Assembly: GCF_000021945.1 (NCBI RefSeq)
Contig: NC_011831.1
Span: 3,237,353 to 3,301,352, forward strand
Reading direction: 5' to 3'
Length of the DNA: 64,000 bases
Origin: Chloroflexus aggregans DSM 9485
GTDB taxonomy: Bacteria; Chloroflexota; Chloroflexia; Chloroflexales; Chloroflexaceae
In this document: positions 1-64,000 of the stretch, one piece after another
How the letters are laid out: the number at the start of each line of letters is the position of its first letter
Numbering within the stretch: the first letter of the stretch is position 1
Translations under genes and position numbers: made by a program
Notes under the pieces: generated by a model
The model's input: only the letters and a program-made list of their open reading frames with translations
Database searches by the model: none
What the model was told of the DNA's origin: nothing

Positions 1-338
1 TCTCGGTACTGGTTGAAGGGGGGAGTGAATTGCTGGGCGCATGTTTTTGCGAACGCTTGATCGACCGGGTGTGGGTTTTTATGGCACCGCTGATTATCGG
101 TGGGCAACATGCCCCTGGCCCGGTTGGGGGGAGCGGATACGCCCTCTTATCGCAGGCAGCCCGTTTAGGTCGGATGCATGTTGAACTCATTCCGGCTGAC
201 GATGATGAATCGGCAGCCCCCGATATATGGATACAGGCCGATGTATCTTATCCAGAGGAAGAGGTATGTTCACCGGTATTATCGAGGAAATTGGTACAGT
301 CGAATCACTTACCGAAATCGATGGCGGATGGTCGTTAA
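1..338 (+). CDS. ribD: RibD C-terminal (reductase) part, 5' cut by window edge
   Basis: This is the 3' end of the riboflavin deaminase/reductase. The frame is open from base 3 and reads VLVEGGSELLGA, the EGG motif of the RibD C-terminal reductase domain, then LIDRVWVFMAPLIIGG, which is also typical of that domain. The domain reduces the ribosylamino-pyrimidine to the ribitylamino form with NADPH. The stop at 336-338 lies about 70 bp inside the next gene, ribE. This overlap suggests translational coupling and means the last ~24 residues are probably not conserved. The deaminase domain is outside the window. Pathway context (ribE, ribB, ribH follow) makes the call firm. Confidence 0.88.
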   Translation, partial: SVLVEGGSELLGACFCERLIDRVWVFMAPLIIGGQHAPGPVGGSGYALLSQAARLGRMHVELIPADDDESAAPDIWIQADVSYPEEEVCSPVLSRKLVQSNHLPKSMADGR

Positions 339-877
339 CCGTCCAAGCAACGACGGTGTTACAAGGTACGGAACAAGGACACAGTATTGCGGTCAACGGT
401 GCGTGTCTAACGGTGACGGCGCTGACCAATTCCACCTTTACGGTTGGGCTTTCCCCCGAAACCCTTCGGCGCACCAATCTGGGCGATCTGCGAATTGGCG
501 ATGGGGTGAACCTTGAGCGTTCACTAGCCGTCAATGGGCGCATCGGCGGGCATTTTGTGCAGGGGCATGTTGATGGGACCGGGGTCATCACCGCGTTTCA
601 CCCTGAAGGCGATTCGCTGTGGGTGACGGTAGCGACTACCCCCGACCTGTTACGCTACATCGTGCCAAAGGGGTACATCGCCGTTGACGGGACGAGCCTG
701 ACGGTGGTTGAAGTACTGCCCGATGTGTTCACGTTTATGTTAGTCGCATACACGCAACAGCATATCACGTTGCCGCGTAAACCGGTTGGTAGTCGCGTCA
801 ATCTCGAAGTTGATGTGTTAGCAAAGTATGTTGAAAAGTTCATCGGAGAGATGCCGTATGCCGTTCGCCAGCGTTGA
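266..877 (+). CDS. ribE: Riboflavin synthase alpha chain
   Basis: The 203-aa product begins [12 protein letters not shown], the classic N-terminus of riboflavin synthase, which converts two 6,7-dimethyl-8-ribityllumazine molecules to riboflavin plus a pyrimidine. The two tandem lumazine-binding barrels are visible. The first carries GACLTV near residue 50 and [12 protein letters not shown] near residue 100. The second carries [10 protein letters not shown]. The start at 266 was chosen over an in-frame ATG at 227 because it gives the family N-terminus and follows a GAGGAAGAGG ribosome-binding sequence. It starts inside the end of ribD, and its end overlaps ribB by 20 bp, so the genes form one operon. 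Confidence 0.95.
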
Positions 878-1502
878 AACCGCAATTGCCGATTTTCGTG
901 CCGGTAAGTTTGTGATTATCGTTGATGCTGCCGATCGTGAAAACGAGGGCGATTTAGCGATGGCTGCCGAGTTTGTCACACCGGCGGCGATCACCTTTAT
1001 GGCGCGTGAAGGGTGTGGCCTGATCTGTGTCGCGATGACCGGTGAGCGGCTTGATGAGCTACAGCTACCGCTCATGGTTCCACCCACCGATAACACGAAC
1101 CATTTTGGTACTGCTTTCACCGTTTCGGTTGAAGCACGCTATGGAGTCACAACCGGTATTTCGGCTTTTGATCGAGCGACGACTATTCGGACATTGATCG
1201 ATCCGGCGACTCGTCCTGAAGATCTTGTGCGGCCCGGTCATGTCTTCCCATTACGGGCCAGAGACGGTGGTGTGCTCGTCCGACCCGGTCAAACTGAAGC
1301 ATCGCTCGATCTGGCCCGATTGGCCGGTCTCTATCCGGCAGCAGTTATCTGCGAGATTATGAATCCTGATGGTACGATGGCCCGTTTACCCGATCTGGAG
1401 CGATTTGCTGCTCGTCACGGCCTCACGCTGCTATCGATTGCCGATCTCATCGCGTACCGCCGGCGTATCGAGCAGGTGGAGCCGATGATAGTAACTGCAT
1501 AG
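858..1502 (+). CDS. ribB: 3,4-dihydroxy-2-butanone 4-phosphate synthase, monofunctional
   Basis: The 214-aa enzyme makes the four-carbon precursor of lumazine from ribulose 5-phosphate. DRENEGDL near residue 27 is the acidic metal-binding signature, followed by GLICV and the [13 protein letters not shown] segment. The length matches stand-alone RibB (about 215 aa). The usual C-terminal GTP cyclohydrolase II half of RibBA, with its Cys zinc site, is absent, and no ribA lies in the window. The start at 858 follows GGAGAG with good spacing and lies inside the ribE end. Ribosomes finishing ribE probably reinitiate here. Confidence 0.93.
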
Positions 1503-1511
1503 GAGCGAGCA

Positions 1512-2018
1512 ATGGGGCAAACCTTTGAAGGTCAACTGGTCGGCACCGGTTTGGTCTGTGGGATCGTCATCTCGCGCTTCAACGATACGATTGGGCGTGA
1601 GCTATTGCGTGGGGCAATCGATACTTTGACGCGGCACGGTGTTGCCGCTGATGATATTGACATTGCGTGGGTGCCAGGTGCGTTTGAGATCCCGTTGGTC
1701 GCCAAACGCATGGCCGAGCGTAAACGTGCTACCGATGATCGCCCGTATTACGACGCCATCATCTGCTTAGGGGTCGTGATTCGAGGATCAACCAGCCATT
1801 TCGATTACGTCGCCGGGCAGGCGGCAAACGGCATTGCGTCTAGCGCCTTAGTCACCGGCGTACCGATCATTTTTGGGGTACTCACGACCGATACAATTGA
1901 GCAAGCAATTGAGCGCGCCGGGACAAAAGCCGGTAATCGTGGGAGTGACGCCGCATTAGCCGCAATTGAAATGGCTACTCTGCTGCGGTCGTTTGCGTGG
2001 AACAGGCAGCATCGGTAG
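1512..2018 (+). CDS. ribH: 6,7-dimethyl-8-ribityllumazine synthase
   Basis: The 168-aa product condenses 5-amino-6-ribitylaminouracil with butanone phosphate. Visible family motifs are GAFEIP near residue 57, [14 protein letters not shown] with the catalytic His near residue 97, [15 protein letters not shown], and [10 protein letters not shown], which binds phosphate. GGAGCGAGCA just upstream is the ribosome-binding site, and the gap to ribB is 9 bp. It is the last gene of the riboflavin cluster. A GC-rich hairpin follows at 2047-2072. Confidence 0.95.
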
Positions 2019-2046
2019 TTGATGCACAATAACACTATCATCAGCG

Positions 2047-2072
2047 CGCGCCGGTACGCCACCACCGGCGCG
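2047..2072 (+). terminator. Hairpin after the riboflavin operon
   Basis: CGCGCCGGT pairs perfectly with ACCGGCGCG around an 8-base loop, 28 bp after the ribH stop. No T-run follows, so it may be a weak terminator or an mRNA-stabilising hairpin. Confidence 0.45.
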
Positions 2073-2080
2073 AACGCTTA

Positions 2081-2089
2081 TGATACAAT
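2081..2089 (+). promoter_or_regulatory. Extended -10 promoter element for carA
   Basis: TGATACAAT is a TGN plus TACAAT extended -10 element 55 bp before the carA start. No clear -35 box is visible upstream because the terminator-like hairpin occupies that place. Confidence 0.4.
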
Positions 2090-2143
2090 ACCGCAGATGA
2101 TTCGGCAGGCAGTGGTTATTGGCCCAAGCCCCACCACGAGAAC

Positions 2144-3274
2144 ATGACAATGGATGCAGTACTTGTGCTTGAAGATGGTCGTGTGTTTCCCGGTCGTTCG
2201 TTTGGTGCTCCCGGTGAGCGGATCGGTGAGGTGGTGTTTCACACCGGCATGACCGGTTACCAAGAGATTCTGACCGATCCCTCTTACTGTGGTCAACTTG
2301 TCACGATGACTGCGCCGCATATTGGAAATACCGGCGTCAACGATTTTGACCCTGAGTCGATCCAGCCGCAAGTAGCGGGCTTTATCGTGCGTAATTATAG
2401 CGAACACTATAGTTCGTGGCGGGCCAGAGGGAGTCTTTCCCAGTTGTTGCGTGACTACGGGATTGTCGCGATTAGCGAGGTCGATACACGGGCCTTGACG
2501 CGCCATATTCGTACTGCCGGTGCGATGCGCGGGATTATCTCAACCACCGGCGAGTCGATTGAAACCCTGTTAGCAAAGTGTCGAGCTGCACCACCGATGG
2601 AAGGGCAAGACCTAACGCAGGTGGTGACTTGTCCTGAACCGTACCATTGGACAACGAACAGTGAGCCGTTTACCCCGCCCTACCCCAATGGCCCCGCCAA
2701 AGAGCTTACGTACCATGTGGTGGCTTACGATTTTGGGATCAAGCGCACCATCTTACGTCGCTTAGTCGATCATGGTTGCCGGGTGACCGTCGTTCCGGCG
2801 ACGACATCACCGGCTGAGGCGTTGGCGCTCCGGCCTGATGGTATCTTCTTCTCAAACGGGCCGGGTGATCCGGCGGCGGCGACCTATGCGGTGGCGACGT
2901 TGCGCGCGTTGCTGGGTAAATTGCCGATCTTCGGTATCTGTCTCGGTCACCAACTGATGGGGCTGGCATTAGGTGGACGCACGTACAAGTTGCCGTTCGG
3001 TCATCACGGGGCGAACCATCCGGTACGCTATCTGCCAACGGGGCGGGTGGAGATTACCTCGCAAAATCACGGCTTTGCAGTTGATCTGGATTCGTTGCCG
3101 GCAGGCGTTGAATTGACCCACATCAACCTGAACGATCAGACGTTGGAAGGGTTTAGCTATCCAGAACTGCATTGCTTCAGTGTACAGTATCACCCTGAAG
3201 CCGGGCCGGGTCCACACGATGCGACCTATCTCTTTGCTCAGTTTACCGCGATGATGGCTGCTGCGAAGCGGTAG
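2144..3274 (+). CDS. carA: Carbamoyl-phosphate synthase small (glutaminase) subunit
   Basis: The 376-aa subunit supplies ammonia from glutamine to CarB for arginine and pyrimidine synthesis. The N-terminal CarA domain shows [20 protein letters not shown] and the [12 protein letters not shown] segment. The C-terminal class I glutamine amidotransferase has [19 protein letters not shown] with the nucleophilic Cys, and [11 protein letters not shown] with the His-Glu pair. Length is usual. A second in-frame ATG at 2150 is equally possible as start. No carB is in the window, so the two subunits are encoded apart. Confidence 0.96.
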
Positions 3275-3362
3275 ATGCACTCGATCTGCTGCTCGTCTTG
3301 CTCTAGGCGAGGCGGAGCAAAAGAATAGCTGTTCCAATTCTCTGACCGAATTCCGTGCCAGG

Positions 3363-3418
3363 CGGAGCTACTCGGTTGGCTGTGTGCCAACCTGCTCCGG
3401 CTTAAGCATGGTTTTTTT
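3363..3418 (+). terminator. Possible terminator after carA
   Basis: A two-part hairpin (CGGAGC with GCTCCG, then GGTTGGC with GCCAACC around TGTGT) is followed after 12 bases by a run of seven T. The gap between stem and T-run is longer than in a standard intrinsic terminator. Confidence 0.4.
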
Positions 3419-3466
3419 GTTTTGATATGACAGATCGTTTTTTGTTCGGATTTTTGTGATGGATAG

Positions 3467-3488
3467 TATCGAATATTGATATACGATA
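3467..3488. promoter_or_regulatory. AT-rich near-perfect palindrome, possible operator
   Basis: In the 386-bp AT-rich spacer between carA and the regulator at 3661, a 22-bp inverted repeat (outer arms TATCG and CGATA) has one mismatch and no loop. Its shape suits a dimeric regulator, possibly autoregulation of the downstream gene. Nothing else coding is visible between 3275 and 3660. Confidence 0.3.
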
Positions 3489-3660
3489 GTATGATATTGT
3501 GAAAGTAGACGGTTTAAGAGAAGTATCAACACGTATAAACTTTTCTCTCATCGTTGTAAAAGTACTAACTGCTGCTAGGAATAAAGGGTGATTGTGACTT
3601 TCTTCTACGGCTCCCTATACTAATTCGCATATCCATATGAGTAGTACAGGGGTTAGCGCC

Positions 3661-4350
3661 ATGCTAAAAGGGATTATCCTCCTCGTGGAGCATGAGCCTG
3701 ACCGCCGCGACCGCTTAACCCGACTACTTAACCGATTGGATTGGGCAGTAGTGGCAGTCAGTGATGTTCGTTCAGCCTATGATGATGTGAACCGGATGGC
3801 GTTTGATTATCTGATTATCGATCGGATCACTGCCTCACTTCGCGATTACGCACTGATTGCCAGTCGAATCCCTCGTATTTTCAGTAGTCACTGGCTTGAT
3901 AACCACCACGATCAACTGGTCAATCTCATCCCGATACGTTCTGCTGAGTGGTTTTCGTATCTGTGGCAGCGGTCGACGAAACCTGCACACATCTCCCCCG
4001 ACATCGCAACGAAACCTTCCTCACCCCCTCAAGCGCCGGTCGTAGATCCATCGTCGTGGCCAACCTTGATGGTGAGTGCAGCCGTAGCGCGGGCCTTGTT
4101 CAACAATCGCGAGATTCCGCTGAATCAATGCGAGCTTGAAGTTATTCACTATCTGTCGCAATTACCGAGTCAGATGGCTTCGTTCGAGTCATTGGCCGAT
4201 CTAATTTACAAGCGAAAAATGCAATATTGTGAAGCACGTGAACTGGTGAAAGCCCGACTCGCTCGACTACGCCGGAAGCTGCCTGGCGTTATTCAGCCGG
4301 TGCGTGGGTATGGGTTTTTGCTCAGAGCACGGTTATTATCTGAACAGTAA
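3661..4350 (+). CDS. Response-regulator-like DNA-binding protein with degenerate receiver
   Basis: The 229-aa product has an OmpR/PhoB layout. Residues 1-100 resemble a receiver (GIILLVEHEP, then FDYLIID with a possible phospho-Asp at residue 54). The C-terminal ~95 residues form a winged helix ending LARLRRKLPG and VRGYGFLL, which match the recognition helix and wing of the Trans_reg_C family. The receiver looks inactive or altered: the second acid of the usual ED pair is His 11 and the conserved Lys-Pro late in the domain is not found. The start at 3661 is preferred to 3637 because AGGGGT lies 8 bases upstream. No partner kinase is adjacent. Targets are unknown. Confidence 0.75.
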   Translation: MLKGIILLVEHEPDRRDRLTRLLNRLDWAVVAVSDVRSAYDDVNRMAFDYLIIDRITASLRDYALIASRIPRIFSSHWLDNHHDQLVNLIPIRSAEWFSYLWQRSTKPAHISPDIATKPSSPPQAPVVDPSSWPTLMVSAAVARALFNNREIPLNQCELEVIHYLSQLPSQMASFESLADLIYKRKMQYCEARELVKARLARLRRKLPGVIQPVRGYGFLLRARLLSEQ

Positions 4351-4377
4351 CGACGGTGATCGGTGCGATAGGCAAAT

Positions 4378-4406
4378 GAAGAGGTAGATGTAACATCTAC
4401 CTCTTC
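4378..4406. terminator. Bidirectional hairpin between convergent genes
   Basis: A perfect 13-bp inverted repeat (GAAGAGGTAGATG and its complement) with a TAA loop lies between the stop codons of the regulator on the plus strand and menC on the minus strand. It probably terminates both transcripts. Confidence 0.75.
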
Positions 4407-4443
4407 GTTCAAGAACCGCTCGTAGGTAGGCTGCTGCGTCAGA

Positions 4444-5553
4444 TTAGCTCCGTAACATCACATAATCGATAGTTACCGCTTGTAATCGTTCGAGATCGAC
4501 TTCAGCCCCGCTCCCCGGCCCGGTTGGCACCGTGAGGGTGCTATCGGGATTGAGGGTAAAGGGGTTGGTAACAATATCTTGGTGGAAGTAGCGGTCGTTG
4601 GCGCTGATGTCACCGGGCAAGCTGAAGTTAGGCAGACTGGCCAAGCCAACGTTAGCGGCGCGTCCGATCCCGGTTTCCAGCATACCACCGCACCAGACCG
4701 GAATACCGGCAGCTTGGGCCAGATCGTGGATTTGGCGTGCGGCGTGAAACCCACCGACCCGTGACGGTTTGATGTTAATCACTCCGCAGGCGCGTAACTC
4801 GATCGCCCAACGCGCATGAGCGGGCGATACGATACTTTCGTCAAGACAGATAGGAGTACGCAGTTGACGTTGCAGTTTCGCGTGATCGATGATGTCGTCG
4901 TGAGCAAGCGGTTGCTCGATCAGCAGCAGATCAAACTCATCGAGTTTGGCAAGTTGGGCAGCCTGATCAAGGGTGTAAATGCTGTTGGCATCGACCTGTA
5001 GGCGCAAATCCGGCCAACGCTCGCGCACAGCACGGGTTGGTTCAACGTCCCAGCCCGGTTTAATCTTTAGTTTCACCCGTTGATAACCTGCACTGACGTA
5101 CCCTTCAACCACTTCAAGAAGTGCTTCGATGGAAGGTTGTACACCAACGCTCACGCCAACCTCGACGCGCTGCCGGTTACCACCGAGCATCGCACTCAGA
5201 CTCTGCCCACTCGCCCGTCCGAACAAATCCCAAGCAGCAAATTCAAGCCCGGCCCGTGCCATACGATTGCCGCGGACACGGGCGAACACCGTATCTACCT
5301 CTTCGGGGCAGCTCAGGTCGTGGCCGAGCAGCAGTGGGGCCAAAATCTCACGCATCATCACCCACGCCGTTGCCTGTGTCTCTTCGTTGTACCATGGCCC
5401 GGCACCGACCGGGGCTTCGCCCCAGCCAACCGCCCCTTCGCTATGTAACGTGACGATCACCGAGTGATTCGCCTCTTCGCGCCAGCCGCTCGTCTCGAAC
5501 GGTGACCGGTATGGTAGCCGGATCCGGCGCAGTTCAATCGCTTCGATCCGCAT
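4444..5553 (-). CDS. menC: o-Succinylbenzoate synthase / N-acylamino acid racemase family enolase
   Basis: The 369-aa protein belongs to the enolase superfamily. Visible catalytic residues are the KxK pair (Lys161, Lys163), metal ligands Asp188 (VDAN), Glu213 (IEQP) and Asp238 (DES), and the opposite base Lys262 in NIKPSRVGG, then GGMLETGIGR. This set marks the MenC/NSAR group, which dehydrates SHCHC to o-succinylbenzoate in menaquinone synthesis and sometimes racemises N-acyl amino acids. No other men gene is adjacent, so the exact substrate is inferred. The ATG at 5553 shares one base with the stop of the FKBP gene (TGATG), showing translational coupling. A TTG at 5556 is a less likely start. 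Confidence 0.85.
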   Translation of the reverse strand: MRIEAIELRRIRLPYRSPFETSGWREEANHSVIVTLHSEGAVGWGEAPVGAGPWYNEETQATAWVMMREILAPLLLGHDLSCPEEVDTVFARVRGNRMARAGLEFAAWDLFGRASGQSLSAMLGGNRQRVEVGVSVGVQPSIEALLEVVEGYVSAGYQRVKLKIKPGWDVEPTRAVRERWPDLRLQVDANSIYTLDQAAQLAKLDEFDLLLIEQPLAHDDIIDHAKLQRQLRTPICLDESIVSPAHARWAIELRACGVINIKPSRVGGFHAARQIHDLAQAAGIPVWCGGMLETGIGRAANVGLASLPNFSLPGDISANDRYFHQDIVTNPFTLNPDSTLTVPTGPGSGAEVDLERLQAVTIDYVMLRS

Positions 5554-6266
5554 CAAACAACCTCCAGCAACTCCACTTCAAAGATCAGGGTCGCTCCCGG
5601 TGGTATGACATCACCGGCGCCGCGATTACCGTAGGCCAGCGCTGCCGGAATGATCAACTGACGCCGTCCGCCAACCCGCATTCCGGCGACACCCTCATCC
5701 CAGCCTCGTATGACCCGTCCGGCGCCAAGCGGGAAGATAAACGGTTCACCACGGAGGAGGGAACTGTCGAACATACTGCCGTCGGTCAACCAACCGGTGT
5801 AGTGAACGGTGACGGTATGGCCGGCTTTGGCCACGGTGCCATCTCCTACGGTCAGATCGGCAAACTTGAGACCGCTGGGATTAGTGGTATAGCGGTCGGC
5901 CGGCAAGTCTTGTGGTGCTTCCGGTGGTCCGGGCAAAATCTCAACCAACTCGACATCGAACGTCAGGGTAGCGTTCGGCGGGATCACCGGCGGATAGCCG
6001 AGTTCGCCGTAAGCCAGATGGGGTGGAATGATCAGCCGCGCCTTACCGCCCACTCGCATCATCCCGATCCCCTCATCCCAACCCGGAATCACCATACCGA
6101 CACCGAGAGGAAAGCTGATCGGCTCACCGCGCTCATACGAACTATCGAATACCGAACCATCGGCGAGTGTACCGCGGTAGTGGACTGAAACGATGGCACC
6201 GGGTTGCGGCTGCTCGCCGTAGCCGGGCTGGACTTCAACATACTGAAGGCCGCTGGATGTGGTCAT
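5553..6266 (-). CDS. Tandem FKBP-type peptidyl-prolyl isomerase
   Basis: The 237-aa protein consists of two FKBP domains (about residues 5-110 and 130-237) joined by a Pro-rich linker. Both carry the family core: VHYRGTLADGSVFDSS with IPGWDEGIGMMRVGGKARLIIPPHLAYG, and VHYTGWLTDGSMFDSS with IRGWDEGVAGMRVGGRRQLIIPAALAYG. Both hydrophobic pockets look intact, so both should be active. No signal peptide is seen, so it is probably cytoplasmic. TAGGAG precedes the ATG. It is coupled to menC by a one-base overlap, although no functional link is known. Confidence 0.93.
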   Translation of the reverse strand: MTTSSGLQYVEVQPGYGEQPQPGAIVSVHYRGTLADGSVFDSSYERGEPISFPLGVGMVIPGWDEGIGMMRVGGKARLIIPPHLAYGELGYPPVIPPNATLTFDVELVEILPGPPEAPQDLPADRYTTNPSGLKFADLTVGDGTVAKAGHTVTVHYTGWLTDGSMFDSSLLRGEPFIFPLGAGRVIRGWDEGVAGMRVGGRRQLIIPAALAYGNRGAGDVIPPGATLIFEVELLEVV

Positions 6267-6381
6267 AAGAAACTCCTATCTGATAAGCCTATGGTTTAGG
6301 CACAGATATTGTGTTTTCCAAAAAGTGTGCCGCTGCGTGGTGTGGGTGAGGCATACCGTTTGAAAAACGCCGGCGATAATG

Positions 6382-7374
6382 CTACTGACCGTCACTTTTG
6401 GAGATCAGCGGCAGGTAAAATTGTTGATCAAGCGTGATCGCAAAGAGACGCGGCCAGTATTTTCCGGTGACAAAGATCTGTCTGCTGGCCGGATCATACG
6501 CGATCCCGTTTAGGACATCGGCGGTCGCCCGTTCTTGGGGTGACAATAGTCCACTCATATCGAGGACGCCCACAACGCGGCCATCGGTCGGATTGATCAG
6601 GACAATCTGGTCACTGTACCAGACATTTGCAAAGATCAGACCATCAATATACTCTAGTTCGTTCAATCGGTCACGTGGCCGGTCTCCAATCGTGACCGTG
6701 ACTGTACGAACGATGGTCAATTGACCGGTGGCAACCGTCTGTTCGGGATCGATGAAATAGAGGGTAGCGGTGCCATCGCTCATGATCAAGTGGGTACCAT
6801 CGTAGGTGAGTCCCCATCCTTCCCGAGGCATCGTTGCCGGTGGGGTTGGATACGTGAATGTTCCAGTTCGTTCAAACGTTGCGGCATCGTAGATAAAACC
6901 GCGCCCGTTTTGCCATGTAAGCTGAAACATTCGGTCACCAACTTGGGCAATGCCTTCGCCGTAGAGGGTTGGATCGCCAAGCGAGACGCTGCGGAGCACC
7001 TCACCGGTGACAAGATCAACTTCCCGTAGTGATGAATTGGCGTAATCGCCGGTTCCTTCGTAGAGCCGTCCCGACCCGGCAACGATCAGTCCTTGCGTCC
7101 ATGCCCGCGTATCGTGTGGGTAGACGGCTACAATCCGATACGGGAGCGATGGTATTGATTGGGGTGTAGTTAGTGTCGGTGTCGTCTCGGCAGCACTGAC
7201 AAGTGGTAAGGATACCGTAATCGAAGTTGGAGTTGCGGTTGGAGCCGGCGCTATGGCGAGGGGCAGTGACACAACAACGTTCGTCGGGGTGACGGTTGGA
7301 CGACTCTGGGTCAGGCTATTGCACGCAATTAACCCCAGGAGTATGGTCAGCATCAATCCTCGTCGCCACTGCAT
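6382..7374 (-). CDS. Secreted glutaminyl-peptide cyclotransferase (lipoprotein)
   Basis: The 330-aa product begins with a lipoprotein signal (basic QWRR, then LTILLGLIAC, lipobox Cys 18). A Thr/Pro-rich stalk of about 60 residues follows, then a five-bladed propeller of the plant/bacterial glutamine cyclotransferase type: HDTRAWTQGLI, LYEGTGDYANSSLREVDL, LNELEYIDGLIFANVWYSD and VLNGIAYDP are all characteristic. The enzyme forms N-terminal pyroglutamate on exported peptides. The ATG at 7374 was chosen because GAGGTGG lies just upstream and the signal peptide starts there. The frame is open 24 codons further up. It is monocistronic. Confidence 0.85.
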   Translation of the reverse strand: MQWRRGLMLTILLGLIACNSLTQSRPTVTPTNVVVSLPLAIAPAPTATPTSITVSLPLVSAAETTPTLTTPQSIPSLPYRIVAVYPHDTRAWTQGLIVAGSGRLYEGTGDYANSSLREVDLVTGEVLRSVSLGDPTLYGEGIAQVGDRMFQLTWQNGRGFIYDAATFERTGTFTYPTPPATMPREGWGLTYDGTHLIMSDGTATLYFIDPEQTVATGQLTIVRTVTVTIGDRPRDRLNELEYIDGLIFANVWYSDQIVLINPTDGRVVGVLDMSGLLSPQERATADVLNGIAYDPASRQIFVTGKYWPRLFAITLDQQFYLPLISKSDGQ

Positions 7375-7653
7375 TGTCCACCTCGTCTTTCGCCAGTAGC
7401 GGTATTGTACCACTTTCAAGAGGGATGGGAGCGAGGACATAACCACCCCGCCGGGGCCGGTTCGCCTGCGTGGGCTTTCTCGGCTTCAGGCATGGGGGAT
7501 TACTTGCGCTACCGTCCCGTGATGATGAGCGTATGGTACAATCCGGTTGTCGGATAATCACTACAATCTTGCAACCTTTTACAGCGATCCTGCTAACTTC
7601 CTGTTACGATCATAGTAACCATAGCATGTTGTATGAGCGCAAGGAGGCGCATC

Positions 7654-8118
7654 ATGATGAACAAATCTAAACCGGTTGTGCCGGCCGAGCAGGAGATTCG
7701 CTATTGGATGCGCACCCCAGCCATTACCGTGAATCTAGCGGCACCACTCAGCGAAGCCTTAGCCCTGATGCGCGAGCATGACATTCGACGTTTGCCGGTG
7801 GTTGTTGATACCGGTGAATTGCGGGGCATCATTACCCAAGGTGATATTCGTGGTGCTGATGTGATGCGGATTGCCGGCTTGGATCCGGTCGATATTGCGC
7901 AGGCATTGCGTAATGTTAAGGTGTATGAAGTGATGACCGAAAATCCGATTGCAGTGACACCTGAGACCGGTTTGCGCGAAGCGGCACTGCTGATGATCGA
8001 GAACAAGATCGGTGGCTTACCGGTCATTGATGAGCACAAACGGGTGATTGGAATTATCACCGAGAGTGATCTGTTCGAGGCGTTGGTACAGCAGCTTGAG
8101 TCACACCCCCATTTCTAG
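7654..8118 (+). CDS. Tandem CBS-domain protein
   Basis: The 154-aa protein consists almost only of two CBS motifs: residues ~17-75 (WMRTPAITV, REHDIRRLPVV, LRGIITQGDI) and ~95-150 (VMTENPIAVTP, ENKIGGLPVID, VIGIITESDLF). Such paired modules bind adenine nucleotides and regulate partner proteins. There is no attached enzyme domain. AAGGAGG seven bases upstream fixes the start at 7654 or 7657. The partner is unknown. A hairpin follows at 8161-8197. Confidence 0.88.
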   Translation: MMNKSKPVVPAEQEIRYWMRTPAITVNLAAPLSEALALMREHDIRRLPVVVDTGELRGIITQGDIRGADVMRIAGLDPVDIAQALRNVKVYEVMTENPIAVTPETGLREAALLMIENKIGGLPVIDEHKRVIGIITESDLFEALVQQLESHPHF

Positions 8119-8160
8119 GCGTATCTATGCTCGGTAGATGGCTTGGGAAGGCCGATGGTA

Positions 8161-8197
8161 CCCCGATAAGCGAGAACGCTCCGCCCGCTTATCGGGG
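8161..8197 (+). terminator. Terminator-like hairpin after the CBS gene
   Basis: CCCCGATAAGCG pairs perfectly with CGCTTATCGGGG around a 13-base loop, 43 bp after the stop. There is no strong T-run. Confidence 0.55.
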
Positions 8198-8240
8198 ATA
8201 CCTGTTATTGAGGTACTTCATCGGCTGAGAGGGCTTATAG

Positions 8241-8570
8241 GCGTGATCGGTGTTCATCCGTCCGATCGGTGCCATCCGTGGGCGCTGTCCGCGAGGGGCC
8301 ACAGATGAGACGGATGGGACGGATTGAGACGGATCGGCGCGTGATCGGTGTTCATCCGTCCGATCGGTGCCATCCGTGGGCGCTGGAGGCGAGAGGCCAC
8401 GGATGGGGCGGGCGACGGATGGGACGGATGGGTGAGGGGCCACGGATGGGACGGGCGACGGATGGGACGGATGGGTTAGAGGCCACGGATGGGACGGATG
8501 CGACGGATTAGTACGGATCAGAGGCGTGATCGGTGATCATCCGTCCGATCCGTGCCATCCGTGTGCGCTT
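8241..8570. repeat. Degenerate GGACGGATG-rich intergenic repeats
   Basis: A module beginning GCGTGATCGGTGTTCATCCG and running about 45 bp occurs three times (8241, 8339, 8524; the third diverged). The space between copies is filled with short purine-strand units of the type GGATGGGACG, which are inverted relative to the CATCCGTCC cores of the modules. ORFs crossing it are low-complexity and I do not believe they code. Confidence 0.75.
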
Positions 8571-8602
8571 TACGAGAGGGGACACCGATGGGGGGAAACG
8601 GC

Positions 8603-8647
8603 GTGGTAGTGGTAGTGGTAGTGGTAGGGGCACGGCATGCCGTGCCC
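8603..8647. repeat. GGTAGT microsatellite and 20-bp perfect palindrome
   Basis: Four or more GTGGTA units are followed by GGGCACGGCATGCCGTGCCC (8628-8647), a perfect loopless palindrome followed by TTTAAT. It lies about 80 bp upstream of the PAS/STAS gene. It may be a dispersed REP-like element or act as a terminator for upstream transcription. Confidence 0.6.
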
Positions 8648-8728
8648 TTTAATATTCGTTTCGTAGTTTTCAGGTTATAATTATACGGAAATACTTCGCC
8701 CTTCAACTGTTCGTTACAGAGGTGACCA

Positions 8729-10690
8729 ATGCATCTTGATCCCTCATCGATGTCCAATAATAGCCTGCTATCCGAGCGCCTGCTCGCGACGATAGAACGA
8801 ACCTCGCTTCTCGTTACTGAAACTGATGCACAGGGTGTGATCACCTTCGTTAACCCGGCGGCCCAACGCTTTTTCGGATATACTCCTGCCGAATGTATTG
8901 GCAAGACGGTACTTGAGTTGACCCATCCCGCTGACCGTGATCGTTTGCAGCAAACAATTATCGAGTGCGTGCGTGATGGTCGGCACCTGGCTGAGATTGA
9001 GAACCGGATACTGCATCGCGATGGCTCGGTGTTTCATTTCCTTTGGTCGGTAGCGATCCACTATAGCGATCAAGGAACTATTATCGGTTTTACCTCGATT
9101 GGGCAAGATATATCGGCCTTACACCAGCTGCGCAGCGAGCTGTACGAGAAGCGCGAGATGTTGTATACAGTCATCGATCATTTACCACTCGGCGTGTTTT
9201 GGAAGGATAAAGAATCGCGCTTTCTCGGCTGCAACCGACGTGTCCTGGAAGATTCGGGTCTGAGCAGCTTTAAAGACATTATCGGCAAGACCGACTTTGA
9301 ATTGCCGTGGCGTCGACAAGCAACCTACTATCAGTACAGTGACCGCGTGGTGATGGCCTCTGGTCCGCAGACGAATATTGAAGAGACGCTCGTCCGCGGT
9401 GACGGGAGGCAAATTTGGATCCGCACAACAAAGCTGCCCTTGCGTCGTCAGGGTGAAGTGATCGGTGTGCTCAGTTTTTATGAAGATATTACCGAACAAC
9501 GTCAGCAAAACGAATATCTGCGCACACTCCGGTTACTGGTGGAAAATGCTCCTGACGGGATCGGTATCGTTGATCCGGATTTGCGGCTGACCTACACCAA
9601 CCAGGCTTTTATCGAGCTACTAGGCTATGAGCAATTGGTCGGTATAGGGTGGCCCGATCTAGTTCACCCTGATGATCGCGAACACCTTGTCCACATGGTG
9701 CGACGGGCGACAACTGGGGAAGCTGCGCACGGTACCTTGCGCTACCTGCGCCGCGATGGGTCGTTCTTAACGGTGCAAGTAGCGATTCCGGTGTTACGCG
9801 ACCGTACCAACAAACTGATGGGTTTTGGTGTCATCAATCACGATCTGACGGAACAACTCGAGGCGATGGCCCGTTTGCAGGCGAGCGAACAGCAGCAGCG
9901 AGCGTTGTTGCAAGCTTTGCCCGATTTGATGTTTTTGCTCAGTCGCGACGGGGTGTTCTTGCAGTACAAAGCCGATGGTAGTGATGAACTAGCTGTGCGG
10001 CCAGAAGTCTTTCTCCATCGCCGTTTTGATGAAGTATTACCACCCGTACTCGCTGAGCTGACGCGGCACCATCTCGAGATCGTGAACCAAACCGGTCAGC
10101 CGCAGCGCTACGAATATCAATTGGAGATAGGTGGCGAGTTGCACGATTATGAAGCGCGTATGCATCCGAGCGGTGATAATGTGTTGGTACTGGTGCGTGA
10201 TATAACCGAGCAGCGCCGCGCCGAACGTGAGCGACAGACGTTGATACTGCAAGAGCAGATCATTCAAGCTCAACTTGTGGTGCTGCGTGAGTTGAGCACA
10301 CCGCTGCTCCCGATTGCCAATGGCGTGGTCGTGATGCCGCTGATCGGAACCATTGACTCATCACGTGCGCAACAGGTGATGGAGACTTTACTCGATGGAG
10401 TTAATCGGTATCAGGCAACGGTAGCCATCATTGATATTACCGGCGTGAAGGTCGTTGATACGCAAGTCGCCGGTGCTCTGATCCGCACTGCACAGGCGGC
10501 GTCCTTGTTAGGCGCACAGGTGGTGTTGAGTGGGATCAATCCTGAGATTGCGCAGACGTTAGTGCAGCTTAGTATTGATCTCGCCGGTATCGTAACCAAG
10601 GCAACGTTGCAAGATGGTATTGCGTATGCCTTGAGCCGACAACAGTTGCGCACTCGTCCTGTTCCGACGGCGCTGAAGATGGTACGATAG
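8729..10690 (+). CDS. Four-PAS sensor with C-terminal STAS domain (RsbR-like)
   Basis: The 653-aa soluble protein has four PAS domains (about 20-135, 145-260, 265-385, 395-510) and a STAS domain (about 530-640). PAS cues include FVNPAAQRFFGYTPAE, FWKDKESRFLGCN, TNQAFIELLGYE, and DITEQ linkers after each domain. The STAS part reads MPLIGTIDSSRAQQVMETLL, IIDITGVKVVDTQVAGALI and GINPEIAQTLVQL, matching RsbR-type stressosome proteins including the Thr in VDT. No kinase or cyclase domain is present, so output must pass through partners. AGAGGTG lies upstream of the ATG. Its closest visible relative is the 653-aa protein at 28643-30604. Confidence 0.88.
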   Translation: MHLDPSSMSNNSLLSERLLATIERTSLLVTETDAQGVITFVNPAAQRFFGYTPAECIGKTVLELTHPADRDRLQQTIIECVRDGRHLAEIENRILHRDGSVFHFLWSVAIHYSDQGTIIGFTSIGQDISALHQLRSELYEKREMLYTVIDHLPLGVFWKDKESRFLGCNRRVLEDSGLSSFKDIIGKTDFELPWRRQATYYQYSDRVVMASGPQTNIEETLVRGDGRQIWIRTTKLPLRRQGEVIGVLSFYEDITEQRQQNEYLRTLRLLVENAPDGIGIVDPDLRLTYTNQAFIELLGYEQLVGIGWPDLVHPDDREHLVHMVRRATTGEAAHGTLRYLRRDGSFLTVQVAIPVLRDRTNKLMGFGVINHDLTEQLEAMARLQASEQQQRALLQALPDLMFLLSRDGVFLQYKADGSDELAVRPEVFLHRRFDEVLPPVLAELTRHHLEIVNQTGQPQRYEYQLEIGGELHDYEARMHPSGDNVLVLVRDITEQRRAERERQTLILQEQIIQAQLVVLRELSTPLLPIANGVVVMPLIGTIDSSRAQQVMETLLDGVNRYQATVAIIDITGVKVVDTQVAGALIRTAQAASLLGAQVVLSGINPEIAQTLVQLSIDLAGIVTKATLQDGIAYALSRQQLRTRPVPTALKMVR

Positions 10691-11169
10691 GGTCTGTCAT
10701 ACAACTGTGGTGTTATCGATAAACTAGGTGCATCTGCCAATATTATGCTATCTCGCCACAGTATACGCCGGTACCTGGTGGTCTACGGCGCAACCTCGAA
10801 TTCGTGACGGCGTGTACCTTTTTCGCTTCGACCGTCATCACGGTCTCACACGCGGGGGCAACGCAGAGGCTGGGACTCTGTCGGTGTACCTCTTTCGCTT
10901 CGGCCGTCATCACACCCCAACAACGACTGCTAACCGATCCGCAGATAGTAAGTGGACTGCTTCGCGGCGCTACGCTCCGTTGGCTGAGCTGTAAACACGT
11001 TGTGCTGCTATCGGACAACCGCTTTGGGTTAGCGAAGTAGTGGTTGCCGGTACAAAAGATGTCGTCCGATAGGCGACGGTACGGTTGGTGTGGCGAGTGG
11101 TCACAGGAGGTAAAAACGGACGAATTCCTATTCTTACTTAAGGTTGCTTGAATATCGGTAGAGGCTCAA
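10691..11169. other. Spacer with a 29-bp direct repeat, no gene seen
   Basis: No convincing coding sequence is visible. A 29-bp segment starting GTGTACCTTTTTCGCTTCG occurs at 10812-10840 and again, with two changes, at 10884-10912. The segment before 11170 does not encode the missing N-terminal CheR domain in any frame. Confidence 0.6.
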
Positions 11170-12321
11170 TTGTTCGATCTTCATGAGCATTCACTGGTAG
11201 CGTGGACTGCCAGGCGCAATGTGATAGTACCAGATTTGCTCCAGCGTCGTTATCTGGTTCGTTATCTGTGGGTGTGGAGTGCCGGCTGTGCAACCGGCGA
11301 AGAGCCGTATTCGTTGGTGATTGCGCTGCGTGAAGCGTTGCCAACCGATCCGCCATGGCAGATCAACATCCTCGCTACCGATATTAATCGGCGCTTTCTC
11401 GAACGGGCACGTGAAGCGGTGTACGGGAATTGGTCGTTTCGCGAAACGCCGCCCGCTGTGCGGGATCGCTACTTCATTCCCGAAAACGGTCGTTGGCGTT
11501 TGCGTGATGAAGTGAAACATGATGTGATCTTCGCCCAACTGAATCTGGTCGAACCGACCTACCCTTCACCGCAGTTAGGAATTATTGCATTTGACCTAAT
11601 TTTTTGTCGTAATGTTCTGATCTATTTCGATGATCGAACGATGCAACAGATCGTGCAACGGTTGTACGATGCCCTGACGCCCGGTGGTTGGCTCGTGGTC
11701 GGTCATGCCGAGACCCATATCGAACGGTTTCGCCAATTTGAAACGTATAACGCACCGGGTACCGTGTTGTACCGCAAGCCGTTGCAGGCGCCTCCCTTTG
11801 TGATGCCTTCCACCAATCTCCCCGCTCTACCTTTACCACCTCCCCCATCCCCACCGGTGCTCGCCGTGCAACCGCCAACACCAATGCCGGCACCGGCGCC
11901 AACATCAGCACCAACACCATCGCCGGAAGAACGTCTCCGCCAGGCGCGAGCGGCGGCAGATCACGGTGATTGGGACGCGGCCCAAGCCTACGTCCAACAG
12001 GTGTTGGAAATCAATCCGCTCTATGCACCGGCGTATTACCTCCTCGCCCAGATTGCCGAACATCATGGCCGTTTGGAAGAAGCTCTGGCCGATTATCGGC
12101 GTAGCCTCTATCTCGACTCGCATTTTGTCATGGGGCTGATCGGGATGGCAGGCGTAGCGATGCGCCTCAACCAAATGGACACTGTCCGTCGCTCGCTCAG
12201 ACAAGCTCAGCAGTTGCTGGAGCAATGTGCGAACGATACCGTCGTTGATCCGTTGAGTGGTGGTACAGCCGGCGATCTACGCAGCTATATCGCGTTGCTG
12301 TGGCAGCAGGTCAACCGCTGA
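11170..12321 (+). CDS. CheR-type methyltransferase with TPR tail, N-terminal domain missing
   Basis: Residues ~33-210 are the SAM-binding half of CheR: VWSAGCATGEEPYSL, ILATDINRRFLERAREAVYG, FDLIFCRNVLIYFD and GGWLVVGHAE. A Pro-rich linker (residues ~215-260) leads to TPR-like helices at ~265-360 (AAADHGDWDAAQAYVQQVLE, LLAQIAEHHGRLEEALADY). Normal CheR has a further ~60-80 residue helical N-terminal domain and the ET-x-FFR segment before this core. Here an in-frame TGA at 11149 excludes them, and the first usable start is a TTG at 11170. It may be a decaying pseudogene or a reduced methyltransferase. No other che gene is in the window. Confidence 0.7.
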   Translation: MFDLHEHSLVAWTARRNVIVPDLLQRRYLVRYLWVWSAGCATGEEPYSLVIALREALPTDPPWQINILATDINRRFLERAREAVYGNWSFRETPPAVRDRYFIPENGRWRLRDEVKHDVIFAQLNLVEPTYPSPQLGIIAFDLIFCRNVLIYFDDRTMQQIVQRLYDALTPGGWLVVGHAETHIERFRQFETYNAPGTVLYRKPLQAPPFVMPSTNLPALPLPPPPSPPVLAVQPPTPMPAPAPTSAPTPSPEERLRQARAAADHGDWDAAQAYVQQVLEINPLYAPAYYLLAQIAEHHGRLEEALADYRRSLYLDSHFVMGLIGMAGVAMRLNQMDTVRRSLRQAQQLLEQCANDTVVDPLSGGTAGDLRSYIALLWQQVNR

Positions 12322-12405
12322 GTCGTTTACCATTGACGATATTGTGCAGGGTGTGGTAGTTTGAATATGTACTCCTATTCTTTCTGTGCATCCTACGGAG
12401 GCCGT

Positions 12406-12780
12406 ATGCCCACTGTTACTGTTGGTGAACGCGCAATTACGGTTGAACCAGGGACCCGTTTGGTGTTGGCAATCGAGCAAGCCGGTATTGCGATTGGTCA
12501 CCGCTGTGGTGGTTATGCCCGTTGCACAACATGCCGGGTGAAATTTGCCGAGGGCGAGCCAGACGTGATGACTGCGCCAGAGTATGCCAAGTTGAAAGAG
12601 CGTGGTCTCCTGGGCGAATATCGGCTAGCGTGCCAGATCGTGTGCGATCACGATATGGTGATTGCCGAGGTGCCGTTTACCCTTGGAAGCCAAGGCTGGA
12701 CGGACACCGGTCCGGCTCCCGAACCTACGGTAACTCCCGATCCGGTGACGCATCCACGCGCCGAACTTGAATCGGCCTAG
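12406..12780 (+). CDS. 2Fe-2S ferredoxin
   Basis: The 124-aa protein has a plant/adrenodoxin-type ferredoxin fold over residues 1-95. Cluster Cys are in HRCGGYARCTTC (C-x5-C-x2-C) and, further on, LACQ. A ~25-residue acidic Pro/Thr-rich tail follows. It carries electrons in the cytoplasm, and its partner enzyme is not evident. TACGGAGG seven bases before the ATG fixes the start. The wide C-x5-C spacing resembles adrenodoxin-type more than photosynthetic ferredoxins. Confidence 0.85.
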   Translation: MPTVTVGERAITVEPGTRLVLAIEQAGIAIGHRCGGYARCTTCRVKFAEGEPDVMTAPEYAKLKERGLLGEYRLACQIVCDHDMVIAEVPFTLGSQGWTDTGPAPEPTVTPDPVTHPRAELESA

Positions 12781-12912
12781 ATGACAATGCTCCACCGGTA
12801 GGGAGAGGCTTTGTTTTTTTGCCAATCTGCTGCGCTCCATTCCCCACACCACAACGTGATAAACCGCTCCACAGTTACAAGTCCAGATCGTCGGTGGCAA
12901 GTCGTAAAGAAG

Positions 12913-12947
12913 TTGCCAGGCCGGTAAGCTAACCACCGGCCTGGCAA
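12913..12947 (+). terminator. Strong hairpin after the ferredoxin gene
   Basis: TTGCCAGGCCGGT pairs perfectly over 13 bp with its complement, with a 9-base loop. It lies 130 bp after the ferredoxin stop. A T-run is lacking. Confidence 0.55.
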
Positions 12948-13022
12948 TCATATAACATGGTTCTTTCCCATTCGTTTGTACTGTATCCACGTCTTGCCCG
13001 CCTCTTGCGCAGCTTCATCCTC

Positions 13023-13051
13023 TTGACAGGAAGTATCCTGCGCGCTACGAT
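13023..13051 (+). promoter_or_regulatory. Sigma-70-type promoter for the small membrane protein
   Basis: TTGACA at 13023-13028 and TACGAT at 13046-13051 are separated by 17 bp. This implies transcription from about 13058 and argues against the long 5' extension of the following reading frame. Confidence 0.5.
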
Positions 13052-13133
13052 AAGTGCTGTGAAAAGCGGCACAATCTTTTGTCATAGCCGGTTTAGCCGG
13101 CAAGTTAATAGTTGTGGCTGGTGGATAGTACGT

Positions 13134-13481
13134 TTGCTCACTATCCTTGTCGCCCTTGAGCTAGGTGTACTCAGCCCGCTCAGTTGTGTGTTGCACTGTC
13201 TCATCCACGACTGGTTACGGCAAAGCGTAACCCAGAACTTCTTCTTCTGCGGTGTGTATCCTGATGATGAGAGTGTGCAACCGATGCCTGATACACCGGC
13301 ACCACTGGCCGGAATCCAGCCGCGTGCAGTCTACGAGGCGTTGCCACCACTGCTGCTCGCGATCCTGTTCGTTGTGCCGTTGATAACCGTGTTGCCAGGC
13401 ATTCGCTTCCTGATCCCGGCTACCTACTCGTTGCCACCACCTACACCGCCACCGCGTCCTCGCTCCTTGTGCTTTGCCTAA
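13134..13481 (+). CDS. Small membrane protein of unknown function
   Basis: The reading frame (open from 12957) has a convincing protein-like second half: an N-terminal hydrophobic helix (LLTILVALELGVLSPLSCVLHCLIHD), a loop with Cys and acidic residues, a second hydrophobic helix (LPPLLLAILFVVPLITVLPG) and a Pro-rich tail ending PPTPPPRPRS. I place the start at TTG 13134, after GGTGG and downstream of a good promoter, giving 115 aa. The exact start is uncertain. The His/Cys-containing first helix and the neighbouring cytochrome c could hint at metal handling, but I recognise no family. Confidence 0.5.
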   Translation: MLTILVALELGVLSPLSCVLHCLIHDWLRQSVTQNFFFCGVYPDDESVQPMPDTPAPLAGIQPRAVYEALPPLLLAILFVVPLITVLPGIRFLIPATYSLPPPTPPPRPRSLCFA

Positions 13482-13583
13482 ACGCTTGTCGACACAGTAC
13501 GGTGACTGCGTCGTTGTCACCGGGTCGTCCCGCTATCTTTCCATTAGCTTATCGCACAGGCTTGATGCACAAGGAGTGGAGCA

Positions 13584-14018
13584 ATGAACCGCACTATCGC
13601 ATGGGCGTTTACTCTGCTGTTGATCGGGCTGTTGACCGCTTGTGGCGGTAACCAACAGACCTCCTCGTCGGCGCCGGTGACCGAATTGCCGGCGGCGTTG
13701 GCCGATACGTCGCTTTCATCAAAAGGTGATCCGAAGCGGGGAAAGGAACTGTTTGGTCCCTGTGCGGCCTGTCATACCACCTCTAAAGAAGTGCTCGTCG
13801 GTCCCGGTTTGGCCGGTCTGTTTAGCGCCTCTGGGCCGGTGTTGCCGAAGGGTGTAGATTATAATGGGATGTTGCCCAATGGCAAAGAGCGCAGCGAAGC
13901 GAATATTGCCGAGTGGATTCGTACCGGTGGCACCGGTCGGATCGGCTATATGCCTTCGCACAATCTGACCGATCAAGAGATGGCCGATCTGCTCGCCTAT
14001 TTGCGTACCTTGAAATAA
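13584..14018 (+). CDS. Lipoprotein c-type cytochrome
   Basis: The 144-aa protein starts with a lipoprotein signal (AFTLLLIGLLTAC, lipid-anchored Cys near residue 20) and a short Ser/Thr linker. It then has one class I cytochrome c domain: GKELFGPCAACHTT gives the haem-binding CxxCH, and GYMPSHNLTDQEMADLLAYL gives the axial Met. It is an outer-face electron carrier anchored to the membrane. AAGGAG precedes the ATG. The redox partner is unknown. The gene sits 102 bp after the small membrane protein. Confidence 0.88.
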   Translation: MNRTIAWAFTLLLIGLLTACGGNQQTSSSAPVTELPAALADTSLSSKGDPKRGKELFGPCAACHTTSKEVLVGPGLAGLFSASGPVLPKGVDYNGMLPNGKERSEANIAEWIRTGGTGRIGYMPSHNLTDQEMADLLAYLRTLK

Positions 14019-14082
14019 CGCAGCGCACAGGCAGGTGGTAATAACGCCACCTGCCTTGCCTATCGGTAAGAGTGGGGAAACT

Positions 14083-14511
14083 ATGCGCTCGTTGTTGTTC
14101 GGGTGCTTGTGTTGTCTGACGAGTCTGGTTGTTAGTCTGGGGCTAGGGCACATCTGGCCATCGCTGCGTGAATCGGTTGCTACACTCACTCGTCCCTACC
14201 GCGAACCGACCTTCATCATCCGCGAGTTGCTTGATGCGGTCGAGCGCGATCCACAAACTGCCATTGCCACCTTTGCCGGTCATATGCAGCAACCGGCATC
14301 GCTTCATCTGCTACTGGCTGAATGGCAGCACGCGCATCACCCACCAAGCTTTGTGTTAGGACCGTACCGTCGGCCTGACCGGCTGATTTTTGGTATGGAG
14401 CTGGTGATTCCATTGCGGTTTGCCTGTCATCGTGGTCAGAGCCGGTTAGATATTGTGGTTGGGTTTACGCCGTTGGGCTGGCAGGTGTACGAGATTCGTC
14501 CGCCGCAGTGA
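14083..14511 (+). CDS. Exported or membrane-anchored protein of unknown function
   Basis: The 142-aa protein starts with an uncleaved or signal-type hydrophobic segment (SLLFGCLCCLTSLVVSLGLG), then a soluble domain with no motif I recognise, ending VVGFTPLGWQVYEIRPP. The start at 14083 follows GTGGGGAAA. The frame opens earlier at 14035. It lies 64 bp downstream of the cytochrome c gene in the same orientation and could be co-transcribed. Confidence 0.6.
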   Translation: MRSLLFGCLCCLTSLVVSLGLGHIWPSLRESVATLTRPYREPTFIIRELLDAVERDPQTAIATFAGHMQQPASLHLLLAEWQHAHHPPSFVLGPYRRPDRLIFGMELVIPLRFACHRGQSRLDIVVGFTPLGWQVYEIRPPQ

Positions 14512-14545
14512 GGAGCCAGGCAGCCTCAACATTGTTCCGGTATGC

Positions 14546-14580
14546 TGCGCCGTTGCTTCCTGGATCGAGGCAACGGCGCA
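14546..14580 (+). terminator. Hairpin before the glutamine synthetase gene
   Basis: TGCGCCGTTGC pairs perfectly over 11 bp with GCAACGGCGCA around a 13-base loop. It separates the cytochrome c cluster from glnA. A TATAAT at 14650-14655, after this hairpin, is a likely -10 element for glnA. Confidence 0.5.
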
Positions 14581-14697
14581 CGTATGTTTGGCATAGCTTG
14601 CCGTAGAGTCTCACACAACAGCGCTAACAATCAATGTTATGCTTCAGAGTATAATAAGCCTCAACAATTGCACACTCCACAGTGAAAAGGAAGAACC

Positions 14698-16122
14698 ATG
14701 AGCGAATTGCGCGACTTTCTGGAAATTCCCTATGAGCAGTTAGAAGAGCTGAACTTAAGTGTGAAGCGTCAGCGCTTGGCGCGAGTCTCGCCGGATGTCA
14801 TGCGCGAGGAGCGGATGCGTTATCTCACCGATGAGCGTCGGATTAAAGCAGTCACGGTTTGCTTTACCGATCTCGAAGGTCGCCTGCACATGCTCGATTA
14901 CGACAAGAAGTTTCTGTTATCCTCCGCCGATAATCTCACCTTCGACGGCTCATCGGTGCGGGGCTTTTCGGTGCAGGCCGAGTCGGATCTTCGCCTCGCC
15001 ATCGACTGGTCGGCTTTTTATTGGCTTCCGGCCGACATCTTTGGTCCCGGTAAGGTGTTGGTGTTCGGGTATGTGCTGAACCAAGACGGGACGCCGTATG
15101 AGGCTGATATGCGGGGCCGGCTGCACCAGTACACGCAAGAGCTGTATCAGCGTGAGGGGCTGACGTGCAACATTGCTACCGAAATTGAGGGATTTCTCTT
15201 CCAAGGACGTAATGCCGAACAGCGCTTCCGGGAGACGGGTGAGTTTGTGATGGTCAGTACCGGCGGCTATTATCACTCGTTGCCGGGAGATCCGCTCCGC
15301 CAGTTTATCGATATGGCTGCCGAAGCACAGCGTGCAATGGGATTTGAGAACGAGAAGGATCACCCCGAAGTCGCACCCTCGCAGTTCGAGATGAACTATA
15401 GCTATACCGAAGCAACAATTGCCGCCGATCAGATTCTGCTCTATAAGCTGATCTGCCGCCAAGTTGCCGGTAAACTCGATATGACAGCGAGTTTTCTGCC
15501 AAAGCCGATTACCGGCGTGAACGGTAATGGAATGCATACCAACATCTCGCTGTCGCGGCAAGGGGTGAATCTGTTCTACGATGCCAACGGCCCCGAACGG
15601 CTCTCGGAACTGGCGTGGAGTTTCATTGACCGTATTCTCAATAGTGCGCAGGATCTGTGCCTCATTCTCAACTCGAGTGTGAATGCATATCGGCGACTTG
15701 ATCCGCATTTCGAGGCGCCTAACCAGATCAAAGCCTCACCGACCGACCGTGGTTCTATGATCCGCATCCCCATCGGGAATGCACGTTCGGCGCGGATTGA
15801 GGTACGTTCAATTGCGCCCGATGCCAATCCCTATCTGGCTATCTACGCCTTGCTGCGTACTGGCCTCGAAGGGCCGCTGCCCACCACTGACGTGCGCAGT
15901 AGTACTGCGACGCTGCCCGATAACATCTACGACGCGATTGCCAACTTCCGCCAGAGCGCCTTTATGGCGCAAATTATGGGTGAGAGCGTACATGCCCGCT
16001 TTGCCGATCTGAAGACGACGGTAGCCGACCGCTGTCCGCGCCGGCTCGGTACCTTGATCAAGCGGGCTGAGGTCCAGTTCCACCATGAGGTGACGAACCA
16101 GTATCTGTGGAGCCGATTCTAA
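14698..16122 (+). CDS. glnA: Glutamine synthetase
   Basis: The 474-aa enzyme makes glutamine from glutamate, ammonia and ATP. Motifs are FDGSSVRGF near residue 80, the metal/glutamate site EVAPSQFEMNY, NGNGMHTN, and the arginine-rich site RSARIEVRSIAPDANPYLAIYALL. Length fits type I. The adenylylation loop with its Tyr (NLYDLPPEE in enterobacteria) is not recognisable, so covalent control is unlikely. The N-terminus is extended by about 35 charged residues. AAAAGGAAG precedes the ATG. Glutamate dehydrogenase at 54174-55439 provides the other ammonia route. It could be a GlnA paralogue rather than the main enzyme. Confidence 0.92.
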   Translation: MSELRDFLEIPYEQLEELNLSVKRQRLARVSPDVMREERMRYLTDERRIKAVTVCFTDLEGRLHMLDYDKKFLLSSADNLTFDGSSVRGFSVQAESDLRLAIDWSAFYWLPADIFGPGKVLVFGYVLNQDGTPYEADMRGRLHQYTQELYQREGLTCNIATEIEGFLFQGRNAEQRFRETGEFVMVSTGGYYHSLPGDPLRQFIDMAAEAQRAMGFENEKDHPEVAPSQFEMNYSYTEATIAADQILLYKLICRQVAGKLDMTASFLPKPITGVNGNGMHTNISLSRQGVNLFYDANGPERLSELAWSFIDRILNSAQDLCLILNSSVNAYRRLDPHFEAPNQIKASPTDRGSMIRIPIGNARSARIEVRSIAPDANPYLAIYALLRTGLEGPLPTTDVRSSTATLPDNIYDAIANFRQSAFMAQIMGESVHARFADLKTTVADRCPRRLGTLIKRAEVQFHHEVTNQYLWSRF

Positions 16123-16141
16123 TCGGTATATGCGCAAGGTA

Positions 16142-16170
16142 AGCCGAGGTACGTTAAGCGTACCTCGGCT
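16142..16170. terminator. Bidirectional terminator hairpin
   Basis: AGCCGAGGTACG pairs perfectly with CGTACCTCGGCT around TTAAG, between the convergent glnA and UbiA genes. Confidence 0.75.
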
Positions 16171-16232
16171 CTGTATATTACCGAGTCTGGCCAGTGTCTG
16201 CTCGTTAACCGGTGTCGACAACTGATGAACCG

Positions 16233-17141
16233 TTACAATACGACAATGGCAGCCGCGAGCAGGAAACTGTACCAATAGGTATACATCATGTACGAGCCAT
16301 GATCGGCAGCAGGAGTGCGCAAGAAGAGTACACGTCCGGCGATGATCAAACAGATCCCGGTCTGTATTCCATCAAGCAGGAGGGTACCGGCATTGAGACC
16401 GGCAGGTACGAACAAAGCGAAGTGGGTAAGTACAGCAACACATCCGAATGCAATAGCGACAAAGATGCGTGTAAACGTTTCACCGAACACGATCGGCATC
16501 GTGCGGCGACCGTTCATTCGATCACCGTCAATATCGCGCAAATCTTGGAGTGAGGCATTTGAGAGCAGTGTAATACTAGGAACCAGCAACCATATCCACG
16601 CTGCTGGTGTAATCGGTCGTACCATCTGCCAAGCTGCGGCCAATTGGGCAATCGCGCCAAAGACCATCGAGAGGTTCTTTCCCCAATAGTGGCGTGCGAC
16701 GTGCCCAAAATTGTGGAGAGTAAGGGTGATCTGCCAGAGCAATGTCCATTCGAGCACACCTAAGTGCCACCCTACCAGTGCGAAGAGACCCATAAATACA
16801 ATCCAGCGGATCATCGCACCCCGACGTGAAACCAGTCCACTGATTAAGGGGCGATCCGGTTTGTTGAGCCGATCCTCCGACTCGCCGGCCAGTTGGTTGG
16901 AAATACAAAAACAGACGGAATAAAGCCAGAAGTACACTACTCCCCATCCGATAAGACTGGGTAAAGCAGCCCAGTTGGGTTGCCCTTGGTGCCATGCTGC
17001 TAAAGCGAATGCTAGCCCCGGCACGACTGTGGCCGAAATATCGTAGCGGGTGAAACGCCAGTAGAGGTGGATTTCATACATCACAGCGCGAAACCAGTTT
17101 GCGAGGGGGATTGATCGTAGAGTAGTGGTGGAGAGATGCAT
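16233..17141 (-). CDS. UbiA-family prenyltransferase
   Basis: The 302-aa polytopic membrane protein has about eight hydrophobic segments. The first prenyl-diphosphate/Mg motif reads NQLAGESEDRLNKPDRPL and the second DLRDIDGDRMNGRRTMPI, both typical of UbiA enzymes that attach isoprenoid chains to aromatic or porphyrin acceptors. The first motif has Gly-Glu where many members have the second Asp, so the acceptor class is unclear. It is not obviously ChlG/BchG or MenA. CAGGAG precedes the ATG. It is monocistronic. Confidence 0.8.
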   Translation of the reverse strand: MHLSTTTLRSIPLANWFRAVMYEIHLYWRFTRYDISATVVPGLAFALAAWHQGQPNWAALPSLIGWGVVYFWLYSVCFCISNQLAGESEDRLNKPDRPLISGLVSRRGAMIRWIVFMGLFALVGWHLGVLEWTLLWQITLTLHNFGHVARHYWGKNLSMVFGAIAQLAAAWQMVRPITPAAWIWLLVPSITLLSNASLQDLRDIDGDRMNGRRTMPIVFGETFTRIFVAIAFGCVAVLTHFALFVPAGLNAGTLLLDGIQTGICLIIAGRVLFLRTPAADHGSYMMYTYWYSFLLAAAIVVL

Positions 17142-17421
17142 AGGTTATTCTCCTGAAGTGTAATCCTACGACGATGCATCGTACATTATACCTGAACCGT
17201 TGCTCCATGTTTTGGCAAAATCAATTGGTTATCAGAACGAATTACATCGGTTCTCACCACACACCGTGGTGTAATCGGTTATTCGAGGTCTTTGACCACC
17301 TGTAGGTGTGCTGACAAAATATGATTCACATGTGCTTAGCCAAAATAAAGTATAGTGTGGTATCGTTAAGCGTATACAAGTGCGGATGGTCGGTGTTATC
17401 GGTACGTTTTAGGAGATGGCA

Positions 17422-18450
17422 ATGAGCACGTCGCAAGTGTTTCTTGATCGGTTCTATCACCGGATTGTCCGTAATATCGCGCTGGGCACTCTCATCATTG
17501 CTGCTGTTGCCATACTATTAACGCTGATCGTGTATGTCCTTACAACAAATCTCGTTATCGGTCTGGTTGTTGTTATTGCTCTGGTTACCGGTCTTGGTTG
17601 TCTGGCGACGTTATGGTTATTAACCCACGAACGCCCCCTCTGGCAAGCTATTCTTCCCTTTAGTTTGGCTGTTATCGGCAATGAGTTGGTCATTGCTACT
17701 TGGCTACCCGAATTGCGGCTGGCCGTTGCTCCGTTTCTCGCCGTTGTTATCTTGTTGGCCGGATTAAATCGACAGCGTGCGTTTACGATTGGGGTGATGA
17801 TCACATGCGTGCTCTTGATTGTGGCGATTGTCATCCTTGGGCCAACAACCGAACAACAATCGATTCCACTCGAGTTACTGCGCTTTTTGCAGGCGAGTAG
17901 TCTTGCGGCCCTGATGATTGCAATTTGGGCCTTTCTCGATCAGATTATTGTTGCCCAGATCCAAGCGCTCGATCTTGCCGACCAACGTGCGGCTGAAGCT
18001 GAGGCTGCCCGACAGGTTGCTGAAACGGCTCGGTATGAGATTGCGCAGCGGGCGGAAGAACAGCAGCGTCTGCTTGAGTTGGTCGCTGCCCTCGAGTTGC
18101 CGGTGCTCAAGATTGACGATCAGGTACTGTTGGCTCCGCTCGTCGGTAATCTCGATAGCCGACGGGCGGAACAGTTGCGCCGTCGGATCCTCGATCTGGT
18201 CGCCGAGCAACGTGCTCATACCGTCATTATCGATATTACCGGCATTACCATCATTGATACCGCCGTTGCTAAGGCGCTGATCGATACGGCTGCTGCTATT
18301 CGCTTGCTGGGTGCGCGCACCATTATCAGCGGCATTCGTCCGGCTGTGGCCCAGACGCTCGTTCATCTCAATAGTGGTTTGACCGATATTACCACTGCTC
18401 CTAACCCCCAAATGGCACTCATGTTGAGTCGTCGCTTTGCTACCGTGTAA
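17422..18450 (+). CDS. Membrane STAS-domain protein (RsbR-like)
   Basis: The 342-aa protein has an N-terminal membrane domain of about five to six helices (residues ~15-180), a coiled-coil linker (LADQRAAEAEAARQVAETA) and a C-terminal STAS domain (~225-335). The STAS domain reads LLAPLVGNLDSRRAEQLRRRIL, IIDITGITIIDTAVAKALI and GIRPAVAQTLVHL. It resembles a stressosome sensor tethered to the membrane. The ATG at 17422 is preferred over 17416 because AGGAG then has proper spacing. The next gene, 74 bp on, has the same design, so they form a pair. Confidence 0.82.
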   Translation: MSTSQVFLDRFYHRIVRNIALGTLIIAAVAILLTLIVYVLTTNLVIGLVVVIALVTGLGCLATLWLLTHERPLWQAILPFSLAVIGNELVIATWLPELRLAVAPFLAVVILLAGLNRQRAFTIGVMITCVLLIVAIVILGPTTEQQSIPLELLRFLQASSLAALMIAIWAFLDQIIVAQIQALDLADQRAAEAEAARQVAETARYEIAQRAEEQQRLLELVAALELPVLKIDDQVLLAPLVGNLDSRRAEQLRRRILDLVAEQRAHTVIIDITGITIIDTAVAKALIDTAAAIRLLGARTIISGIRPAVAQTLVHLNSGLTDITTAPNPQMALMLSRRFATV

Positions 18451-18524
18451 TCCTATTGTGTCACTCGATCCGCTTGCTGCGCCAGGGTCACTCCTATATC
18501 GCAACCATTTGGGAGGTCAAACTG

Positions 18525-19604
18525 ATGATACGACATCTTGCTTCCCTCATCGCAGTGCAGGCTCGGACGCCTGATGAAGAACGTCGTGGGCGTATTCTTG
18601 TGACTCTGTCGTTGGGCGTGGTTGCGATTTTGTTGACAATCGGGATCGTACTGACACTCTTCCAGCCAACCCTCAGTCGTTTTATCAATCTTGGTTTGGC
18701 TACTTTGGTCTTTGCCACCGCTGCATGGCTCGGCCGCAAGGGGTTTGTCACCGCCGGCTCATACGTTCTGATTGTGGTGAGCGGTATCGGTGCGCTTAGC
18801 GGGATGTTTCTCAATCCTAACTCGCCCTTTAATATCTTCTACTTGCCGCTCAGCGTCTTGCTCGCCAGCGTCCTTCTGAGACCACATCAGATCTGGGTTG
18901 TGCTTGGTTTGGCACTCGCGGCTCTTGGTGGTGTTGTCATCAGCTTGCCATCGAGCCAACGCGCCATGATTGCGCTTGATCTGGCGGCGGCCCATGTAAC
19001 CGTCTTGTTGACCGTCAGTGCGCTGATTACGTTCATCGGCGCGCGTAGTTTGGCGACAGCCCTCGACGAGGCGCGTGGGCTGCGTCAGCAAGCTGAAGAG
19101 GCTAATCGCCGGTTGGCCGAACTGAATGCCGACCTCGAACGGCGGGTGGCCGAGCGTACCGCTGCCTTAGAACAATTGACTGTCGAGCAGCAGGCGACGA
19201 TGGCTCAGTTGCAAGCAGCGCTCGCCGCCCAACAACGACTTAACCAGCAGATTATCAATCTATCGGCGCCGATGATCCCGATTAACGATGAGACCTTAGT
19301 GACACCGATCATCGGTCAGCTCGATCAAACGCGGATCCAACAGTTGCTGCAAGCCGCCCTCACCACTATTGAGCAGACGAATGCTCGCGTGTTGGTGATC
19401 GATGTGACCGGAGTCGCGATCATCGACTCCCACGCTGCCGCCGGTTTGCTTCAGGTTGCGCAAGCAGCACGTTTGATGGGAGCGGTGACGGTTTTGGCCG
19501 GCATTCGCCCTGAAGTCGCCCAGACGCTTGTGAGCCTTGGTGCCGATCTCTCCGCGATTCGTACTGCCGCGACGTTGCAAGCAGCGTTAGCAATGCGTTC
19601 GTAG
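18525..19604 (+). CDS. Second membrane STAS-domain protein (RsbR-like)
   Basis: The 359-aa protein has six hydrophobic segments in residues ~25-185, a long coiled coil (~190-240, RRVAERTAALEQL) and a STAS domain at ~245-355 (VTPIIGQLDQTRIQQLLQ, VIDVTGVAIIDSHAAAGLL, GIRPEVAQTLVSL). At the usual phospho-Thr position (VDT in relatives) this one has Ser (IIDS). GGGAGGT eight bases before ATG 18525 fixes the start, although the frame opens at 18456. It is in tandem with the preceding gene and probably arose by duplication, with the membrane parts diverging strongly. Confidence 0.82.
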   Translation: MIRHLASLIAVQARTPDEERRGRILVTLSLGVVAILLTIGIVLTLFQPTLSRFINLGLATLVFATAAWLGRKGFVTAGSYVLIVVSGIGALSGMFLNPNSPFNIFYLPLSVLLASVLLRPHQIWVVLGLALAALGGVVISLPSSQRAMIALDLAAAHVTVLLTVSALITFIGARSLATALDEARGLRQQAEEANRRLAELNADLERRVAERTAALEQLTVEQQATMAQLQAALAAQQRLNQQIINLSAPMIPINDETLVTPIIGQLDQTRIQQLLQAALTTIEQTNARVLVIDVTGVAIIDSHAAAGLLQVAQAARLMGAVTVLAGIRPEVAQTLVSLGADLSAIRTAATLQAALAMRS

Positions 19605-19647
19605 AACGTTAACCGGCGATGTACGTTGGCATACATAAGGGAGTGAT

Positions 19648-21189
19648 ATGCGTAATCTGAGCTTGCAGGTAGTACCGGTAACAGAGGGATTGCAGTTCGT
19701 TGCCGGACCCGATGGAAAGCGTAGCTCGACTCAATCCAATCGGGCGATTATCGGGGCAGCGTTGAGTAGAATTGATCCACAGACGGTGATGGCTCTTAAC
19801 CAAGAACCCAACTGGCGCCGTAACTATCCGCGGTATTTTCGCGCCTTAACGGCGGCGGCCATTACCGATCCAACGCAGGCCTTGACTATTGCTACCGATG
19901 GGATCACTGCGGCCTGGCAGCAGGTCGAGTGGGTGCGTGATGGTATGGCGATGCCGTTGATCGAGGCGATGCGGCATCCACGTCCGGCAACCATCTTTAC
20001 GGCAACGTTGCGCGGGAGAGGGTCCGATACCATTGCCCCTTTTACCATCCCCTATCGCGGTCAGTGGCTTCATGGTGCAGCTCTGCACGCACAGATTGCC
20101 CATTGGGAAGGCACCGGGATTATCGAACCTGGCTGCGCTCAGGCATTGCGCGAGGTGATGGAACACCCAGAATGGCTCGATCTCTCCGATCGCGTACTGG
20201 TCTTGCTCGGCGCCGGTTCCGAAGCCGGGCCGTTGGCGTCGTTGGCGCGGTGGCGTGCCAACATTATTGCAGTCGATGTTCACGATCCACCTCGCTGGCA
20301 ACGGATCGTCGAGTTGGTTTCAGCCGGTAATGCGAAGCTGTTTGTACCGGTTTCGCAACCGGTTTCTGCCGATGCTCCACCTGAACAGTGGCTGCCGGTG
20401 GCCGGGGTAGATCTGCTAACCCACGCACCGGAAGTTGCTGCGTGGTTGCTGTCGTTTATGCAGCCACTCGATATTGCGACGCTTGCCTACCTCGACGGTG
20501 AGCGCCATGTACGTGTCGTTTTAGCGATGGATGTGATCGTCGCGACGGTGAGAGCTGCCCATCCCGATACAACCCTCATGACCATGGCTACCCCAACCGA
20601 TGTCTTTGCCGTACCGGAAGCTACCGCGCTGGCAGCGATGGCCAATGCTGCTGCGGCCCGTCCACTTGGCAAGCTACCTGCCACGATCCTACGTGTCCTG
20701 AGTGCCGGTCGGCTGTTACAGCCGCATATCCGTGACCTGATCACCAGTACCAATGGCAAACGGTACGGGATTGTTGATTGTCTCTTTCTTGAACAAGGTC
20801 CCAACTACGCCCTCGCTAAGCGGATTCAGCAGTGGCGTGCCATCATCGCGCGGGCGAGCGGGCAGCGGGTTTCGATCAATGTCGCCCCTTCCACGATGAC
20901 ACGCTCGGTGATCAAGAATCCTGCGCTGAGAGCCGGTTACAATGGCGCACACCTCTTCGGCGTCGAGATTTTCGCTCCTGAAACGACCGGTGCGTTGATG
21001 GCAGCGTTGTGGGTTCACGATCTGCGCTGTCGCAACTGTTTTGCCGATCCCGATGTGGCAATCGATCATCCGCTCGAGTTACTGTGTGCGCAGGCAAACC
21101 ATGGCGGCCTGTGGCGCAACGGTTTCTTACCGCGTACTGCGCTCCCGCTGGCAGCGTTGGGTGGCTTCATCCGACCGGCAAAATCTTGA
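19648..21189 (+). CDS. Conserved protein of unknown function with Rossmann-like core
   Basis: The 513-aa soluble protein has no family I can name. Near residue 185 a beta-strand and glycine turn (VLVLLGAGSEAGPLASL) followed by ANIIAVDVHDP look like a nucleotide- or SAM-binding Rossmann fold ending in an acidic residue. The C-terminal part holds RCRNCFADPDVAIDHPLELL. The N-terminal region has DGKRSSTQSNRAII and WRRNYPRYFRAL. No membrane segment or signal is present. Its stop overlaps the -35 box of the tRNA promoter. Codon use looks like that of its neighbours. Confidence 0.7.
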   Translation: MRNLSLQVVPVTEGLQFVAGPDGKRSSTQSNRAIIGAALSRIDPQTVMALNQEPNWRRNYPRYFRALTAAAITDPTQALTIATDGITAAWQQVEWVRDGMAMPLIEAMRHPRPATIFTATLRGRGSDTIAPFTIPYRGQWLHGAALHAQIAHWEGTGIIEPGCAQALREVMEHPEWLDLSDRVLVLLGAGSEAGPLASLARWRANIIAVDVHDPPRWQRIVELVSAGNAKLFVPVSQPVSADAPPEQWLPVAGVDLLTHAPEVAAWLLSFMQPLDIATLAYLDGERHVRVVLAMDVIVATVRAAHPDTTLMTMATPTDVFAVPEATALAAMANAAAARPLGKLPATILRVLSAGRLLQPHIRDLITSTNGKRYGIVDCLFLEQGPNYALAKRIQQWRAIIARASGQRVSINVAPSTMTRSVIKNPALRAGYNGAHLFGVEIFAPETTGALMAALWVHDLRCRNCFADPDVAIDHPLELLCAQANHGGLWRNGFLPRTALPLAALGGFIRPAKS

Positions 21190-21214
21190 CTAATCGCCGG
21201 TTCAGTGGTACACT
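21186..21214 (+). promoter_or_regulatory. tRNA promoter overlapping the preceding stop codon
   Basis: TTGACT (21186-21191), a 17-bp spacer and TGG-TACACT (-10 at 21209-21214) form a strong promoter. Transcription would start about 4 bp before the tRNA. Confidence 0.7.
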
Positions 21215-21224
21215 GTGAAGCCGT

Positions 21225-21299
21225 GCCGGGGTAGCTCAGCGGTAGAGCAAACGGCTCATAATCGTTAGGTCGCGGGTTCGAATCCCGCCTCCGGCACCA
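21225..21299 (+). tRNA. tRNA with CAU anticodon (Met elongator or Ile2)
   Basis: A full cloverleaf is visible. Acceptor GCCGGGG pairs with CTCCGGC, D stem is GCTC/GAGC, anticodon stem AACGG/TCGTT holds loop CTCATAA, T arm is GCGGG-TTCGAAT-CCCGC, discriminator is A, and CCA is encoded. A G1-C72 pair and lack of the GGG/CCC anticodon stem exclude the initiator. The CAU could be read as Met, or as Ile AUA if C34 becomes lysidine. The next gene, tilS, makes exactly that change, and the anticodon arm resembles bacterial tRNA-Ile2, so Ile2 is a real possibility. Confidence 0.92.
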
Positions 21300-21301
21300 A
21301 C

Positions 21302-21326
21302 AGCCGGTGAGCAACGCTCACCGGCT
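21302..21326 (+). terminator. Intrinsic terminator after the tRNA
   Basis: AGCCGGTGAGC pairs perfectly over 11 bp with GCTCACCGGCT around AAC, followed by TTGTGTT, starting 3 bp after the tRNA CCA. Confidence 0.75.
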
Positions 21327-21358
21327 TTGTGTTCCTTGATCCCACGATGAGGATGGCG

Positions 21359-22783
21359 ATGCTCAACCAACTACGCCAGTTTTTACTCGCTGAAGGGGTC
21401 GGGAAGGCTACTGCTCGCTTGCTGGTCGCTGTCTCTGGGGGTAGCGATTCTCTTGCACTGCTGCATATGCTCGCTGCCCTATACGCAGAGGGTGGTCCTG
21501 TTCCGATTGTGGCCCATCTCGATCATGGCCTGCGTGGGGCCGAATCGGCGGCAGATGCGGCGTTTGTTACTTCGCTCGCGGCTGAATGGGGCTTGCGCGC
21601 GGTTATTGAGCAGGCGCACTTACCACCCGGTACGACTTCGGCCACTGCGCGGATTGTTCGCTATACCTTCCTTGCTCGAACTGCCATCGCCGAGGGTGTT
21701 GATGCGGTCCTGGTTGCGCATCAGGCCGATGATCAAGCAGAGACGGTGCTGATGCATCTTCTGCGCGGCGCCGGGCCGGTTGGATTACGCGGGATGCGTG
21801 AGCGGGTTGTGTGGTCGGAATGGGCTGCGCCGGCGATTGCTGCCGGTGTAGTACCCTCCTCCGGGCCGCCACTACTCCGTCCATTGCTGACGATTCGCCG
21901 CACGACGCTGGCCGACTACTGTAAGATGCACGCCCTGACCCCACGCGACGATCCGACCAACCGTAATCTCCACTATCTGCGTGCTCGCATCCGTCATCAG
22001 CTTCTGCCACAACTTGCTACCGAAAACCCACAAATCTACGCTGCGCTGAACCGCACCGCTCGTATTTGTGCCGAAGATTACGATTACATCCAGCAGATGC
22101 TTGCAGTGCAGTGGCCGAAGCTGATCGCCGAACGGCGGCGTGGACTCATCGCCTTCGATCGCGCCGCACTGCGGGTGCTGCATCCGGCATTGCAGCGCTA
22201 TGCCCTTCGACGTGCCGTCGCCGAACTTGGCGCAGAAGAACCGAGCTTGGCCCAGATCGACGCTGCCCTGCAAATGCTCAAAGGGCAGGCCGGTCGACAG
22301 ATGCGGCTGACGCCCCAACTCGTTCTCACCTGCGATCAACTGACGGTGACTGTTGCCTTACCTGATGCTGAACCGCCGGTAGCGCCTCAAGTCTATGAAC
22401 CGGTGTCGTTGCCGACAAGCGGCAAGGTTTCTCTGCCCAACGGGTGGTATTGCGTGGTGCAGGTCGATCCGCCAACAACGCCGGACCGTTGGTGGTTACC
22501 ACTCGCCCATCCGCCTACCGGTCCGCTCACCCTTCGTTCGCGTCGGCCCGGCGACCGGATGCGTCCGGCAGGCGCCCCCGGTAGTCGTCGGTTGCAGGAT
22601 ATCTTCGTTGACCTCCACCTACCGCGCGTATTGCGCGATCATTGGCCGGTGTTGGTAGATGCGACCGATCGGATCTTGTGGTTAGTCGGGCTGCGGGTCG
22701 CTACCGGTGTTGCCGCAGCCGACCCGAATCAGGCTACAATGTGGATCGGCATGGTTGGCCCCGTCGTAACGAAACAGGAGTAA
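21359..22783 (+). CDS. tilS: tRNA(Ile)-lysidine synthase
   Basis: The enzyme converts C34 of tRNA-Ile(CAU) to lysidine so it reads AUA. The N-terminal PP-loop ATPase domain shows [25 protein letters not shown] and [21 protein letters not shown], all diagnostic of TilS. The C-terminal substrate-binding domain (about 390-474) has [32 protein letters not shown]. Three in-frame ATG codons lie at 21347, 21353 and 21359. I use 21359 because GAGG lies six bases upstream. It is followed after 2 bp by hpt, a common bacterial tilS-hpt-ftsH order. Confidence 0.95.
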
Positions 22784-22785
22784 GT

Positions 22786-23328
22786 ATGCACCAAGATATT
22801 GACTACATCTTAATTAGCGAAGAGCAGATCAAACAGCGCGTTGCCGAACTTGGTGCCGCTATCACCAACGACTATCGTGCAATCGGTGATCTGTTGCTGG
22901 TTGGGGTCCTGAAGGGATGCGCGATGTTTATGGTCGATCTCGCACGGGCCATCGATCTCCCACTTGCGATTGATTTTATCGCCGTCGCCAGTTATGGGGC
23001 TAGCACCGAGTCATCAGGGGTGGTGCGTCTGATGAAAGATCTCGACACCGACATCTCGAACCGCCATGTGCTGATCGTCGAGGATATTATCGATAGTGGC
23101 TTGACCCTCGCGTACCTGCGTGCCCAATTGTTGCGCCGCAACCCGGCCAGTTTACGCATCTGCACCCTGCTCAACAAACCCGAACGTCGTACTGCTGACG
23201 TGCCGGTTGATTATGTCGGTTTTGACATTCCCAATGCCTTCGTGGTCGGCTATGGCCTCGACTATGCCGAGCGCTACCGCAATCTCCCGTTTATCGGTGT
23301 CCTCCGCCCCGAAGTCTATCTTTCGTGA
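22786..23328 (+). CDS. hpt: Hypoxanthine phosphoribosyltransferase
   Basis: The 180-aa purine-salvage enzyme transfers phosphoribosyl from PRPP to hypoxanthine or guanine. The PRPP loop reads [30 protein letters not shown] forms the pyrophosphate loop and [21 protein letters not shown] is the C-terminal signature. The length is typical. AGGAG precedes the ATG, which lies 2 bp after the tilS stop, so the two are co-translated. Confidence 0.96.
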
Positions 23329-23332
23329 GTGG

Positions 23333-23348
23333 TGTGATCTAGATCACA
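23333..23348. promoter_or_regulatory. Perfect CRP-type operator palindrome
   Basis: TGTGATCTAGATCACA is a perfect 16-bp palindrome and matches the classic TGTGA-N6-TCACA consensus of CRP-family regulators. It is centred about 65 bp before the predicted ftsH transcription start, a class I activator position. A second half site (TGTGATC) follows at about 23356. Confidence 0.55.
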
Positions 23349-23369
23349 TTTTGACTGTGATCTGTTCCC

Positions 23370-23399
23370 TTGCCTCTGCCGATCGGCTGATGCTATAAT
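23370..23399 (+). promoter_or_regulatory. ftsH promoter
   Basis: TTGCCT (23370-23375) and TATAAT (23394-23399) are separated by 18 bp in the 215-bp gap between hpt and ftsH. The predicted leader is about 135 nt long. Confidence 0.55.
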
Positions 23400-23543
23400 T
23401 TCAATACGGTAAGCATGCCTATGTGCATGCTGCCCTTTTGTAATCGGAGCCTCCTTGATAGTCGGGGCACTGTTCCTCTGCATCGGTTGATTTCGTTATC
23501 ACCAAGATGCAATCGTGAGGCAACCCCTCTAGAAAGAAGATGT

Positions 23544-25514
23544 ATGGGTGATAACCGTTGGTTGAAAAATAGTTTTGTCTATCTGATCATTCTGGTCGCG
23601 GCTCTTGCGCTCTTTTTTCAATATCTAGGTCCAGGGGCCAGCCAGACGGAGGAGAAAGGCATCGCCGATGTGATCGCCGATGCCCAAGCCGGCTTAGTGC
23701 GCGAGATTCAGGCGCAAGCCGGTGATGAGCAGATTATCGTTACCTACAATGACGGCAAGAAATATCGCTCCCGGCTTGAGTCGGCCGATAGCGTGATGCG
23801 GTTGTTGGCCGATTACGGCGTGCCGTTGCGCAACGAACAAGGGCAGCGCACCATTAACGTTATTGTGCAGCCGGCGCCGGCGTGGGGCGGTTTGCTGAGC
23901 ATCTTTACGATCCTCTTGCCAACCCTGTTACTGATCGGCTTTTTTGTCTTCTTTATGCGCCAAGCGCAAGGAAGCAACAATCAGGCGATGTCGTTCGGTA
24001 AAAGCCGCGCACGCATGTTCGCCGGCGATAAGCCGACAATTACGTTTGCCGATGTTGCCGGTCAGGAAGAGGCGAAGCAAGACTTGGCCGAGATCGTTGA
24101 GTTTCTCAAGTTCCCGGATAAGTTCGCCGCTCTTGGTGCCCGTATTCCTCGCGGTGTGCTGATGGTCGGCCCGCCCGGTACCGGTAAAACACTGCTCTCG
24201 CGCGCCGTTGCCGGTGAGGCCGGTGTGCCTTTCTTCAGCATCTCCGGCTCCGAGTTTGTCGAGATGTTTGTCGGTGTCGGTGCCTCCCGCGTCCGCGATT
24301 TGTTCGATCAGGCCAAGCGTAATGCGCCGTGTATCGTCTTCATCGATGAGATCGATGCTGTTGGTCGTCAGCGTGGTGCCGGTCTCGGTGGGTCGCACGA
24401 CGAACGTGAGCAGACGCTCAACCAGATTCTGGTTGAGATGGATGGGTTCGATACCAATACCAACGTGATCGTGATCGCCGCCACGAACCGACCTGATGTG
24501 CTCGATCCGGCGCTCGTTCGCCCCGGCCGCTTTGACCGCCAAGTAGTGCTCGATGCGCCCGATGTGCGTGGGCGGATCGAGATTCTGAAGGTTCACGTTA
24601 AGGGTAAGCCACTGGCCGAGGATGTGAATCTGGAGATTCTCGCCCGCCAGACCCCCGGTTTCTCCGGTGCTGATCTAATGAATGTGGTGAATGAAGCGGC
24701 AATTCTGGCGGCACGTCGCTCGAAGCGCAAGATTAGCATGGCCGAGTTTCAAGATGCGGTCGAGCGGGTGGCTATCGGTGGTCCTGAGCGTCGCTCGCGG
24801 GTGATGACCGATCGCCAGAAGCTGGTGGTGGCGTACCACGAGGCTGGCCACGCAATTGTCGGTGCCGCTTTGCCCAAGGCCGACAAGGTGCAAAAAGTGA
24901 CGATTATCCCGCGTGGGCAGGCAGGTGGCTATACGCTCTTCTTGCCTGACGAGGATAGCCTCAATTTGCGCACTGTTTCGCAATTTAAAGCGCGACTGGC
25001 CGTTTCATTGGGCGGACGAGTTGCTGAAGAGATTGTTTTCGGTAACGAAGAGGTGACGACCGGTGCCTCCGGTGATCTGGTTCAGGTAACCCGTATCGCT
25101 CGTGCGATGGTGACTCGCTACGGTATGAGCCAGCGTCTCGGCCCAATCGTCTTTGGTGAGAAGGAAGAGCTGATCTTCCTTGGTCGCGAGATTAGCGAGC
25201 AGCGCAACTATGGTGATGAGGTTGCCCGCCAAATCGATGAAGAAGTGCATGCAATCGTGAGCGAAGCCTACGAAACGGCGCAGCAGATCCTGCTCCAGAA
25301 CCGGGCAGTACTCGATGATATGGCGAATGCCTTGATTGAGTACGAGACGCTTGACGGTGAGCAGCTCGAAGAGTTGATCCGGCGGGTGAAGCCGCTGACC
25401 CTCGATTTTAGCAAGAGTGGTAGCACGACGCCAAATGGTCGCACCGAGGATCGACCGGCACAGCCGGACGCTCCGCAGATGGGTTTGGGCGGTCCAAGCC
25501 CGTTGCCGGCGTAA
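23544..25514 (+). CDS. ftsH: ATP-dependent zinc metalloprotease FtsH
   Basis: The 656-aa membrane protease degrades misfolded and regulatory proteins. Two N-terminal helices (about 10-30 and 120-140) flank the external domain. The AAA domain has [16 protein letters not shown] (Walker A), [15 protein letters not shown] (Walker B) and the second region of homology [18 protein letters not shown]. The zinc site HEAGH follows near residue 430. The ATG at 23544 gives the usual [13 protein letters not shown] start. The reading frame upstream to 23415 is not protein-like. No adaptor gene is adjacent. Confidence 0.97.
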
Positions 25515-25536
25515 TGTGCATTGCTATCGTTGGTAA

Positions 25537-25558
25537 GGGCGGGGATCAAACCCCGCCC
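25537..25558. terminator. Terminator hairpin after ftsH
   Basis: GGGCGGGG pairs with CCCCGCCC around ATCAAA, followed by CTTCTGT. It lies between the convergent ftsH and the lipoprotein gene. Confidence 0.7.
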
Positions 25559-25586
25559 CTTCTGTATTGGAATGAATGTACGCTCG

Positions 25587-26132
25587 TTAGCCCGCCTCGG
25601 TTAAATACCAGCGTCCATCGACCCGAATGACCGGCAACCCACTCGCTTCACGTCCGATCAGTTGGAGCAAGGCACCACTGCGTTCAAGGACCACATTACC
25701 GTCGTTATCGCGCCAACGCACGGTCATAATTGCATTGACGACGTCGACCAATGCCGTACTCTCCCTTATTTGCAACACGCGCGTGCGGTCGTAGGTGATG
25801 ACTACTTCGGCCCGGACCCCACGTGCCGGCTGAGTGTTTGCACGTGCAAATCCATCGAGCATTTCCTGCATAACGAGGCGCTGATCGGCGCGCTCGCCGG
25901 GCGCAAAATAGCTTGCCAGCCGATTGGCCCACACGTTTCGTGCCGTCGCCTCGCTGAGCAATGGATCGGTAAGCGCCGCATTTACGTCTTCGAGAAAGCT
26001 CTCGACGACAGCTTCCGGCGTTACACCGCCCAAACCAGTATCTTCCTCCAAAGCTGCGGCTCCACATCCGACCAGTAGCCAGAGGAGGACTGACCATATG
26101 ATGAAAAGATAATGAAACGTTTTCATACGCAT
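25587..26132 (-). CDS. Small lipoprotein of unknown function
   Basis: The 181-aa product has a lipoprotein signal (LFIIWSVLLWLLVGC, Cys near residue 23) and an NTF2/Tim44-like look in the mature part: EAVVESFLEDVNAAL at the start, a central helix bundle, and beta strands ending DGRWYLTEAG. This layout is common in secreted proteins of unknown role. It lies 21 bp downstream of the large PP2C-like membrane protein, and the two probably form an operon. The signal-bearing start at 26132 lacks a clear ribosome-binding site. Confidence 0.7.
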   Translation of the reverse strand: MRMKTFHYLFIIWSVLLWLLVGCGAAALEEDTGLGGVTPEAVVESFLEDVNAALTDPLLSEATARNVWANRLASYFAPGERADQRLVMQEMLDGFARANTQPARGVRAEVVITYDRTRVLQIRESTALVDVVNAIMTVRWRDNDGNVVLERSGALLQLIGREASGLPVIRVDGRWYLTEAG

Positions 26133-26153
26133 CGGTCGGCGTTCGTATCGAGT

Positions 26154-28604
26154 CTACGGCGTCGATGCCTCGCGGAAACTACGTGGTGGTGAGGGTAGTT
26201 CTGCCCGCACAATACTGTTGCCACTGGCGAAATAGAGCAGCGGACGGCTACCGCTTGTATCAATGCTCAGCGCACTCAGTTGACTGAGATCGACCCTTGT
26301 GCCATCGCGCACGCGGATCTGCTGGATCAAGGCACCGGTACGCTTATCTAACTGCAAAATCCGTTCATTAGCCGGTTCGAGCATGAAGATGAAGCCGGCA
26401 TCGGGTGAACCGGTGATGATAAACCGCGTGACTTCGGCAATTGGTGGTGAGAGGTTATCCGGCTTGATTTGACCGACCAATTGACCAAAACTAAAAACAA
26501 GGACCGCACCGTCGGGTTGGAGCAAGTAAATACTGCCGTCTACTGCCATATCAATGGCCGACAACACCGCTGCATCGCGGGTTACACCGGGGTTAAGCCA
26601 AAATTCCGGTGTGTCACCGTAGCGGCCCGAAGCAAATTTCAGGACCTCACCGGGCTGCGCACCCCATACGTAAAGGTTACCGGCGTACTCCTCCACATCA
26701 AGACGTTCTGGAGTTATCCAGATCTCCGAACTACCCAATTTTGAATAGTTCCACGTATTGTTTTGGCGAAAATAGTAACCAAAACCGTTGGGTGCCTGAT
26801 CGATGGCAACTACCTGATCGATTCGCCAGAGGGCAGCCCGGAGTGGACCGACAATAGCCGAACCTATGATTTGGCCCGGTTCGAGATACACTTCTGGTGT
26901 GCCGCCATCGCGTGGGATGCGATAGAGCCGGCTTGCTTCACGATTGCCGTCGAGCGCATAGATGTAACGGAGCGTTTCAAGCTGATCGGGGTCGGTCACA
27001 CCACTCATTGCCGGTGGGACAATGATAGTTGTGAAGATACCATTGGGTAACGGATGGCTCGCCAATACGGTTGGCTCGATAAACGAGATATGGTCAATCG
27101 CTGCAAGCAACCGCTCATACTCCCGTTCGAGTTCATTGTAGCGCAGCCATAACCCTGGGTTGGTGGTCGTTATTTCAGGGCTAGCCCGGACTATCTCGAT
27201 GGCTTGTTGGGCACGTTGTAAGGCTTCGCGCGCAGCCGTTTCATCGGGAGCAGTACGTACTGCGGCAACACGCTCTTCGGCAGCCGTCAGATACTCAAGA
27301 GCGAGTTGGAGTTCATTGCTGCGCGTAAGATTCATGCCGTAGAGGATAACACCACTCACCACCAGCACGGTGGTAAGTACCAGTGGCCATGGGAAGGGGG
27401 GCGTGGTGCGGCGGTAGGTCAGCCCGCGTCCTCGTGGTACATAACTACTGACTGTTAGTGCTTTACGGCGTAAGTTTCGTTCGCGTTGCCACTCACGGAC
27501 CCAATCACTCAGCATCTGCCATGGCCAGGCCAATCGTTCGTACCAACGTTGTTCGTAGCGCGGACGTAACCGATAGCGTACCCCATACGGAGGCGCCGCA
27601 GGGATCGGATCGCCAAGATCGATAGGCGGTGATGGCGATGGTTCTTCACCGAGCGTGCTTGAAGGTGGCAAGAGGGTTGGTTGATGAACGACCCGCTCGG
27701 CAAGTGGCTCGCCAAGATCGATCGGTGCCGGTCGTGGTATTGGATTCGGGGAAAGCGCCGGTTGCGGCGGGGGGGTGAAAATCCGTTCGGGGTCCGGTTC
27801 GGTTGGGCGGGGTGGTGGTGGTGGCTCACGGTGGAACCAGGGCAACAAACGGTGTGTCGGTGTAGGTGAAGGCACGGCAATCGGTTTAGGAGAAGGTGTA
27901 TGCACCGTCAAAGCCAGTAACTCAATTGCCGGTACGTCGGTGGCGCGTTCCTGAGCGGCAGCCAATATCGTGCTGACATCGGCCTGAGCGAGCAATGCGG
28001 TCATTGTTGGCGGATCGAACCGCGTCACCAACGTACTACTGCTTAGGAGGAGCGCATCTCCCGGTTGCAAGACGGCGCGGAAAAACTCCGGCTCGACAAA
28101 GAGGCTTGCTCCCAAAGAACCGGTAAGGGCAACTTGGGCCACATTCACTTGTGCAGGATCCCAGCTTGGATGGGTTGGGATAGCGCGTAATTTGCCGCCA
28201 CAGCGTAAAAAGAGCTGCGTCGGTTGAATTTGGGCGATGAAGAGATCGTTACCGAGCAAGACAAGGGCCGTAACACCGACAGTGACACGTTGGGCCGGCG
28301 CACACCGCATATTGTCTTGGTACAAGGCTTTGTTGGCGGCAATGATCGCCAGGCGCAGGGCTGAAGCAGCACTCGTTGCTTCACCCTCATAAAACGTCTG
28401 TCGGATCGCTTTAGTAACAATCTGGCAAGCGTGTTCGTTGCGTTCAAGCGGACCGACCGGTTCACACAACACGAACAATTGCCCGCGGTTAATCGCCTCA
28501 GGTTGGTGAGGGTCGGGCGTGACGATGAGCGTCCGCGTGCTGTTTGTATAGGTTGTCCCGGCTACTGTGACCTGCGAGCCGGTGCGAATCTCTAACGGTT
28601 GCAT
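26154..28604 (-). CDS. Large membrane protein: degenerate PP2C domain plus beta-propeller
   Basis: The 816-aa protein has four parts. Residues 1-240 follow the PP2C fold (VGVTALVLLGNDLFIAQIQPTQLFL, PGDALLLSSSTLVTRF), but the metal-binding DGxGG is replaced (LCEPVGPLERNEHA) and later catalytic Asp are missing, so it should not be an active phosphatase. Residues 240-350 are Pro-rich. A basic segment (365-400) precedes one transmembrane helix at about 405-425. An outer part has a short coiled coil (440-510) and repeated beta blades with YIYALDGN and SIYLLQPDGAVLVFS, a propeller. The start at 28604 is supported by the adjacent promoter. Confidence 0.7.
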   Translation of the reverse strand: MQPLEIRTGSQVTVAGTTYTNSTRTLIVTPDPHQPEAINRGQLFVLCEPVGPLERNEHACQIVTKAIRQTFYEGEATSAASALRLAIIAANKALYQDNMRCAPAQRVTVGVTALVLLGNDLFIAQIQPTQLFLRCGGKLRAIPTHPSWDPAQVNVAQVALTGSLGASLFVEPEFFRAVLQPGDALLLSSSTLVTRFDPPTMTALLAQADVSTILAAAQERATDVPAIELLALTVHTPSPKPIAVPSPTPTHRLLPWFHREPPPPPRPTEPDPERIFTPPPQPALSPNPIPRPAPIDLGEPLAERVVHQPTLLPPSSTLGEEPSPSPPIDLGDPIPAAPPYGVRYRLRPRYEQRWYERLAWPWQMLSDWVREWQRERNLRRKALTVSSYVPRGRGLTYRRTTPPFPWPLVLTTVLVVSGVILYGMNLTRSNELQLALEYLTAAEERVAAVRTAPDETAAREALQRAQQAIEIVRASPEITTTNPGLWLRYNELEREYERLLAAIDHISFIEPTVLASHPLPNGIFTTIIVPPAMSGVTDPDQLETLRYIYALDGNREASRLYRIPRDGGTPEVYLEPGQIIGSAIVGPLRAALWRIDQVVAIDQAPNGFGYYFRQNNTWNYSKLGSSEIWITPERLDVEEYAGNLYVWGAQPGEVLKFASGRYGDTPEFWLNPGVTRDAAVLSAIDMAVDGSIYLLQPDGAVLVFSFGQLVGQIKPDNLSPPIAEVTRFIITGSPDAGFIFMLEPANERILQLDKRTGALIQQIRVRDGTRVDLSQLSALSIDTSGSRPLLYFASGNSIVRAELPSPPRSFREASTP

Positions 28605-28613
28605 ACCATAGGG

Positions 28614-28622
28614 ATTATACCA
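28614..28622 (-). promoter_or_regulatory. Extended -10 promoter, probable leaderless transcript
   Basis: On the minus strand TGGTATAAT ends 9 bases before the ATG at 28604. Transcription would begin within about 4 bases of the start codon, and no ribosome-binding site is present. Confidence 0.5.
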
Positions 28623-28642
28623 GAAGCGCAATGGATGCTTGT

Positions 28643-30604
28643 TCAGCGTCGGACTGTCATCTGTCGCTTCAAAGCGTAATCAATCCCCTCTTGCAACGTT
28701 GCTTTCGTAACCAGATCACGCAGTTCGGCCCCAATATGGACTAAGGTTTGCGCTATTTCAGGACTAATACCGGTCAATAGCACTTGTGCCCCCAACATTC
28801 GCGCCGCTTGGGCAGCGCGCATCAATGCTCCGGCAACTTGAGTGTCAACCACCTTCACACCGGTGATGTCAATGATTGCTACCTGTGCATGGTGTTCGGC
28901 AACTCCGTACAGCAATGTCTCCATAATCTGCTGTGCCCGCGCTGTGTCAATCGCGCCGATTAATGGCATCACTACCACACCGTTGGCAATCGGCATCAGC
29001 GGCGTACTCAATTCGCGCAGTGTCGCTTGTTGGGCGGCGATGATCTGCTCTTGCATCGCAGCGCGCTCACGTTCCATCCGGCGCTGTTCAGTAACGTTAC
29101 GGGCAAGGATCAGTACATCTTGATTACTCGACACCATCCGCGCTTCATATTCTTCAATCCGCCCATCAAAATCGAGCTGATATTCGTACTGTTGCATCTC
29201 GCCGGTTTCGCGTAACCGCGCCATGTGAACCAACACCTGATTGGCGAGATATGGTGGTAAGACTTCCGTCACGTGTCGGCCCAAAAAAGCTTCGGGTGGG
29301 AGGAGCAACCTACCGCTACGATCGGCTTTGTAATCAAGGAAGACCCCATCAGCACTGAGTAAAAACATCAGATCGGGCATTGCTTCGAGCAAGGCACGGT
29401 TGCGTCGCTCACTGCGGCGCAATTCCTCTTCGGCTTCGATCTGCTCGGTAATGTCGCGATTGATAGAAGCATAGCCCGATAGATGACCGTGGCGATCGTA
29501 TAATGCTAACGCCGATGCTTGCACCGTCACCAACCTACCATCACGATGCACATAGCGCACGATCTCGCGCGGCGTCAGCCCCTGCATAACTTGCTCGGCA
29601 ATCTGCTGGAGGATGGGAAGATCGGGTGGATAAAAGATGTCTTTGACGTTTACCCCCACTAAGGTCTCGTAACCGAGCATTCCCGCCAGTGCCGGGTTGG
29701 TATACTGCAATGTTAATGTGAGGTCGGCAATGGCAATTCCATCCGGTGCATTTTCCACCAGAAGCTTAAAGGTACGGAGTTCATCCTCTTGTTGGCGGAG
29801 AAGGGTGACATCCTCGTAATTACCCAACACACCGATGATTTCACCGTTGCGTTGCAAGGGGATTTTGCTCGTTCGGATCAAGATAGTTGTCCCATCCTGG
29901 CGGATGAGTGGCTCTTCGATGTTATATTTCGGCCCATGCTGTATCACTGCTAGATCATCGGCCCGGTATGCTTCAGCATATTCACGCCATGGCAGCTCGA
30001 AGTCAGTCCGCCCAACAATCTCATCAACCGACTGTAAGCCGGCATCGGCGAGAAAGCGACGGTTGCATCCCAAGAAACGCCCTTCCCGATCCTTCCAGAA
30101 AACAGCTTGCGGCAAGTTATCGATGACCAATTGCAGCATCGCACGGCTGGCACTCAGTTCATTGCGCAAACGCTGAATATGCGAAATCTCCGAGGCGATT
30201 GACGTAGCGCTGGCAAACTGCCCTTGCTCATCGTAATGGATGGTGATCGTCCAGAGCATTGGTGTGATCTGTCCAGACCGATGCACAATCCTGTTTTCGA
30301 TGGTGAGCATTCGTTCGCCCCGTTGTAAGTGATCGATCAACGCCTGACGTGCCGGTTCTCGATCATCAGGGTGGAGAAAGTCGAGCGACGAGCGACCTAA
30401 ACACGCTGCCGGTGGTTCACCAAAATAGCGCTCTGCGGCTGAGTTGACGTAGGTAAAACAACCTTGTGGATCGACTTCGGTAATGAGTTGGTCGGTATCT
30501 TCCACAATACTCTTGAAACGGCGCAATTCGGCTTGCAGGTTGCTTATCTGAGTACGGAGTTGTGCGCACTCAGCTTGTAGCATTGATAGATCGGGCGTAG
30601 TCAT
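28643..30604 (-). CDS. Four-PAS sensor with C-terminal STAS domain, second copy
   Basis: The 653-aa protein has exactly the same length and domain order as the one at 8729-10690. Similar stretches include FWKDREGRFLGCNRRFL, GRTDFELPWR, LLVENAPDGIAIADL, ALLEAMPDLMFLLSADGVFLDYKAD and the STAS segment LIGAIDTARAQQIMETLL, IIDITGVKVVDTQVAGALM, GISPEIAQTLVHI. An added N-terminal coiled coil (QAECAQLRTQISNLQAELRRF) is present. ATAGGAG fixes the ATG at 30604. The frame opens earlier at 30736. No catalytic output domain is present. It is clearly a duplicate of the first. Confidence 0.88.
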   Translation of the reverse strand: MTTPDLSMLQAECAQLRTQISNLQAELRRFKSIVEDTDQLITEVDPQGCFTYVNSAAERYFGEPPAACLGRSSLDFLHPDDREPARQALIDHLQRGERMLTIENRIVHRSGQITPMLWTITIHYDEQGQFASATSIASEISHIQRLRNELSASRAMLQLVIDNLPQAVFWKDREGRFLGCNRRFLADAGLQSVDEIVGRTDFELPWREYAEAYRADDLAVIQHGPKYNIEEPLIRQDGTTILIRTSKIPLQRNGEIIGVLGNYEDVTLLRQQEDELRTFKLLVENAPDGIAIADLTLTLQYTNPALAGMLGYETLVGVNVKDIFYPPDLPILQQIAEQVMQGLTPREIVRYVHRDGRLVTVQASALALYDRHGHLSGYASINRDITEQIEAEEELRRSERRNRALLEAMPDLMFLLSADGVFLDYKADRSGRLLLPPEAFLGRHVTEVLPPYLANQVLVHMARLRETGEMQQYEYQLDFDGRIEEYEARMVSSNQDVLILARNVTEQRRMERERAAMQEQIIAAQQATLRELSTPLMPIANGVVVMPLIGAIDTARAQQIMETLLYGVAEHHAQVAIIDITGVKVVDTQVAGALMRAAQAARMLGAQVLLTGISPEIAQTLVHIGAELRDLVTKATLQEGIDYALKRQMTVRR

Positions 30605-30949
30605 ACTATCGGCTCCTATGAAAAGGTGAGGATACGATTGGTTTGTTGATGAGGATGATGGTACTACGGAAATGCGACGGGGCGAAACTGCGTAGGCGTG
30701 GCAGTATTTAGGTAAGCGTAGCATAGATAACACCACAATTCAAGGAAAAAAGATCGTTACAAACGTAAAAATATCTGATCACGTTCAGAGCGATAGTGCA
30801 TAGGTTTTGGTACGGGCGGGTTACGTTCCTCAGGTTCGGATATGCGTTGGGATAGGGGTAAATACCAAGGCAGCGCAGGCTGCCGAGCATTGTCGATAAT
30901 CTGCCGCCGGGGATGGCTGCCCAAGGTGCGACGGATGACACAACCCGGT

Positions 30950-33215
30950 GGCCCCTCTGGTCATTGCGAGCGCAGCGCGCAATCTGACAAGTCGGCGTGT
31001 TCGCTTGCGATGATGCAGATGTCTCGCTTCGCTCGACATGACACGGAAGGGAAGATGTCTCGCTTCGCTCGACATGACACGGAGGGGAAGATGTCTCGCT
31101 TCGCTCGACATGACACGGAAGGGAGGAGGGCGTGCTCCGCTTGCCGTGCCACCGCCGGCGGCCCCTCTGGTCATTGCGAGCGCAGCGCGCAATCTGACAA
31201 GTCGGCGTGTTCGCTTGCGATGATGCAGATGTCTCGCTTCGCTCGACATGACACGGAAGGGAGGATGTCTCGCTTCGCTCGACATGACACGGAAAGGAGG
31301 ATGTCTCGCTTCGCTCGACATGACAATTGGCGTGCTCCGCTTGCAATGACCGGGAAGGGAGGATGGCGCGCAGCGCTTGCCCTGCTACCGTCCGGCGGCC
31401 CCTCTGGTCATTGCGAGCGCAGCGCGCAATCTGACAAGTCGGCGTGTTCGCTTGCGATGATGCAGATGTCTCGCTTCGCTCGACATGACACGGAAGGGAG
31501 GATGTCTCGCTTCGCTCGACATGACACGGAAGGGAGGAGGGCGTGCTCCGCTTGCCGTGCCACCGCCGGCGGCCCCTCTGGTCATTGCGAGCGCAGCGCG
31601 CAATCTGACAAGTCGGCGTGTTCGCTTGCGATGATGCAGATGTCTCGCTTCGCTCGACATGACACGGAAGGGAAGATGTCTCGCTTCGCTCGACATGACA
31701 CGGAAGGGAGGATGTCTCGCTTCGCTCGACATGACACGGAAGGGAAGATGTCTCGCTTCGCTCGACATGGCACGGAAGGGAAGATGTCTCGCTTCGCTCG
31801 ACATGACACGGAAGGGAAGATGTCTCGCTTCGCTCGACATGACACGGAAGGGAAGATGTCTCGCTTCGCTCGACATGGCACGGAAGGGAGGAGGGCGTGC
31901 TCCGCTTGCTATGATGCAGATGTCTCGCTTCGCTCGACATGACACGGAAGGGAAGATGTCTCGCTTCGCTCGACATGGCACGGAAGGGAAGATGTCTCGC
32001 TTCGCTCGACATGACACGGAAGGGAAGATGTCTCGCTTCGCTCGACATGACACGGAAGGGAAGATGTCTCGCTTCGCTCGACATGGCACGGAAGGGAGGA
32101 GGGCGTGCTCCGCTTGCTATGATGCAGATGTCTCGCTTCGCTCGACATGACACGGAAGGGAAGATGTCTCGCTTCGCTCGACATGACACGGAAGGGAGGA
32201 GAGCGTGCTCCGCTTGCTATGATGCAGATGTCTCGCTTCGCTCGACATGACACGGAAGGGAAGATGTCTCGCTTCGCTCGACATGACACGGAAGGGAGGA
32301 TGTCTCGCTTCGCTCGACATGACAATTGGCGTGCTCCGCTTGCGATGACCGGGAAGGGAGGATGGCGCGCAGCGCTTGCCCTGCTACCGTCCGGCGGCCC
32401 CTCTGGTCATTGCGAGCGCAGCGCGCAATCTGACAAGTCGGCGTGTTCGCTTGCTATGATGCAGATGTCTCGCTTCGCTCGACATGACACGGAAGGGAGG
32501 ATGTCTCGCTTCGCTCGACATGACACGGAAGGGAGGAGGGCGTGCTCCGCTTGCCGTGCCACCGCCGGCGGCCCCTCTAGTCATTGCGAGTGCAGCGAGC
32601 AATCTGACAAGTCGGCGTGTTCGCTTGCTATGATGCAGATGTCTCGCTTCGCTCGACATGACACGGAAGGGAGGATGTCTCGCTTCGCTCGACATGACAC
32701 GGAAGGGAGGAGGGCGTGCTCCGCTTGCCGTGCCACCGCCGGCGGCCCCTCTGGTCATTGCGAGCGCAGCGCGCAATCTGACAAGTCGGCGTGTTCGCTT
32801 GCGATGATGCAGATGTCTCGCTTCGCTCGACATGACACGGAAGGGAAGATGTCTCGCTTCGCTCGACATGACACGGAAGGGAAGATGTCTCGCTTCGCTC
32901 GACATGACACGGAAGGGAGGAGGGCGTGCTCCGCTTGCCGTGCCACCGCCGGCGGCCCCTCTGGTCATTGCGAGTGCAGCGCGCAATCTGACAAGTCGGC
33001 GTGTTCGCTTGCGATGATGCAGATGTCTCGCTTCGCTCGACATGACACGGAAGGGAAGATGTCTCGCTTCGCTCGACATGACACGGAAGGGAGGATGTCT
33101 CGCTTCGCTCGACATGACACGGAAGGGAGGAGGGCGTGCTCCGCTTGCCGTGCCACCGCCGACGGCCCCCCTCTAGTCATTGCGAGCGCAGCGAGCAATC
33201 CGGCGGTAAGCCAGC
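30950..33215. repeat. 2.3-kb array of 36-bp hairpin repeats in 174-bp higher-order units
   Basis: About 35 copies of a 36-bp unit (core TGTCTCGCTTCGCTCGACA) occur. Nine copies of a second hairpin type (core TTGCGAGCGCAGCGCGCAA) start at 30961, 31171, 31408, 31582, 32407, 32581, 32755, 32964 and 33177. Distances between the second type are 174 bp or 174 plus about 36n, so the array grew by adding 36-bp units. Sequence between units is nearly identical (GACACGGAAGGGAAGA). All six frames stay open because 36 is divisible by 3, giving false ORFs up to 493 codons. There are no unique spacers, so this is not CRISPR. Confidence 0.95.
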
Positions 33216-33400
33216 GTGCGATGCTTGCTATGACAAGTATAGAAGGTGTGGCAAACCAAAGGGATTGGTTGTGAGGCTTTTCATTGTTAACTTAGGTGTC
33301 CTAACTCTATGTCCGAACCTCAGACGTTCGACTTGACAGACTGATGCAACCTTGTATCATTTGGAAGTGACGGCATAGTTGAATAAATATCATCCCTACA

Positions 33401-34078
33401 ATGATGCAACCATTCCTATCGGTACCGTTGTTTGCAGGTTTAGATGAATCGACTGTTGCTGTCATTCTTGCTGCCGGACGCCCGCTGCGAGTGCGGCGTG
33501 GTAGAAGCCTGTTTACCGAACAAACGCCGGCGACGTGGGTCTATTTGGTGAAAGATGGCTGGTTTCGGCTGTATAAATTGGCTGCAAACGGACGGCAAAG
33601 TGTAGTTAGATTAGCGATTCCACCGGAAATAATCGGTATTAGTGCATTATTTCCTGATGCGATCTATACTTTGTCGGCACAGGCCATCACTTCTAGCCTT
33701 GTGTTGCGCTGGAGTGCAACAGTGATGCAAACATTCGCTCAGACCTATCCGCAGTTACGGCAAAATAGTTTGCAGATCTTAACCAAATTGCGAGAAGATC
33801 TTCAACAACAAGTTCTCGAACTGGCTACCGAGCCGGTTGAACAACGATTGGCCCACACGCTGCGTAGACTAGCCGACCAATACCATTGTGTACCACAAGC
33901 AGATGGATGGATTACCATTCCGATCATGCAACGTGATCTAGCCGACTTGATCGGTGCCAGTCACTATACGGTCAATCGTTTGCTCCATCAGTGGCAACAA
34001 CAGGGCCTTGTCGTCTTCCCATCGGCCCACCTACTCATGGTTGATTTGGTGGCGATCACCGCTCGGTTCGATGCATAA
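33401..34078 (+). CDS. Crp/Fnr-family transcription regulator
   Basis: The 225-aa protein has an N-terminal cyclic-nucleotide-binding-like barrel (residues ~10-125, VYLVKDGWFRLYKLAANGRQSVVRL), a dimer helix (LREDLQQQVLELATEPVEQRL) and a C-terminal winged HTH (MQRDLADLIGASHYTVNRLLHQWQQQGLV). It lacks the Cys cluster of Fnr, and the cAMP-contact motif of true CRP is not clear, so the ligand (haem, NO, redox or nucleotide) is unknown. The start is 33401 or 33404, without a strong ribosome-binding site. It lies directly upstream of, and in line with, the bd-like operon at 34202 and is the obvious candidate to control it. Confidence 0.88.
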   Translation: MMQPFLSVPLFAGLDESTVAVILAAGRPLRVRRGRSLFTEQTPATWVYLVKDGWFRLYKLAANGRQSVVRLAIPPEIIGISALFPDAIYTLSAQAITSSLVLRWSATVMQTFAQTYPQLRQNSLQILTKLREDLQQQVLELATEPVEQRLAHTLRRLADQYHCVPQADGWITIPIMQRDLADLIGASHYTVNRLLHQWQQQGLVVFPSAHLLMVDLVAITARFDA

Positions 34079-34201
34079 CGTTCCTCACCACGCATTGCAG
34101 CAGCTCCTGTGAGAAAAGTTGCGCTAGCGCAACGTATGTGTCACCCTCCTGCGCTATACCCGATCTGGGTTATTCGTGATGTTTGTCACGAAGGAGGGTG
34201 T

Positions 34202-35614
34202 ATGTATCCGATTTGGGAAGGTCTCTTCATCCACTCGGCGATGTACGTGGCGATTGTTTCAGCCTTCCACGTACTAGCTTCCCACCTGACGGTCGCAGCG
34301 GCATGGTTTAATCTTTACCTTGAACGACGGGCGGTATACGAACAGCGACCGGAATTATACGTGTACCTGAAGCGAAGTGCGCTAGGTCTGCTCGTGTTTG
34401 CCTATGTGTTTGGAGCGATGGCCGGAGTGGGCATTTGGCAAACTACGACGGCGGCTAACCCACGCGGTATCTCAACCTTGATCCACAATTTTGTCTTCTA
34501 CTGGGGGGCAGAATGGTACATGTTCCTGATCGATGTTGTGGGTATTATCGCCTACTACTATTCGTTTGATCGGGTTAGTCCACGTATCCATCTGCGGCTG
34601 GCGTGGATCTTAGCACTTGGCGGAACCGGTACCCTCACAATTATCGTTGGTATTCTCTCATTTAAATTAACACCGGGTCTATGGCTAGAAACCGGCAACA
34701 GTCTCAACGGCTTCTTCAATCCTACATTCTGGCCTCAGATTTTACTCCGCTTCTCATTGATGTTTACCATCACTGCTGCCTGGGCATTGCTCATTTCGAC
34801 CGGCTTGCCGAAAGGATACTTTGCCCGTGAATACATTATCCGCCGGGCAGCAGCGATGGGTTTAGGCGGTTTGGGTGTCGCGTTAGGCATCTGGTTCTTC
34901 TGGTTTGAGCCGGTCTTGCCAGAACATGCGAAGATCATTCTACGTTCGCCAGCAATTCCCGCGATTACCTACACAGTAATTATCGGTGGATTGATGGCTA
35001 CGTTTGCCGGACTCCTCTTTGCGTTGTGGTTGCCACGCCGTCAACATCAATTGATTGCCCTTGGTGCGATGCTGGTACTCTTTGGTGCTATCTTCGGCGC
35101 CGAACGTACCCGGGAAGTGATGCGCAAGCCTGATATTATCGCCGGTTATATGTCGTCAAACCAACTGGTCTTCGCCGATCTCCCGGCCCGTGGTATTCAA
35201 CGCGAAGAACAAGGGCTGAACGAACGCGGTATGCTGGGTTCATTACCGTTTTTGCCGAAACCCGACGCGGTTGCGCTCCTACCGATCACAACCGGTTTAC
35301 CTTCACGTGAAGTTGCCATCGGGCGAACACTGGTTATCCAACAATGTGCCTCGTGCCATAACGTGAGCGATCAAACGGCGATCACTATCTTTCATCAGCG
35401 GCTGGCACTGCGTTCACTGGCAGATTTGCTCGCACGCCGTAACCTAACGACCGCGGCCAAGATCGAGAACTACCTGAAAGCAATTGGTGGTTTTCCGTAT
35501 ATGCATCCCGTCGTTGGTACCGATGAGGAACGTGCCTATATAGCACTCTATCTCGAGTATTTTTATCAGCAACAGCAACGTAATCCACAAACTGCCGCTC
35601 ATAGTGCCAAATAA
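34202..35614 (+). CDS. Divergent cytochrome bd-like subunit with C-terminal cytochrome c
   Basis: The 470-aa protein has about nine transmembrane helices (residues 5-310) and a C-terminal haem c domain (CASCH at 382-386, likely axial Met434 in FPYMHP). The membrane part resembles CydA: His residues 11, 23 and 28 in helix 1, WGAEWYMFLIDVVGI around residues 101-115 (compare the acidic helix of CydA), then FDRVSPRIHLRLAWILALGG and FFNPTFWPQILLRF. The long quinol loop (GRQPW region) is not found. It likely takes electrons from or gives electrons to a haem, not quinol. AAGGAGG precedes the ATG. The second subunit follows after 13 bp. Confidence 0.7.
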   Translation: MYPIWEGLFIHSAMYVAIVSAFHVLASHLTVAAAWFNLYLERRAVYEQRPELYVYLKRSALGLLVFAYVFGAMAGVGIWQTTTAANPRGISTLIHNFVFYWGAEWYMFLIDVVGIIAYYYSFDRVSPRIHLRLAWILALGGTGTLTIIVGILSFKLTPGLWLETGNSLNGFFNPTFWPQILLRFSLMFTITAAWALLISTGLPKGYFAREYIIRRAAAMGLGGLGVALGIWFFWFEPVLPEHAKIILRSPAIPAITYTVIIGGLMATFAGLLFALWLPRRQHQLIALGAMLVLFGAIFGAERTREVMRKPDIIAGYMSSNQLVFADLPARGIQREEQGLNERGMLGSLPFLPKPDAVALLPITTGLPSREVAIGRTLVIQQCASCHNVSDQTAITIFHQRLALRSLADLLARRNLTTAAKIENYLKAIGGFPYMHPVVGTDEERAYIALYLEYFYQQQQRNPQTAAHSAK

Positions 35615-35627
35615 TGAGGAGGTCAAC

Positions 35628-36827
35628 ATGAACGTCGGTGACATGCTGCGGATGATGCGTGATCCGTTAGGGGCACCGTTCTTTCCACCGGTGCTGCAAG
35701 TATTGCTAATCGTGACGTGGGTGTTGCACATCTTTTTCGTCACGTTGGCTCTCGGTTCGAGTAGCCTGTCGATCTGGGGCTTCCTCCTTCCGACTCCGAA
35801 CCGTCTCCGGCTGGCCCGGGTCGCGGCTCGTCTGACACCCAATGCGGTTGGTCTGGGGATTGTGACCGGGATTGCACCGTTACTCTTTGTCCAGACCATT
35901 TACGATCCGATCTGGTACGCGGCCAATACCCTCACCGGTTTCTGGTCGGTGCTCTTTATCTTTGTGGTGATGGGTGGCTACAGCCTTGCGTATGTGTTTT
36001 ATCTTAAAGGCAGCCCTAACGGGAAGCTCCTTTGGTCGGCAATTGGGTCGTTCATCCTCCTCTTTTTTGCCGGTTGGGTGATGCACGTGCTGGCTGCCGT
36101 TTCGATTCGCCCGGAGCGTTGGCTAGAATGGTATGCTTCGAACGGCATTGTCGACACTCGCGGGATGGTGTTTCACGCTTATAACTTGCCCCGGCTGTTC
36201 TTCTTACTGCCGTTGCAAGCCGGACTCAGTTTGGCTGTTGTGCTTATGCTTTTTGGCTGGTACTTCCGCCACCATGAAGCCGATGCCGCGTTTATGCAAT
36301 GGGTCGCCGAACTTGGCCGGCGACTCGGGCTGGTGATTAGCCCGCTCTATGCAATGACCGGGCTGCTCTGGGCTGCGACCGAAGGCAGAGCGTTTGGCAT
36401 CGGTCTCCCGCTAGGTATTGTACTGCCGGCCCTTGGCACAGGCCTAACCGCCTACTTCTTCGTGCTCAAACAGCCGTTGCGGCACGCGCCTCGCTCACTC
36501 TTGGTGTGGATTGGAACCCTCTTGAGTGTCGGTGTGATTCGTGAAGTGATCCGCGCCGTTTCCCTGGCAAGGTTTGGCTATTCAGTCGCCGAGTATCCCT
36601 ATCGCATCGATTGGGGTTCAGTCGTGATTTTTAGCGTTACCACAGTGGTAGGTGTGATGGTGATAAGCTACCTTGTCCTCGTTCTTTACCGGTCGGGTGG
36701 TGGCAATGGCGATACCCAACCGTCGCCACGAGTAGAGCGGTTTGGTGCAATCGCAACCGGTATGCTAGGTGCGTGGTTTGGTTTCTTCTTACTGGTTGGC
36801 CTCTACGCGACCTTCTTTTTGAAATAG
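35628..36827 (+). CDS. Second divergent CydA-like membrane subunit
   Basis: The 399-aa protein has about nine hydrophobic helices. Helix 1 carries VTWVLHIFFVTLALGSSSLSIW, a CydA-like helix with His34. A later helix has SFILLFFAGWVMHVLAAVSIRPERW, and MVFHAYNLPRLFFLLPLQAG supplies further His. No haem c motif is present. It looks like a second, haem-poor homologue of the CydA family rather than a CydB. GAGGAGG just upstream fixes the start at 35628. It is expressed with the 34202 gene. The function of the pair (oxygen, NO or another acceptor) cannot be told from sequence. Confidence 0.65.
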   Translation: MNVGDMLRMMRDPLGAPFFPPVLQVLLIVTWVLHIFFVTLALGSSSLSIWGFLLPTPNRLRLARVAARLTPNAVGLGIVTGIAPLLFVQTIYDPIWYAANTLTGFWSVLFIFVVMGGYSLAYVFYLKGSPNGKLLWSAIGSFILLFFAGWVMHVLAAVSIRPERWLEWYASNGIVDTRGMVFHAYNLPRLFFLLPLQAGLSLAVVLMLFGWYFRHHEADAAFMQWVAELGRRLGLVISPLYAMTGLLWAATEGRAFGIGLPLGIVLPALGTGLTAYFFVLKQPLRHAPRSLLVWIGTLLSVGVIREVIRAVSLARFGYSVAEYPYRIDWGSVVIFSVTTVVGVMVISYLVLVLYRSGGGNGDTQPSPRVERFGAIATGMLGAWFGFFLLVGLYATFFLK

Positions 36828-36833
36828 TCACAA

Positions 36834-36862
36834 TTGACGTTCTCGTTCTTCACCCGTACAAT
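36834..36862 (+). promoter_or_regulatory. ffh promoter
   Basis: TTGACG (36834-36839), 17 bp, TACAAT (36857-36862). It begins 6 bp after the stop of the bd-like operon. Confidence 0.65.
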
Positions 36863-36905
36863 GCAAATAGCGTTGTATAGGTAAAGAGCGAAACGAGTAT
36901 CGGCT

Positions 36906-38258
36906 ATGTTTGAAAGTCTTTCCGATCGGTTACAGGCAGTATTCCAGAAACTCGGCAGCAAAGGTGTTCTCACCGAAGATGACGTGCGTGAGGCGATGAA
37001 GCAGGTGCGCTTGGCCCTGCTCGAAGCCGACGTCAACTTTCGAGTGGTGAAAGATTTTGTGGCGAAAGTTACCGAAAAAGCCATTGGCGAAGAGGTAACG
37101 AAGAGCCTGACTCCACATCAACAGGTGATCAAGATTGTCCATCAAGAGCTGATCAACCTGTTGGGGACCGAACATGTTCCTTTACAAGAAGCGCGCCCCG
37201 GTCCAACGGTGATTATGCTGGTCGGTCTGCAAGGTACCGGTAAGACAACGTTAGCGGCCAAGCTGGCCCTGCACCTGCGCAAGAAGGGCAAGCGCGTTCT
37301 GTTAGTCGCCGCCGACGTGTATCGTCCGGCTGCAATTACGCAGTTGCAGGCCCTTGGTCGCCAACTGAATATTCCGGTCTACAGTGAGGGCACGCAGGCT
37401 AGCCCACCTGACATCGCCGAGCACGCGCTTGAACATGCGCGTAAAGAGCTGTTTAATGTGGTGATTATTGATACCGCCGGTCGGTTACAAATTGACGAAC
37501 CACTCATGCAAGAGTTGGAGCAGATCGAGGCGCGGGTGCATCCAACCGAACGCTTGTTGGTGGTTGATGCAATGACCGGCCAAGAGGCGGTGCGTGTCGC
37601 CGAGACGTTCAACCAGCGGGTTAAGCTGACCGGTGTGGTGATGACCAAAATGGACGGCGACGCCCGTGGTGGTGCGGCCTTGTCGGTGCGCGCCGTGACG
37701 GGGGTGCCGATCAAGTTCCTCTCCACCGGCGAGAAGGTGGACGGCAATACGCTCGAGATCTTTCACCCCGACCGGCTGGCATCGCGTATCCTTGGGATGG
37801 GTGATGTTCTCTCGCTGATCGAGCGAGCCGAGCAGCTCTACGACGCCGAGCAGGCGAAGAAGATGCAAAAGCGTCTGAGTAAAGGCGAGTTCGATTTTGA
37901 AGACTTCCTGAATTCGCTGCATCAGATGCGGAAGTTAGGGCCGCTCCAGCAAATTATTGCCATGATTCCCGGCCTTAACCAATTGGCCCGCAACGAAGAG
38001 TTGCTCGATGAGCGGCACGTGAAGCGGGTCGAGGCGATCATCTACTCGATGACACCGGAAGAGCGTCGTCACCCTGAAATTATTAAAGGGAGCCGACGCG
38101 AGCGCATTGCCCGTGGTAGTGGGACATCGGTGCAAGAGGTTAGTCAGCTTGTTAAGCAGTTCCAGCAGATGCAGCGCATGATGAAGCAACTTGCCGGTAA
38201 AGCCGGTAAGGGGCGCGGTGGGATCGATCCGAATGAGTTGCTCCGGCGCTTGCGTTAG
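36906..38258 (+). CDS. ffh: Signal recognition particle protein Ffh
   Basis: The 450-aa GTPase binds 4.5S RNA and signal sequences to target proteins to the membrane. The N domain (MFESLSDRLQAVFQKL) is followed by the G domain with GLQGTGKTTLAAKLA, DTAGRLQIDEPLMQEL, TKMDGDARGGAALS and the LSTGEKVD element. The Met-rich M domain holds QQMQRMMKQLAGKAGKGRG. The length is usual. No ribosome-binding site is obvious, and the ATG at 36906 gives the family N-terminus. Confidence 0.97.
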   Translation: MFESLSDRLQAVFQKLGSKGVLTEDDVREAMKQVRLALLEADVNFRVVKDFVAKVTEKAIGEEVTKSLTPHQQVIKIVHQELINLLGTEHVPLQEARPGPTVIMLVGLQGTGKTTLAAKLALHLRKKGKRVLLVAADVYRPAAITQLQALGRQLNIPVYSEGTQASPPDIAEHALEHARKELFNVVIIDTAGRLQIDEPLMQELEQIEARVHPTERLLVVDAMTGQEAVRVAETFNQRVKLTGVVMTKMDGDARGGAALSVRAVTGVPIKFLSTGEKVDGNTLEIFHPDRLASRILGMGDVLSLIERAEQLYDAEQAKKMQKRLSKGEFDFEDFLNSLHQMRKLGPLQQIIAMIPGLNQLARNEELLDERHVKRVEAIIYSMTPEERRHPEIIKGSRRERIARGSGTSVQEVSQLVKQFQQMQRMMKQLAGKAGKGRGGIDPNELLRRLR

Positions 38259-38345
38259 CGTTGGTTGCGTGTAGGATGGAGTTCGGAGGGCGGATGGAGA
38301 GTGCTCCTCGCCCAGCTTTGCAATTGCAACGTCAACGCCGATTTG

Positions 38346-38354
38346 TGTTATACT
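38346..38354 (+). promoter_or_regulatory. Extended -10 element for the rpsP operon
   Basis: TGTTATACT (TGN plus TATACT) lies 50 bp before rpsP. A TTGCAA at 38324 is a possible -35 box with a long 19-bp spacer. Confidence 0.5.
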
Positions 38355-38403
38355 ATGTGGCTAGTGTGTGAGATTGGTCTGAGTGTGAGGAATAATACGA
38401 TCT

Positions 38404-38673
38404 ATGGTTAAAATTCGTCTGCGCCGCACCGGCAAGACCAAGCAGCCCAGCTATCGTATCGTCGTTGCCGATTCGCGTTCGCCGCGCGATGGGAAGTTTA
38501 TTGAGACGATTGGCTATTATCTGCCGACTCGCCAGCCCAAGGTGCTGGAGGTGAATGCCGACCGCGCTCGCTATTGGCTCGGTGTTGGTGCTCAGCCGAC
38601 CGATGTCGTGGTGAAGCTGCTCAAGCGGGTTAACATTCTCGACGAGCAGGGCAAGGTTGTTGCCGAGTCGTAA
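38404..38673 (+). CDS. rpsP: 30S ribosomal protein S16
   Basis: The 89-aa protein begins [25 protein letters not shown]-like, the universal S16 N-terminus, and continues [12 protein letters not shown] and [14 protein letters not shown]. It assembles early into the 30S body. It heads the operon rpsP-khpA-rimM, and trmD, often next in other bacteria, is not present here. Confidence 0.97.
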
Positions 38674-38695
38674 GCCAAGTTTGGGAGGGAGCTTG

Positions 38696-38923
38696 ATGAA
38701 AGCGCTCCTCGAATATATCGCCCGTAATCTGGTTGATAAGCCGGAAGCCGTCCGCATCAAAGAGCGCACCGGTCGTTTTACCACGACGTACCATTTGAGC
38801 GTTGCTCCTCACGAGACCGGTAAGATCATCGGGCGCAACGGGCGGGTCGCGAAGGCGATCCGTGATTTGATGGGGGTGGCTGCGGCACGCCAGAAGAAAC
38901 GGGTGCATGTCGATATCGAATAG
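38696..38923 (+). CDS. khpA: KH-domain RNA-binding protein KhpA
   Basis: The 75-aa protein is a single KH domain with the GxxG loop as GKIIGRNGRVAKAIRDLM and the N-terminal LLEYIARNLVDKPEAV. In other bacteria KhpA pairs with KhpB and binds many RNAs. GGGAGGG places the start at 38696, 22 bp after rpsP. A hairpin follows at 38935. Confidence 0.92.
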   Translation: MKALLEYIARNLVDKPEAVRIKERTGRFTTTYHLSVAPHETGKIIGRNGRVAKAIRDLMGVAAARQKKRVHVDIE

Positions 38924-38934
38924 TTGTCGGGTAT

Positions 38935-38966
38935 GCAACCGGCTGGTCGATGGGCCGGCCGGTTGC
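38935..38966 (+). terminator. Hairpin between khpA and rimM
   Basis: GCAACCGGC pairs with GCCGGTTGC over 9 bp around a 14-base loop and is followed by TTTG. It may only attenuate, since rimM continues 77 bp later in the same direction. Confidence 0.45.
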
Positions 38967-39042
38967 TTTGTCATGGACTGATATTGCTGCGCTGACTGTT
39001 GCGCGTTTTGTGGTTTGACAACGTTCAATCTTCAACGAATCA

Positions 39043-39552
39043 ATGGATGATCTGCTCTACATAGGTGTACTCGGTGCGCCATTTGGCGTTCGGGGTCAGA
39101 TTAAACTACACTCGATCTCAAGTCATCCCGAACACCTGATCCGACATTTGCGCACGGTATTTATCGGCCCCAAGCGCATTCCGCATCAGGTGACGCGCCT
39201 CTTTTTGCATAAACCGGGTTTGCTGATTATCCAGTTGCAGAGCGTGACCGACCGCGATGCGGCGTCCGATCTGCGGGGGGCTGAGGTCTATATTGCTGCG
39301 GCCGATGCCGCGCCACTCGGTGAAGATGAGTTTTTCTATCACGATCTCATCGGGTTGGCTGCTGTTACCGATACCGGTGATCTGATTGGCGAGGTACGCG
39401 ATGTGCTAGAAACCGGTGCCGGTGAAATCGCTGTGATTGCACGTCGTGGTCGCGCTGATGCGTTGGTGCCGATGGTGCGCGACTTTATCGTCGCTATCGA
39501 TCTGGTCGAGCGTCGGTTGGTGATTCGGCCAATTGATGGTCTGCTTGACTAA
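39043..39552 (+). CDS. rimM: 16S rRNA processing protein RimM
   Basis: The 169-aa protein helps mature the 30S head. The N-terminal beta-barrel domain shows YIGVLGAPFGVRGQIKLHS and ATDLRGAEVYI-like residues. The C-terminal PRC barrel has FYHDLIGLAAVTDTGDLIGEVRDVLETGAGEI and ALVPMVRDFIVAIDL. The lengths of both domains are normal. It ends 26 bp before the stop of the convergent kinase gene. Confidence 0.95.
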   Translation: MDDLLYIGVLGAPFGVRGQIKLHSISSHPEHLIRHLRTVFIGPKRIPHQVTRLFLHKPGLLIIQLQSVTDRDAASDLRGAEVYIAAADAAPLGEDEFFYHDLIGLAAVTDTGDLIGEVRDVLETGAGEIAVIARRGRADALVPMVRDFIVAIDLVERRLVIRPIDGLLD

Positions 39553-39577
39553 TGCTCGCCACTGCACCAATACGGTA

Positions 39578-41578
39578 CTACTGAGCAGCGGGCAAGATGA
39601 CCCGGAACGTCGTTCCCTGATCGGGTTGGGAACGAACCCACAATTCCCCACCGTGAAAGTCAACAATACTGTAGCACAGTGGTAGCCCTAGACCCAAGCC
39701 GTTGAAACGGGTCGAGTAAAAGGGTTCAAAGATTTTGGGAACATCCTCGTGGGCAATGCCAATCCCGGTATCGCTTATCTCCAACACCACTGCCGGATCG
39801 GGTAGCGGTTGGCGTGCTCCACCACCGGCTCGCCAAAAGAGCGCTCGATCCGGCTCCCCATCGGGTGGTCGCAGATAGGTGCGGATATGGAGAGTGCCTC
39901 CGTGTGGCATTGCCTCAATCGCATTCTGCACGAGCGTTTGGCAGACCTGCTTGAGATGTCCGATGACCGCTGTCACCCATGGTAAGCTTGACGTACAATC
40001 TCCAATATAATGGATATTCCGCGCTGTCAACGTTGACCGGAAGTTCGCGATCACGTCGTTGACAACTTGATTCAGATCAACGGGTCGTCGGCCTTCGAGA
40101 TTGGGGCGCGAGAGATCGAGAATGCGTTGGACACGGTGGATCAGGCCATCAAGTTCAAGAGCGGCCTTAGCGAGGTAGAGGTCGCGGCGTTCTGATGGTA
40201 GATCAGGATTACGCAGCAACCGTATGGTATTCGAGAGGGCTTGGAGTGGGTTGTTAATCTCGTGCGCCATCGAGGCCGATAAGCGGCCAATTGCGGCTAG
40301 TTTTTCGGCTTGAGCCAACTCACGGGCCATCCGCTGACGTTCGCTAATATCACGGGCAATGACGAGAAAGAGGTGCTGATCGCCATCTGGCACGACACTC
40401 ACACTCACTGCTACTGCCGTCTCGTGACCGGAAGCGGTACAGAGAATGGTTTCAATCTCACTTTGCTCGTAACGTCCGTTCACGGCCGTAGCCAAGAGTT
40501 GGCTGAGCGCCGGTAGGAGTTGGTTTGGGTCAAGCTGTAACAGTTGCTCGTTCGAATACCCCGATAAACGACCTAAAGCGAGATTGGCATCCAGTACCGT
40601 CGTTCCGGTGCTATCGAGCAACAGTACTGCATCGTTGGCATGGCGTAACAAAGCACGGTAACGTGCTACCGAACGCGATAGTTTCTCGTAGAGGCGCGCG
40701 TTTTCTAGGGCCACCGCCGCTTGTCCGGCCAGTAATTGCAGCAACTCTTGGTCGGCAATCGTAAAAGCTGCATGCGGTGTGGCTTTTGCTGCATTGAGTA
40801 CACCCAACACCCGCTCACCGGCCATAATCGGTACAGACAGAGCCGTTGTCAATTCGGAGGCTAGGAGATACTGACGAAGCTCGGCAAACCATGGCGATGC
40901 AATTACCTGCTCATCGATCAACAACGGCTGGCGGTGGCGAATGACCCATCCCGACAAGCTGTGAGCTACCGAGATGAGCGATCCGACCCCGACGGTGGTC
41001 GGCAGACCGGTGCAAGCGACAATCCGCAGTGCTTGCTCATCAGGTTCGAGTAACATCAACGAGGCACGCTCGGCGCGCACTTCAACCCGTACCGTCTCAA
41101 CAATCAATGCGTATAGGTGGGTGAGGTCAAGTTCGGTAAGCAGATGTTGACTAATCTGCAAGACTGGCCGCAGGGCTGCGACCCGGTCACGTACTTGAAC
41201 TGCTTGTCGTTTCGCTACCAGTTCGCGGGCTATATTGGCAAGTTCTTGAGCACGGAACGGCTTGATCAACAGCCCGCGCGCACCGAGGCGCATCGCATAG
41301 GCGATCTGATCAACCGATGCTACACCGCTGACGATCAGGACCGGTACGCTAATATCACGTAAACGGATTAACTCTAGCAGTTGTAGACCATCAATCTCCG
41401 GCATCGCCAGGTCGATCATGATAAGATCGAAAGTAGCGTGATCTAGTGCTGCGAGGGCTGATGTGGCATTAGCGGCAGTAGTGACGACAAACCCCGCTCG
41501 CACCAGCGTCTGCCGGCAGAGATCGCGTAACTGCGGATCATCATCAACAACAAGTACTTGACCGGCCCAACTACTCAT
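39578..41578 (-). CDS. Receiver-GAF-PAS histidine kinase
   Basis: The 666-aa soluble protein has, in order, a receiver (residues 5-120: VLVVDDDPQLRD, LIMIDLAMPEIDG with phospho-Asp near 54, LLIKPF), a GAF domain (~140-300), a PAS domain (~310-425), a HisKA dimer helix with the phospho-His in SMAHEINNPLQALSNTIRLL, and an HATPase_c with LVQNAIEAMPHGG, DTGIGI and FYSTRFNGLGLGLPLC. The receiver at the N-terminus suggests it takes phosphate from another kinase or is feedback controlled. ATG 41578 is preferred over a TTG at 41593. No partner regulator is adjacent. Confidence 0.9.
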   Translation of the reverse strand: MSSWAGQVLVVDDDPQLRDLCRQTLVRAGFVVTTAANATSALAALDHATFDLIMIDLAMPEIDGLQLLELIRLRDISVPVLIVSGVASVDQIAYAMRLGARGLLIKPFRAQELANIARELVAKRQAVQVRDRVAALRPVLQISQHLLTELDLTHLYALIVETVRVEVRAERASLMLLEPDEQALRIVACTGLPTTVGVGSLISVAHSLSGWVIRHRQPLLIDEQVIASPWFAELRQYLLASELTTALSVPIMAGERVLGVLNAAKATPHAAFTIADQELLQLLAGQAAVALENARLYEKLSRSVARYRALLRHANDAVLLLDSTGTTVLDANLALGRLSGYSNEQLLQLDPNQLLPALSQLLATAVNGRYEQSEIETILCTASGHETAVAVSVSVVPDGDQHLFLVIARDISERQRMARELAQAEKLAAIGRLSASMAHEINNPLQALSNTIRLLRNPDLPSERRDLYLAKAALELDGLIHRVQRILDLSRPNLEGRRPVDLNQVVNDVIANFRSTLTARNIHYIGDCTSSLPWVTAVIGHLKQVCQTLVQNAIEAMPHGGTLHIRTYLRPPDGEPDRALFWRAGGGARQPLPDPAVVLEISDTGIGIAHEDVPKIFEPFYSTRFNGLGLGLPLCYSIVDFHGGELWVRSQPDQGTTFRVILPAAQ

Positions 41579-41603
41579 AGCGTAATCCCGCAATCTCCAT
41601 CGA

Positions 41604-42221
41604 TTACGAGGAGGTGTAGCGACGTGCCAATTCGGCCCACACCGCTTCGGCTGACATTCCTTGGTTTTCGAGCAGTACCAGACTATGATAAATCAGATCG
41701 GCCAGCTCGTAGGCAACTTCAGCCGGGTCTCCGTTCTTCGCGGCGATGATAACCTCGGCTGCTTCTTCCCCAATCTTTTTACCGATCCGGTCGACACCGC
41801 CGTGCAGTAGCTTTGCCGTATATGACTCGGCTGGATCGATGTTACGACGGGCACGAATCCGGTCGGCAAGGCGGGCCAAGATAGCGATCGGCGGTACAGG
41901 GGCGACCATTTCGGTACCGTCGAGATCGCGGAAAAAACAACTAGGCCGGCCCGTATGGCATGTCGGGCCGTCCGGTTCGGCGAGGATCAATAAAGCGTCA
42001 CCATCACAATCTTGGCGTAATTCGACGACGCGGAGGGTGTGGCCGCTCGTTTCGCCTTTGCGCCATAACCGTTGGCGCGAGCGGCTGTAGAAGGTTACGA
42101 AACCACTCTCGCGGGTTAGGATGAGAGCTTCCTCGTTCATATAGCCGAGCATCAGTACCTCGCCACTACGTGCGTGTTGTACGATGACCGGTAGTAGTTT
42201 TTGTTCGTTTGTCTGTGCCAT
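41604..42221 (-). CDS. hisIE: Bifunctional HisIE
   Basis: The 205-aa enzyme performs steps 2 and 3 of histidine synthesis. Residues 1-110 are PRA-CH (HisI), with MLGYMNEEALILT, FYSRSRQRLWRKGETSGH and the zinc ligands QDCDGDALL and GPTCHTGRPSCFF. Residues 115-205 are PRA-PH (HisE), with AKLLHGGVDRIGKKIGEEAAEVIIAAK and ELADLIYHSLVLL. The fused form is common in bacteria. No other his gene is near. The gene starts about 90 bp from the minisatellite, which lies between it and purH upstream. Confidence 0.95.
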   Translation of the reverse strand: MAQTNEQKLLPVIVQHARSGEVLMLGYMNEEALILTRESGFVTFYSRSRQRLWRKGETSGHTLRVVELRQDCDGDALLILAEPDGPTCHTGRPSCFFRDLDGTEMVAPVPPIAILARLADRIRARRNIDPAESYTAKLLHGGVDRIGKKIGEEAAEVIIAAKNGDPAEVAYELADLIYHSLVLLENQGMSAEAVWAELARRYTSS

Positions 42222-42308
42222 GTTAGGTTACTGTCCTCGTGTGTCGTGTTATGGTGTCGCTGTACGGTGAATTGTAAACATGTGCCCGGCCCTGTTGATA
42301 TACTGGCG

Positions 42309-43055
42309 GTGCGCCTTGCTGTGCCGGTGCACCCGGCGGTGCGCCTTGCTGTGCCGGTGCGCCCGGCGGTGCGCCTTGCTGTGCCGGTGCGCCCGGCGGT
42401 GCGCCTTGCTGTGCCGGTGCGCCCGGCGGTGCGCCTTGCTGTGCCGGTGCGCCCGGCGGTGCGCCTTGCTGTGCCGGTGCGCCCGGCGGTGCGCCTTGCT
42501 GTGCCGGTGCGCACGCCGTGCGCCTTGCTGTGCCGGTGCGCCCGGCGGTGCGCCTTGCTGTGCCGGTGCGCCCGGCGGTGCGCCTTGCTGTGCCGGTGCG
42601 CCCGGCGGTGCGCCTTGCTGTGCCGGTGCGCCCGGCGGTGCGCCTTGCTGTGCCGGTGCGCCCGGCGGTGCGCCTTGCTGTGCCGGTGCGCCCGGCGGTG
42701 CGCCTTGCTGTGCCGGTGCGCCCGGCGGTGCGCCTTGCTGTGCCGGTGCGCCCGGCGGTGCGCCTTGCTGTGCCGGTGCGCCCGGCGGTGCGCCTTGCTG
42801 TGCCGGTGCGCCCGGCGGTGCGCCTTGCTGTGCCGGTGCGCCCGGCGGTGCGCCTTGCTGTGCCGGTGCGCCCGGCGGTGCGCCTTGCTGTGCCGGTGCG
42901 CACGCCGTGCGCCTTGCTGTGCCGGTGCGCACGCCGTGCGCCTTGCTGTGCCGGTGCGCACGCCGTGCGCCTTGCTGTGCCGGTGCGCACGCCGTGCGCC
43001 TTGCTGTGCCGGTGCGCACGCCGTGCGCCTTGCTGTGCCGGTGCGCACGCCGTGC
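42309..43055. repeat. 25-copy GC-rich minisatellite, 30/29-bp units
   Basis: Units starting GCGCCTTGCTGTGCCGGTGC are repeated 25 times between hisIE and purH. Nineteen units are 30 bp (ending GCCCGGCGGT; the first has an A change). Six are 29 bp and end GCACGCCGT: one near 42491 and a block of copies from 42880 to the end. Within a class the copies are virtually identical, pointing to recent expansion. The 1-bp difference between the classes breaks any long frame, so the long ORFs in it (GAPPGAPAQQ type) are not genes. Confidence 0.95.
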
Positions 43056-43062
43056 GCACCTA

Positions 43063-44580
43063 CTAGTGGCGGAAATGGCGGTGGCCGGTGAAGACCATCG
43101 CGGCTCCGGCGGCATCTGCGGCGGCGATAACCTCTTCATCACGGACCGAACCACCGGGCTGAATGATTGCTGTTGCTCCGGCGGCAATGGCTGCTTCGAC
43201 CCCATCGGCGAAAGGGAACAGGGCATCACTTGCCACGATACTCCCACGTAGATCAAGCCCCGCTTGTTGGGCTTTCCAAACTGCGAGTCGTGAGCTATCA
43301 ACACGGCTCATTTGACCGGCCCCAATGCCGAGGGTGCGGTCAGCCGCTGCATAAACGATTGCATTGGATTTCACATGTTTGACGACGCGCCACCCAAACC
43401 GGAGGGCGGCTACTTCGGCATCGGTAGGAGCGCGTTTGGTAACTACCCGCCATTCTTCGGCTGCTAGCGGCGCATGATCGGCTTCCTGGACGAGTACTCC
43501 GCCGGGTACACTGCGAATCTGCCATTCACCGGTGCGGGTGACCGGTTGCAGATTGCGCAGTAAGCGGCGATTTTTCTTCCGTTGCAGTAATTCGAGCGCA
43601 TCAGGTTGGAATTCTGGAGCGATAATAATTTCGGAGAAGATTTCATTTACCGCTTCAGCAAAGGCAAGATCGACCGGACGGTTCACGGCAATGATACCGC
43701 CAAAAGGGGCATCACGATCGGTGGCGAAGGCTGCTTCCCAAGCACTGCGCAGATCGGGGCCGATGGCTACACCGCAGGGATTCGTATGCTTGATAATCGC
43801 CACTGCCGCTCCCTCAGCGGGAGGAAACTCTTCGATAAGTTCTTGAGCCGCGGTTGTATCCAGAATATTGTTATAGCTCAGCTCTTTGCCGTGCAACTGT
43901 TGGAAGAACGCACCGAAATTGCCGTAGAGTGCAGCGGCTTGGTGGGGATTTTCGCCGTAGCGCAAGGATTGGTATTTGCGCCATGCCATCGGTAACACAT
44001 CAGGGAAGGGATCGGTACGCAAATAGGCTGCGATCGCTGCATCGTATTCGGCGGTATGGGCAAAGGCCTTTGCTGCTAGCCGCTGCCGTTCGGCCAACGG
44101 CACCTCGCCGGCGCGTAACCCGGCCAATACCCCTGCGTAGTCAGCCGGGTCAACCAGCACGAGTACAGCCGGGAAGTTCTTGGCGGCGGCGCGTAGCAGA
44201 GCAACGCCACCAATATCAATCTGCTCTTGGGCCTCGGCCATCGTTACGCCGGGACGACCGATCGTGGCGGCAAAGGGGTACAGGTTCACAACGACCAAAT
44301 CGATGGGTTTGAGGCCATGAGCAGCAAGTTCGGCCAGGTGGGTTGGTACATCGCGGCGAGCCAGGAGACCGGCATGGATTGCCGGATGCAGTGTTTTGAC
44401 TCGACCGTCAAGAATTTCAGGAAAATGGGTGATGTCGCTTACTGCTACTGCCGGGATGCCGGCCTCACGTAAGACTCGCTGGGTTTGACCGGTTGAGATA
44501 ATCTCAACGTCAAGTGCATGTAACTCCTGTGCGAACTCAACAATCCCAGACTTATCGTAAACGCTGATTAATGCCCGCAC
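43063..44580 (-). CDS. purH: Bifunctional purine synthesis protein PurH
   Basis: The 505-aa protein performs the last two steps of IMP synthesis: AICAR transformylase and IMP cyclohydrolase. The cyclohydrolase half begins [19 protein letters not shown] and has STGQTQRVL and [15 protein letters not shown]. The transformylase half has [15 protein letters not shown], the catalytic KHTNPCGVA, and VKSNAIVYA near the end. GTG 44580, preceded by GAGGAG at the right spacing, gives the usual N-terminus. A TTG at 44601 is less likely. The stop lies 8 bp from the minisatellite, so its mRNA tail must carry the repeats. Confidence 0.96.
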
Positions 44581-44618
44581 AGCACGCTCCTCATCAAACA
44601 ATATCGTCGGTCAGAATC

Positions 44619-44646
44619 AAAAAACCTGCCCTTAGCGACGGGCAGG
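44619..44646 (-). terminator. Intrinsic terminator of the MglA operon
   Basis: On the minus strand CCTGCCC and GGGCAGG form a 7-bp stem with an 8-base loop followed at once by TTTTTT. It closes the DUF4388 gene and separates it from purH. Confidence 0.85.
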
Positions 44647-44672
44647 GTCGCACGCCGACATTGTACCACAGA

Positions 44673-45473
44673 TCACACGAGTAACTCACGGGCGCGCTCA
44701 CGGAGTTGGGCCGCGGCTTGACCGGCGCGGTCGGCGCCGATCAGGCGACGGGCCTCTGCCTCAAACGCATCGGCGGCGGCGAGCATTTCGGCGGCCGATG
44801 CACGTGACGGATCGGTCACACCGGCGATCCGGTACGCCTCTTGGAGCAAGGCATTGGCACCGGCGCCGAGATAGCCGGCAGCGATCTGTTCGAACTCAGG
44901 GGCTAACGACTCACCGGCAGCAGCTTCGCGCCGTTCGATCAAGCCACTCTGCATTAACTTCGTAATAATCTCAAGGGTGCGCGCCTCACCAATACCACTG
45001 CGCTGGGCAATTTGCCCAACCGTGTGTTTTCCGTTGATCATCGTCAGCACGCGCCACTCCTCGGCGTCAAGGCTAATCTCAACACTACCCGAGGCAGGGT
45101 TTGGCACGAGACGAGGCACCATCGTCAGGGACGGGGCAGTCTCTTGTTGTTGCGACCACGTCTCCTGGCGATGAATACCCTCCATAATAATCGATTCGTT
45201 GCTGGCCGTAATGGTGACTTGGGGCGACGTTACCCCTTCATGAAAACGGAAGGGACCACTCGTCACGGTAAAGAAGGCATAGACGGCTTCGAGAGGTGTC
45301 AGGCCGGGCAATTTTGCATCGACGATTTTACCATCACGAAAGAAGATCCATCCGGTTAGCCGTTGAGTGCCACGCCGGCCATCAATCTCGACTCCACCGG
45401 TCTTCTTACTGAGTTGCAACAACTGAATAATATCGGTGAGTGAGAATTCACTCAAATCACCTGCCAGCGCCAT
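44673..45473 (-). CDS. DUF4388 (PATAN-like) domain protein
   Basis: The 266-aa protein has an N-terminal DUF4388 domain (residues 1-110: GDLSEFSLTDIIQLLQLSKKTGGVEI, WIFFRDGKIVDAKLPG, EAVYAFFTVTSGPFRF). Such domains occur with gliding and chemosensory systems. A middle winged-helix-like part (ISLDAEEWRVLTMINGKHTVGQIAQRSGIG) and an Ala-rich helical tail follow. It is the last gene of the Roadblock-MglA cluster, 38 bp after mglA, so a role as effector or adaptor of the GTPase is a fair inference. Confidence 0.85.
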   Translation of the reverse strand: MALAGDLSEFSLTDIIQLLQLSKKTGGVEIDGRRGTQRLTGWIFFRDGKIVDAKLPGLTPLEAVYAFFTVTSGPFRFHEGVTSPQVTITASNESIIMEGIHRQETWSQQQETAPSLTMVPRLVPNPASGSVEISLDAEEWRVLTMINGKHTVGQIAQRSGIGEARTLEIITKLMQSGLIERREAAAGESLAPEFEQIAAGYLGAGANALLQEAYRIAGVTDPSRASAAEMLAAADAFEAEARRLIGADRAGQAAAQLRERARELLV

Positions 45474-45511
45474 AGTTGCGCCTCACTCACATACCATTTG
45501 TTCCGCCAACA

Positions 45512-46099
45512 CTACAATTTACTAATAACTACCCGACTAATAGCACGTAACGTCTCAAATACACCAACACCTTTCGTTGCAATTGCCTCAATACGCGGCC
45601 AATTCATTTTTTTTACACCTAAGAAATGATCCATCATCTCCACCGAAGCCAGCACATCTGGGGGCAAATCACGTTTGTTGTATTGCAACACGATGGGAAA
45701 ATCGGCAAAACGCTTATTTTGGCGCGTAATATTCTGGGCCAACTCACGCAGGCTATTGATATTTTCCTGCATTTTCGCTTTGTGTGAATCGGCAACAAAC
45801 ACCACACCGTCGGCGCCATTCAGCACCGCCACGCGGGTTCGTTCATAGAGCACTTGCCCCGGTACCGTATAAAGGTGGAAGCGTGTCTGAAACCCTCGCA
45901 CTTTACCGAGATCGAGCGGTAGAAAGTCGAAGAAGAGGGTGCGTTCGGTTTCGGTAGCAATGGAAAGCAGATCGCCCTTAACCTCTTTCGGCACCTGGCT
46001 GTGGATGTACTGCAAGTTCGTCGTCTTACCGCACATACCGGGGCCATAATAGACGATCTTGCAATGTATTTCACGCGCAGCGACATTGATCAGAGCCAT
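45512..46099 (-). CDS. mglA: MglA-type small GTPase
   Basis: The 195-aa Ras-like GTPase has the P-loop GPGMCGKTTN (residues 19-28), switch II TVPGQVLYERTR (Gln/Pro variant typical of MglA), and the base motif YNKRDLPPDV. It matches the bacterial MglA family, which sets cell polarity and drives gliding or type IV pilus movement, and which uses a Roadblock protein (MglB) as GTPase activator. Two Roadblock genes lie just upstream. The length is standard. Confidence 0.93.
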   Translation of the reverse strand: MALINVAAREIHCKIVYYGPGMCGKTTNLQYIHSQVPKEVKGDLLSIATETERTLFFDFLPLDLGKVRGFQTRFHLYTVPGQVLYERTRVAVLNGADGVVFVADSHKAKMQENINSLRELAQNITRQNKRFADFPIVLQYNKRDLPPDVLASVEMMDHFLGVKKMNWPRIEAIATKGVGVFETLRAISRVVISKL

Positions 46100-46165
46100 A
46101 GATTCTCTCGCGTAGCCGGTCGAACGAAGACGCCGACGCGGCCTATCGGCAGTGCAGGAATGCGG

Positions 46166-46660
46166 CTAATCGCGGAACAGGAGATCGATAGTATCTTCCA
46201 TCGACGTGCGGAAGGCCGAACCGAGCACCTCATCGCGTGCTTTGTGTTGCTGGCGCACTCGTTCGAGCACGGCGGCCAACTCGTCGGTAGCCTTCTTGGT
46301 CAGGACCTTTACCAACCCGATATGGGTACCCTTGTTGAAGATAATGCAGAGAATCCACTGTTCTTCGATCAGGGCGATAAAAATATTTTCGCGTACACCT
46401 TGCTGAAACGAGGCCCGAAAATCTCGTTCGCGCAACAGCTTCGCTACCTCGCGTGAGGAGGCGAACACACCGGCAATCAATGCACCGAGAGCCGTAATGT
46501 CTTGGCGGTCACCATCGCCCTTAGAAGAGATAACCTGGCCACTCTTATCGAGGAGGAGTGCATAGTCACTGCCGGTGTCTTCGACCAAGCGGGCGAGACA
46601 TTCCTCGATCTGAGCAATCTCTTCTGAGGGTACGATGATACTTGTCAACTGTGGATCCAT
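46166..46660 (-). CDS. Roadblock/LC7 domain protein (MglB-like)
   Basis: The 164-aa protein has a Roadblock/LC7 fold over residues 15-130 (EECLARLVEDTGSDYALLLDKSGQVISSKGDGDRQDITALGALIAG-like order) and a helical C-terminal tail (ATDELAAVLERVRQQHKARDEVLG). By position it is a candidate activator or scaffold for the downstream MglA. AAGGTAGG precedes the ATG. The gap to mglA is 66 bp. Confidence 0.85.
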   Translation of the reverse strand: MDPQLTSIIVPSEEIAQIEECLARLVEDTGSDYALLLDKSGQVISSKGDGDRQDITALGALIAGVFASSREVAKLLRERDFRASFQQGVRENIFIALIEEQWILCIIFNKGTHIGLVKVLTKKATDELAAVLERVRQQHKARDEVLGSAFRTSMEDTIDLLFRD

Positions 46661-46732
46661 CGCAACCTACCTTCACGTCTGAGAGTGGCGGGAATCGATG
46701 CGTCACTTTTCAAAATTATAGCACACTCACCG

Positions 46733-47098
46733 TTAGATTGCGCTCAGCGCATCGATCATCTCGTCACGATGTTTTGCAGCGAGAAACCGCAAAAGACCCA
46801 GATCGTCACGCGAATTGGTTAAGAGCAAGAGCATTGCATCGTCGCTGATCGGTTCGATCAACACCAGGCCTTCGTCGTATTCAAGAACCGCCTGTACGGT
46901 GCTACCTTTGGCTATTTCGCGCCCGAGAGCATCAACCATCGCCAATCCATTGGAGGCAACGGCACCAATCGCATCAATGTCGACCCCGGCGCGTGAGACA
47001 CTTTCGATCAATAATCCATCGGTCGCGACCACGGCCGCTGCTTCAACGCTCTCGACCATTCGGAATCGGTTGAGAAGCTCTTTCAGCTCACTGCTCAT
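46733..47098 (-). CDS. Roadblock/LC7 domain protein (short)
   Basis: The 121-aa protein is a bare Roadblock/LC7 domain: LLNRFRMVESVEAAAVVATDGLLIESVSRAGVD, AIGAVASNGLAMVDALGREI, EYDEGLVLIEPISDDAMLLLL. It is likely the MglB-type GTPase activator. It is first of the four-gene cluster with the second Roadblock gene, mglA and the DUF4388 gene. GAGG lies close to the ATG. Confidence 0.87.
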   Translation of the reverse strand: MSSELKELLNRFRMVESVEAAAVVATDGLLIESVSRAGVDIDAIGAVASNGLAMVDALGREIAKGSTVQAVLEYDEGLVLIEPISDDAMLLLLTNSRDDLGLLRFLAAKHRDEMIDALSAI

Positions 47099-47186
47099 GC
47101 TGCCTCGCTCTCGCGTGGGTGTCTCTCACCACGCATCGATACCTATTATACACTGTCGTGAAACCACATTGTTTCCACGGGCGGGG

Positions 47187-47477
47187 TTAGGCGTCGCCCG
47201 TTTGGCCCGATCGTTCGCGCTCTTTGGGTGGACGCCCGGTCCGAATACTGCGGAGCGAGTCGATGGTGGCGGCCAGTGCCCGATCGGCCCAGCCATAGAT
47301 GGTTGGGCGGCTTCTGCGCAATTCGTCGGCAATTTGGGTGACGTTTGCCCGGTAGCCCGGATCAAAGGTGGCGAGATTAATACGAGCTGCCGCGACGATT
47401 TGCTGGATCTCTTCGGGCGTGAGGTTGTGTTCCCGGATCAGCTTCTTAGCGCGCTTGCCGCTCAGATCCAACTTCAT
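47187..47477 (-). CDS. Small helix-turn-helix protein
   Basis: The 96-aa protein is all-helical, with a probable HTH at residues ~46-70 (VTQIADELRRSRPTIYGWADRAL) and a basic, Pro-containing tail. CGAGGAG precedes the ATG with good spacing. It could be a small DNA-binding regulator of the MglA cluster 89 bp downstream, but no family is recognised. Confidence 0.6.
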   Translation of the reverse strand: MKLDLSGKRAKKLIREHNLTPEEIQQIVAAARINLATFDPGYRANVTQIADELRRSRPTIYGWADRALAATIDSLRSIRTGRPPKERERSGQTGDA

Positions 47478-47871
47478 GGCCGATCTCCTCGTCGTTGACG
47501 ATGGCGTCTGCTGGGCGCCTGGTTGGCGCGATGTCCTCTGGGCTAAATTGCTTGGGTGGCGCCACTATTCGTTGCTGTTCGGTGTGAAACATCTATTGGC
47601 CGTCTGGACAGATCGATGACAATTTTATCATGCATCATATGGATTGTCGAGTCGTTGTGTAAATAGTAATTGGCCGGTAGTTGGGGGTAGATAGATGCAC
47701 GTGCGGTTGCTGCGGCATGAGTTTCGGATAGCTGAGAGGGGTATAAAACACATAGGCGATAGTGCTCGCGGTAATCCTTGACAGCACCGGTGAATGACTA
47801 TGGGCATCGGTGTAAAAGGTTATACTGAAGAGAAAGGGACGAGTGTATCGTTCTATGGTACAATGGCAACG
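47478..47871. other. Divergent intergenic region
   Basis: It lies between the small HTH gene and the kinase. The part next to the HTH gene is coding-like but frame-broken. TGGTACAAT at 47856-47864 is an extended -10 element that ends 7 bases before the kinase start at 47872, again suggesting a leaderless mRNA. The TTGACA at 47778 has no -10 partner. Confidence 0.4.
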
Positions 47872-49434
47872 ATGACCGACCTCCGCTTACGTCAACGCGA
47901 ATACCTGTTGCAGATCAGTCGCGCCCTGACGGCTCAGCTCGATCTGGGTAGTGTACTGAATCTGGTCATTACCTACGCCGTCGAATTACTCGCCGGGACG
48001 CTCGGTTTTATTGCGTTGTTCGACGAAGACGATGGCGTGTTGCGTATTCGCGCTTCGGCCCAATTACCGCGTGAGAGCTGGCCGGCCTTCACACCACTGT
48101 TGCGAATCCCGATCAGCGATCTTAGTCGCTATGGACCGCAAGTGTTGCGTGAAATATCGTTGGATACCGGTATTCCACTGCGCCAAATGATCGCCCTTCC
48201 CCTCACCGTGCGTGAAACGCCACTCGGTGTGATTTACGTTTTTCGCGCCGCGCTCAATGTGGCCTTTTCCGCCGATGATCGGCAGATGTTGCAAGATTTC
48301 GCCGACCAAGCGGCGATTGCTGTCGGGAATGCGCGGTTGTTTCAAAGTGTTCTGCGTGAGAAGCAGCATCTGAATGCGCTCATCGAACAGTCGGCGGATG
48401 GGGTGATGATTATCGATGGCCGCTGGCGCATTACCACGTTCAACCATACGATGGAGCAACTGACCGGTTGGTCACGGGAAGAGGCGATTGGGCGACCCTG
48501 TGCTGAAGTGTTGGGGATCCGCGATGCGCAGGGGGTGAATATCTGTTTGAATGATTGTCCGTTGCAGCGCCATCCCGAACTCGCTAATCCGGTGGTTGAG
48601 GGACGAATTACCACGCGCGATGGCCGTGAGTTGTTTATCCAAAATCGCTACGCGCCGCAGCGGAATGCGCTTGGTACGTTGTTGAGCGCCATTGCCAATG
48701 TGCGCGATATTACGGCGCAGAAAGCTGAAGAAGAGCGCCAGAATACCTTTATTTCGGTGATTTCGCACGAATTGCGCACGCCGGTGAGTATTATCAAAGG
48801 CTTTGCCGAGACGATGCTTCGTCCTGATGGACAGTTTACCGTCGAGCAGTACCGTGAGGCGTTGCAGGTGATCGGTGAAGAGGCCGACCGGTTAGCGCGT
48901 CAGATTCAAGATTTACTCGATGTCTCGCGAATCGCTGCCGGTGGTTTGCGCCTCGAATATAGTGATGTGTCGCTCCAATTGCTGGTGAAAGAGGTTGTGC
49001 GACGGTTTGCGGCTCAGGTTGGTGACCGGATCGAGTTCGAGATCCGTGTTCCTGACGATATGCCCCCGGTCTATGCCGATTACGAGCGGTTACGGCAGGT
49101 GTTTACGAATCTGATCGAAAATGCGGTGAAGTATAGTCCCAACGGTGGGACGATCCGAATCGGGGCGCGCGCTGAAGGGGAGATGGCGATAGTTTACGTC
49201 GCCGATCAAGGTATTGGTATTCCTCCCGAAGAGCAGGATCTGATCTTTGAGCGCTTCTACCGGGTTGATAACCGGTTACGCCGCGATCGGCCCGGTAGTG
49301 GGCTTGGACTTTATATTACCCGCGCGATTGTCGAGGCCCATGGCGGTCGGATTTGGGTTGAAAGCCAGGTTGGGCGTGGGTCTCGTTTCTTGTTTACACT
49401 CCCGTTGAGCCGGCGTCGGTTACCGGGAGAATAG
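47872..49434 (+). CDS. GAF-PAS sensor histidine kinase
   Basis: The 520-aa protein has a GAF domain (residues ~15-165), a PAS domain (~175-295, with MIIDGRWRITTFNHTMEQLTGW), a HisKA helix with the phospho-His in FISVISHELRTPVSIIKGFAE, and an HATPase_c with NLIENAVKYSPNGG, VADQGIGIP and GSGLGLYITRAIVEAHGG. It has no membrane segment. Starts at 47794, 47863 and 47872 are in frame. I use 47872 because the promoter element ends just before it. The DUF58 gene follows by 20 bp, but no cognate regulator is near. Confidence 0.9.
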   Translation: MTDLRLRQREYLLQISRALTAQLDLGSVLNLVITYAVELLAGTLGFIALFDEDDGVLRIRASAQLPRESWPAFTPLLRIPISDLSRYGPQVLREISLDTGIPLRQMIALPLTVRETPLGVIYVFRAALNVAFSADDRQMLQDFADQAAIAVGNARLFQSVLREKQHLNALIEQSADGVMIIDGRWRITTFNHTMEQLTGWSREEAIGRPCAEVLGIRDAQGVNICLNDCPLQRHPELANPVVEGRITTRDGRELFIQNRYAPQRNALGTLLSAIANVRDITAQKAEEERQNTFISVISHELRTPVSIIKGFAETMLRPDGQFTVEQYREALQVIGEEADRLARQIQDLLDVSRIAAGGLRLEYSDVSLQLLVKEVVRRFAAQVGDRIEFEIRVPDDMPPVYADYERLRQVFTNLIENAVKYSPNGGTIRIGARAEGEMAIVYVADQGIGIPPEEQDLIFERFYRVDNRLRRDRPGSGLGLYITRAIVEAHGGRIWVESQVGRGSRFLFTLPLSRRRLPGE

Positions 49435-49454
49435 CACGCGAGATAGAGTACATC

Positions 49455-50630
49455 ATGCCTGTTGTTATACCTGCACTTCTCGCCATCTTCGTCCTTGCCT
49501 TACTCTTTCGCCAGGCTGCATTGACGTTGTTCACCGTGATGCTCCTGGTAAGCATGGGCGCTGCCCGTTTGTGGCAACGTTGGTCGTTGCGGCGGGTAAC
49601 GTACCGTCGTGAGTTGAGCCAGACGCGCGCCTTCCCCGGTGATGACGTAACGCTGACAATCACCCTGACCAATCGGAAGCTACTCCCATTAGCCCAGATT
49701 CAGATCTTTGACACGATCCCCTCGGGTGTACAGGTGCTCGATGGGCCGGTGATGTTTAGTGGCAGCCGACAGAGCAATCTTCTGCGGCGCAGTACAGGGT
49801 TGCGGTGGTACGAGCGGGTGATTTGGCGCTATCGGTTACGGTGCGAGCGACGCGGTACGTTCCGTTTCGGACCGGCACAGGCGCAAAGTGGTGATCCGTT
49901 TGGGATCTATCGTAGTGAGACAACGTTTGCCGCCGATGCAACACTGCTCGTTTATCCACGGTTGCGTAGTTTGGCCGAACTCGGTTTACCGGCGCGCGAT
50001 CCGCTCGGCCTGGTCCGCGCATCGGCACTGCTCCGTGATCCATTGCGGGTTGTTGGTGTGCGCGAGTATGCCCCATCCGACCCGTTGAAGGATGTCCATT
50101 GGGCGGCAACTGCGCGTACAGGGACGCTGCAAACGCGCGTGTACGAACCGACGACGGCGCACGTGGTGGCGTTGGTGTTGGATCTCGATACCTTCGAGTT
50201 TTACTTTCAGGGTATCGATCCAGATTTGGTCGAGCATATGATCGGTGTGACGGCAACGTTGGCGCATAGCAGTATCACTGATGGTCATGCGGTTGGTTTG
50301 TACGCCAACGGCGCACCCGTCGAAGCAGAACATCTGGTGCGGTTATCGCCCGGACGTAGCCCCAACCAGCTTGCTCAGATCATGGAGACACTGGCCCGAC
50401 TGACGGCCTATTCGGTTGTGCCCGGCACACGGCTGCTACGCCTGATAACTCCCGAGCTGCATCCCGGCGCTACTATTGTGTTGATCGGTGCCGTTGCATC
50501 TGATTCGATTCGAGCCGCGTTGTTACGCTTGCACGAATTGGGGTTCCGCGTGGTCTGGGTCTTCTGTGGTGCGACGGCTGCACCTGCTGTCCCCGGTGTC
50601 AATACCTATTGGGTGCCGATGCGCCAATAG
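49455..50630 (+). CDS. DUF58 domain membrane protein
   Basis: The 391-aa protein has two N-terminal transmembrane helices (residues ~3-40), a beta-rich stretch (~55-150, VTLTITLTNRKLLPLAQIQIFD), and the DUF58 signature VREYAPSDPLKDVHWAATARTG, followed by a von Willebrand A-like region (VVALVLDLDTF). DUF58 proteins usually sit beside MoxR ATPases and von Willebrand proteins. Here no MoxR gene is adjacent, which is unusual. It follows the kinase by 20 bp and is probably co-transcribed. Confidence 0.85.
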   Translation: MPVVIPALLAIFVLALLFRQAALTLFTVMLLVSMGAARLWQRWSLRRVTYRRELSQTRAFPGDDVTLTITLTNRKLLPLAQIQIFDTIPSGVQVLDGPVMFSGSRQSNLLRRSTGLRWYERVIWRYRLRCERRGTFRFGPAQAQSGDPFGIYRSETTFAADATLLVYPRLRSLAELGLPARDPLGLVRASALLRDPLRVVGVREYAPSDPLKDVHWAATARTGTLQTRVYEPTTAHVVALVLDLDTFEFYFQGIDPDLVEHMIGVTATLAHSSITDGHAVGLYANGAPVEAEHLVRLSPGRSPNQLAQIMETLARLTAYSVVPGTRLLRLITPELHPGATIVLIGAVASDSIRAALLRLHELGFRVVWVFCGATAAPAVPGVNTYWVPMRQ

Positions 50631-50705
50631 CAGAACATAGGGCATAATTCATATCCCCATACCTCTGGGGGGTAATCTAGATTACAGACAGCTCTTGAGG
50701 CAACG

Positions 50706-50714
50706 TGGTATACT
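50706..50714 (+). promoter_or_regulatory. Extended -10 element for trxB
   Basis: TGGTATACT (TGN plus TATACT) lies 65 bp before the trxB start. Confidence 0.5.
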
Positions 50715-50779
50715 TTCGGCTGTAAGCGACGCGACATTGTTGCGCCGACAGCTATGTATCGCTTAAGGAGATGGGTGAT

Positions 50780-51736
50780 ATGCATCACAAAGTTGTTATT
50801 ATCGGATCAGGTCCCGCCGGTTTGACGGCAGCGCTCTATGCGGCACGTGCCAATCTCGAGCCGCTCGTCATTCGCGGTCTGCAACCGGGCGGTCTCATTG
50901 CTACCACGAGTGAAGTTGAGAACTACCCCGGCTTCCCCGAGGGCATCGGTGGCTTCGAGCTGGCCGAGGCAATGGAGAAGCAGGCAGCTCGTTTTGGTAC
51001 GCAGTATCTCGATTCCATGGTGACGAAGGTTGACGTCGATCAGCGACCCTTCGTTATTCATACTGACGGTGGTCAGACTGTGACTGCCGATGCGATTATT
51101 GTCAGCACCGGCGCTTCGCCGCGTAAGCTGGGGGTTCCCGGTGAAGCTGAGCTGGCGAACCGTGGAGTCAGCTATTGTGCAACGTGCGACGGTTTCTTCT
51201 TCCGCGGTAAGAAGGTCGTCGTGGTTGGCGGTGGTAATAGTGCGCTCGATGAAGGTCTCTTCCTGACCCGCTATGTCGACGAGTTGGTGATTGTCCATCG
51301 CCGTGACACGCTGCGCGCCGATCCGGTGTTGCAAGAGCGGGCATTTAACAATCCCAAGGTGCGCTTTATCTGGAACTCAACGGTAGTGGCGATTAACGGT
51401 AAAGATAAGGTTGAGTCGGTAACGCTGCGTAATCTGAAGACCGGTGAGATGAGCGAGCTACCGACTGATGGTGTCTTCCCATATATCGGCCACGTTCCCA
51501 ACACCGAGCTTTTCCGTGGCATTCTTGAACTTGATGAAGGTGGTTATATCGTTACCGATGGTCGTACCCGTACTAACATCCCCGGTATCTTTGCCGCCGG
51601 TGATGTGGCCGATCACATTTATCGGCAGGCGGTGACTGCTGCCGGTGATGGTTGCCGTGCAGCGATGGAGGCGACGTGGTATCTTGCTGAGCAGGAGCAC
51701 GCACGCGCGAAGGCGACGGCTACGGCCTCGGCGTAG
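50780..51736 (+). CDS. trxB: Thioredoxin reductase
   Basis: The 318-aa flavoenzyme reduces thioredoxin with NADPH. The FAD site is IIGSGPAGLTAALYAARA at the N-terminus, the redox-active disulfide is Cys133 and Cys136 (SYCATCDG), the NADPH-binding loop is VVVVGGGNSALDEGLFL with HRRDTLRADPVLQ, and the C-terminal FAD contact is FAAGDVADHIYRQAVTAAGDGCRAA. A short Ala/Lys-rich tail ends it. ATG 50780 is preferred over 50771, since AAGGAG ends directly at 50770. Confidence 0.95.
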   Translation: MHHKVVIIGSGPAGLTAALYAARANLEPLVIRGLQPGGLIATTSEVENYPGFPEGIGGFELAEAMEKQAARFGTQYLDSMVTKVDVDQRPFVIHTDGGQTVTADAIIVSTGASPRKLGVPGEAELANRGVSYCATCDGFFFRGKKVVVVGGGNSALDEGLFLTRYVDELVIVHRRDTLRADPVLQERAFNNPKVRFIWNSTVVAINGKDKVESVTLRNLKTGEMSELPTDGVFPYIGHVPNTELFRGILELDEGGYIVTDGRTRTNIPGIFAAGDVADHIYRQAVTAAGDGCRAAMEATWYLAEQEHARAKATATASA

Positions 51737-52204
51737 GGCGAGGCAGTTGGTCAGGGCTGCGGTCGTGGCCGGTCGATTTGACAATGAATCGACCGGTTGA
51801 TCTCAATGAGTTAAATGTCCTGAGGTGATAACGTTTGCGTAGGGCCGTTGTGCTTGGGGTCTTGTGACGGCCACCGGCATAAGATGACCATACAATTACA
51901 CCTGTCTGTCAGCGGGCTGAGCCGGTCGGGTGGGGGCCGGTGGAATAGTTGTTAGGGTGTTAGACAGCTTGTAGATTGACGCGCGTGGGGATCGTCCGAT
52001 AATGAGATCGGTGTTTGCATAGACAGCGTGAGGGGTCGGCTTAACCCGACCCCTCGATGATTCTTGGGTGGCGGGATAACGCCTCTACCCGCTCGGTGTC
52101 TGCTACCTGAGCGAAGATTCCGTTATATGATTGCGATCTCTTTTCTGAATCTAGCGTACCGGTATGCTATAGTTATAGACGACAGCATATCAAGGAGGTG
52201 CGCT
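51737..52204. other. Intergenic region after trxB
   Basis: No gene is seen. It holds a perfect 10-bp terminator-like hairpin at 52030-52055 (GAGGGGTCGG pairs with CCGACCCCTC around CTTAAC), an extended -10 element TGCTATAGT at 52165-52173 and an AAGGAGGTG ribosome-binding site at about 52192. Confidence 0.5.
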
Positions 52205-52459
52205 ATGGCAACGACGCCCATCACCGATCTTGATCTCATTGGTAATGCTCGTGAGAGCTACGAGCATCTTGAGCAGGCCTACATCCTCGAATACCTGCGC
52301 AGCCAAGGCCTCACGCTCGAGCAAGTCCGTTCGATGCCTGTAGAGCAGGCCAAGGAAATTATGCGGGCTGCATCACTCTATGCCTCGACGCAGATGAGTG
52401 TAGTTGAGGCACGTGCCCAGTTGGTAGAAGAACTGCACGGTGGACCGCGCGCATTGTAA
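52205..52459 (+). CDS. Small conserved-looking helical protein
   Basis: The 84-aa soluble protein is predicted all-helical (SYEHLEQAYILEYLRSQGLTLEQVRSMPVE-like segments followed by EQAKEIMRAASLYAS). It has no recognised motif. A strong AAGGAGGTG and a good promoter upstream, plus a hairpin at 52489-52517 downstream, make it a credible independent gene. No function can be stated. Confidence 0.65.
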   Translation: MATTPITDLDLIGNARESYEHLEQAYILEYLRSQGLTLEQVRSMPVEQAKEIMRAASLYASTQMSVVEARAQLVEELHGGPRAL

Positions 52460-52488
52460 GGGGTGATGACCGTTCTGAGGCGCGGGGA

Positions 52489-52517
52489 GAAGGTACGTTC
52501 TCGTAGAACGTATCTTC
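52489..52517 (+). terminator. Hairpin after the 84-aa gene
   Basis: GAAGGTACGTTCT pairs over 13 bp (one G-T) with AGAACGTATCTTC around CGT. It begins 30 bp after the stop. Confidence 0.6.
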
Positions 52518-53031
52518 CTCAATGCGTCCTGATTCGGTGGCGGAGTTGCGCGGTATCACCCTCACGTCGCTGCACCGAGGCATGCATGCGGGGCGATTGA
52601 TTCGAGTGGTGTGAACGAACCGCAATCGTCGCTTCCGTTGCGCACGGGCGATGAGCGACGTGGGCGTTGCGATATGAGACAATCAGCGCGACACCACGGT
52701 GAACCATGCCGGGACGCACCCAATTCTCGCGGATCGCTCCTCCTACGGAGGCGGCGGTGTTTGGCCGGCAACGAACGAAGCGCGCACGGTGCCGGGCTGA
52801 ACCTCGACGTGTCCGGCGGTGGCATCGTTCATGAGCGGGACTCCACTGCCCCATGGTGGGTCCGACCAGCAATGGCGGCACTCCGGGAGGAGGGGGTGCT
52901 CCCGGAGGGAGGAACGTGACGCCTGTCGGTTGCGATTGCGTAGTGCAAATGGGCCGGAACAGGAGGTCGCGCACGTTTGCGGCTGGATAGCAGGGAAGCG
53001 GTTGAGCGATTAGCTCCCTTCCGCCGTTTAT
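52518..53031. other. GC-rich spacer without a clear gene
   Basis: Both strands carry only unconvincing, Pro/Arg-rich ORFs. A 9-bp hairpin (CTCCGGGAG and CTCCCGGAG at 52881-52907) is visible. I see no transposase, tRNA or known repeat here. It could be gene remains. Confidence 0.4.
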
Positions 53032-53718
53032 TCAGCCCAACACTGCGCGTAAGACGGCATCGGTATCGCGCAAATCGGGTAACAGGGCATCGGGCTGATG
53101 AGCCGCCAATTCGGTGAGCGAAAACGGACCGGTGGCGACGGCGACCGTGCGCGCACCGAAGGCTTTACCGCAGGCGATGTCTCGGGGTGTATCGCCGATG
53201 ATCACGACATCGGTGTGGTTAAAGGTGTGCCGGTAGCGCGCTGTTGCACGGGCGACGGCAATTGGTGGTAAGGCGAGGCGGTCAAAATGATCGTCGCCAT
53301 AGGCGCCGGCCTCGATATCGAGCCACGGTAATAGACCGGTGCATTCGAGCTTGATCTTGGCTGCTGCGGCGACATTGCCGGTCAGGGGTGCCTGGTACGC
53401 GATGTCCGTCAACCTTTGTAAAGCTTCTACCACACCGGCAAAGACGGTCGAGCGCGCGATCAAAGCCTCACGTTGCGCAGTTAATTCAGCAACATAGAGC
53501 GCAATAAATTCGCGCAATTGACAATTGATGGCTTCCTCATCAATGGAGGGTAAACTCTCACGCACAATTTGCCAGTCGGTTTTACCGGCGTATGATGTGC
53601 GCTCGATCTGAACCTCTGGCCCAACCAACCGGCGGAGCGCCGTTCGCATTGCATTTGCGGCAATCCCGTCGGTCGAGAGCAGAGTCCCGTCCACATCCCA
53701 CAAAACTAGACGCTTCAT
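53032..53718 (-). CDS. HAD-superfamily hydrolase
   Basis: The 228-aa protein has the HAD motifs: WDVDGTLL with nucleophile and acid Asp near residues 7-9, TGN as motif II near 121, and IIGDTPRDIACGKAFGARTVAVATG as motif IV with the metal Asp. A helical cap lies between motif I and II. This fits the phosphoglycolate-phosphatase-like/beta-PGM group. The substrate is unknown. CGGGAG precedes the ATG at 53718, and a longer frame to 53763 is less likely. It lies 25 bp downstream of the lone receiver gene. Confidence 0.85.
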   Translation of the reverse strand: MKRLVLWDVDGTLLSTDGIAANAMRTALRRLVGPEVQIERTSYAGKTDWQIVRESLPSIDEEAINCQLREFIALYVAELTAQREALIARSTVFAGVVEALQRLTDIAYQAPLTGNVAAAAKIKLECTGLLPWLDIEAGAYGDDHFDRLALPPIAVARATARYRHTFNHTDVVIIGDTPRDIACGKAFGARTVAVATGPFSLTELAAHQPDALLPDLRDTDAVLRAVLG

Positions 53719-53743
53719 CGCAACTCCCGTTGGGGTGGCGTAC

Positions 53744-54112
53744 CTAGCGTTGAGATACGCCACCTAACAACTCAGCAATGGTCAGCAACAACTCATCGAG
53801 ATCGGTCGGTTTCGTTAAGAAGCGGTCGAAGCCGGCAGCGAAGGCTTCCTGCCGGTCACTTTCGCCCAATCCACTCAAGGCAATAGCCGGGCAATAGCGC
53901 AGTTCGGGACGCGCACGCAACTGTTTGAGCAGCTCAAAGCCGTTGCAATCGGGCAGACGCAGATCGATGAGGAAGAGGGCTGGGAGTGAGATCGGTGCGG
54001 TCAGGGCCGCAGCTCCGGTAGCGGCGACGGTCACATCGAACCCATGTCCGCGGAGGAAGATCATAAAGAGCTGTTGCATGAGTGGATTATCCTCAACCAG
54101 CACGATCTGCAT
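53744..54112 (-). CDS. Stand-alone receiver domain
   Basis: The 122-aa protein is a bare response-regulator receiver, with the acidic pair in IVLVEDNPLMQQ, phospho-Asp near residue 51 in LFLIDLRLPDCNG, the Ser/Thr switch in ALSGLGESD and the conserved Lys in RFLTKPTDLDEL. It has no output domain, as in CheY or phosphorelay shuttles. It could accept phosphate from either histidine kinase in the window, but nothing shows which. Confidence 0.9.
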   Translation of the reverse strand: MQIVLVEDNPLMQQLFMIFLRGHGFDVTVAATGAAALTAPISLPALFLIDLRLPDCNGFELLKQLRARPELRYCPAIALSGLGESDRQEAFAAGFDRFLTKPTDLDELLLTIAELLGGVSQR

Positions 54113-54173
54113 ATGCGCTCCTGTGCAGCACGAGCCTCAGCGCATTACCATCGGTGAGAGGGTCGGCTGCCTA

Positions 54174-55439
54174 TCACGGATACACCCCACGGGTCGTATT
54201 TGCATCGGCAACCCGCTGCACGGCCAGCAGATAGGCGGCAAGGCGTAACGGGATGTGGTGTTGTTCGGCCATCGCATTCACTTGCTGGAACGCGCCGACG
54301 ATAATCCGTTCCAGCTTCTCGTTAATATCTTGCTCATCCCAGAAAAATTCTTGTAAGCCCTGCACCCACTCAAAGTACGAAACAATCACCCCACCGGCGT
54401 TGGCGAGAATGTCGGGGACGATCGGAATGCCACGCTCGCCGAGGATGGCATCAGCTTCGGGTGTCGTCGGACCGTTAGCCCCTTCCACGATCAGTTTAGC
54501 CCGGATGCGGTCGGCATTAGCGCCGGTGAGTTGGTTTTCGAGTGCTGCCGGAATGAGCACATCACAGGCGAGTTCGAGCAACTCATTGCCGCCGATTGGT
54601 TCCACACCGGGCGCACGATACCCTTCGAGCAAGTGGTACGGATGGCGGTCGGCGTACTGGCGCATTGCCGGAATATCGAGGCCGTGAGCGCAGTAATAAC
54701 CACCGGAGGCATCGGACACACCGATCACCTTACAGCCGAGCTGATGGAGTAAGTACGCAGCCGTGCCGCCGACGTTCCCAAAGCCTTGCACGACAATCCG
54801 CAGATCGGACAGCGGCCACCCCAGCTTACGAGCCATCTCGCGCACCATCAGCATCACACCGCGTCCGGTCGCTTCGACCCGTCCGAGCGAACCGCCGACA
54901 TTCACCGGCTTGCCGGTGATCACTGCCGGCACGGTATAGCCACGGTGCATCGAGATGGTATCCATGATCCAGGCCATCGTTTGCGCATTTGTACCGACAT
55001 CGGGCGCCGGAATATCCTTTTCGGGGCCGAGCAAGATACTAATCTCCGTCGCAAAGCGACGGGTTAAACGTTCCAATTCGCCGAGCGAGAGTTGTTTGGG
55101 GTCGACAATCACGCCACCCTTTGCACCACCATACGGAATATTGACCAGCGCGCATTTCCATGTCATCCACATTGCCAGTGCGCGCACTTCATCAATATCG
55201 ACGCTCGGATGGTAGCGGATCCCCCCCTTGACCGGTCCACGGCTCAGGTTGTGCTGGACACGATAGCCGGTGAAAACACGAGTCGAACCATCGTCCATCT
55301 GAACGGGGAAGTTTACCGTCAGCTCACGCTGCGGTACGCGCAGAATAGCCCGAATATCATCGGGCAGGTGCAACATTTCGGCCGCCTGATCGAACTGTCG
55401 TTGAGCGACGTGAAACGGATTAATCTGGTGAGACGTCAT
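54174..55439 (-). CDS. gdhA: Glutamate dehydrogenase
   Basis: The 421-aa enzyme interconverts glutamate with 2-oxoglutarate and ammonia. It has KGGIRYHPSVD, the catalytic Lys in PYGGAKGGVIVDP, APDVGTNAQTMAW, VITGKPVNVGGSLGR and the dinucleotide fold IVVQGFGNVGGTAAYLL. The length and hexameric NAD-type layout match bacterial/archaeal GluDH. The start at 55439 gives MTSHQINPF and has GAAGAGG upstream. The longer frame to 55697 is not protein-like. It complements glutamine synthetase at 14698. Confidence 0.95.
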   Translation of the reverse strand: MTSHQINPFHVAQRQFDQAAEMLHLPDDIRAILRVPQRELTVNFPVQMDDGSTRVFTGYRVQHNLSRGPVKGGIRYHPSVDIDEVRALAMWMTWKCALVNIPYGGAKGGVIVDPKQLSLGELERLTRRFATEISILLGPEKDIPAPDVGTNAQTMAWIMDTISMHRGYTVPAVITGKPVNVGGSLGRVEATGRGVMLMVREMARKLGWPLSDLRIVVQGFGNVGGTAAYLLHQLGCKVIGVSDASGGYYCAHGLDIPAMRQYADRHPYHLLEGYRAPGVEPIGGNELLELACDVLIPAALENQLTGANADRIRAKLIVEGANGPTTPEADAILGERGIPIVPDILANAGGVIVSYFEWVQGLQEFFWDEQDINEKLERIIVGAFQQVNAMAEQHHIPLRLAAYLLAVQRVADANTTRGVYP

Positions 55440-55494
55440 TGTCTTTTTCCTCTTCATTGATGGTTTGCATGCGAATCCTATTCCTATGATTCGA

Positions 55495-56145
55495 TCAGGT
55501 AAGCTCTTTGCGCATATAGATCCAGCCATCCTGACCGAAGAACAGCCGTCCGAGAAGTGAACGGCGAACATACAGAGCGTGAAACCCGATCCGTTCGTAC
55601 AATATCCGCGCGCCGTGATTCGTCTCGCGTACATACAAACCGAGATACGTGAGGGCGCGGGCGCGCGCATCGTGCTCGGCCTGACGCAATAATGCACGGG
55701 CTACCCCGCGTCGGCGCCACTCCGGTGCGATGGCGACATCGGCGATGAAGCCTTCGCCGGGTTCGATTTGGTGATCGAGCAGTGATAGGGCAAAGAGCGA
55801 ACGAAGTGCTCCCCACAGTCCCAACGTTTCAAAAAAAGCCGACTCGGCGAATCCGCCGCTCGGCCCCATCATATCACGAGTACGCAAACTCGTGGTACCG
55901 ATTAACTGGCCGGCATATTCGGCCACCAGCATCCCTTGCAACGCCGACGGACCTTGGCGGCGCCAGCCGGTAGCCAGCGCCTGGGCGCCCCGCTCGCGGT
56001 CACGTGGACCAAATGCAGCACCGAACGTATCGGCAAAGGCATCGCGGTGAAGGGCCACGATGGCATCAATATCACTAAGACGCGCCGGACGGATGAGCAC
56101 ATCGTTGGCCGACGCGCCTATGGGAGGAGTGACAACGGCATACAT
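55495..56145 (-). CDS. GNAT-family N-acetyltransferase
   Basis: The 216-aa protein has the GNAT core: IRPARLSDIDAIVALHRDAF at the start, IADVAIAPEWRRRGVARALLRQAEHDARA as the acetyl-CoA pyrophosphate loop (motif A, RRRGVA), and LYVRETNHGARILYERIGFHAL at the end. An insert of about 30 residues lies between the strands. The substrate is unknown. The 50-aa gene lies 13 bp upstream, so they probably share a transcript. Confidence 0.85.
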   Translation of the reverse strand: MYAVVTPPIGASANDVLIRPARLSDIDAIVALHRDAFADTFGAAFGPRDRERGAQALATGWRRQGPSALQGMLVAEYAGQLIGTTSLRTRDMMGPSGGFAESAFFETLGLWGALRSLFALSLLDHQIEPGEGFIADVAIAPEWRRRGVARALLRQAEHDARARALTYLGLYVRETNHGARILYERIGFHALYVRRSLLGRLFFGQDGWIYMRKELT

Positions 56146-56158
56146 ACCCTACGCCGGT

Positions 56159-56311
56159 TCAGCGAGCGTTGAGTTCGGCCAGTCGTAATTCAAGTCGGTT
56201 GGCAATATCGCGATACATGTTGCCACGTCGTTCGGCAGCAGCGAGCTTTCGCTGTAAAAAGATAATGTATCCCAACGCTGTGAGCAGCGCAAACAACGTT
56301 ATCCAGCGCAT
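56159..56311 (-). CDS. 50-aa single-helix membrane protein
   Basis: The protein has one transmembrane helix (WITLFALLTALGYIIFL, residues 2-18) followed by a short charged coiled coil (RKLAAAERRGNMYRDIANRLELRL). AGGAGG spaced 9 bases from the ATG supports translation. The function is unknown. Its position upstream of a GNAT gene may be incidental. Confidence 0.6.
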   Translation of the reverse strand: MRWITLFALLTALGYIIFLQRKLAAAERRGNMYRDIANRLELRLAELNAR

Positions 56312-56378
56312 AGAGGAATCCTCCTTATAGCTCAATCGCACCGTATTCTAGCGCAGGCGAGGCCGGCTTTCAAGCCGA

Positions 56379-57137
56379 TTATTCGGCGTATCGTCGGTAA
56401 CGTTGGCGCCAGGCGTGATAAATGGCAATACTACCGGCGACCGCCGCATTGAGCGAACCGATCTGCCCGACAATCGGTAAGCGCACCAAAAAATCGCACC
56501 GTTCGCGTACTAAGCGCGACATACCGGTACCTTCGGCACCGATGACGAGTCCAAGTGGGAGATTAAGATCAACAGCATCTATATCTTGTGCTGTTTCATC
56601 TTGCTCAAGACCGACAACCCAAATCCCGTTGTGTTGCAACTCCTCGATGGTCTGCGATAGGTTAGTCACCATAGCAACACGGAGATGTTCAACCGCACCA
56701 CTGCTGGCATTCACCACTGCCGGTGTAATTTCGGCAGCCCGCCGACCCGGAATAATGATCCCGTGACAGCCAACCGCTTCAGCGGTGCGCAGAAGGGTAC
56801 CGAGATTCTGCGGGTCTTGCAGATGATCAAGCAGCAGTAAGAGGGCTGCTTCGCGGCGCGCGTTAGCACTACTGAGACATTCATCGAGTTCGACGTAGGG
56901 GTAGGGGCCGGTTTCGAGCATGACGCCCTGATGATTTGCATCGCGCAACTGGCGGTCGAGGATCTGCCGTTCGATCCGCTCGATAGGAATACCGGCCTGT
57001 TCGGCGAGCCGGATAATGTCGGCGATGATACCACTTTCCTGGACACTACGTGAAACAACTAAACGGCGCAACGTGCGACGTCGAGCGCGGAGAGCCTCAC
57101 GTACCGCGTTGCGCCCATAGAGCAACTCGGAGGTCAT
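56379..57137 (-). CDS. rlmB: SpoU-family 23S rRNA 2'-O-methyltransferase RlmB
   Basis: The 252-aa protein has an N-terminal L30e-like RNA-binding domain (LLYGRNAVREALRA, residues 5-80) and a SPOUT knot domain: HLQDPQNLGTLLRTAEAVG, VIGAEGTGMSRLVRERCDFLVRLPIVGQIGSLNAAVAGSIAIYH. These are the three conserved SpoU motifs. It likely methylates G2251 of 23S rRNA, although other TrmH-family targets are possible. It is downstream of dnaJ, 112 bp away. Confidence 0.88.
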   Translation of the reverse strand: MTSELLYGRNAVREALRARRRTLRRLVVSRSVQESGIIADIIRLAEQAGIPIERIERQILDRQLRDANHQGVMLETGPYPYVELDECLSSANARREAALLLLLDHLQDPQNLGTLLRTAEAVGCHGIIIPGRRAAEITPAVVNASSGAVEHLRVAMVTNLSQTIEELQHNGIWVVGLEQDETAQDIDAVDLNLPLGLVIGAEGTGMSRLVRERCDFLVRLPIVGQIGSLNAAVAGSIAIYHAWRQRYRRYAE

Positions 57138-57249
57138 GGATTACTCACTCATCATTCAGTCAGGCACCACGTGTACCCTTATAACAATCGTTTGTGGTGC
57201 CATGATACTCTGGCAATTGCCCATCAATTATCGTGGGTGTGTGCCCTGT

Positions 57250-58371
57250 TCACAATCCTAGAGCATCTTTGATATGACCGAACAACCCCTTATCGCCGTG
57301 GTCGTGATCGTGAGATGAGAAGGTTTGGGCCAATTCTTGGAACAAACGGCGTTGTTGGTCGGTCAGCCTGGTCGGTATCTCAACGCGGATCACCACAATC
57401 TGGTCGCCACGACCTTGCTGGCGCAAGTAGGGGACACCTTTCCCGTGCAGGCGGAAGGTTTGACCGTGTTGGGTACCAGGAGGCAGTCGCAGTCGCTCCG
57501 TACCTTCGAGGGTTGGTACACTCACCTCACCGCCGAGCGCCGCTTGGGCGACATTGATCGTCAAGTTGAGAATAATATCATTCCCCTCACGCTCAAAGAT
57601 CGGGTGCGGCTGAATATCGAGCGCCACATAGAGATTACCGGGTGGTCCACCGCGTGGTCCGGCTTCACCCTCGCCACTAATCCGAATCTGCTGTGAACCA
57701 TCAACCCCGGCGGGGACCCGAACGGTAATCCGGCGGGTCTGGCGCACGCGGCCTTCGCCACGACATTCGCGGCATGGAATGGGGATAACGTACCCGGTAC
57801 CGCCACACACATCGCAGGTCGTGACAGTCACCATATTAAAGATAGGGGCACGCTGGCGAATCTCACCGGTACCACCACACCGTGGACAGCGCGTCGGCTC
57901 GGTGCCCGGTTCGGCACCAGAACCACGGCAGGCCGGGCAAGTTTCGAGGCGGCGGAACTCTATCTCCTTTTCCGTCCCGAAGACCGCTTCTTCAAACGTC
58001 AGGCGCAACGTATAGCGCAGGTCGGCGCCGCGCATTGGGCCACGTGTACTCCGGCCTACACCGGCAGCGCCGAAGAACGCATCGAAGATCGAGCTAAAGG
58101 GATCAACGCCGCCAAATGGATCGGCGCCCATTCCACCAAAACCGGGCGGATTGTGACCAAAGCGGTCGTACATCGCCCGCTTTTGTTCATCAGAGAGGAC
58201 TTCGTAAGCTTCGTTAATCTCTTTAAACTTCGCCTCGGCATCGGGCGATTTATTCACATCGGGGTGATACTGGCGGGCCAGCCGGCGAAACGCTTTCTTG
58301 ATTTCGTCGGGCGTCGCGCTGCGACTCACCCCGAGAACTTCGTAGTAATCACGTTTGGCACCCGTCGTCAT
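57250..58371 (-). CDS. dnaJ: Chaperone DnaJ
   Basis: The 373-aa co-chaperone stimulates DnaK ATPase. The J domain has the HPD triad (RQYHPDVNK), a Gly/Phe-rich stretch ([17 protein letters not shown]) and four zinc motifs [24 protein letters not shown] and CRECRGEG, then the C-terminal substrate domain. The His/Asp-rich tail ([12 protein letters not shown]) is unusual. It is 41 bp downstream of dnaK in the hrcA-grpE-dnaK-dnaJ operon. Confidence 0.97.
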
Positions 58372-58412
58372 ACGGTTTCCTCGTTACGTGCGCTGCCGGC
58401 CACCGCCAGCCC

Positions 58413-60254
58413 TTACTTTTCTACCTGTTCACCTGTCACCGTGCCGGCAGCGTTGTTGGTTGACGTAGTGGTGATGTGCTGTAATGCTACTGCCAGCTCG
58501 GCGATCCGATTGCGAATCGCCTGTTCATCATCGTCGGCCAAGACACTACGGAGCGCAATCATTTTCTCTTCGATAGTGCTCCGCACGGTCGGATCGAGAT
58601 TCTCACCAGCTTCACGCAGTGCCTTTTCGGCTGCATACAGGGTGCTATCGGCCTGATTCCGAGCTGCCACCAGTTCACGCCGTCGGCGATCCTCTTCGGC
58701 GTGCAGTTCAGCATCGCGCACCATCTGTTCGATCTCTTCCGGTGATAAACCCGACGAAGCGGTAATCGTGATGCGCTGCTCTTTGCCGGTAGCCTTATCA
58801 CGGGCGCTCACGCTCACAATTCCGTTGGCATCGATATCGAACGTCACTTCGATTTGTGGGACCCCGCGTGGTGCAGGTGGAATCCCTGACAGTTCAAAGC
58901 GGCCAAGGCTCTTGTTATACCGTGCTTCTGCTCGTTCACCCTGCAAGACGTGAATCTCGACGCTGCTCTGGTTATCGCTGGCGGTCGAGAAGATTTGGCT
59001 CTTGCGGGTTGGAATAGTCGTATTCCGCTCGATAATCGGCGTCATCACGCCGCCGAGGGTTTCGATGCCAAGGGTAAGCGGTGTCACATCGAGCAGTAGG
59101 ACATCCTTCACTTCACCACCAAGGACGCCGGCCTGAATGGCTGCACCGATTGCCACCACCTCATCAGGATTGACACTGCGGTTCGGTTCTTTGCCAAAGA
59201 AATTACGCACCGCAGCTTGAATCGCCGGCATACGGGTCTGACCACCGACCAAAATAATTTCATCGATTTGATGTGGTTGCAACCCGGCGTCGCGGAGTGC
59301 TTGCCGCACCGGTCCCATGCTCCGTTCGATCAGGTCGGCACAGAGTTGTTCAAGGCGGGCACGGGTGAGGGTCACGCTCAGATGTTTTGGCCCACTCGAG
59401 TCGGCGGTGATGAACGGCAAGCTAATCTCGGTCTGCATCAACGTACTCAGTTCCATTTTTGCCTTTTCCGCTGCCTCTTTCAGGCGTTGGAGGGCAACCC
59501 GGTCGGTGCGCAGATCGATCCCGTTTTCCCGCTGAAACTCATCGGCCAGCCAGTCGATAATCCGCTGGTCAAAATCATCGCCACCGAGATGGGTATCACC
59601 GCTGGTAGCCTTCACTTCGACCACACCGTCACTCAGCTCGAGGATACTGACATCGAAGGTGCCACCGCCCATATCGTAGACAACGACCAGTTCATCTTTG
59701 CCTTTCTTATCAAGACCGTAGGCCAGCGCACTGGCGGTTGGTTCATTCACGATCCGCAGTACTTCAAGACCGGCAATCTTGCCGGCATCTTTCGTCGCCT
59801 GGCGTTGGCTATCGTTGAAATAGGCCGGTACGGTAATCACCGCCTGCGTTACCGGCTCGCCGAGATACGCCTCAGCATCGGCTTTGAGCTTTTGCAGCAC
59901 CATCGCCGAAATCTCCGGTGGGGCATACTCGCGGCCGGCCATCAGCACGCGCACATCACCGTTGGGTGCAGCGGTCAGTTGATACGGCACCAATTCCTTG
60001 TCGCGTTGGACTGACGGCTCGTTAAACTTACGGCCAATAAACCGTTTGACCGAGAAGATGGTATTTTCCGGGTTGGTAATGGCCTGTCGGCGTGCAACTT
60101 GACCAACGACTCGTTCGCCTGATTTGGTAATTGCAACGACCGAAGGAGTCAGACGTGATCCTTCGGCATTGGGAATAACGACGACATCACCGCCTTCAAC
60201 AACTGCCACAACCGAGTTGGTTGTGCCAAGATCGATTCCGATAACTTTCGGCAT
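58413..60254 (-). CDS. dnaK: Chaperone DnaK (Hsp70)
   Basis: The 613-aa ATP-driven chaperone begins [18 protein letters not shown] and shows [35 protein letters not shown]-type phosphate loops, [14 protein letters not shown] and [11 protein letters not shown]. The substrate-binding part contains [19 protein letters not shown]. It is in the HrcA operon, with grpE upstream (123 bp) and dnaJ downstream. Confidence 0.98.
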
Positions 60255-60377
60255 GAGAATAAGACCTTCTGTATCCTAACGGATTCCAAGATAGTATCAC
60301 ACCCAGTTCTCGGCGGGAGGCCGTCGGGGAGATACCTTAATCACGCTCGACATGAGAATGCGGAGCGATGGATGGTT

Positions 60378-60986
60378 TTACCCGCGGCCAACCTTGACCA
60401 TACTCGGTCGGATGACACGGTCGTGCAGGAGATAACCGCGCTGTAATTCAGCGATGACCTTCCCCTCCTGCCCTTCCGCATCTTCATAGATCACTGCCTC
60501 GTGCAGATTGGGGTCAAAATCCTGCCCCAGCGCCTCGATCGGCTTCACACCCTCACTTTCAAGCATAGTACGCAACTTATGCGCGATAAGTTGCGTTCCC
60601 TGCCACCACGGTGTTTCAGCAATCTCAGGCGGCACGTTAGCAATGGCCCGCTCGAAATCATCGAGTACCGGCAGCAGTTTGAGAATAATCGCCGTACCGG
60701 CATTGCGGATCAATTCGGCCCGCTCGGTTTCAGTACGACGTTTGAAATTACGATAATCGGCTACAGCGCGCATCCACTGATCTTTATATTCAGCGGCTTG
60801 CGCTTCGGCTTGGGCCAATCGCTGTTGCAGATCGGCGATCACCGCTGCCGGATCGGCCGGTGTGTCGGTCGTAGTTGGCGCAGCATCGGTGGCAATCGCT
60901 TGCTCGCCAGTAGTTGCCGACTCGTCAGGAGCCGCTGTGGTCTGCTTAACATTCATTTCAGGTTTCACTTCTTCTTGGTTTACCAT
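60378..60986 (-). CDS. grpE: Nucleotide exchange factor GrpE
   Basis: The 202-aa protein releases ADP from DnaK. A low-complexity Thr/Ala/Glu-rich leader (1-50) is followed by a long helix (ADLQQRLAQAEAQAAEYKDQWMRAVADYRNFKRRTETERAEL) and the beta domain with LGQDFDPNLHEAV and LQRGYLLHDRVIRPSMVKVG, the GrpE signature. GATGAGGA precedes the ATG. It is 29 bp downstream of hrcA. Confidence 0.96.
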   Translation of the reverse strand: MVNQEEVKPEMNVKQTTAAPDESATTGEQAIATDAAPTTTDTPADPAAVIADLQQRLAQAEAQAAEYKDQWMRAVADYRNFKRRTETERAELIRNAGTAIILKLLPVLDDFERAIANVPPEIAETPWWQGTQLIAHKLRTMLESEGVKPIEALGQDFDPNLHEAVIYEDAEGQEGKVIAELQRGYLLHDRVIRPSMVKVGRG

Positions 60987-61014
60987 AGGTTCCTCATCAC
61001 ATAAATACTATATA

Positions 61015-62145
61015 TCAGGCGTGTTGTTCATCCTTGTATTCAGATTCTCCCTCCGAGGGACGCGCTTGAACATTGTAGAGTTCGGCCAGCAAATTATTCA
61101 TCAACGACGCGATGTAGCGCACCGTCGAGATTGAGCGTGGATAGGCCATACGGGTCGGGCCGATCACGCCGAGTACTCCGGCGATGACACCTTCGACACC
61201 ATAGCGGGCCAAGATCACGCTATAATCGCGCATTGTATCTTCACCGTGCTCACCACCGATGATCACCTGTACGCCGCCGGAAGCCAGTGCTTGCGGGATG
61301 AGCGGACCAAGACCGCGTCCGCTCTTCAGGATCTCAAGGGTACGGCGCATCCGTTCGATCACTCGTTCGGCGTCATCACGCCCGCTCGCAGGCGAAAATT
61401 CCGGCTGGCTAAGCATTTCGAGCAAGCCATCGGAATAGATCTGTTCTTGCGCCTGCTCCTCGAACGCGATCATCGCCCGCACGACGAGATCGACCAGGCC
61501 GCGTTCAAAATCACTGAGCGGGATACCGTTGAACGTCGCGGCTGTAGCCAACTCCTCGACGCGGGTAAGGGTGGCATCGGCAAGCAGATCACTCACCAAA
61601 CCGGCTGCTCGACGGAGATCTTCTGGCGTGCGCCATGGTTCCACCGGGAGCGTTTGCTGTTTGACGATACCGCCGTGGAACACGATCACGGCCAGGGCCA
61701 TCGTCTCGTGAATCGAGATCAACTCAAGGCTTTTGAAGCGCAGTTGTTCAGCACGTGGCGCGGTAGCAACCGACGCATTGTGGGCCGTGCGGGCAAGCAC
61801 GGCACAAGCCAACTGTACCCATTGATCGAGTTCGCCGCGCACCTGATAGAACTGGTGACGGATCATGCGCTGCTCGGCGGGCGACAGCGATGTGCGCTCC
61901 ATCAAGTTTTCGACAAAGAAGCGATACCCGGTATCGGTTGGAATGCGTCCCCCCGATGTGTGAGGATGAGTAAGAAAGCCTAGCTCCTCAAGGGCAGCCA
62001 TGTCGTTCCGTACCGTTGCCGGTGAAACGGGGAGGCGGTATTTGCGCACCAACGTTTCGGAAGCAACCGGCGTGGCGGTGTCGACAAACTCCTGAATAAC
62101 CAGCTTGAGTATCGTCTGCCGGCGTTCGGTCAGAGGTCCGCTCAT
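61015..62145 (-). CDS. hrcA: Heat-inducible repressor HrcA
   Basis: The 376-aa repressor binds CIRCE and keeps the dnaK operon off until heat. The N-terminal winged HTH reads [45 protein letters not shown]-like (residues ~5-60), followed by [27 protein letters not shown], the HrcA signature. The GAF-like core ends [21 protein letters not shown]. It is the first gene of the operon, behind a CIRCE element. Confidence 0.96.
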
Positions 62146-62173
62146 CGCTGTATCCTGCCTCGCTGGTTGATGA

Positions 62174-62200
62174 TTAGCACTCGTGAGGCGAGAGTGCTAA
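62174..62200. promoter_or_regulatory. CIRCE operator of the hrcA operon
   Basis: TTAGCACTC, nine bases, GAGTGCTAA: a perfect copy of the CIRCE inverted repeat. It is 28 bp upstream of hrcA and therefore the binding site for HrcA itself. Confidence 0.97.
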
Positions 62201-62220
62201 GGCTTGTAATGTAAAAGGTT

Positions 62221-62241
62221 GGCGTGCATCTGATGCACGCC
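62221..62241 (-). other. 5' hairpin of the heat-shock operon mRNA
   Basis: GGCGTGCAT and ATGCACGCC form a perfect 9-bp stem with a 3-base loop. It would start at about the first transcribed base given the promoter at 62249-62277, ahead of CIRCE. It may protect the mRNA 5' end. Confidence 0.5.
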
Positions 62242-62248
62242 GATACAG

Positions 62249-62277
62249 AGTATACCACAAGTTAATGCAGTTGTCAC
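62249..62277 (-). promoter_or_regulatory. hrcA operon promoter
   Basis: On the minus strand GTGACA (-35), 17 bp, TATACT (-10, preceded by TGG). It lies upstream of the hairpin and CIRCE, so the operator would be transcribed as part of the leader. Confidence 0.65.
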
Positions 62278-62319
62278 GAGGGAACAACGATGCGTGTTAA
62301 CGTGTGAAAGGTATCACTT

Positions 62320-62349
62320 TTGCATCATGTGAGACTTGCGTCATATAAT
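62320..62349 (+). promoter_or_regulatory. Promoter of the peptidase gene
   Basis: TTGCAT (62320-62325), 18 bp, TATAAT (62344-62349), 38 bp before the chosen start. Confidence 0.5.
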
Positions 62350-62387
62350 GAAGTGCTAAATCGCATAAACAGATGGAGTGCCAGGGT

Positions 62388-63743
62388 ATGGTAATGGAAC
62401 GTTTTGCCGCCTATATTGCCGAACACCAGGCGCGTCTTCGTGCTGAGCTGGCGGAGATAGTACGGTTGCCTTCGGTATCGGCGCAGAATCGGGGGATTAC
62501 CGAAACGGCGACATTTGTTGAGCAACGCTTGCGCCGCCTTGGCGCCGAAACCCGCTTGCTCAGCGCTGATGGTGGTAATCCGCTGGTCTACGCGACGATT
62601 GGCAATGGGTCACGCACATTGTTGATCTACGACCATTACGATGTGCAGCCTGCCGAGCCACTCGAACTATGGCACACACCACCGTTTGATCTGACCGAGC
62701 GTGACGGGAAACTGTACGGGCGCGGGGTAGCCGACAACAAAGGGAATTTGATGCTGCGTATTCAAGCGGTTGAGGCGTGGCTGGCGACCGAAGGGGCTTT
62801 ACCGATCCGGATCGTTTTTGTGGTCGAGGGTGAAGAAGAGGTTAGCTCGAAGACGTTGCCGGCGGTTTGTCGCACGTATGCCGATCTGCTCCGGGCCGAT
62901 GGCTGCTTGTGGGAGACGGGTGGGGTCGATCTGAGCGAACGCCCGGTTGTCACCTGCGGGGCGAAGGGAATCCAGTACGTGGAGTTGGTGGCACGAGGCG
63001 CGAGCTACGATTTGCATTCTTCGTATGCGACCTTTGTCCCGAATCCGGCATGGCGTTTGACGTGGGCCTTGAATACCCTCAAAGGGCCTGATGGCCGGAT
63101 CCGCATCCCCGGCTTCTACGACCGGGTACGACCGCCGTCGGCTGCCGATCTGGCGGCGCTCGCAACTATTCCGGCCGGTGATGATGAGGCGTTATTAGCC
63201 GATTTTGGCCTTACAGCGTTCCTGGATAATGTGCGTGGGACCGAACGCCTGCGCCGGCACCTATTTGAACCAACCTGCACGATCTGTGGTTTGGTTAGTG
63301 GGTATACCGGTGAAGGTAGCAAGACGGTCTTGCCGAGCGAAGCACGGGCCAAGATTGATTTTCGTCTCGTACCCGATATGGACCCGGCCGAGGTATTGCA
63401 ACAGTTACGCCGTCATCTCGACGCGGAAGGCTTCAATGACATCGAAATTATTGATTTAGGTGGTGAACATCCGGCGCGGAGTCCACTCGATGCAACGATT
63501 GTCCAGGCGGCGGTGGCGTCGGCGCGTGACGTGTATGGTTGTGAACCGATCCTCTACCCAACGATGGCCGGTACCGGTCCGATGTACCCGCTCTGTACGG
63601 CGTTGGGGACACCGGTGGCGAGCGGAGCCGGTTGTGGTTATCACGGTTCGCGGGTGCATTCGCCAAACGAGAATATCCGGTTGGCCGACTATGAGCGAGC
63701 AATGCGCTGGATGGGAAGTTTAATCAAGCATTTTGCGAGCTGA
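62388..63743 (+). CDS. M20-family dipeptidase/peptidase
   Basis: The 451-aa dizinc hydrolase has YDHYDVQPAEP (first metal His/Asp), GRGVADNKGNLM (bridging Asp), FVVEGEEEVSSKTL (catalytic Glu pair), and GCGYHGSRVHSPNENI near the end (second-site His). This pattern matches the M20 cytosolic carnosinase/dipeptidase subgroup. ATG 62388 follows GGAG with good spacing. ATGs at 62373 and 62394 are also in frame. Specific substrates are not evident. Confidence 0.9.
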   Translation: MVMERFAAYIAEHQARLRAELAEIVRLPSVSAQNRGITETATFVEQRLRRLGAETRLLSADGGNPLVYATIGNGSRTLLIYDHYDVQPAEPLELWHTPPFDLTERDGKLYGRGVADNKGNLMLRIQAVEAWLATEGALPIRIVFVVEGEEEVSSKTLPAVCRTYADLLRADGCLWETGGVDLSERPVVTCGAKGIQYVELVARGASYDLHSSYATFVPNPAWRLTWALNTLKGPDGRIRIPGFYDRVRPPSAADLAALATIPAGDDEALLADFGLTAFLDNVRGTERLRRHLFEPTCTICGLVSGYTGEGSKTVLPSEARAKIDFRLVPDMDPAEVLQQLRRHLDAEGFNDIEIIDLGGEHPARSPLDATIVQAAVASARDVYGCEPILYPTMAGTGPMYPLCTALGTPVASGAGCGYHGSRVHSPNENIRLADYERAMRWMGSLIKHFAS

Positions 63744-63776
63744 TCTCTTCGAGTGGTGAATGGCACTCCCGTGCGT

Positions 63777-63807
63777 CGTAGGTGCATAGCAACGCTATGC
63801 ACCTACG
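63777..63807. terminator. Bidirectional terminator hairpin
   Basis: CGTAGGTGCATAGC pairs perfectly over 14 bp with its complement around AAC, between the peptidase gene and the convergent ATPase gene. Confidence 0.8.
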
Positions 63808-63817
63808 GGGAGAACGA

Positions 63818-64000
63818 TCACGCCGCTTGATCGTATGCCACCGGTAATTTTGCCCGAAAACGCAACAAGCGCATGCCGTTTAGGGTTACGAGCAGCGAGG
63901 CACCGACATCGGCAAGGACCGCCATCCACATTGTACCGAGGCCGGCGAGCACCAGCCCGATGAAGAAAAGCTTGATCCCAATGCTAAACGCGACATTTGT
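63818..64000 (-). CDS. C-terminus of a heavy-metal P-type ATPase, cut by window edge
   Basis: The last 60 residues read NVAFSIGIKLFFIGL, MWMAVLADVGASLLVTLNGMRLLRF. This is the characteristic final two membrane helices of CadA/ZntA/CopA-type ATPases, with the conserved ADVGASLLV stretch. Most of the enzyme, including the CPx or metal-site motif, lies outside, so the metal cannot be assigned, though this tail is more CadA/ZntA-like than CopA-like. Confidence 0.85.
   Translation of the reverse strand, partial: TNVAFSIGIKLFFIGLVLAGLGTMWMAVLADVGASLLVTLNGMRLLRFRAKLPVAYDQAA

Follow-up and report, generated by a model that had tools for sequence, protein, structure and literature searches.

To our knowledge, quinol is the electron source of the characterised cytochrome bd oxidases. 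Within the same superfamily, Murali, Gennis and Hemp (ISME J, 2021) are said to have distinguished OR-C, a group of CydA homologues that bear a haem c site and lack the quinol site. In excerpts of the published accounts, the OR-N/CydAA' enzymes of Nitrospina and Nitrospira likewise have no quinol loop, with two CydA paralogues proposed as partners and cytochrome c as donor, and are described as uncharacterised. The wider family of haem-c-bearing bd relatives is thus an earlier, sequence-based proposal, for which a search of the open-licence literature returned no laboratory test. Here, we describe a two-gene operon from Chloroflexus aggregans DSM 9485, a heat-loving photosynthetic bacterium; the window, that is, the whole stretch analysed, comprises 64,000 nt (GCF_000021945.1, NC_011831.1, positions 3,237,353-3,301,352, forward strand). 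We suggest, with a probability of about 0.7, that the operon encodes a bd-superfamily membrane O2 reductase that is fed by a periplasmic one-electron carrier and not by quinol. New in the present analysis are a second complete copy of the operon, a Crp/Fnr gene linked to one subclade and a TTGCGCNNGCGCAA box accompanying the Crp/Fnr gene.

Features of the operon and its upstream region (window coordinates)
Feature	Coordinates	Strand	Evidence
Crp/Fnr-family regulator gene, 225 aa	33401..34078	+	PF00027, cNMP_binding (51.9 bits); PF13545, HTH_Crp_2 (48.1 bits)
TTGCGCTAGCGCAA, FixK/NnrR-type palindrome, likely activator site (predicted)	34119..34132	+	1 window match vs 0.01 expected
Putative -10-like hexamer TATACC, 22 bp downstream of the box	34155..34160	+	read from sequence
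Second palindrome, TTCGTGA-N6-TCACGAA, immediately upstream of the ribosome-binding site	34173..34192	+	TCGTGA-N6-TCACGA, 1 match vs 0.01 expected
Subunit 1, CydA-like core (residues 1-322) with fused cytochrome c domain (about 369-460)	34202..35614	+	motifs, alignment, profiles, model
CASCH haem c attachment motif, residues 382-386	35345..35359	+	45/45 aligned rows
M434, likely sixth haem c ligand	35501-35503	+	45/45 aligned rows
Subunit 2, divergent paralogue of CydA (CydA'-like) with some 10 membrane helices	35628..36827	+	model, hhalign, 36-row alignment

Subunit 1, whose start has been corrected from GTG 34109 to ATG 34202, which is preceded by AGGAGG, is modelled with a pLDDT of 87.3 and 8 membrane helices, and the model matches CydA of E. 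coli bd-II (7ose_A) with a Z-score of 29.8 (rmsd 3.2, 315 aligned). The subunit 1 profile also matches Geobacillus CydA (5doq_A; E 1.4e-13). The first-pass annotation of the operon as encoding a divergent, two-subunit member of the bd superfamily with a haem c of its own is supported. Searched as a single sequence, subunit 1 stays below the Pfam cut-offs for Cyt_bd_oxida_I (20.6 bits, cut-off 26.2) and Cytochrome_CBB3 (20.5 bits, cut-off 27), and subunit 2 has no Pfam or NCBIfam match, so that these libraries alone are insufficient to settle the identity of the pair. Mapping of the ligands onto E. coli CydA places H23, E104, D111, E305 and R308 at the positions of H19, E99, E107, E445 and R448, respectively. 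With the exception of D111, these residues are invariant in 45/45 rows of the subunit 1 alignment, as are R183, C382, C385, H386 and M434; position 111 is Glu in 31 rows and Asp in 14, and Asp is found in 14/14 rows of the subclade to which the window copy belongs. The motifs DRVSPRIHL and NPTFWP are likewise present.

The quinol loop was initially annotated as missing, and indeed, measured between fixed alignment columns on either side, the region spans 64 residues in subunit 1, compared with 190 in E. coli CydA and 124 and 125 in two further CydAs. In addition, helix 176-200 of the subunit 1 model contains no His that could correspond to the haem b558 ligand H186, the place of which is taken by R183 in the profile match or L182 in the alignment and is uncertain by one residue. 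Sequence and model together establish that subunit 1 has the CydA fold and the active-site residues of canonical CydAB (E. coli, Geobacillus), with Asp for E107; in contrast to canonical CydAB, the window enzyme lacks the Q-loop and the b558 His, has a CydA-like partner and carries an added haem c. The earlier wording of an unknown acceptor therefore appears cautious, since retention of the residues of O2-reducing CydA makes O2 the first guess.

The haem c domain, also anticipated by the first-pass annotation, is assigned from the CxxCH, the Met and profile matches. Residues 367-460 of the model resemble cytochrome c6 with a Z-score of 6.6, the scores of 5.8-6.6 for this domain lying in a range that the tool regards as possibly a mere common arrangement. 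Of the 82 subunit 1 ORFs, 81 contain at least one CxxCH; the remaining one, in L052, is only the initial portion of an ORF that is split. A positive-inside count places the domain outside the membrane. In three loci (L047, L048 and L049), cytochrome c genes with one CxxCH each adjoin subunit 1, which points to a c-type donor. By comparison, an excerpt on the Nitrospina bd-like protein gives it 14 membrane helices (PMC3578206), whereas subunit 1 has its 8 modelled helices and the fused haem c.

Subunit 2 begins at ATG 35628, corrected from GTG 35604, and its model (pLDDT 91.1) aligns to CydA with a Z-score of 23.6 (rmsd 3.9, 334 aligned). The fold resembles both canonical subunits, since the best CydB reaches a Z-score of 20.2, and in two M. 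tuberculosis entries the best chain is CydB and not CydA (Z 20.2 and 20.1). At the sequence level, hhalign relates subunit 2 to subunit 1 (97.2%, E 3.4e-11); CydB was considered as an identity and rejected, the hhalign probability with E. coli CydB being 0.1%. H34, Q89, Y118, Y122, W165, R189 and R305 are invariant in 36/36 rows, and within the R-x-x-x-R run R309 is present in 25/36. The suggestion that both subunits share the CydA motifs is thus correct only in part: the helix-1 His (H34 in subunit 2) and an R-x-x-x-R run are common to the two, but motif and alignment comparison shows that subunit 2 lacks DRxSPRxHL and NPTFWP and that its counterpart of the acidic helix is devoid of acidic residues. 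A profile built from the 36 rows detects subunit 2 (E<1e-20) in 76/82 loci. Sequence and model thus identify subunit 2 as a CydA paralogue, encoded beside subunit 1 in most relatives seen, as for the two partners of OR-N/CydAA'.

Relatives of subunit 1 with haem c span many phyla, and the CydA-superfamily tree separates the haem-c-bearing rows from the 11 CydAs labelled qOR in this analysis (support 100/99). The window copy falls in a subclade that is mainly from Chloroflexota, with Thermus (support 100/99), and three unlabelled CydA-like rows without CxxCH lie outside the haem-c set in this tree. The pair belongs to a CydA family that bears haem c and extends across many phyla, and this family fits OR-C as described: the CydA core, active-site haem ligands, lack of a quinol loop and covalent haem c motif are shared by subunit 1, whereas the window subclade differs in having Asp for E107, and the Crp/Fnr gene with the TTGCGCNNGCGCAA box in 13/22 loci. 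The only two PF01654 matches in the whole C. aggregans genome are the two operon copies, each of which adjoins its own regulator gene.

The regulator gene lies upstream and in line, as originally noted, with 123 bp to the start of subunit 1. A Crp/Fnr gene adjoins subunit 1 in 13/22 subclade loci and in 0/61 others. These counts are non-independent, as the loci with the gene are related to one another, and some of those scored without it lie on contigs whose flanks are short. A box of the type TTG(A/C)-N6-(T/G)CAA or TTGCG-N4-CGCAA is present at the target, and the TTGCGCNNGCGCAA form is exact in 11/13 Crp-linked loci and near-exact in two; exact boxes were also counted in 10/12 Crp-linked loci versus 0/70 others, with L007 exact as well. 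The C. aggregans genome contains only 2 exact matches, one at each operon copy, and 57 one-mismatch sites compared with 21 for the reversed pattern, while seven congeners have 1 to 12 exact sites each, including nine in G267, none of which is at its operon copy. Given this background, the box is rejected as a genome-wide regulon marker, and only its position before this operon is informative. The -10-like hexamer, clear in some loci only, would place the box centre near -41.5. The second palindrome, for which a similar element exists in Roseiflexus-type loci (L007, L036 and L037), may be an operator or an RNA hairpin.

The regulator resembles NnrR and FixK2 at the level of Crp/Fnr family and DNA box class. 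It is decidedly unlikely that the complex mainly removes NO, whether as an NO-induced NO reductase or as an NO-tolerant oxidase. Such a role would agree with the lack of an FNR-type cysteine cluster in the regulator (12-row alignment, Cys in at most 4/12 rows at every column), but FixK2 is not known to be an NO sensor, and the best NCBIfam match of the regulator is FixK, far below the cut-off (62 bits, cut-off 300). The active-site residues are moreover those of O2-reducing CydA, and no NO-related family was found among 20 neighbour proteins scanned (10 from L005, L036, L044, L047, L049, L051 and L052, and 10 from L047, L049, L051 and L052), 11 of which had no family at all at the limits used. 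The operon box matches the NnrR consensus ctTTGcgnnnncgCAAag as given in an excerpt of PMC1274295, and part of PMC6710368 lists TTGCGCGAGCGCAA before hemN2, which is among the genes downregulated when nnrR is mutated in B. diazoefficiens, although the same part describes an overlapping box used by FixK2. The previously proposed redox or NO control is therefore a reasonable guess, in which the co-occurrence of regulator gene and box across loci stands and the signal itself is conjectural.

We consider it very improbable that the enzyme is quinone-linked after all, via a new quinol site or as an alternative complex III-like assembly. Both models do resemble alternative complex III subunits (8k9e_C; Z 17.9 for subunit 1 and 15.4 for subunit 2), and such a role is discussed in an excerpt on the Nitrospina and Nitrospira bd-like enzymes, in which the Q-loop is likewise absent (PMC3578206), but the matches to CydA are much stronger (Z 29.8 and 23.6), and Chloroflexus has separate alternative complex III genes according to part of PMC8004040. 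An ordinary quinol-oxidising CydAB, with which the CydA fold and active-site ligands would agree, is rejected in view of the missing loop, the missing H186 and the tree, as well as the lack of a sequence match between subunit 2 and E. coli CydB.

Judged from sequence, the operon most likely encodes an O2 reductase that would be fed by cytochrome c or auracyanin and made under low O2 or NO. Electrons would enter at haem c, the donor in Chloroflexus perhaps being auracyanin, or a cytochrome c that has received its electrons from alternative complex III, and would pass to a pair of active-site haems with H23 and E305 as ligands, with O2 being reduced using cytoplasmic protons. Subunit 2 would substitute for CydB, with H34 as a possible haem ligand, and the regulator would activate the operon in response to a drop in O2 or the presence of NO. 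Since C. aggregans additionally encodes haem-copper oxidases (two genes), the bd-type enzyme would be unnecessary for respiration as such. In excerpts of the 2021 diel transcriptome paper on C. aggregans, the COX cluster is named complex IV and this bd-type operon is not mentioned (PMC8004040).

A compact two-gene operon with its own regulator, in a cultivable thermophile genus, constitutes a practical test system, in which O2 reduction by the proposed cytochrome c-using branch, the haems held and energy conservation can be addressed. More speculatively, and in our view rather unlikely, the low-spin haem b558 was lost and a fused haem c is used instead, such that electrons for the reduction of O2 (or NO) come directly from a haem or copper protein in the photosynthetic chain, under a dedicated NO/low-O2 switch. 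If true, the auracyanin pool of Chloroflexus would thereby be connected to an oxidase of high affinity that protects the phototrophic apparatus in hot-spring mats.

The operon lies within a single contig of 4,684,931 bases. The positions that the first-pass annotation gave its three genes (33401-36827) are borne out, as is the 123-bp spacing between the Crp/Fnr stop and subunit 1, while the gene starts require adjustment: subunit 1 is better begun at ATG 34202, following AGGAGG, and subunit 2 at ATG 35628; the relatives' proteins start at the same residues. The same genome carries a second complete copy at locus L005, in the order Crp/Fnr, subunit 1, subunit 2, with 79% (subunit 1) and 78% (subunit 2) identity to the window copy; its 399-aa reading frame is intact, and a stop reported within the match falls outside the frame. 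This second copy is flanked by an ArsP-type permease gene and a Fur-family gene, possibly a metal-related neighbourhood. Tandem repeats stop ~200 bp upstream of the window Crp/Fnr gene, and the long overlapping ORFs listed within them look like repeat artefacts.

Coordinates of the operon, its second copy and associated features
Feature	Location	Strand	Remarks
Nested tandem repeats	window 31017-33200		~2.2 kb; 36-bp unit, larger periods 100-244
Crp/Fnr gene	window 33401-34078	+	
FixK/NnrR-like box	window 34119-34132		
Second palindrome	window 34173-34192		TTCGTGA-N6-TCACGAA, immediately 5' of the ribosome-binding site
Subunit 1	window 34202-35614	+	
Subunit 2	window 35628-36827	+	
Second operon copy	L005:4806-8331	minus	
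Genes beside second copy	L005:3813-4752 and 8573-9721		Fur-family gene, small His-rich ORF, ArsP-type permease gene
Eight-CxxCH subunit 1	L055:4995-7637		843-886 aa; 12 similar loci, several Desulfuromonas type
Subunit 1 as two ORFs	L052:4986-6407		Thermus altitudinis; C-terminal part separate, by sequencing error or real split

A single-sequence Pfam scan of subunit 1 returns Cyt_bd_oxida_I (20.6 bits) and Cytochrome_CBB3 (20.5 bits), both below the cut-off, and a profile of 45 relatives matches Geobacillus CydA (E 1.4e-13), with the C-terminal part matching many cytochromes c. The AlphaFold model (mean pLDDT 87.3) superposes on solved CydA chains with Z of 27.6 to 29.8; residues 367-460 score 5.8 to 6.6 against cytochromes c6, values at which, by the tool's own warning, a shared arrangement may be due to chance. 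On alignment with E. coli CydA, H23, E104, D111, E305 and R308 of subunit 1 pair with H19, E99, E107, E445 and R448, respectively. All but position 111 are identical in 45/45 aligned rows; position 111 is Glu in 31/45 and Asp in 14/45, the latter being exactly the rows of the window's subclade. The b558 ligand H186 of E. coli CydA falls on R183 in one alignment and L182 in another, and the matching helix of subunit 1 contains no His. The Q-loop span is 64 residues; that of E. coli CydA has 190, and those of the CydAs L119 and L026 have 125 and 124, respectively. Lys and Arg counts in the loops place the N-terminus and haem c domain outside the membrane.

Subunit 2 has no match in Pfam or NCBIfam and no convincing one in PDB sequence searches. 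Its profile matches that of subunit 1 with 97.2% probability (E 3.4e-11); in this alignment H34 lies opposite H23, and R305/E306 opposite R304/E305. The possibility that it represents CydB finds some likeness in the model (pLDDT 91.1), for which CydB is the best-matching chain in two M. tuberculosis entries; however, the best Z is 23.6 against CydA versus 20.2 against CydB, and the profile matches E. coli CydB with just 0.1% probability. H34, Q89, Y118, Y122, W165, R189 and R305 are each present in 36/36 rows, and position 306 varies (Glu 15, Gln 10, Asp 8, His 2, Ile 1). Given this likeness and conservation, we take subunit 2 to be a CydA-like partner that probably lacks a full active site.

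A single search across the genome collection yielded 146 relatives, with 80 loci retained. A tree of 59 sequences groups the 45 haem-c-bearing rows together (support 100/97), apart from three other CydA-like rows and the 11 rows that we labelled qOR, the split from the latter having support of 100/99. The window's subclade (14 rows, 100/99) comprises 12 Chloroflexota, the window included, a Thermus sequence and a MAG with no phylum assigned; the deep order is not trustworthy, because the program warns of long branches meeting at deep joins. Subunit 2 is present in 76/82 loci; three of the remaining six (L067, L085, L113) stop <100 bases from subunit 1 and three (L076, L101, L107) do not. Other lineages have a longer, multihaem version: of the 82 subunit-1 ORFs, 13 have eight CxxCH motifs and one has seven. 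In several eight-CxxCH loci the subunit 2 gene is upstream, not downstream. Among 400 sampled Chloroflexota genomes, subunit 1 is matched in 31. In ten of these, C. aggregans included, identity is ≥69% over nearly full length; in G395 the match covers a partial frame, two genomes match at 32%, and the other 18 match weakly. Among seven congeners, a copy is present in G086 and G267 and absent from four; the seventh, G414, lies outside the sample.

In 13/22 subclade loci and 0/61 others, subunit 1 has a Crp/Fnr gene no more than 1.5 kb away. Between the two genes is the palindrome TTGCGCNNGCGCAA. In a search that took in 700 bases upstream and 120 bases downstream of the ORF start, with TTG and CAA fixed, we find this box exactly in 10/12 Crp-linked loci; L039 departs from it at one position and L053 at two, and 0/70 other loci come within two mismatches. 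The thirteenth Crp-linked locus, L007, also has it exactly. The C. aggregans genome contains two exact matches, one per operon copy, and one of the reversed pattern; chance expectation in the window is 0.01. Counting against a link between box and operon, exact matches number 1 to 12 in each congener's genome, and the nine in G267 all lie away from its operon copy on contig C88. The box is followed after 22 bp by TATACC in the window and after 22-23 bp by TATTAT in L005, L036, L037, L038 and L039; no similarly clear hexamer is seen after it in L041, L042, L043, L053 or L066. If these hexamers are -10 elements, the box would be centred at -41.5, the site position of class II Crp/Fnr activators. 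The second palindrome has similar ones in L007, L036 and L037, and no counterpart was found in L005. Since Cys occurs in at most 4/12 aligned regulators at any column, an FNR-type iron-sulphur sensor appears unlikely. Two papers give the NnrR consensus as ctTTGcgnnnncgCAAag (PMC1274295) and the FixK2 box as TTG(A/C)-N6-(T/G)CAA (PMC6710368). We have not seen this regulatory link described in the open-licence literature.

Electrons would most likely pass from a periplasmic carrier to haem c, and from there to two active-site haems for O2 reduction. In L047, L048 and L049 a small one-CxxCH cytochrome c gene adjoins subunit 1, with a Pfam match for L047 and L049. In Chloroflexus, auracyanin is reduced by alternative complex III, according to PMC8004040, and is therefore a candidate donor. 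The C. aggregans genome yields no match to canonical CydA and also contains two haem-copper oxidase genes.

Murali et al. (2021) reportedly gave the name OR-C to the bd-superfamily branch that bears haem c. Citing papers place it beside OR-N and qOR, one of them describing OR-N as uncharacterised, and a search of the open-licence literature turned up no account of an OR-C enzyme having been tested. We regard the C. aggregans operon as an addition to this known but apparently untested haem-c-bearing bd branch.
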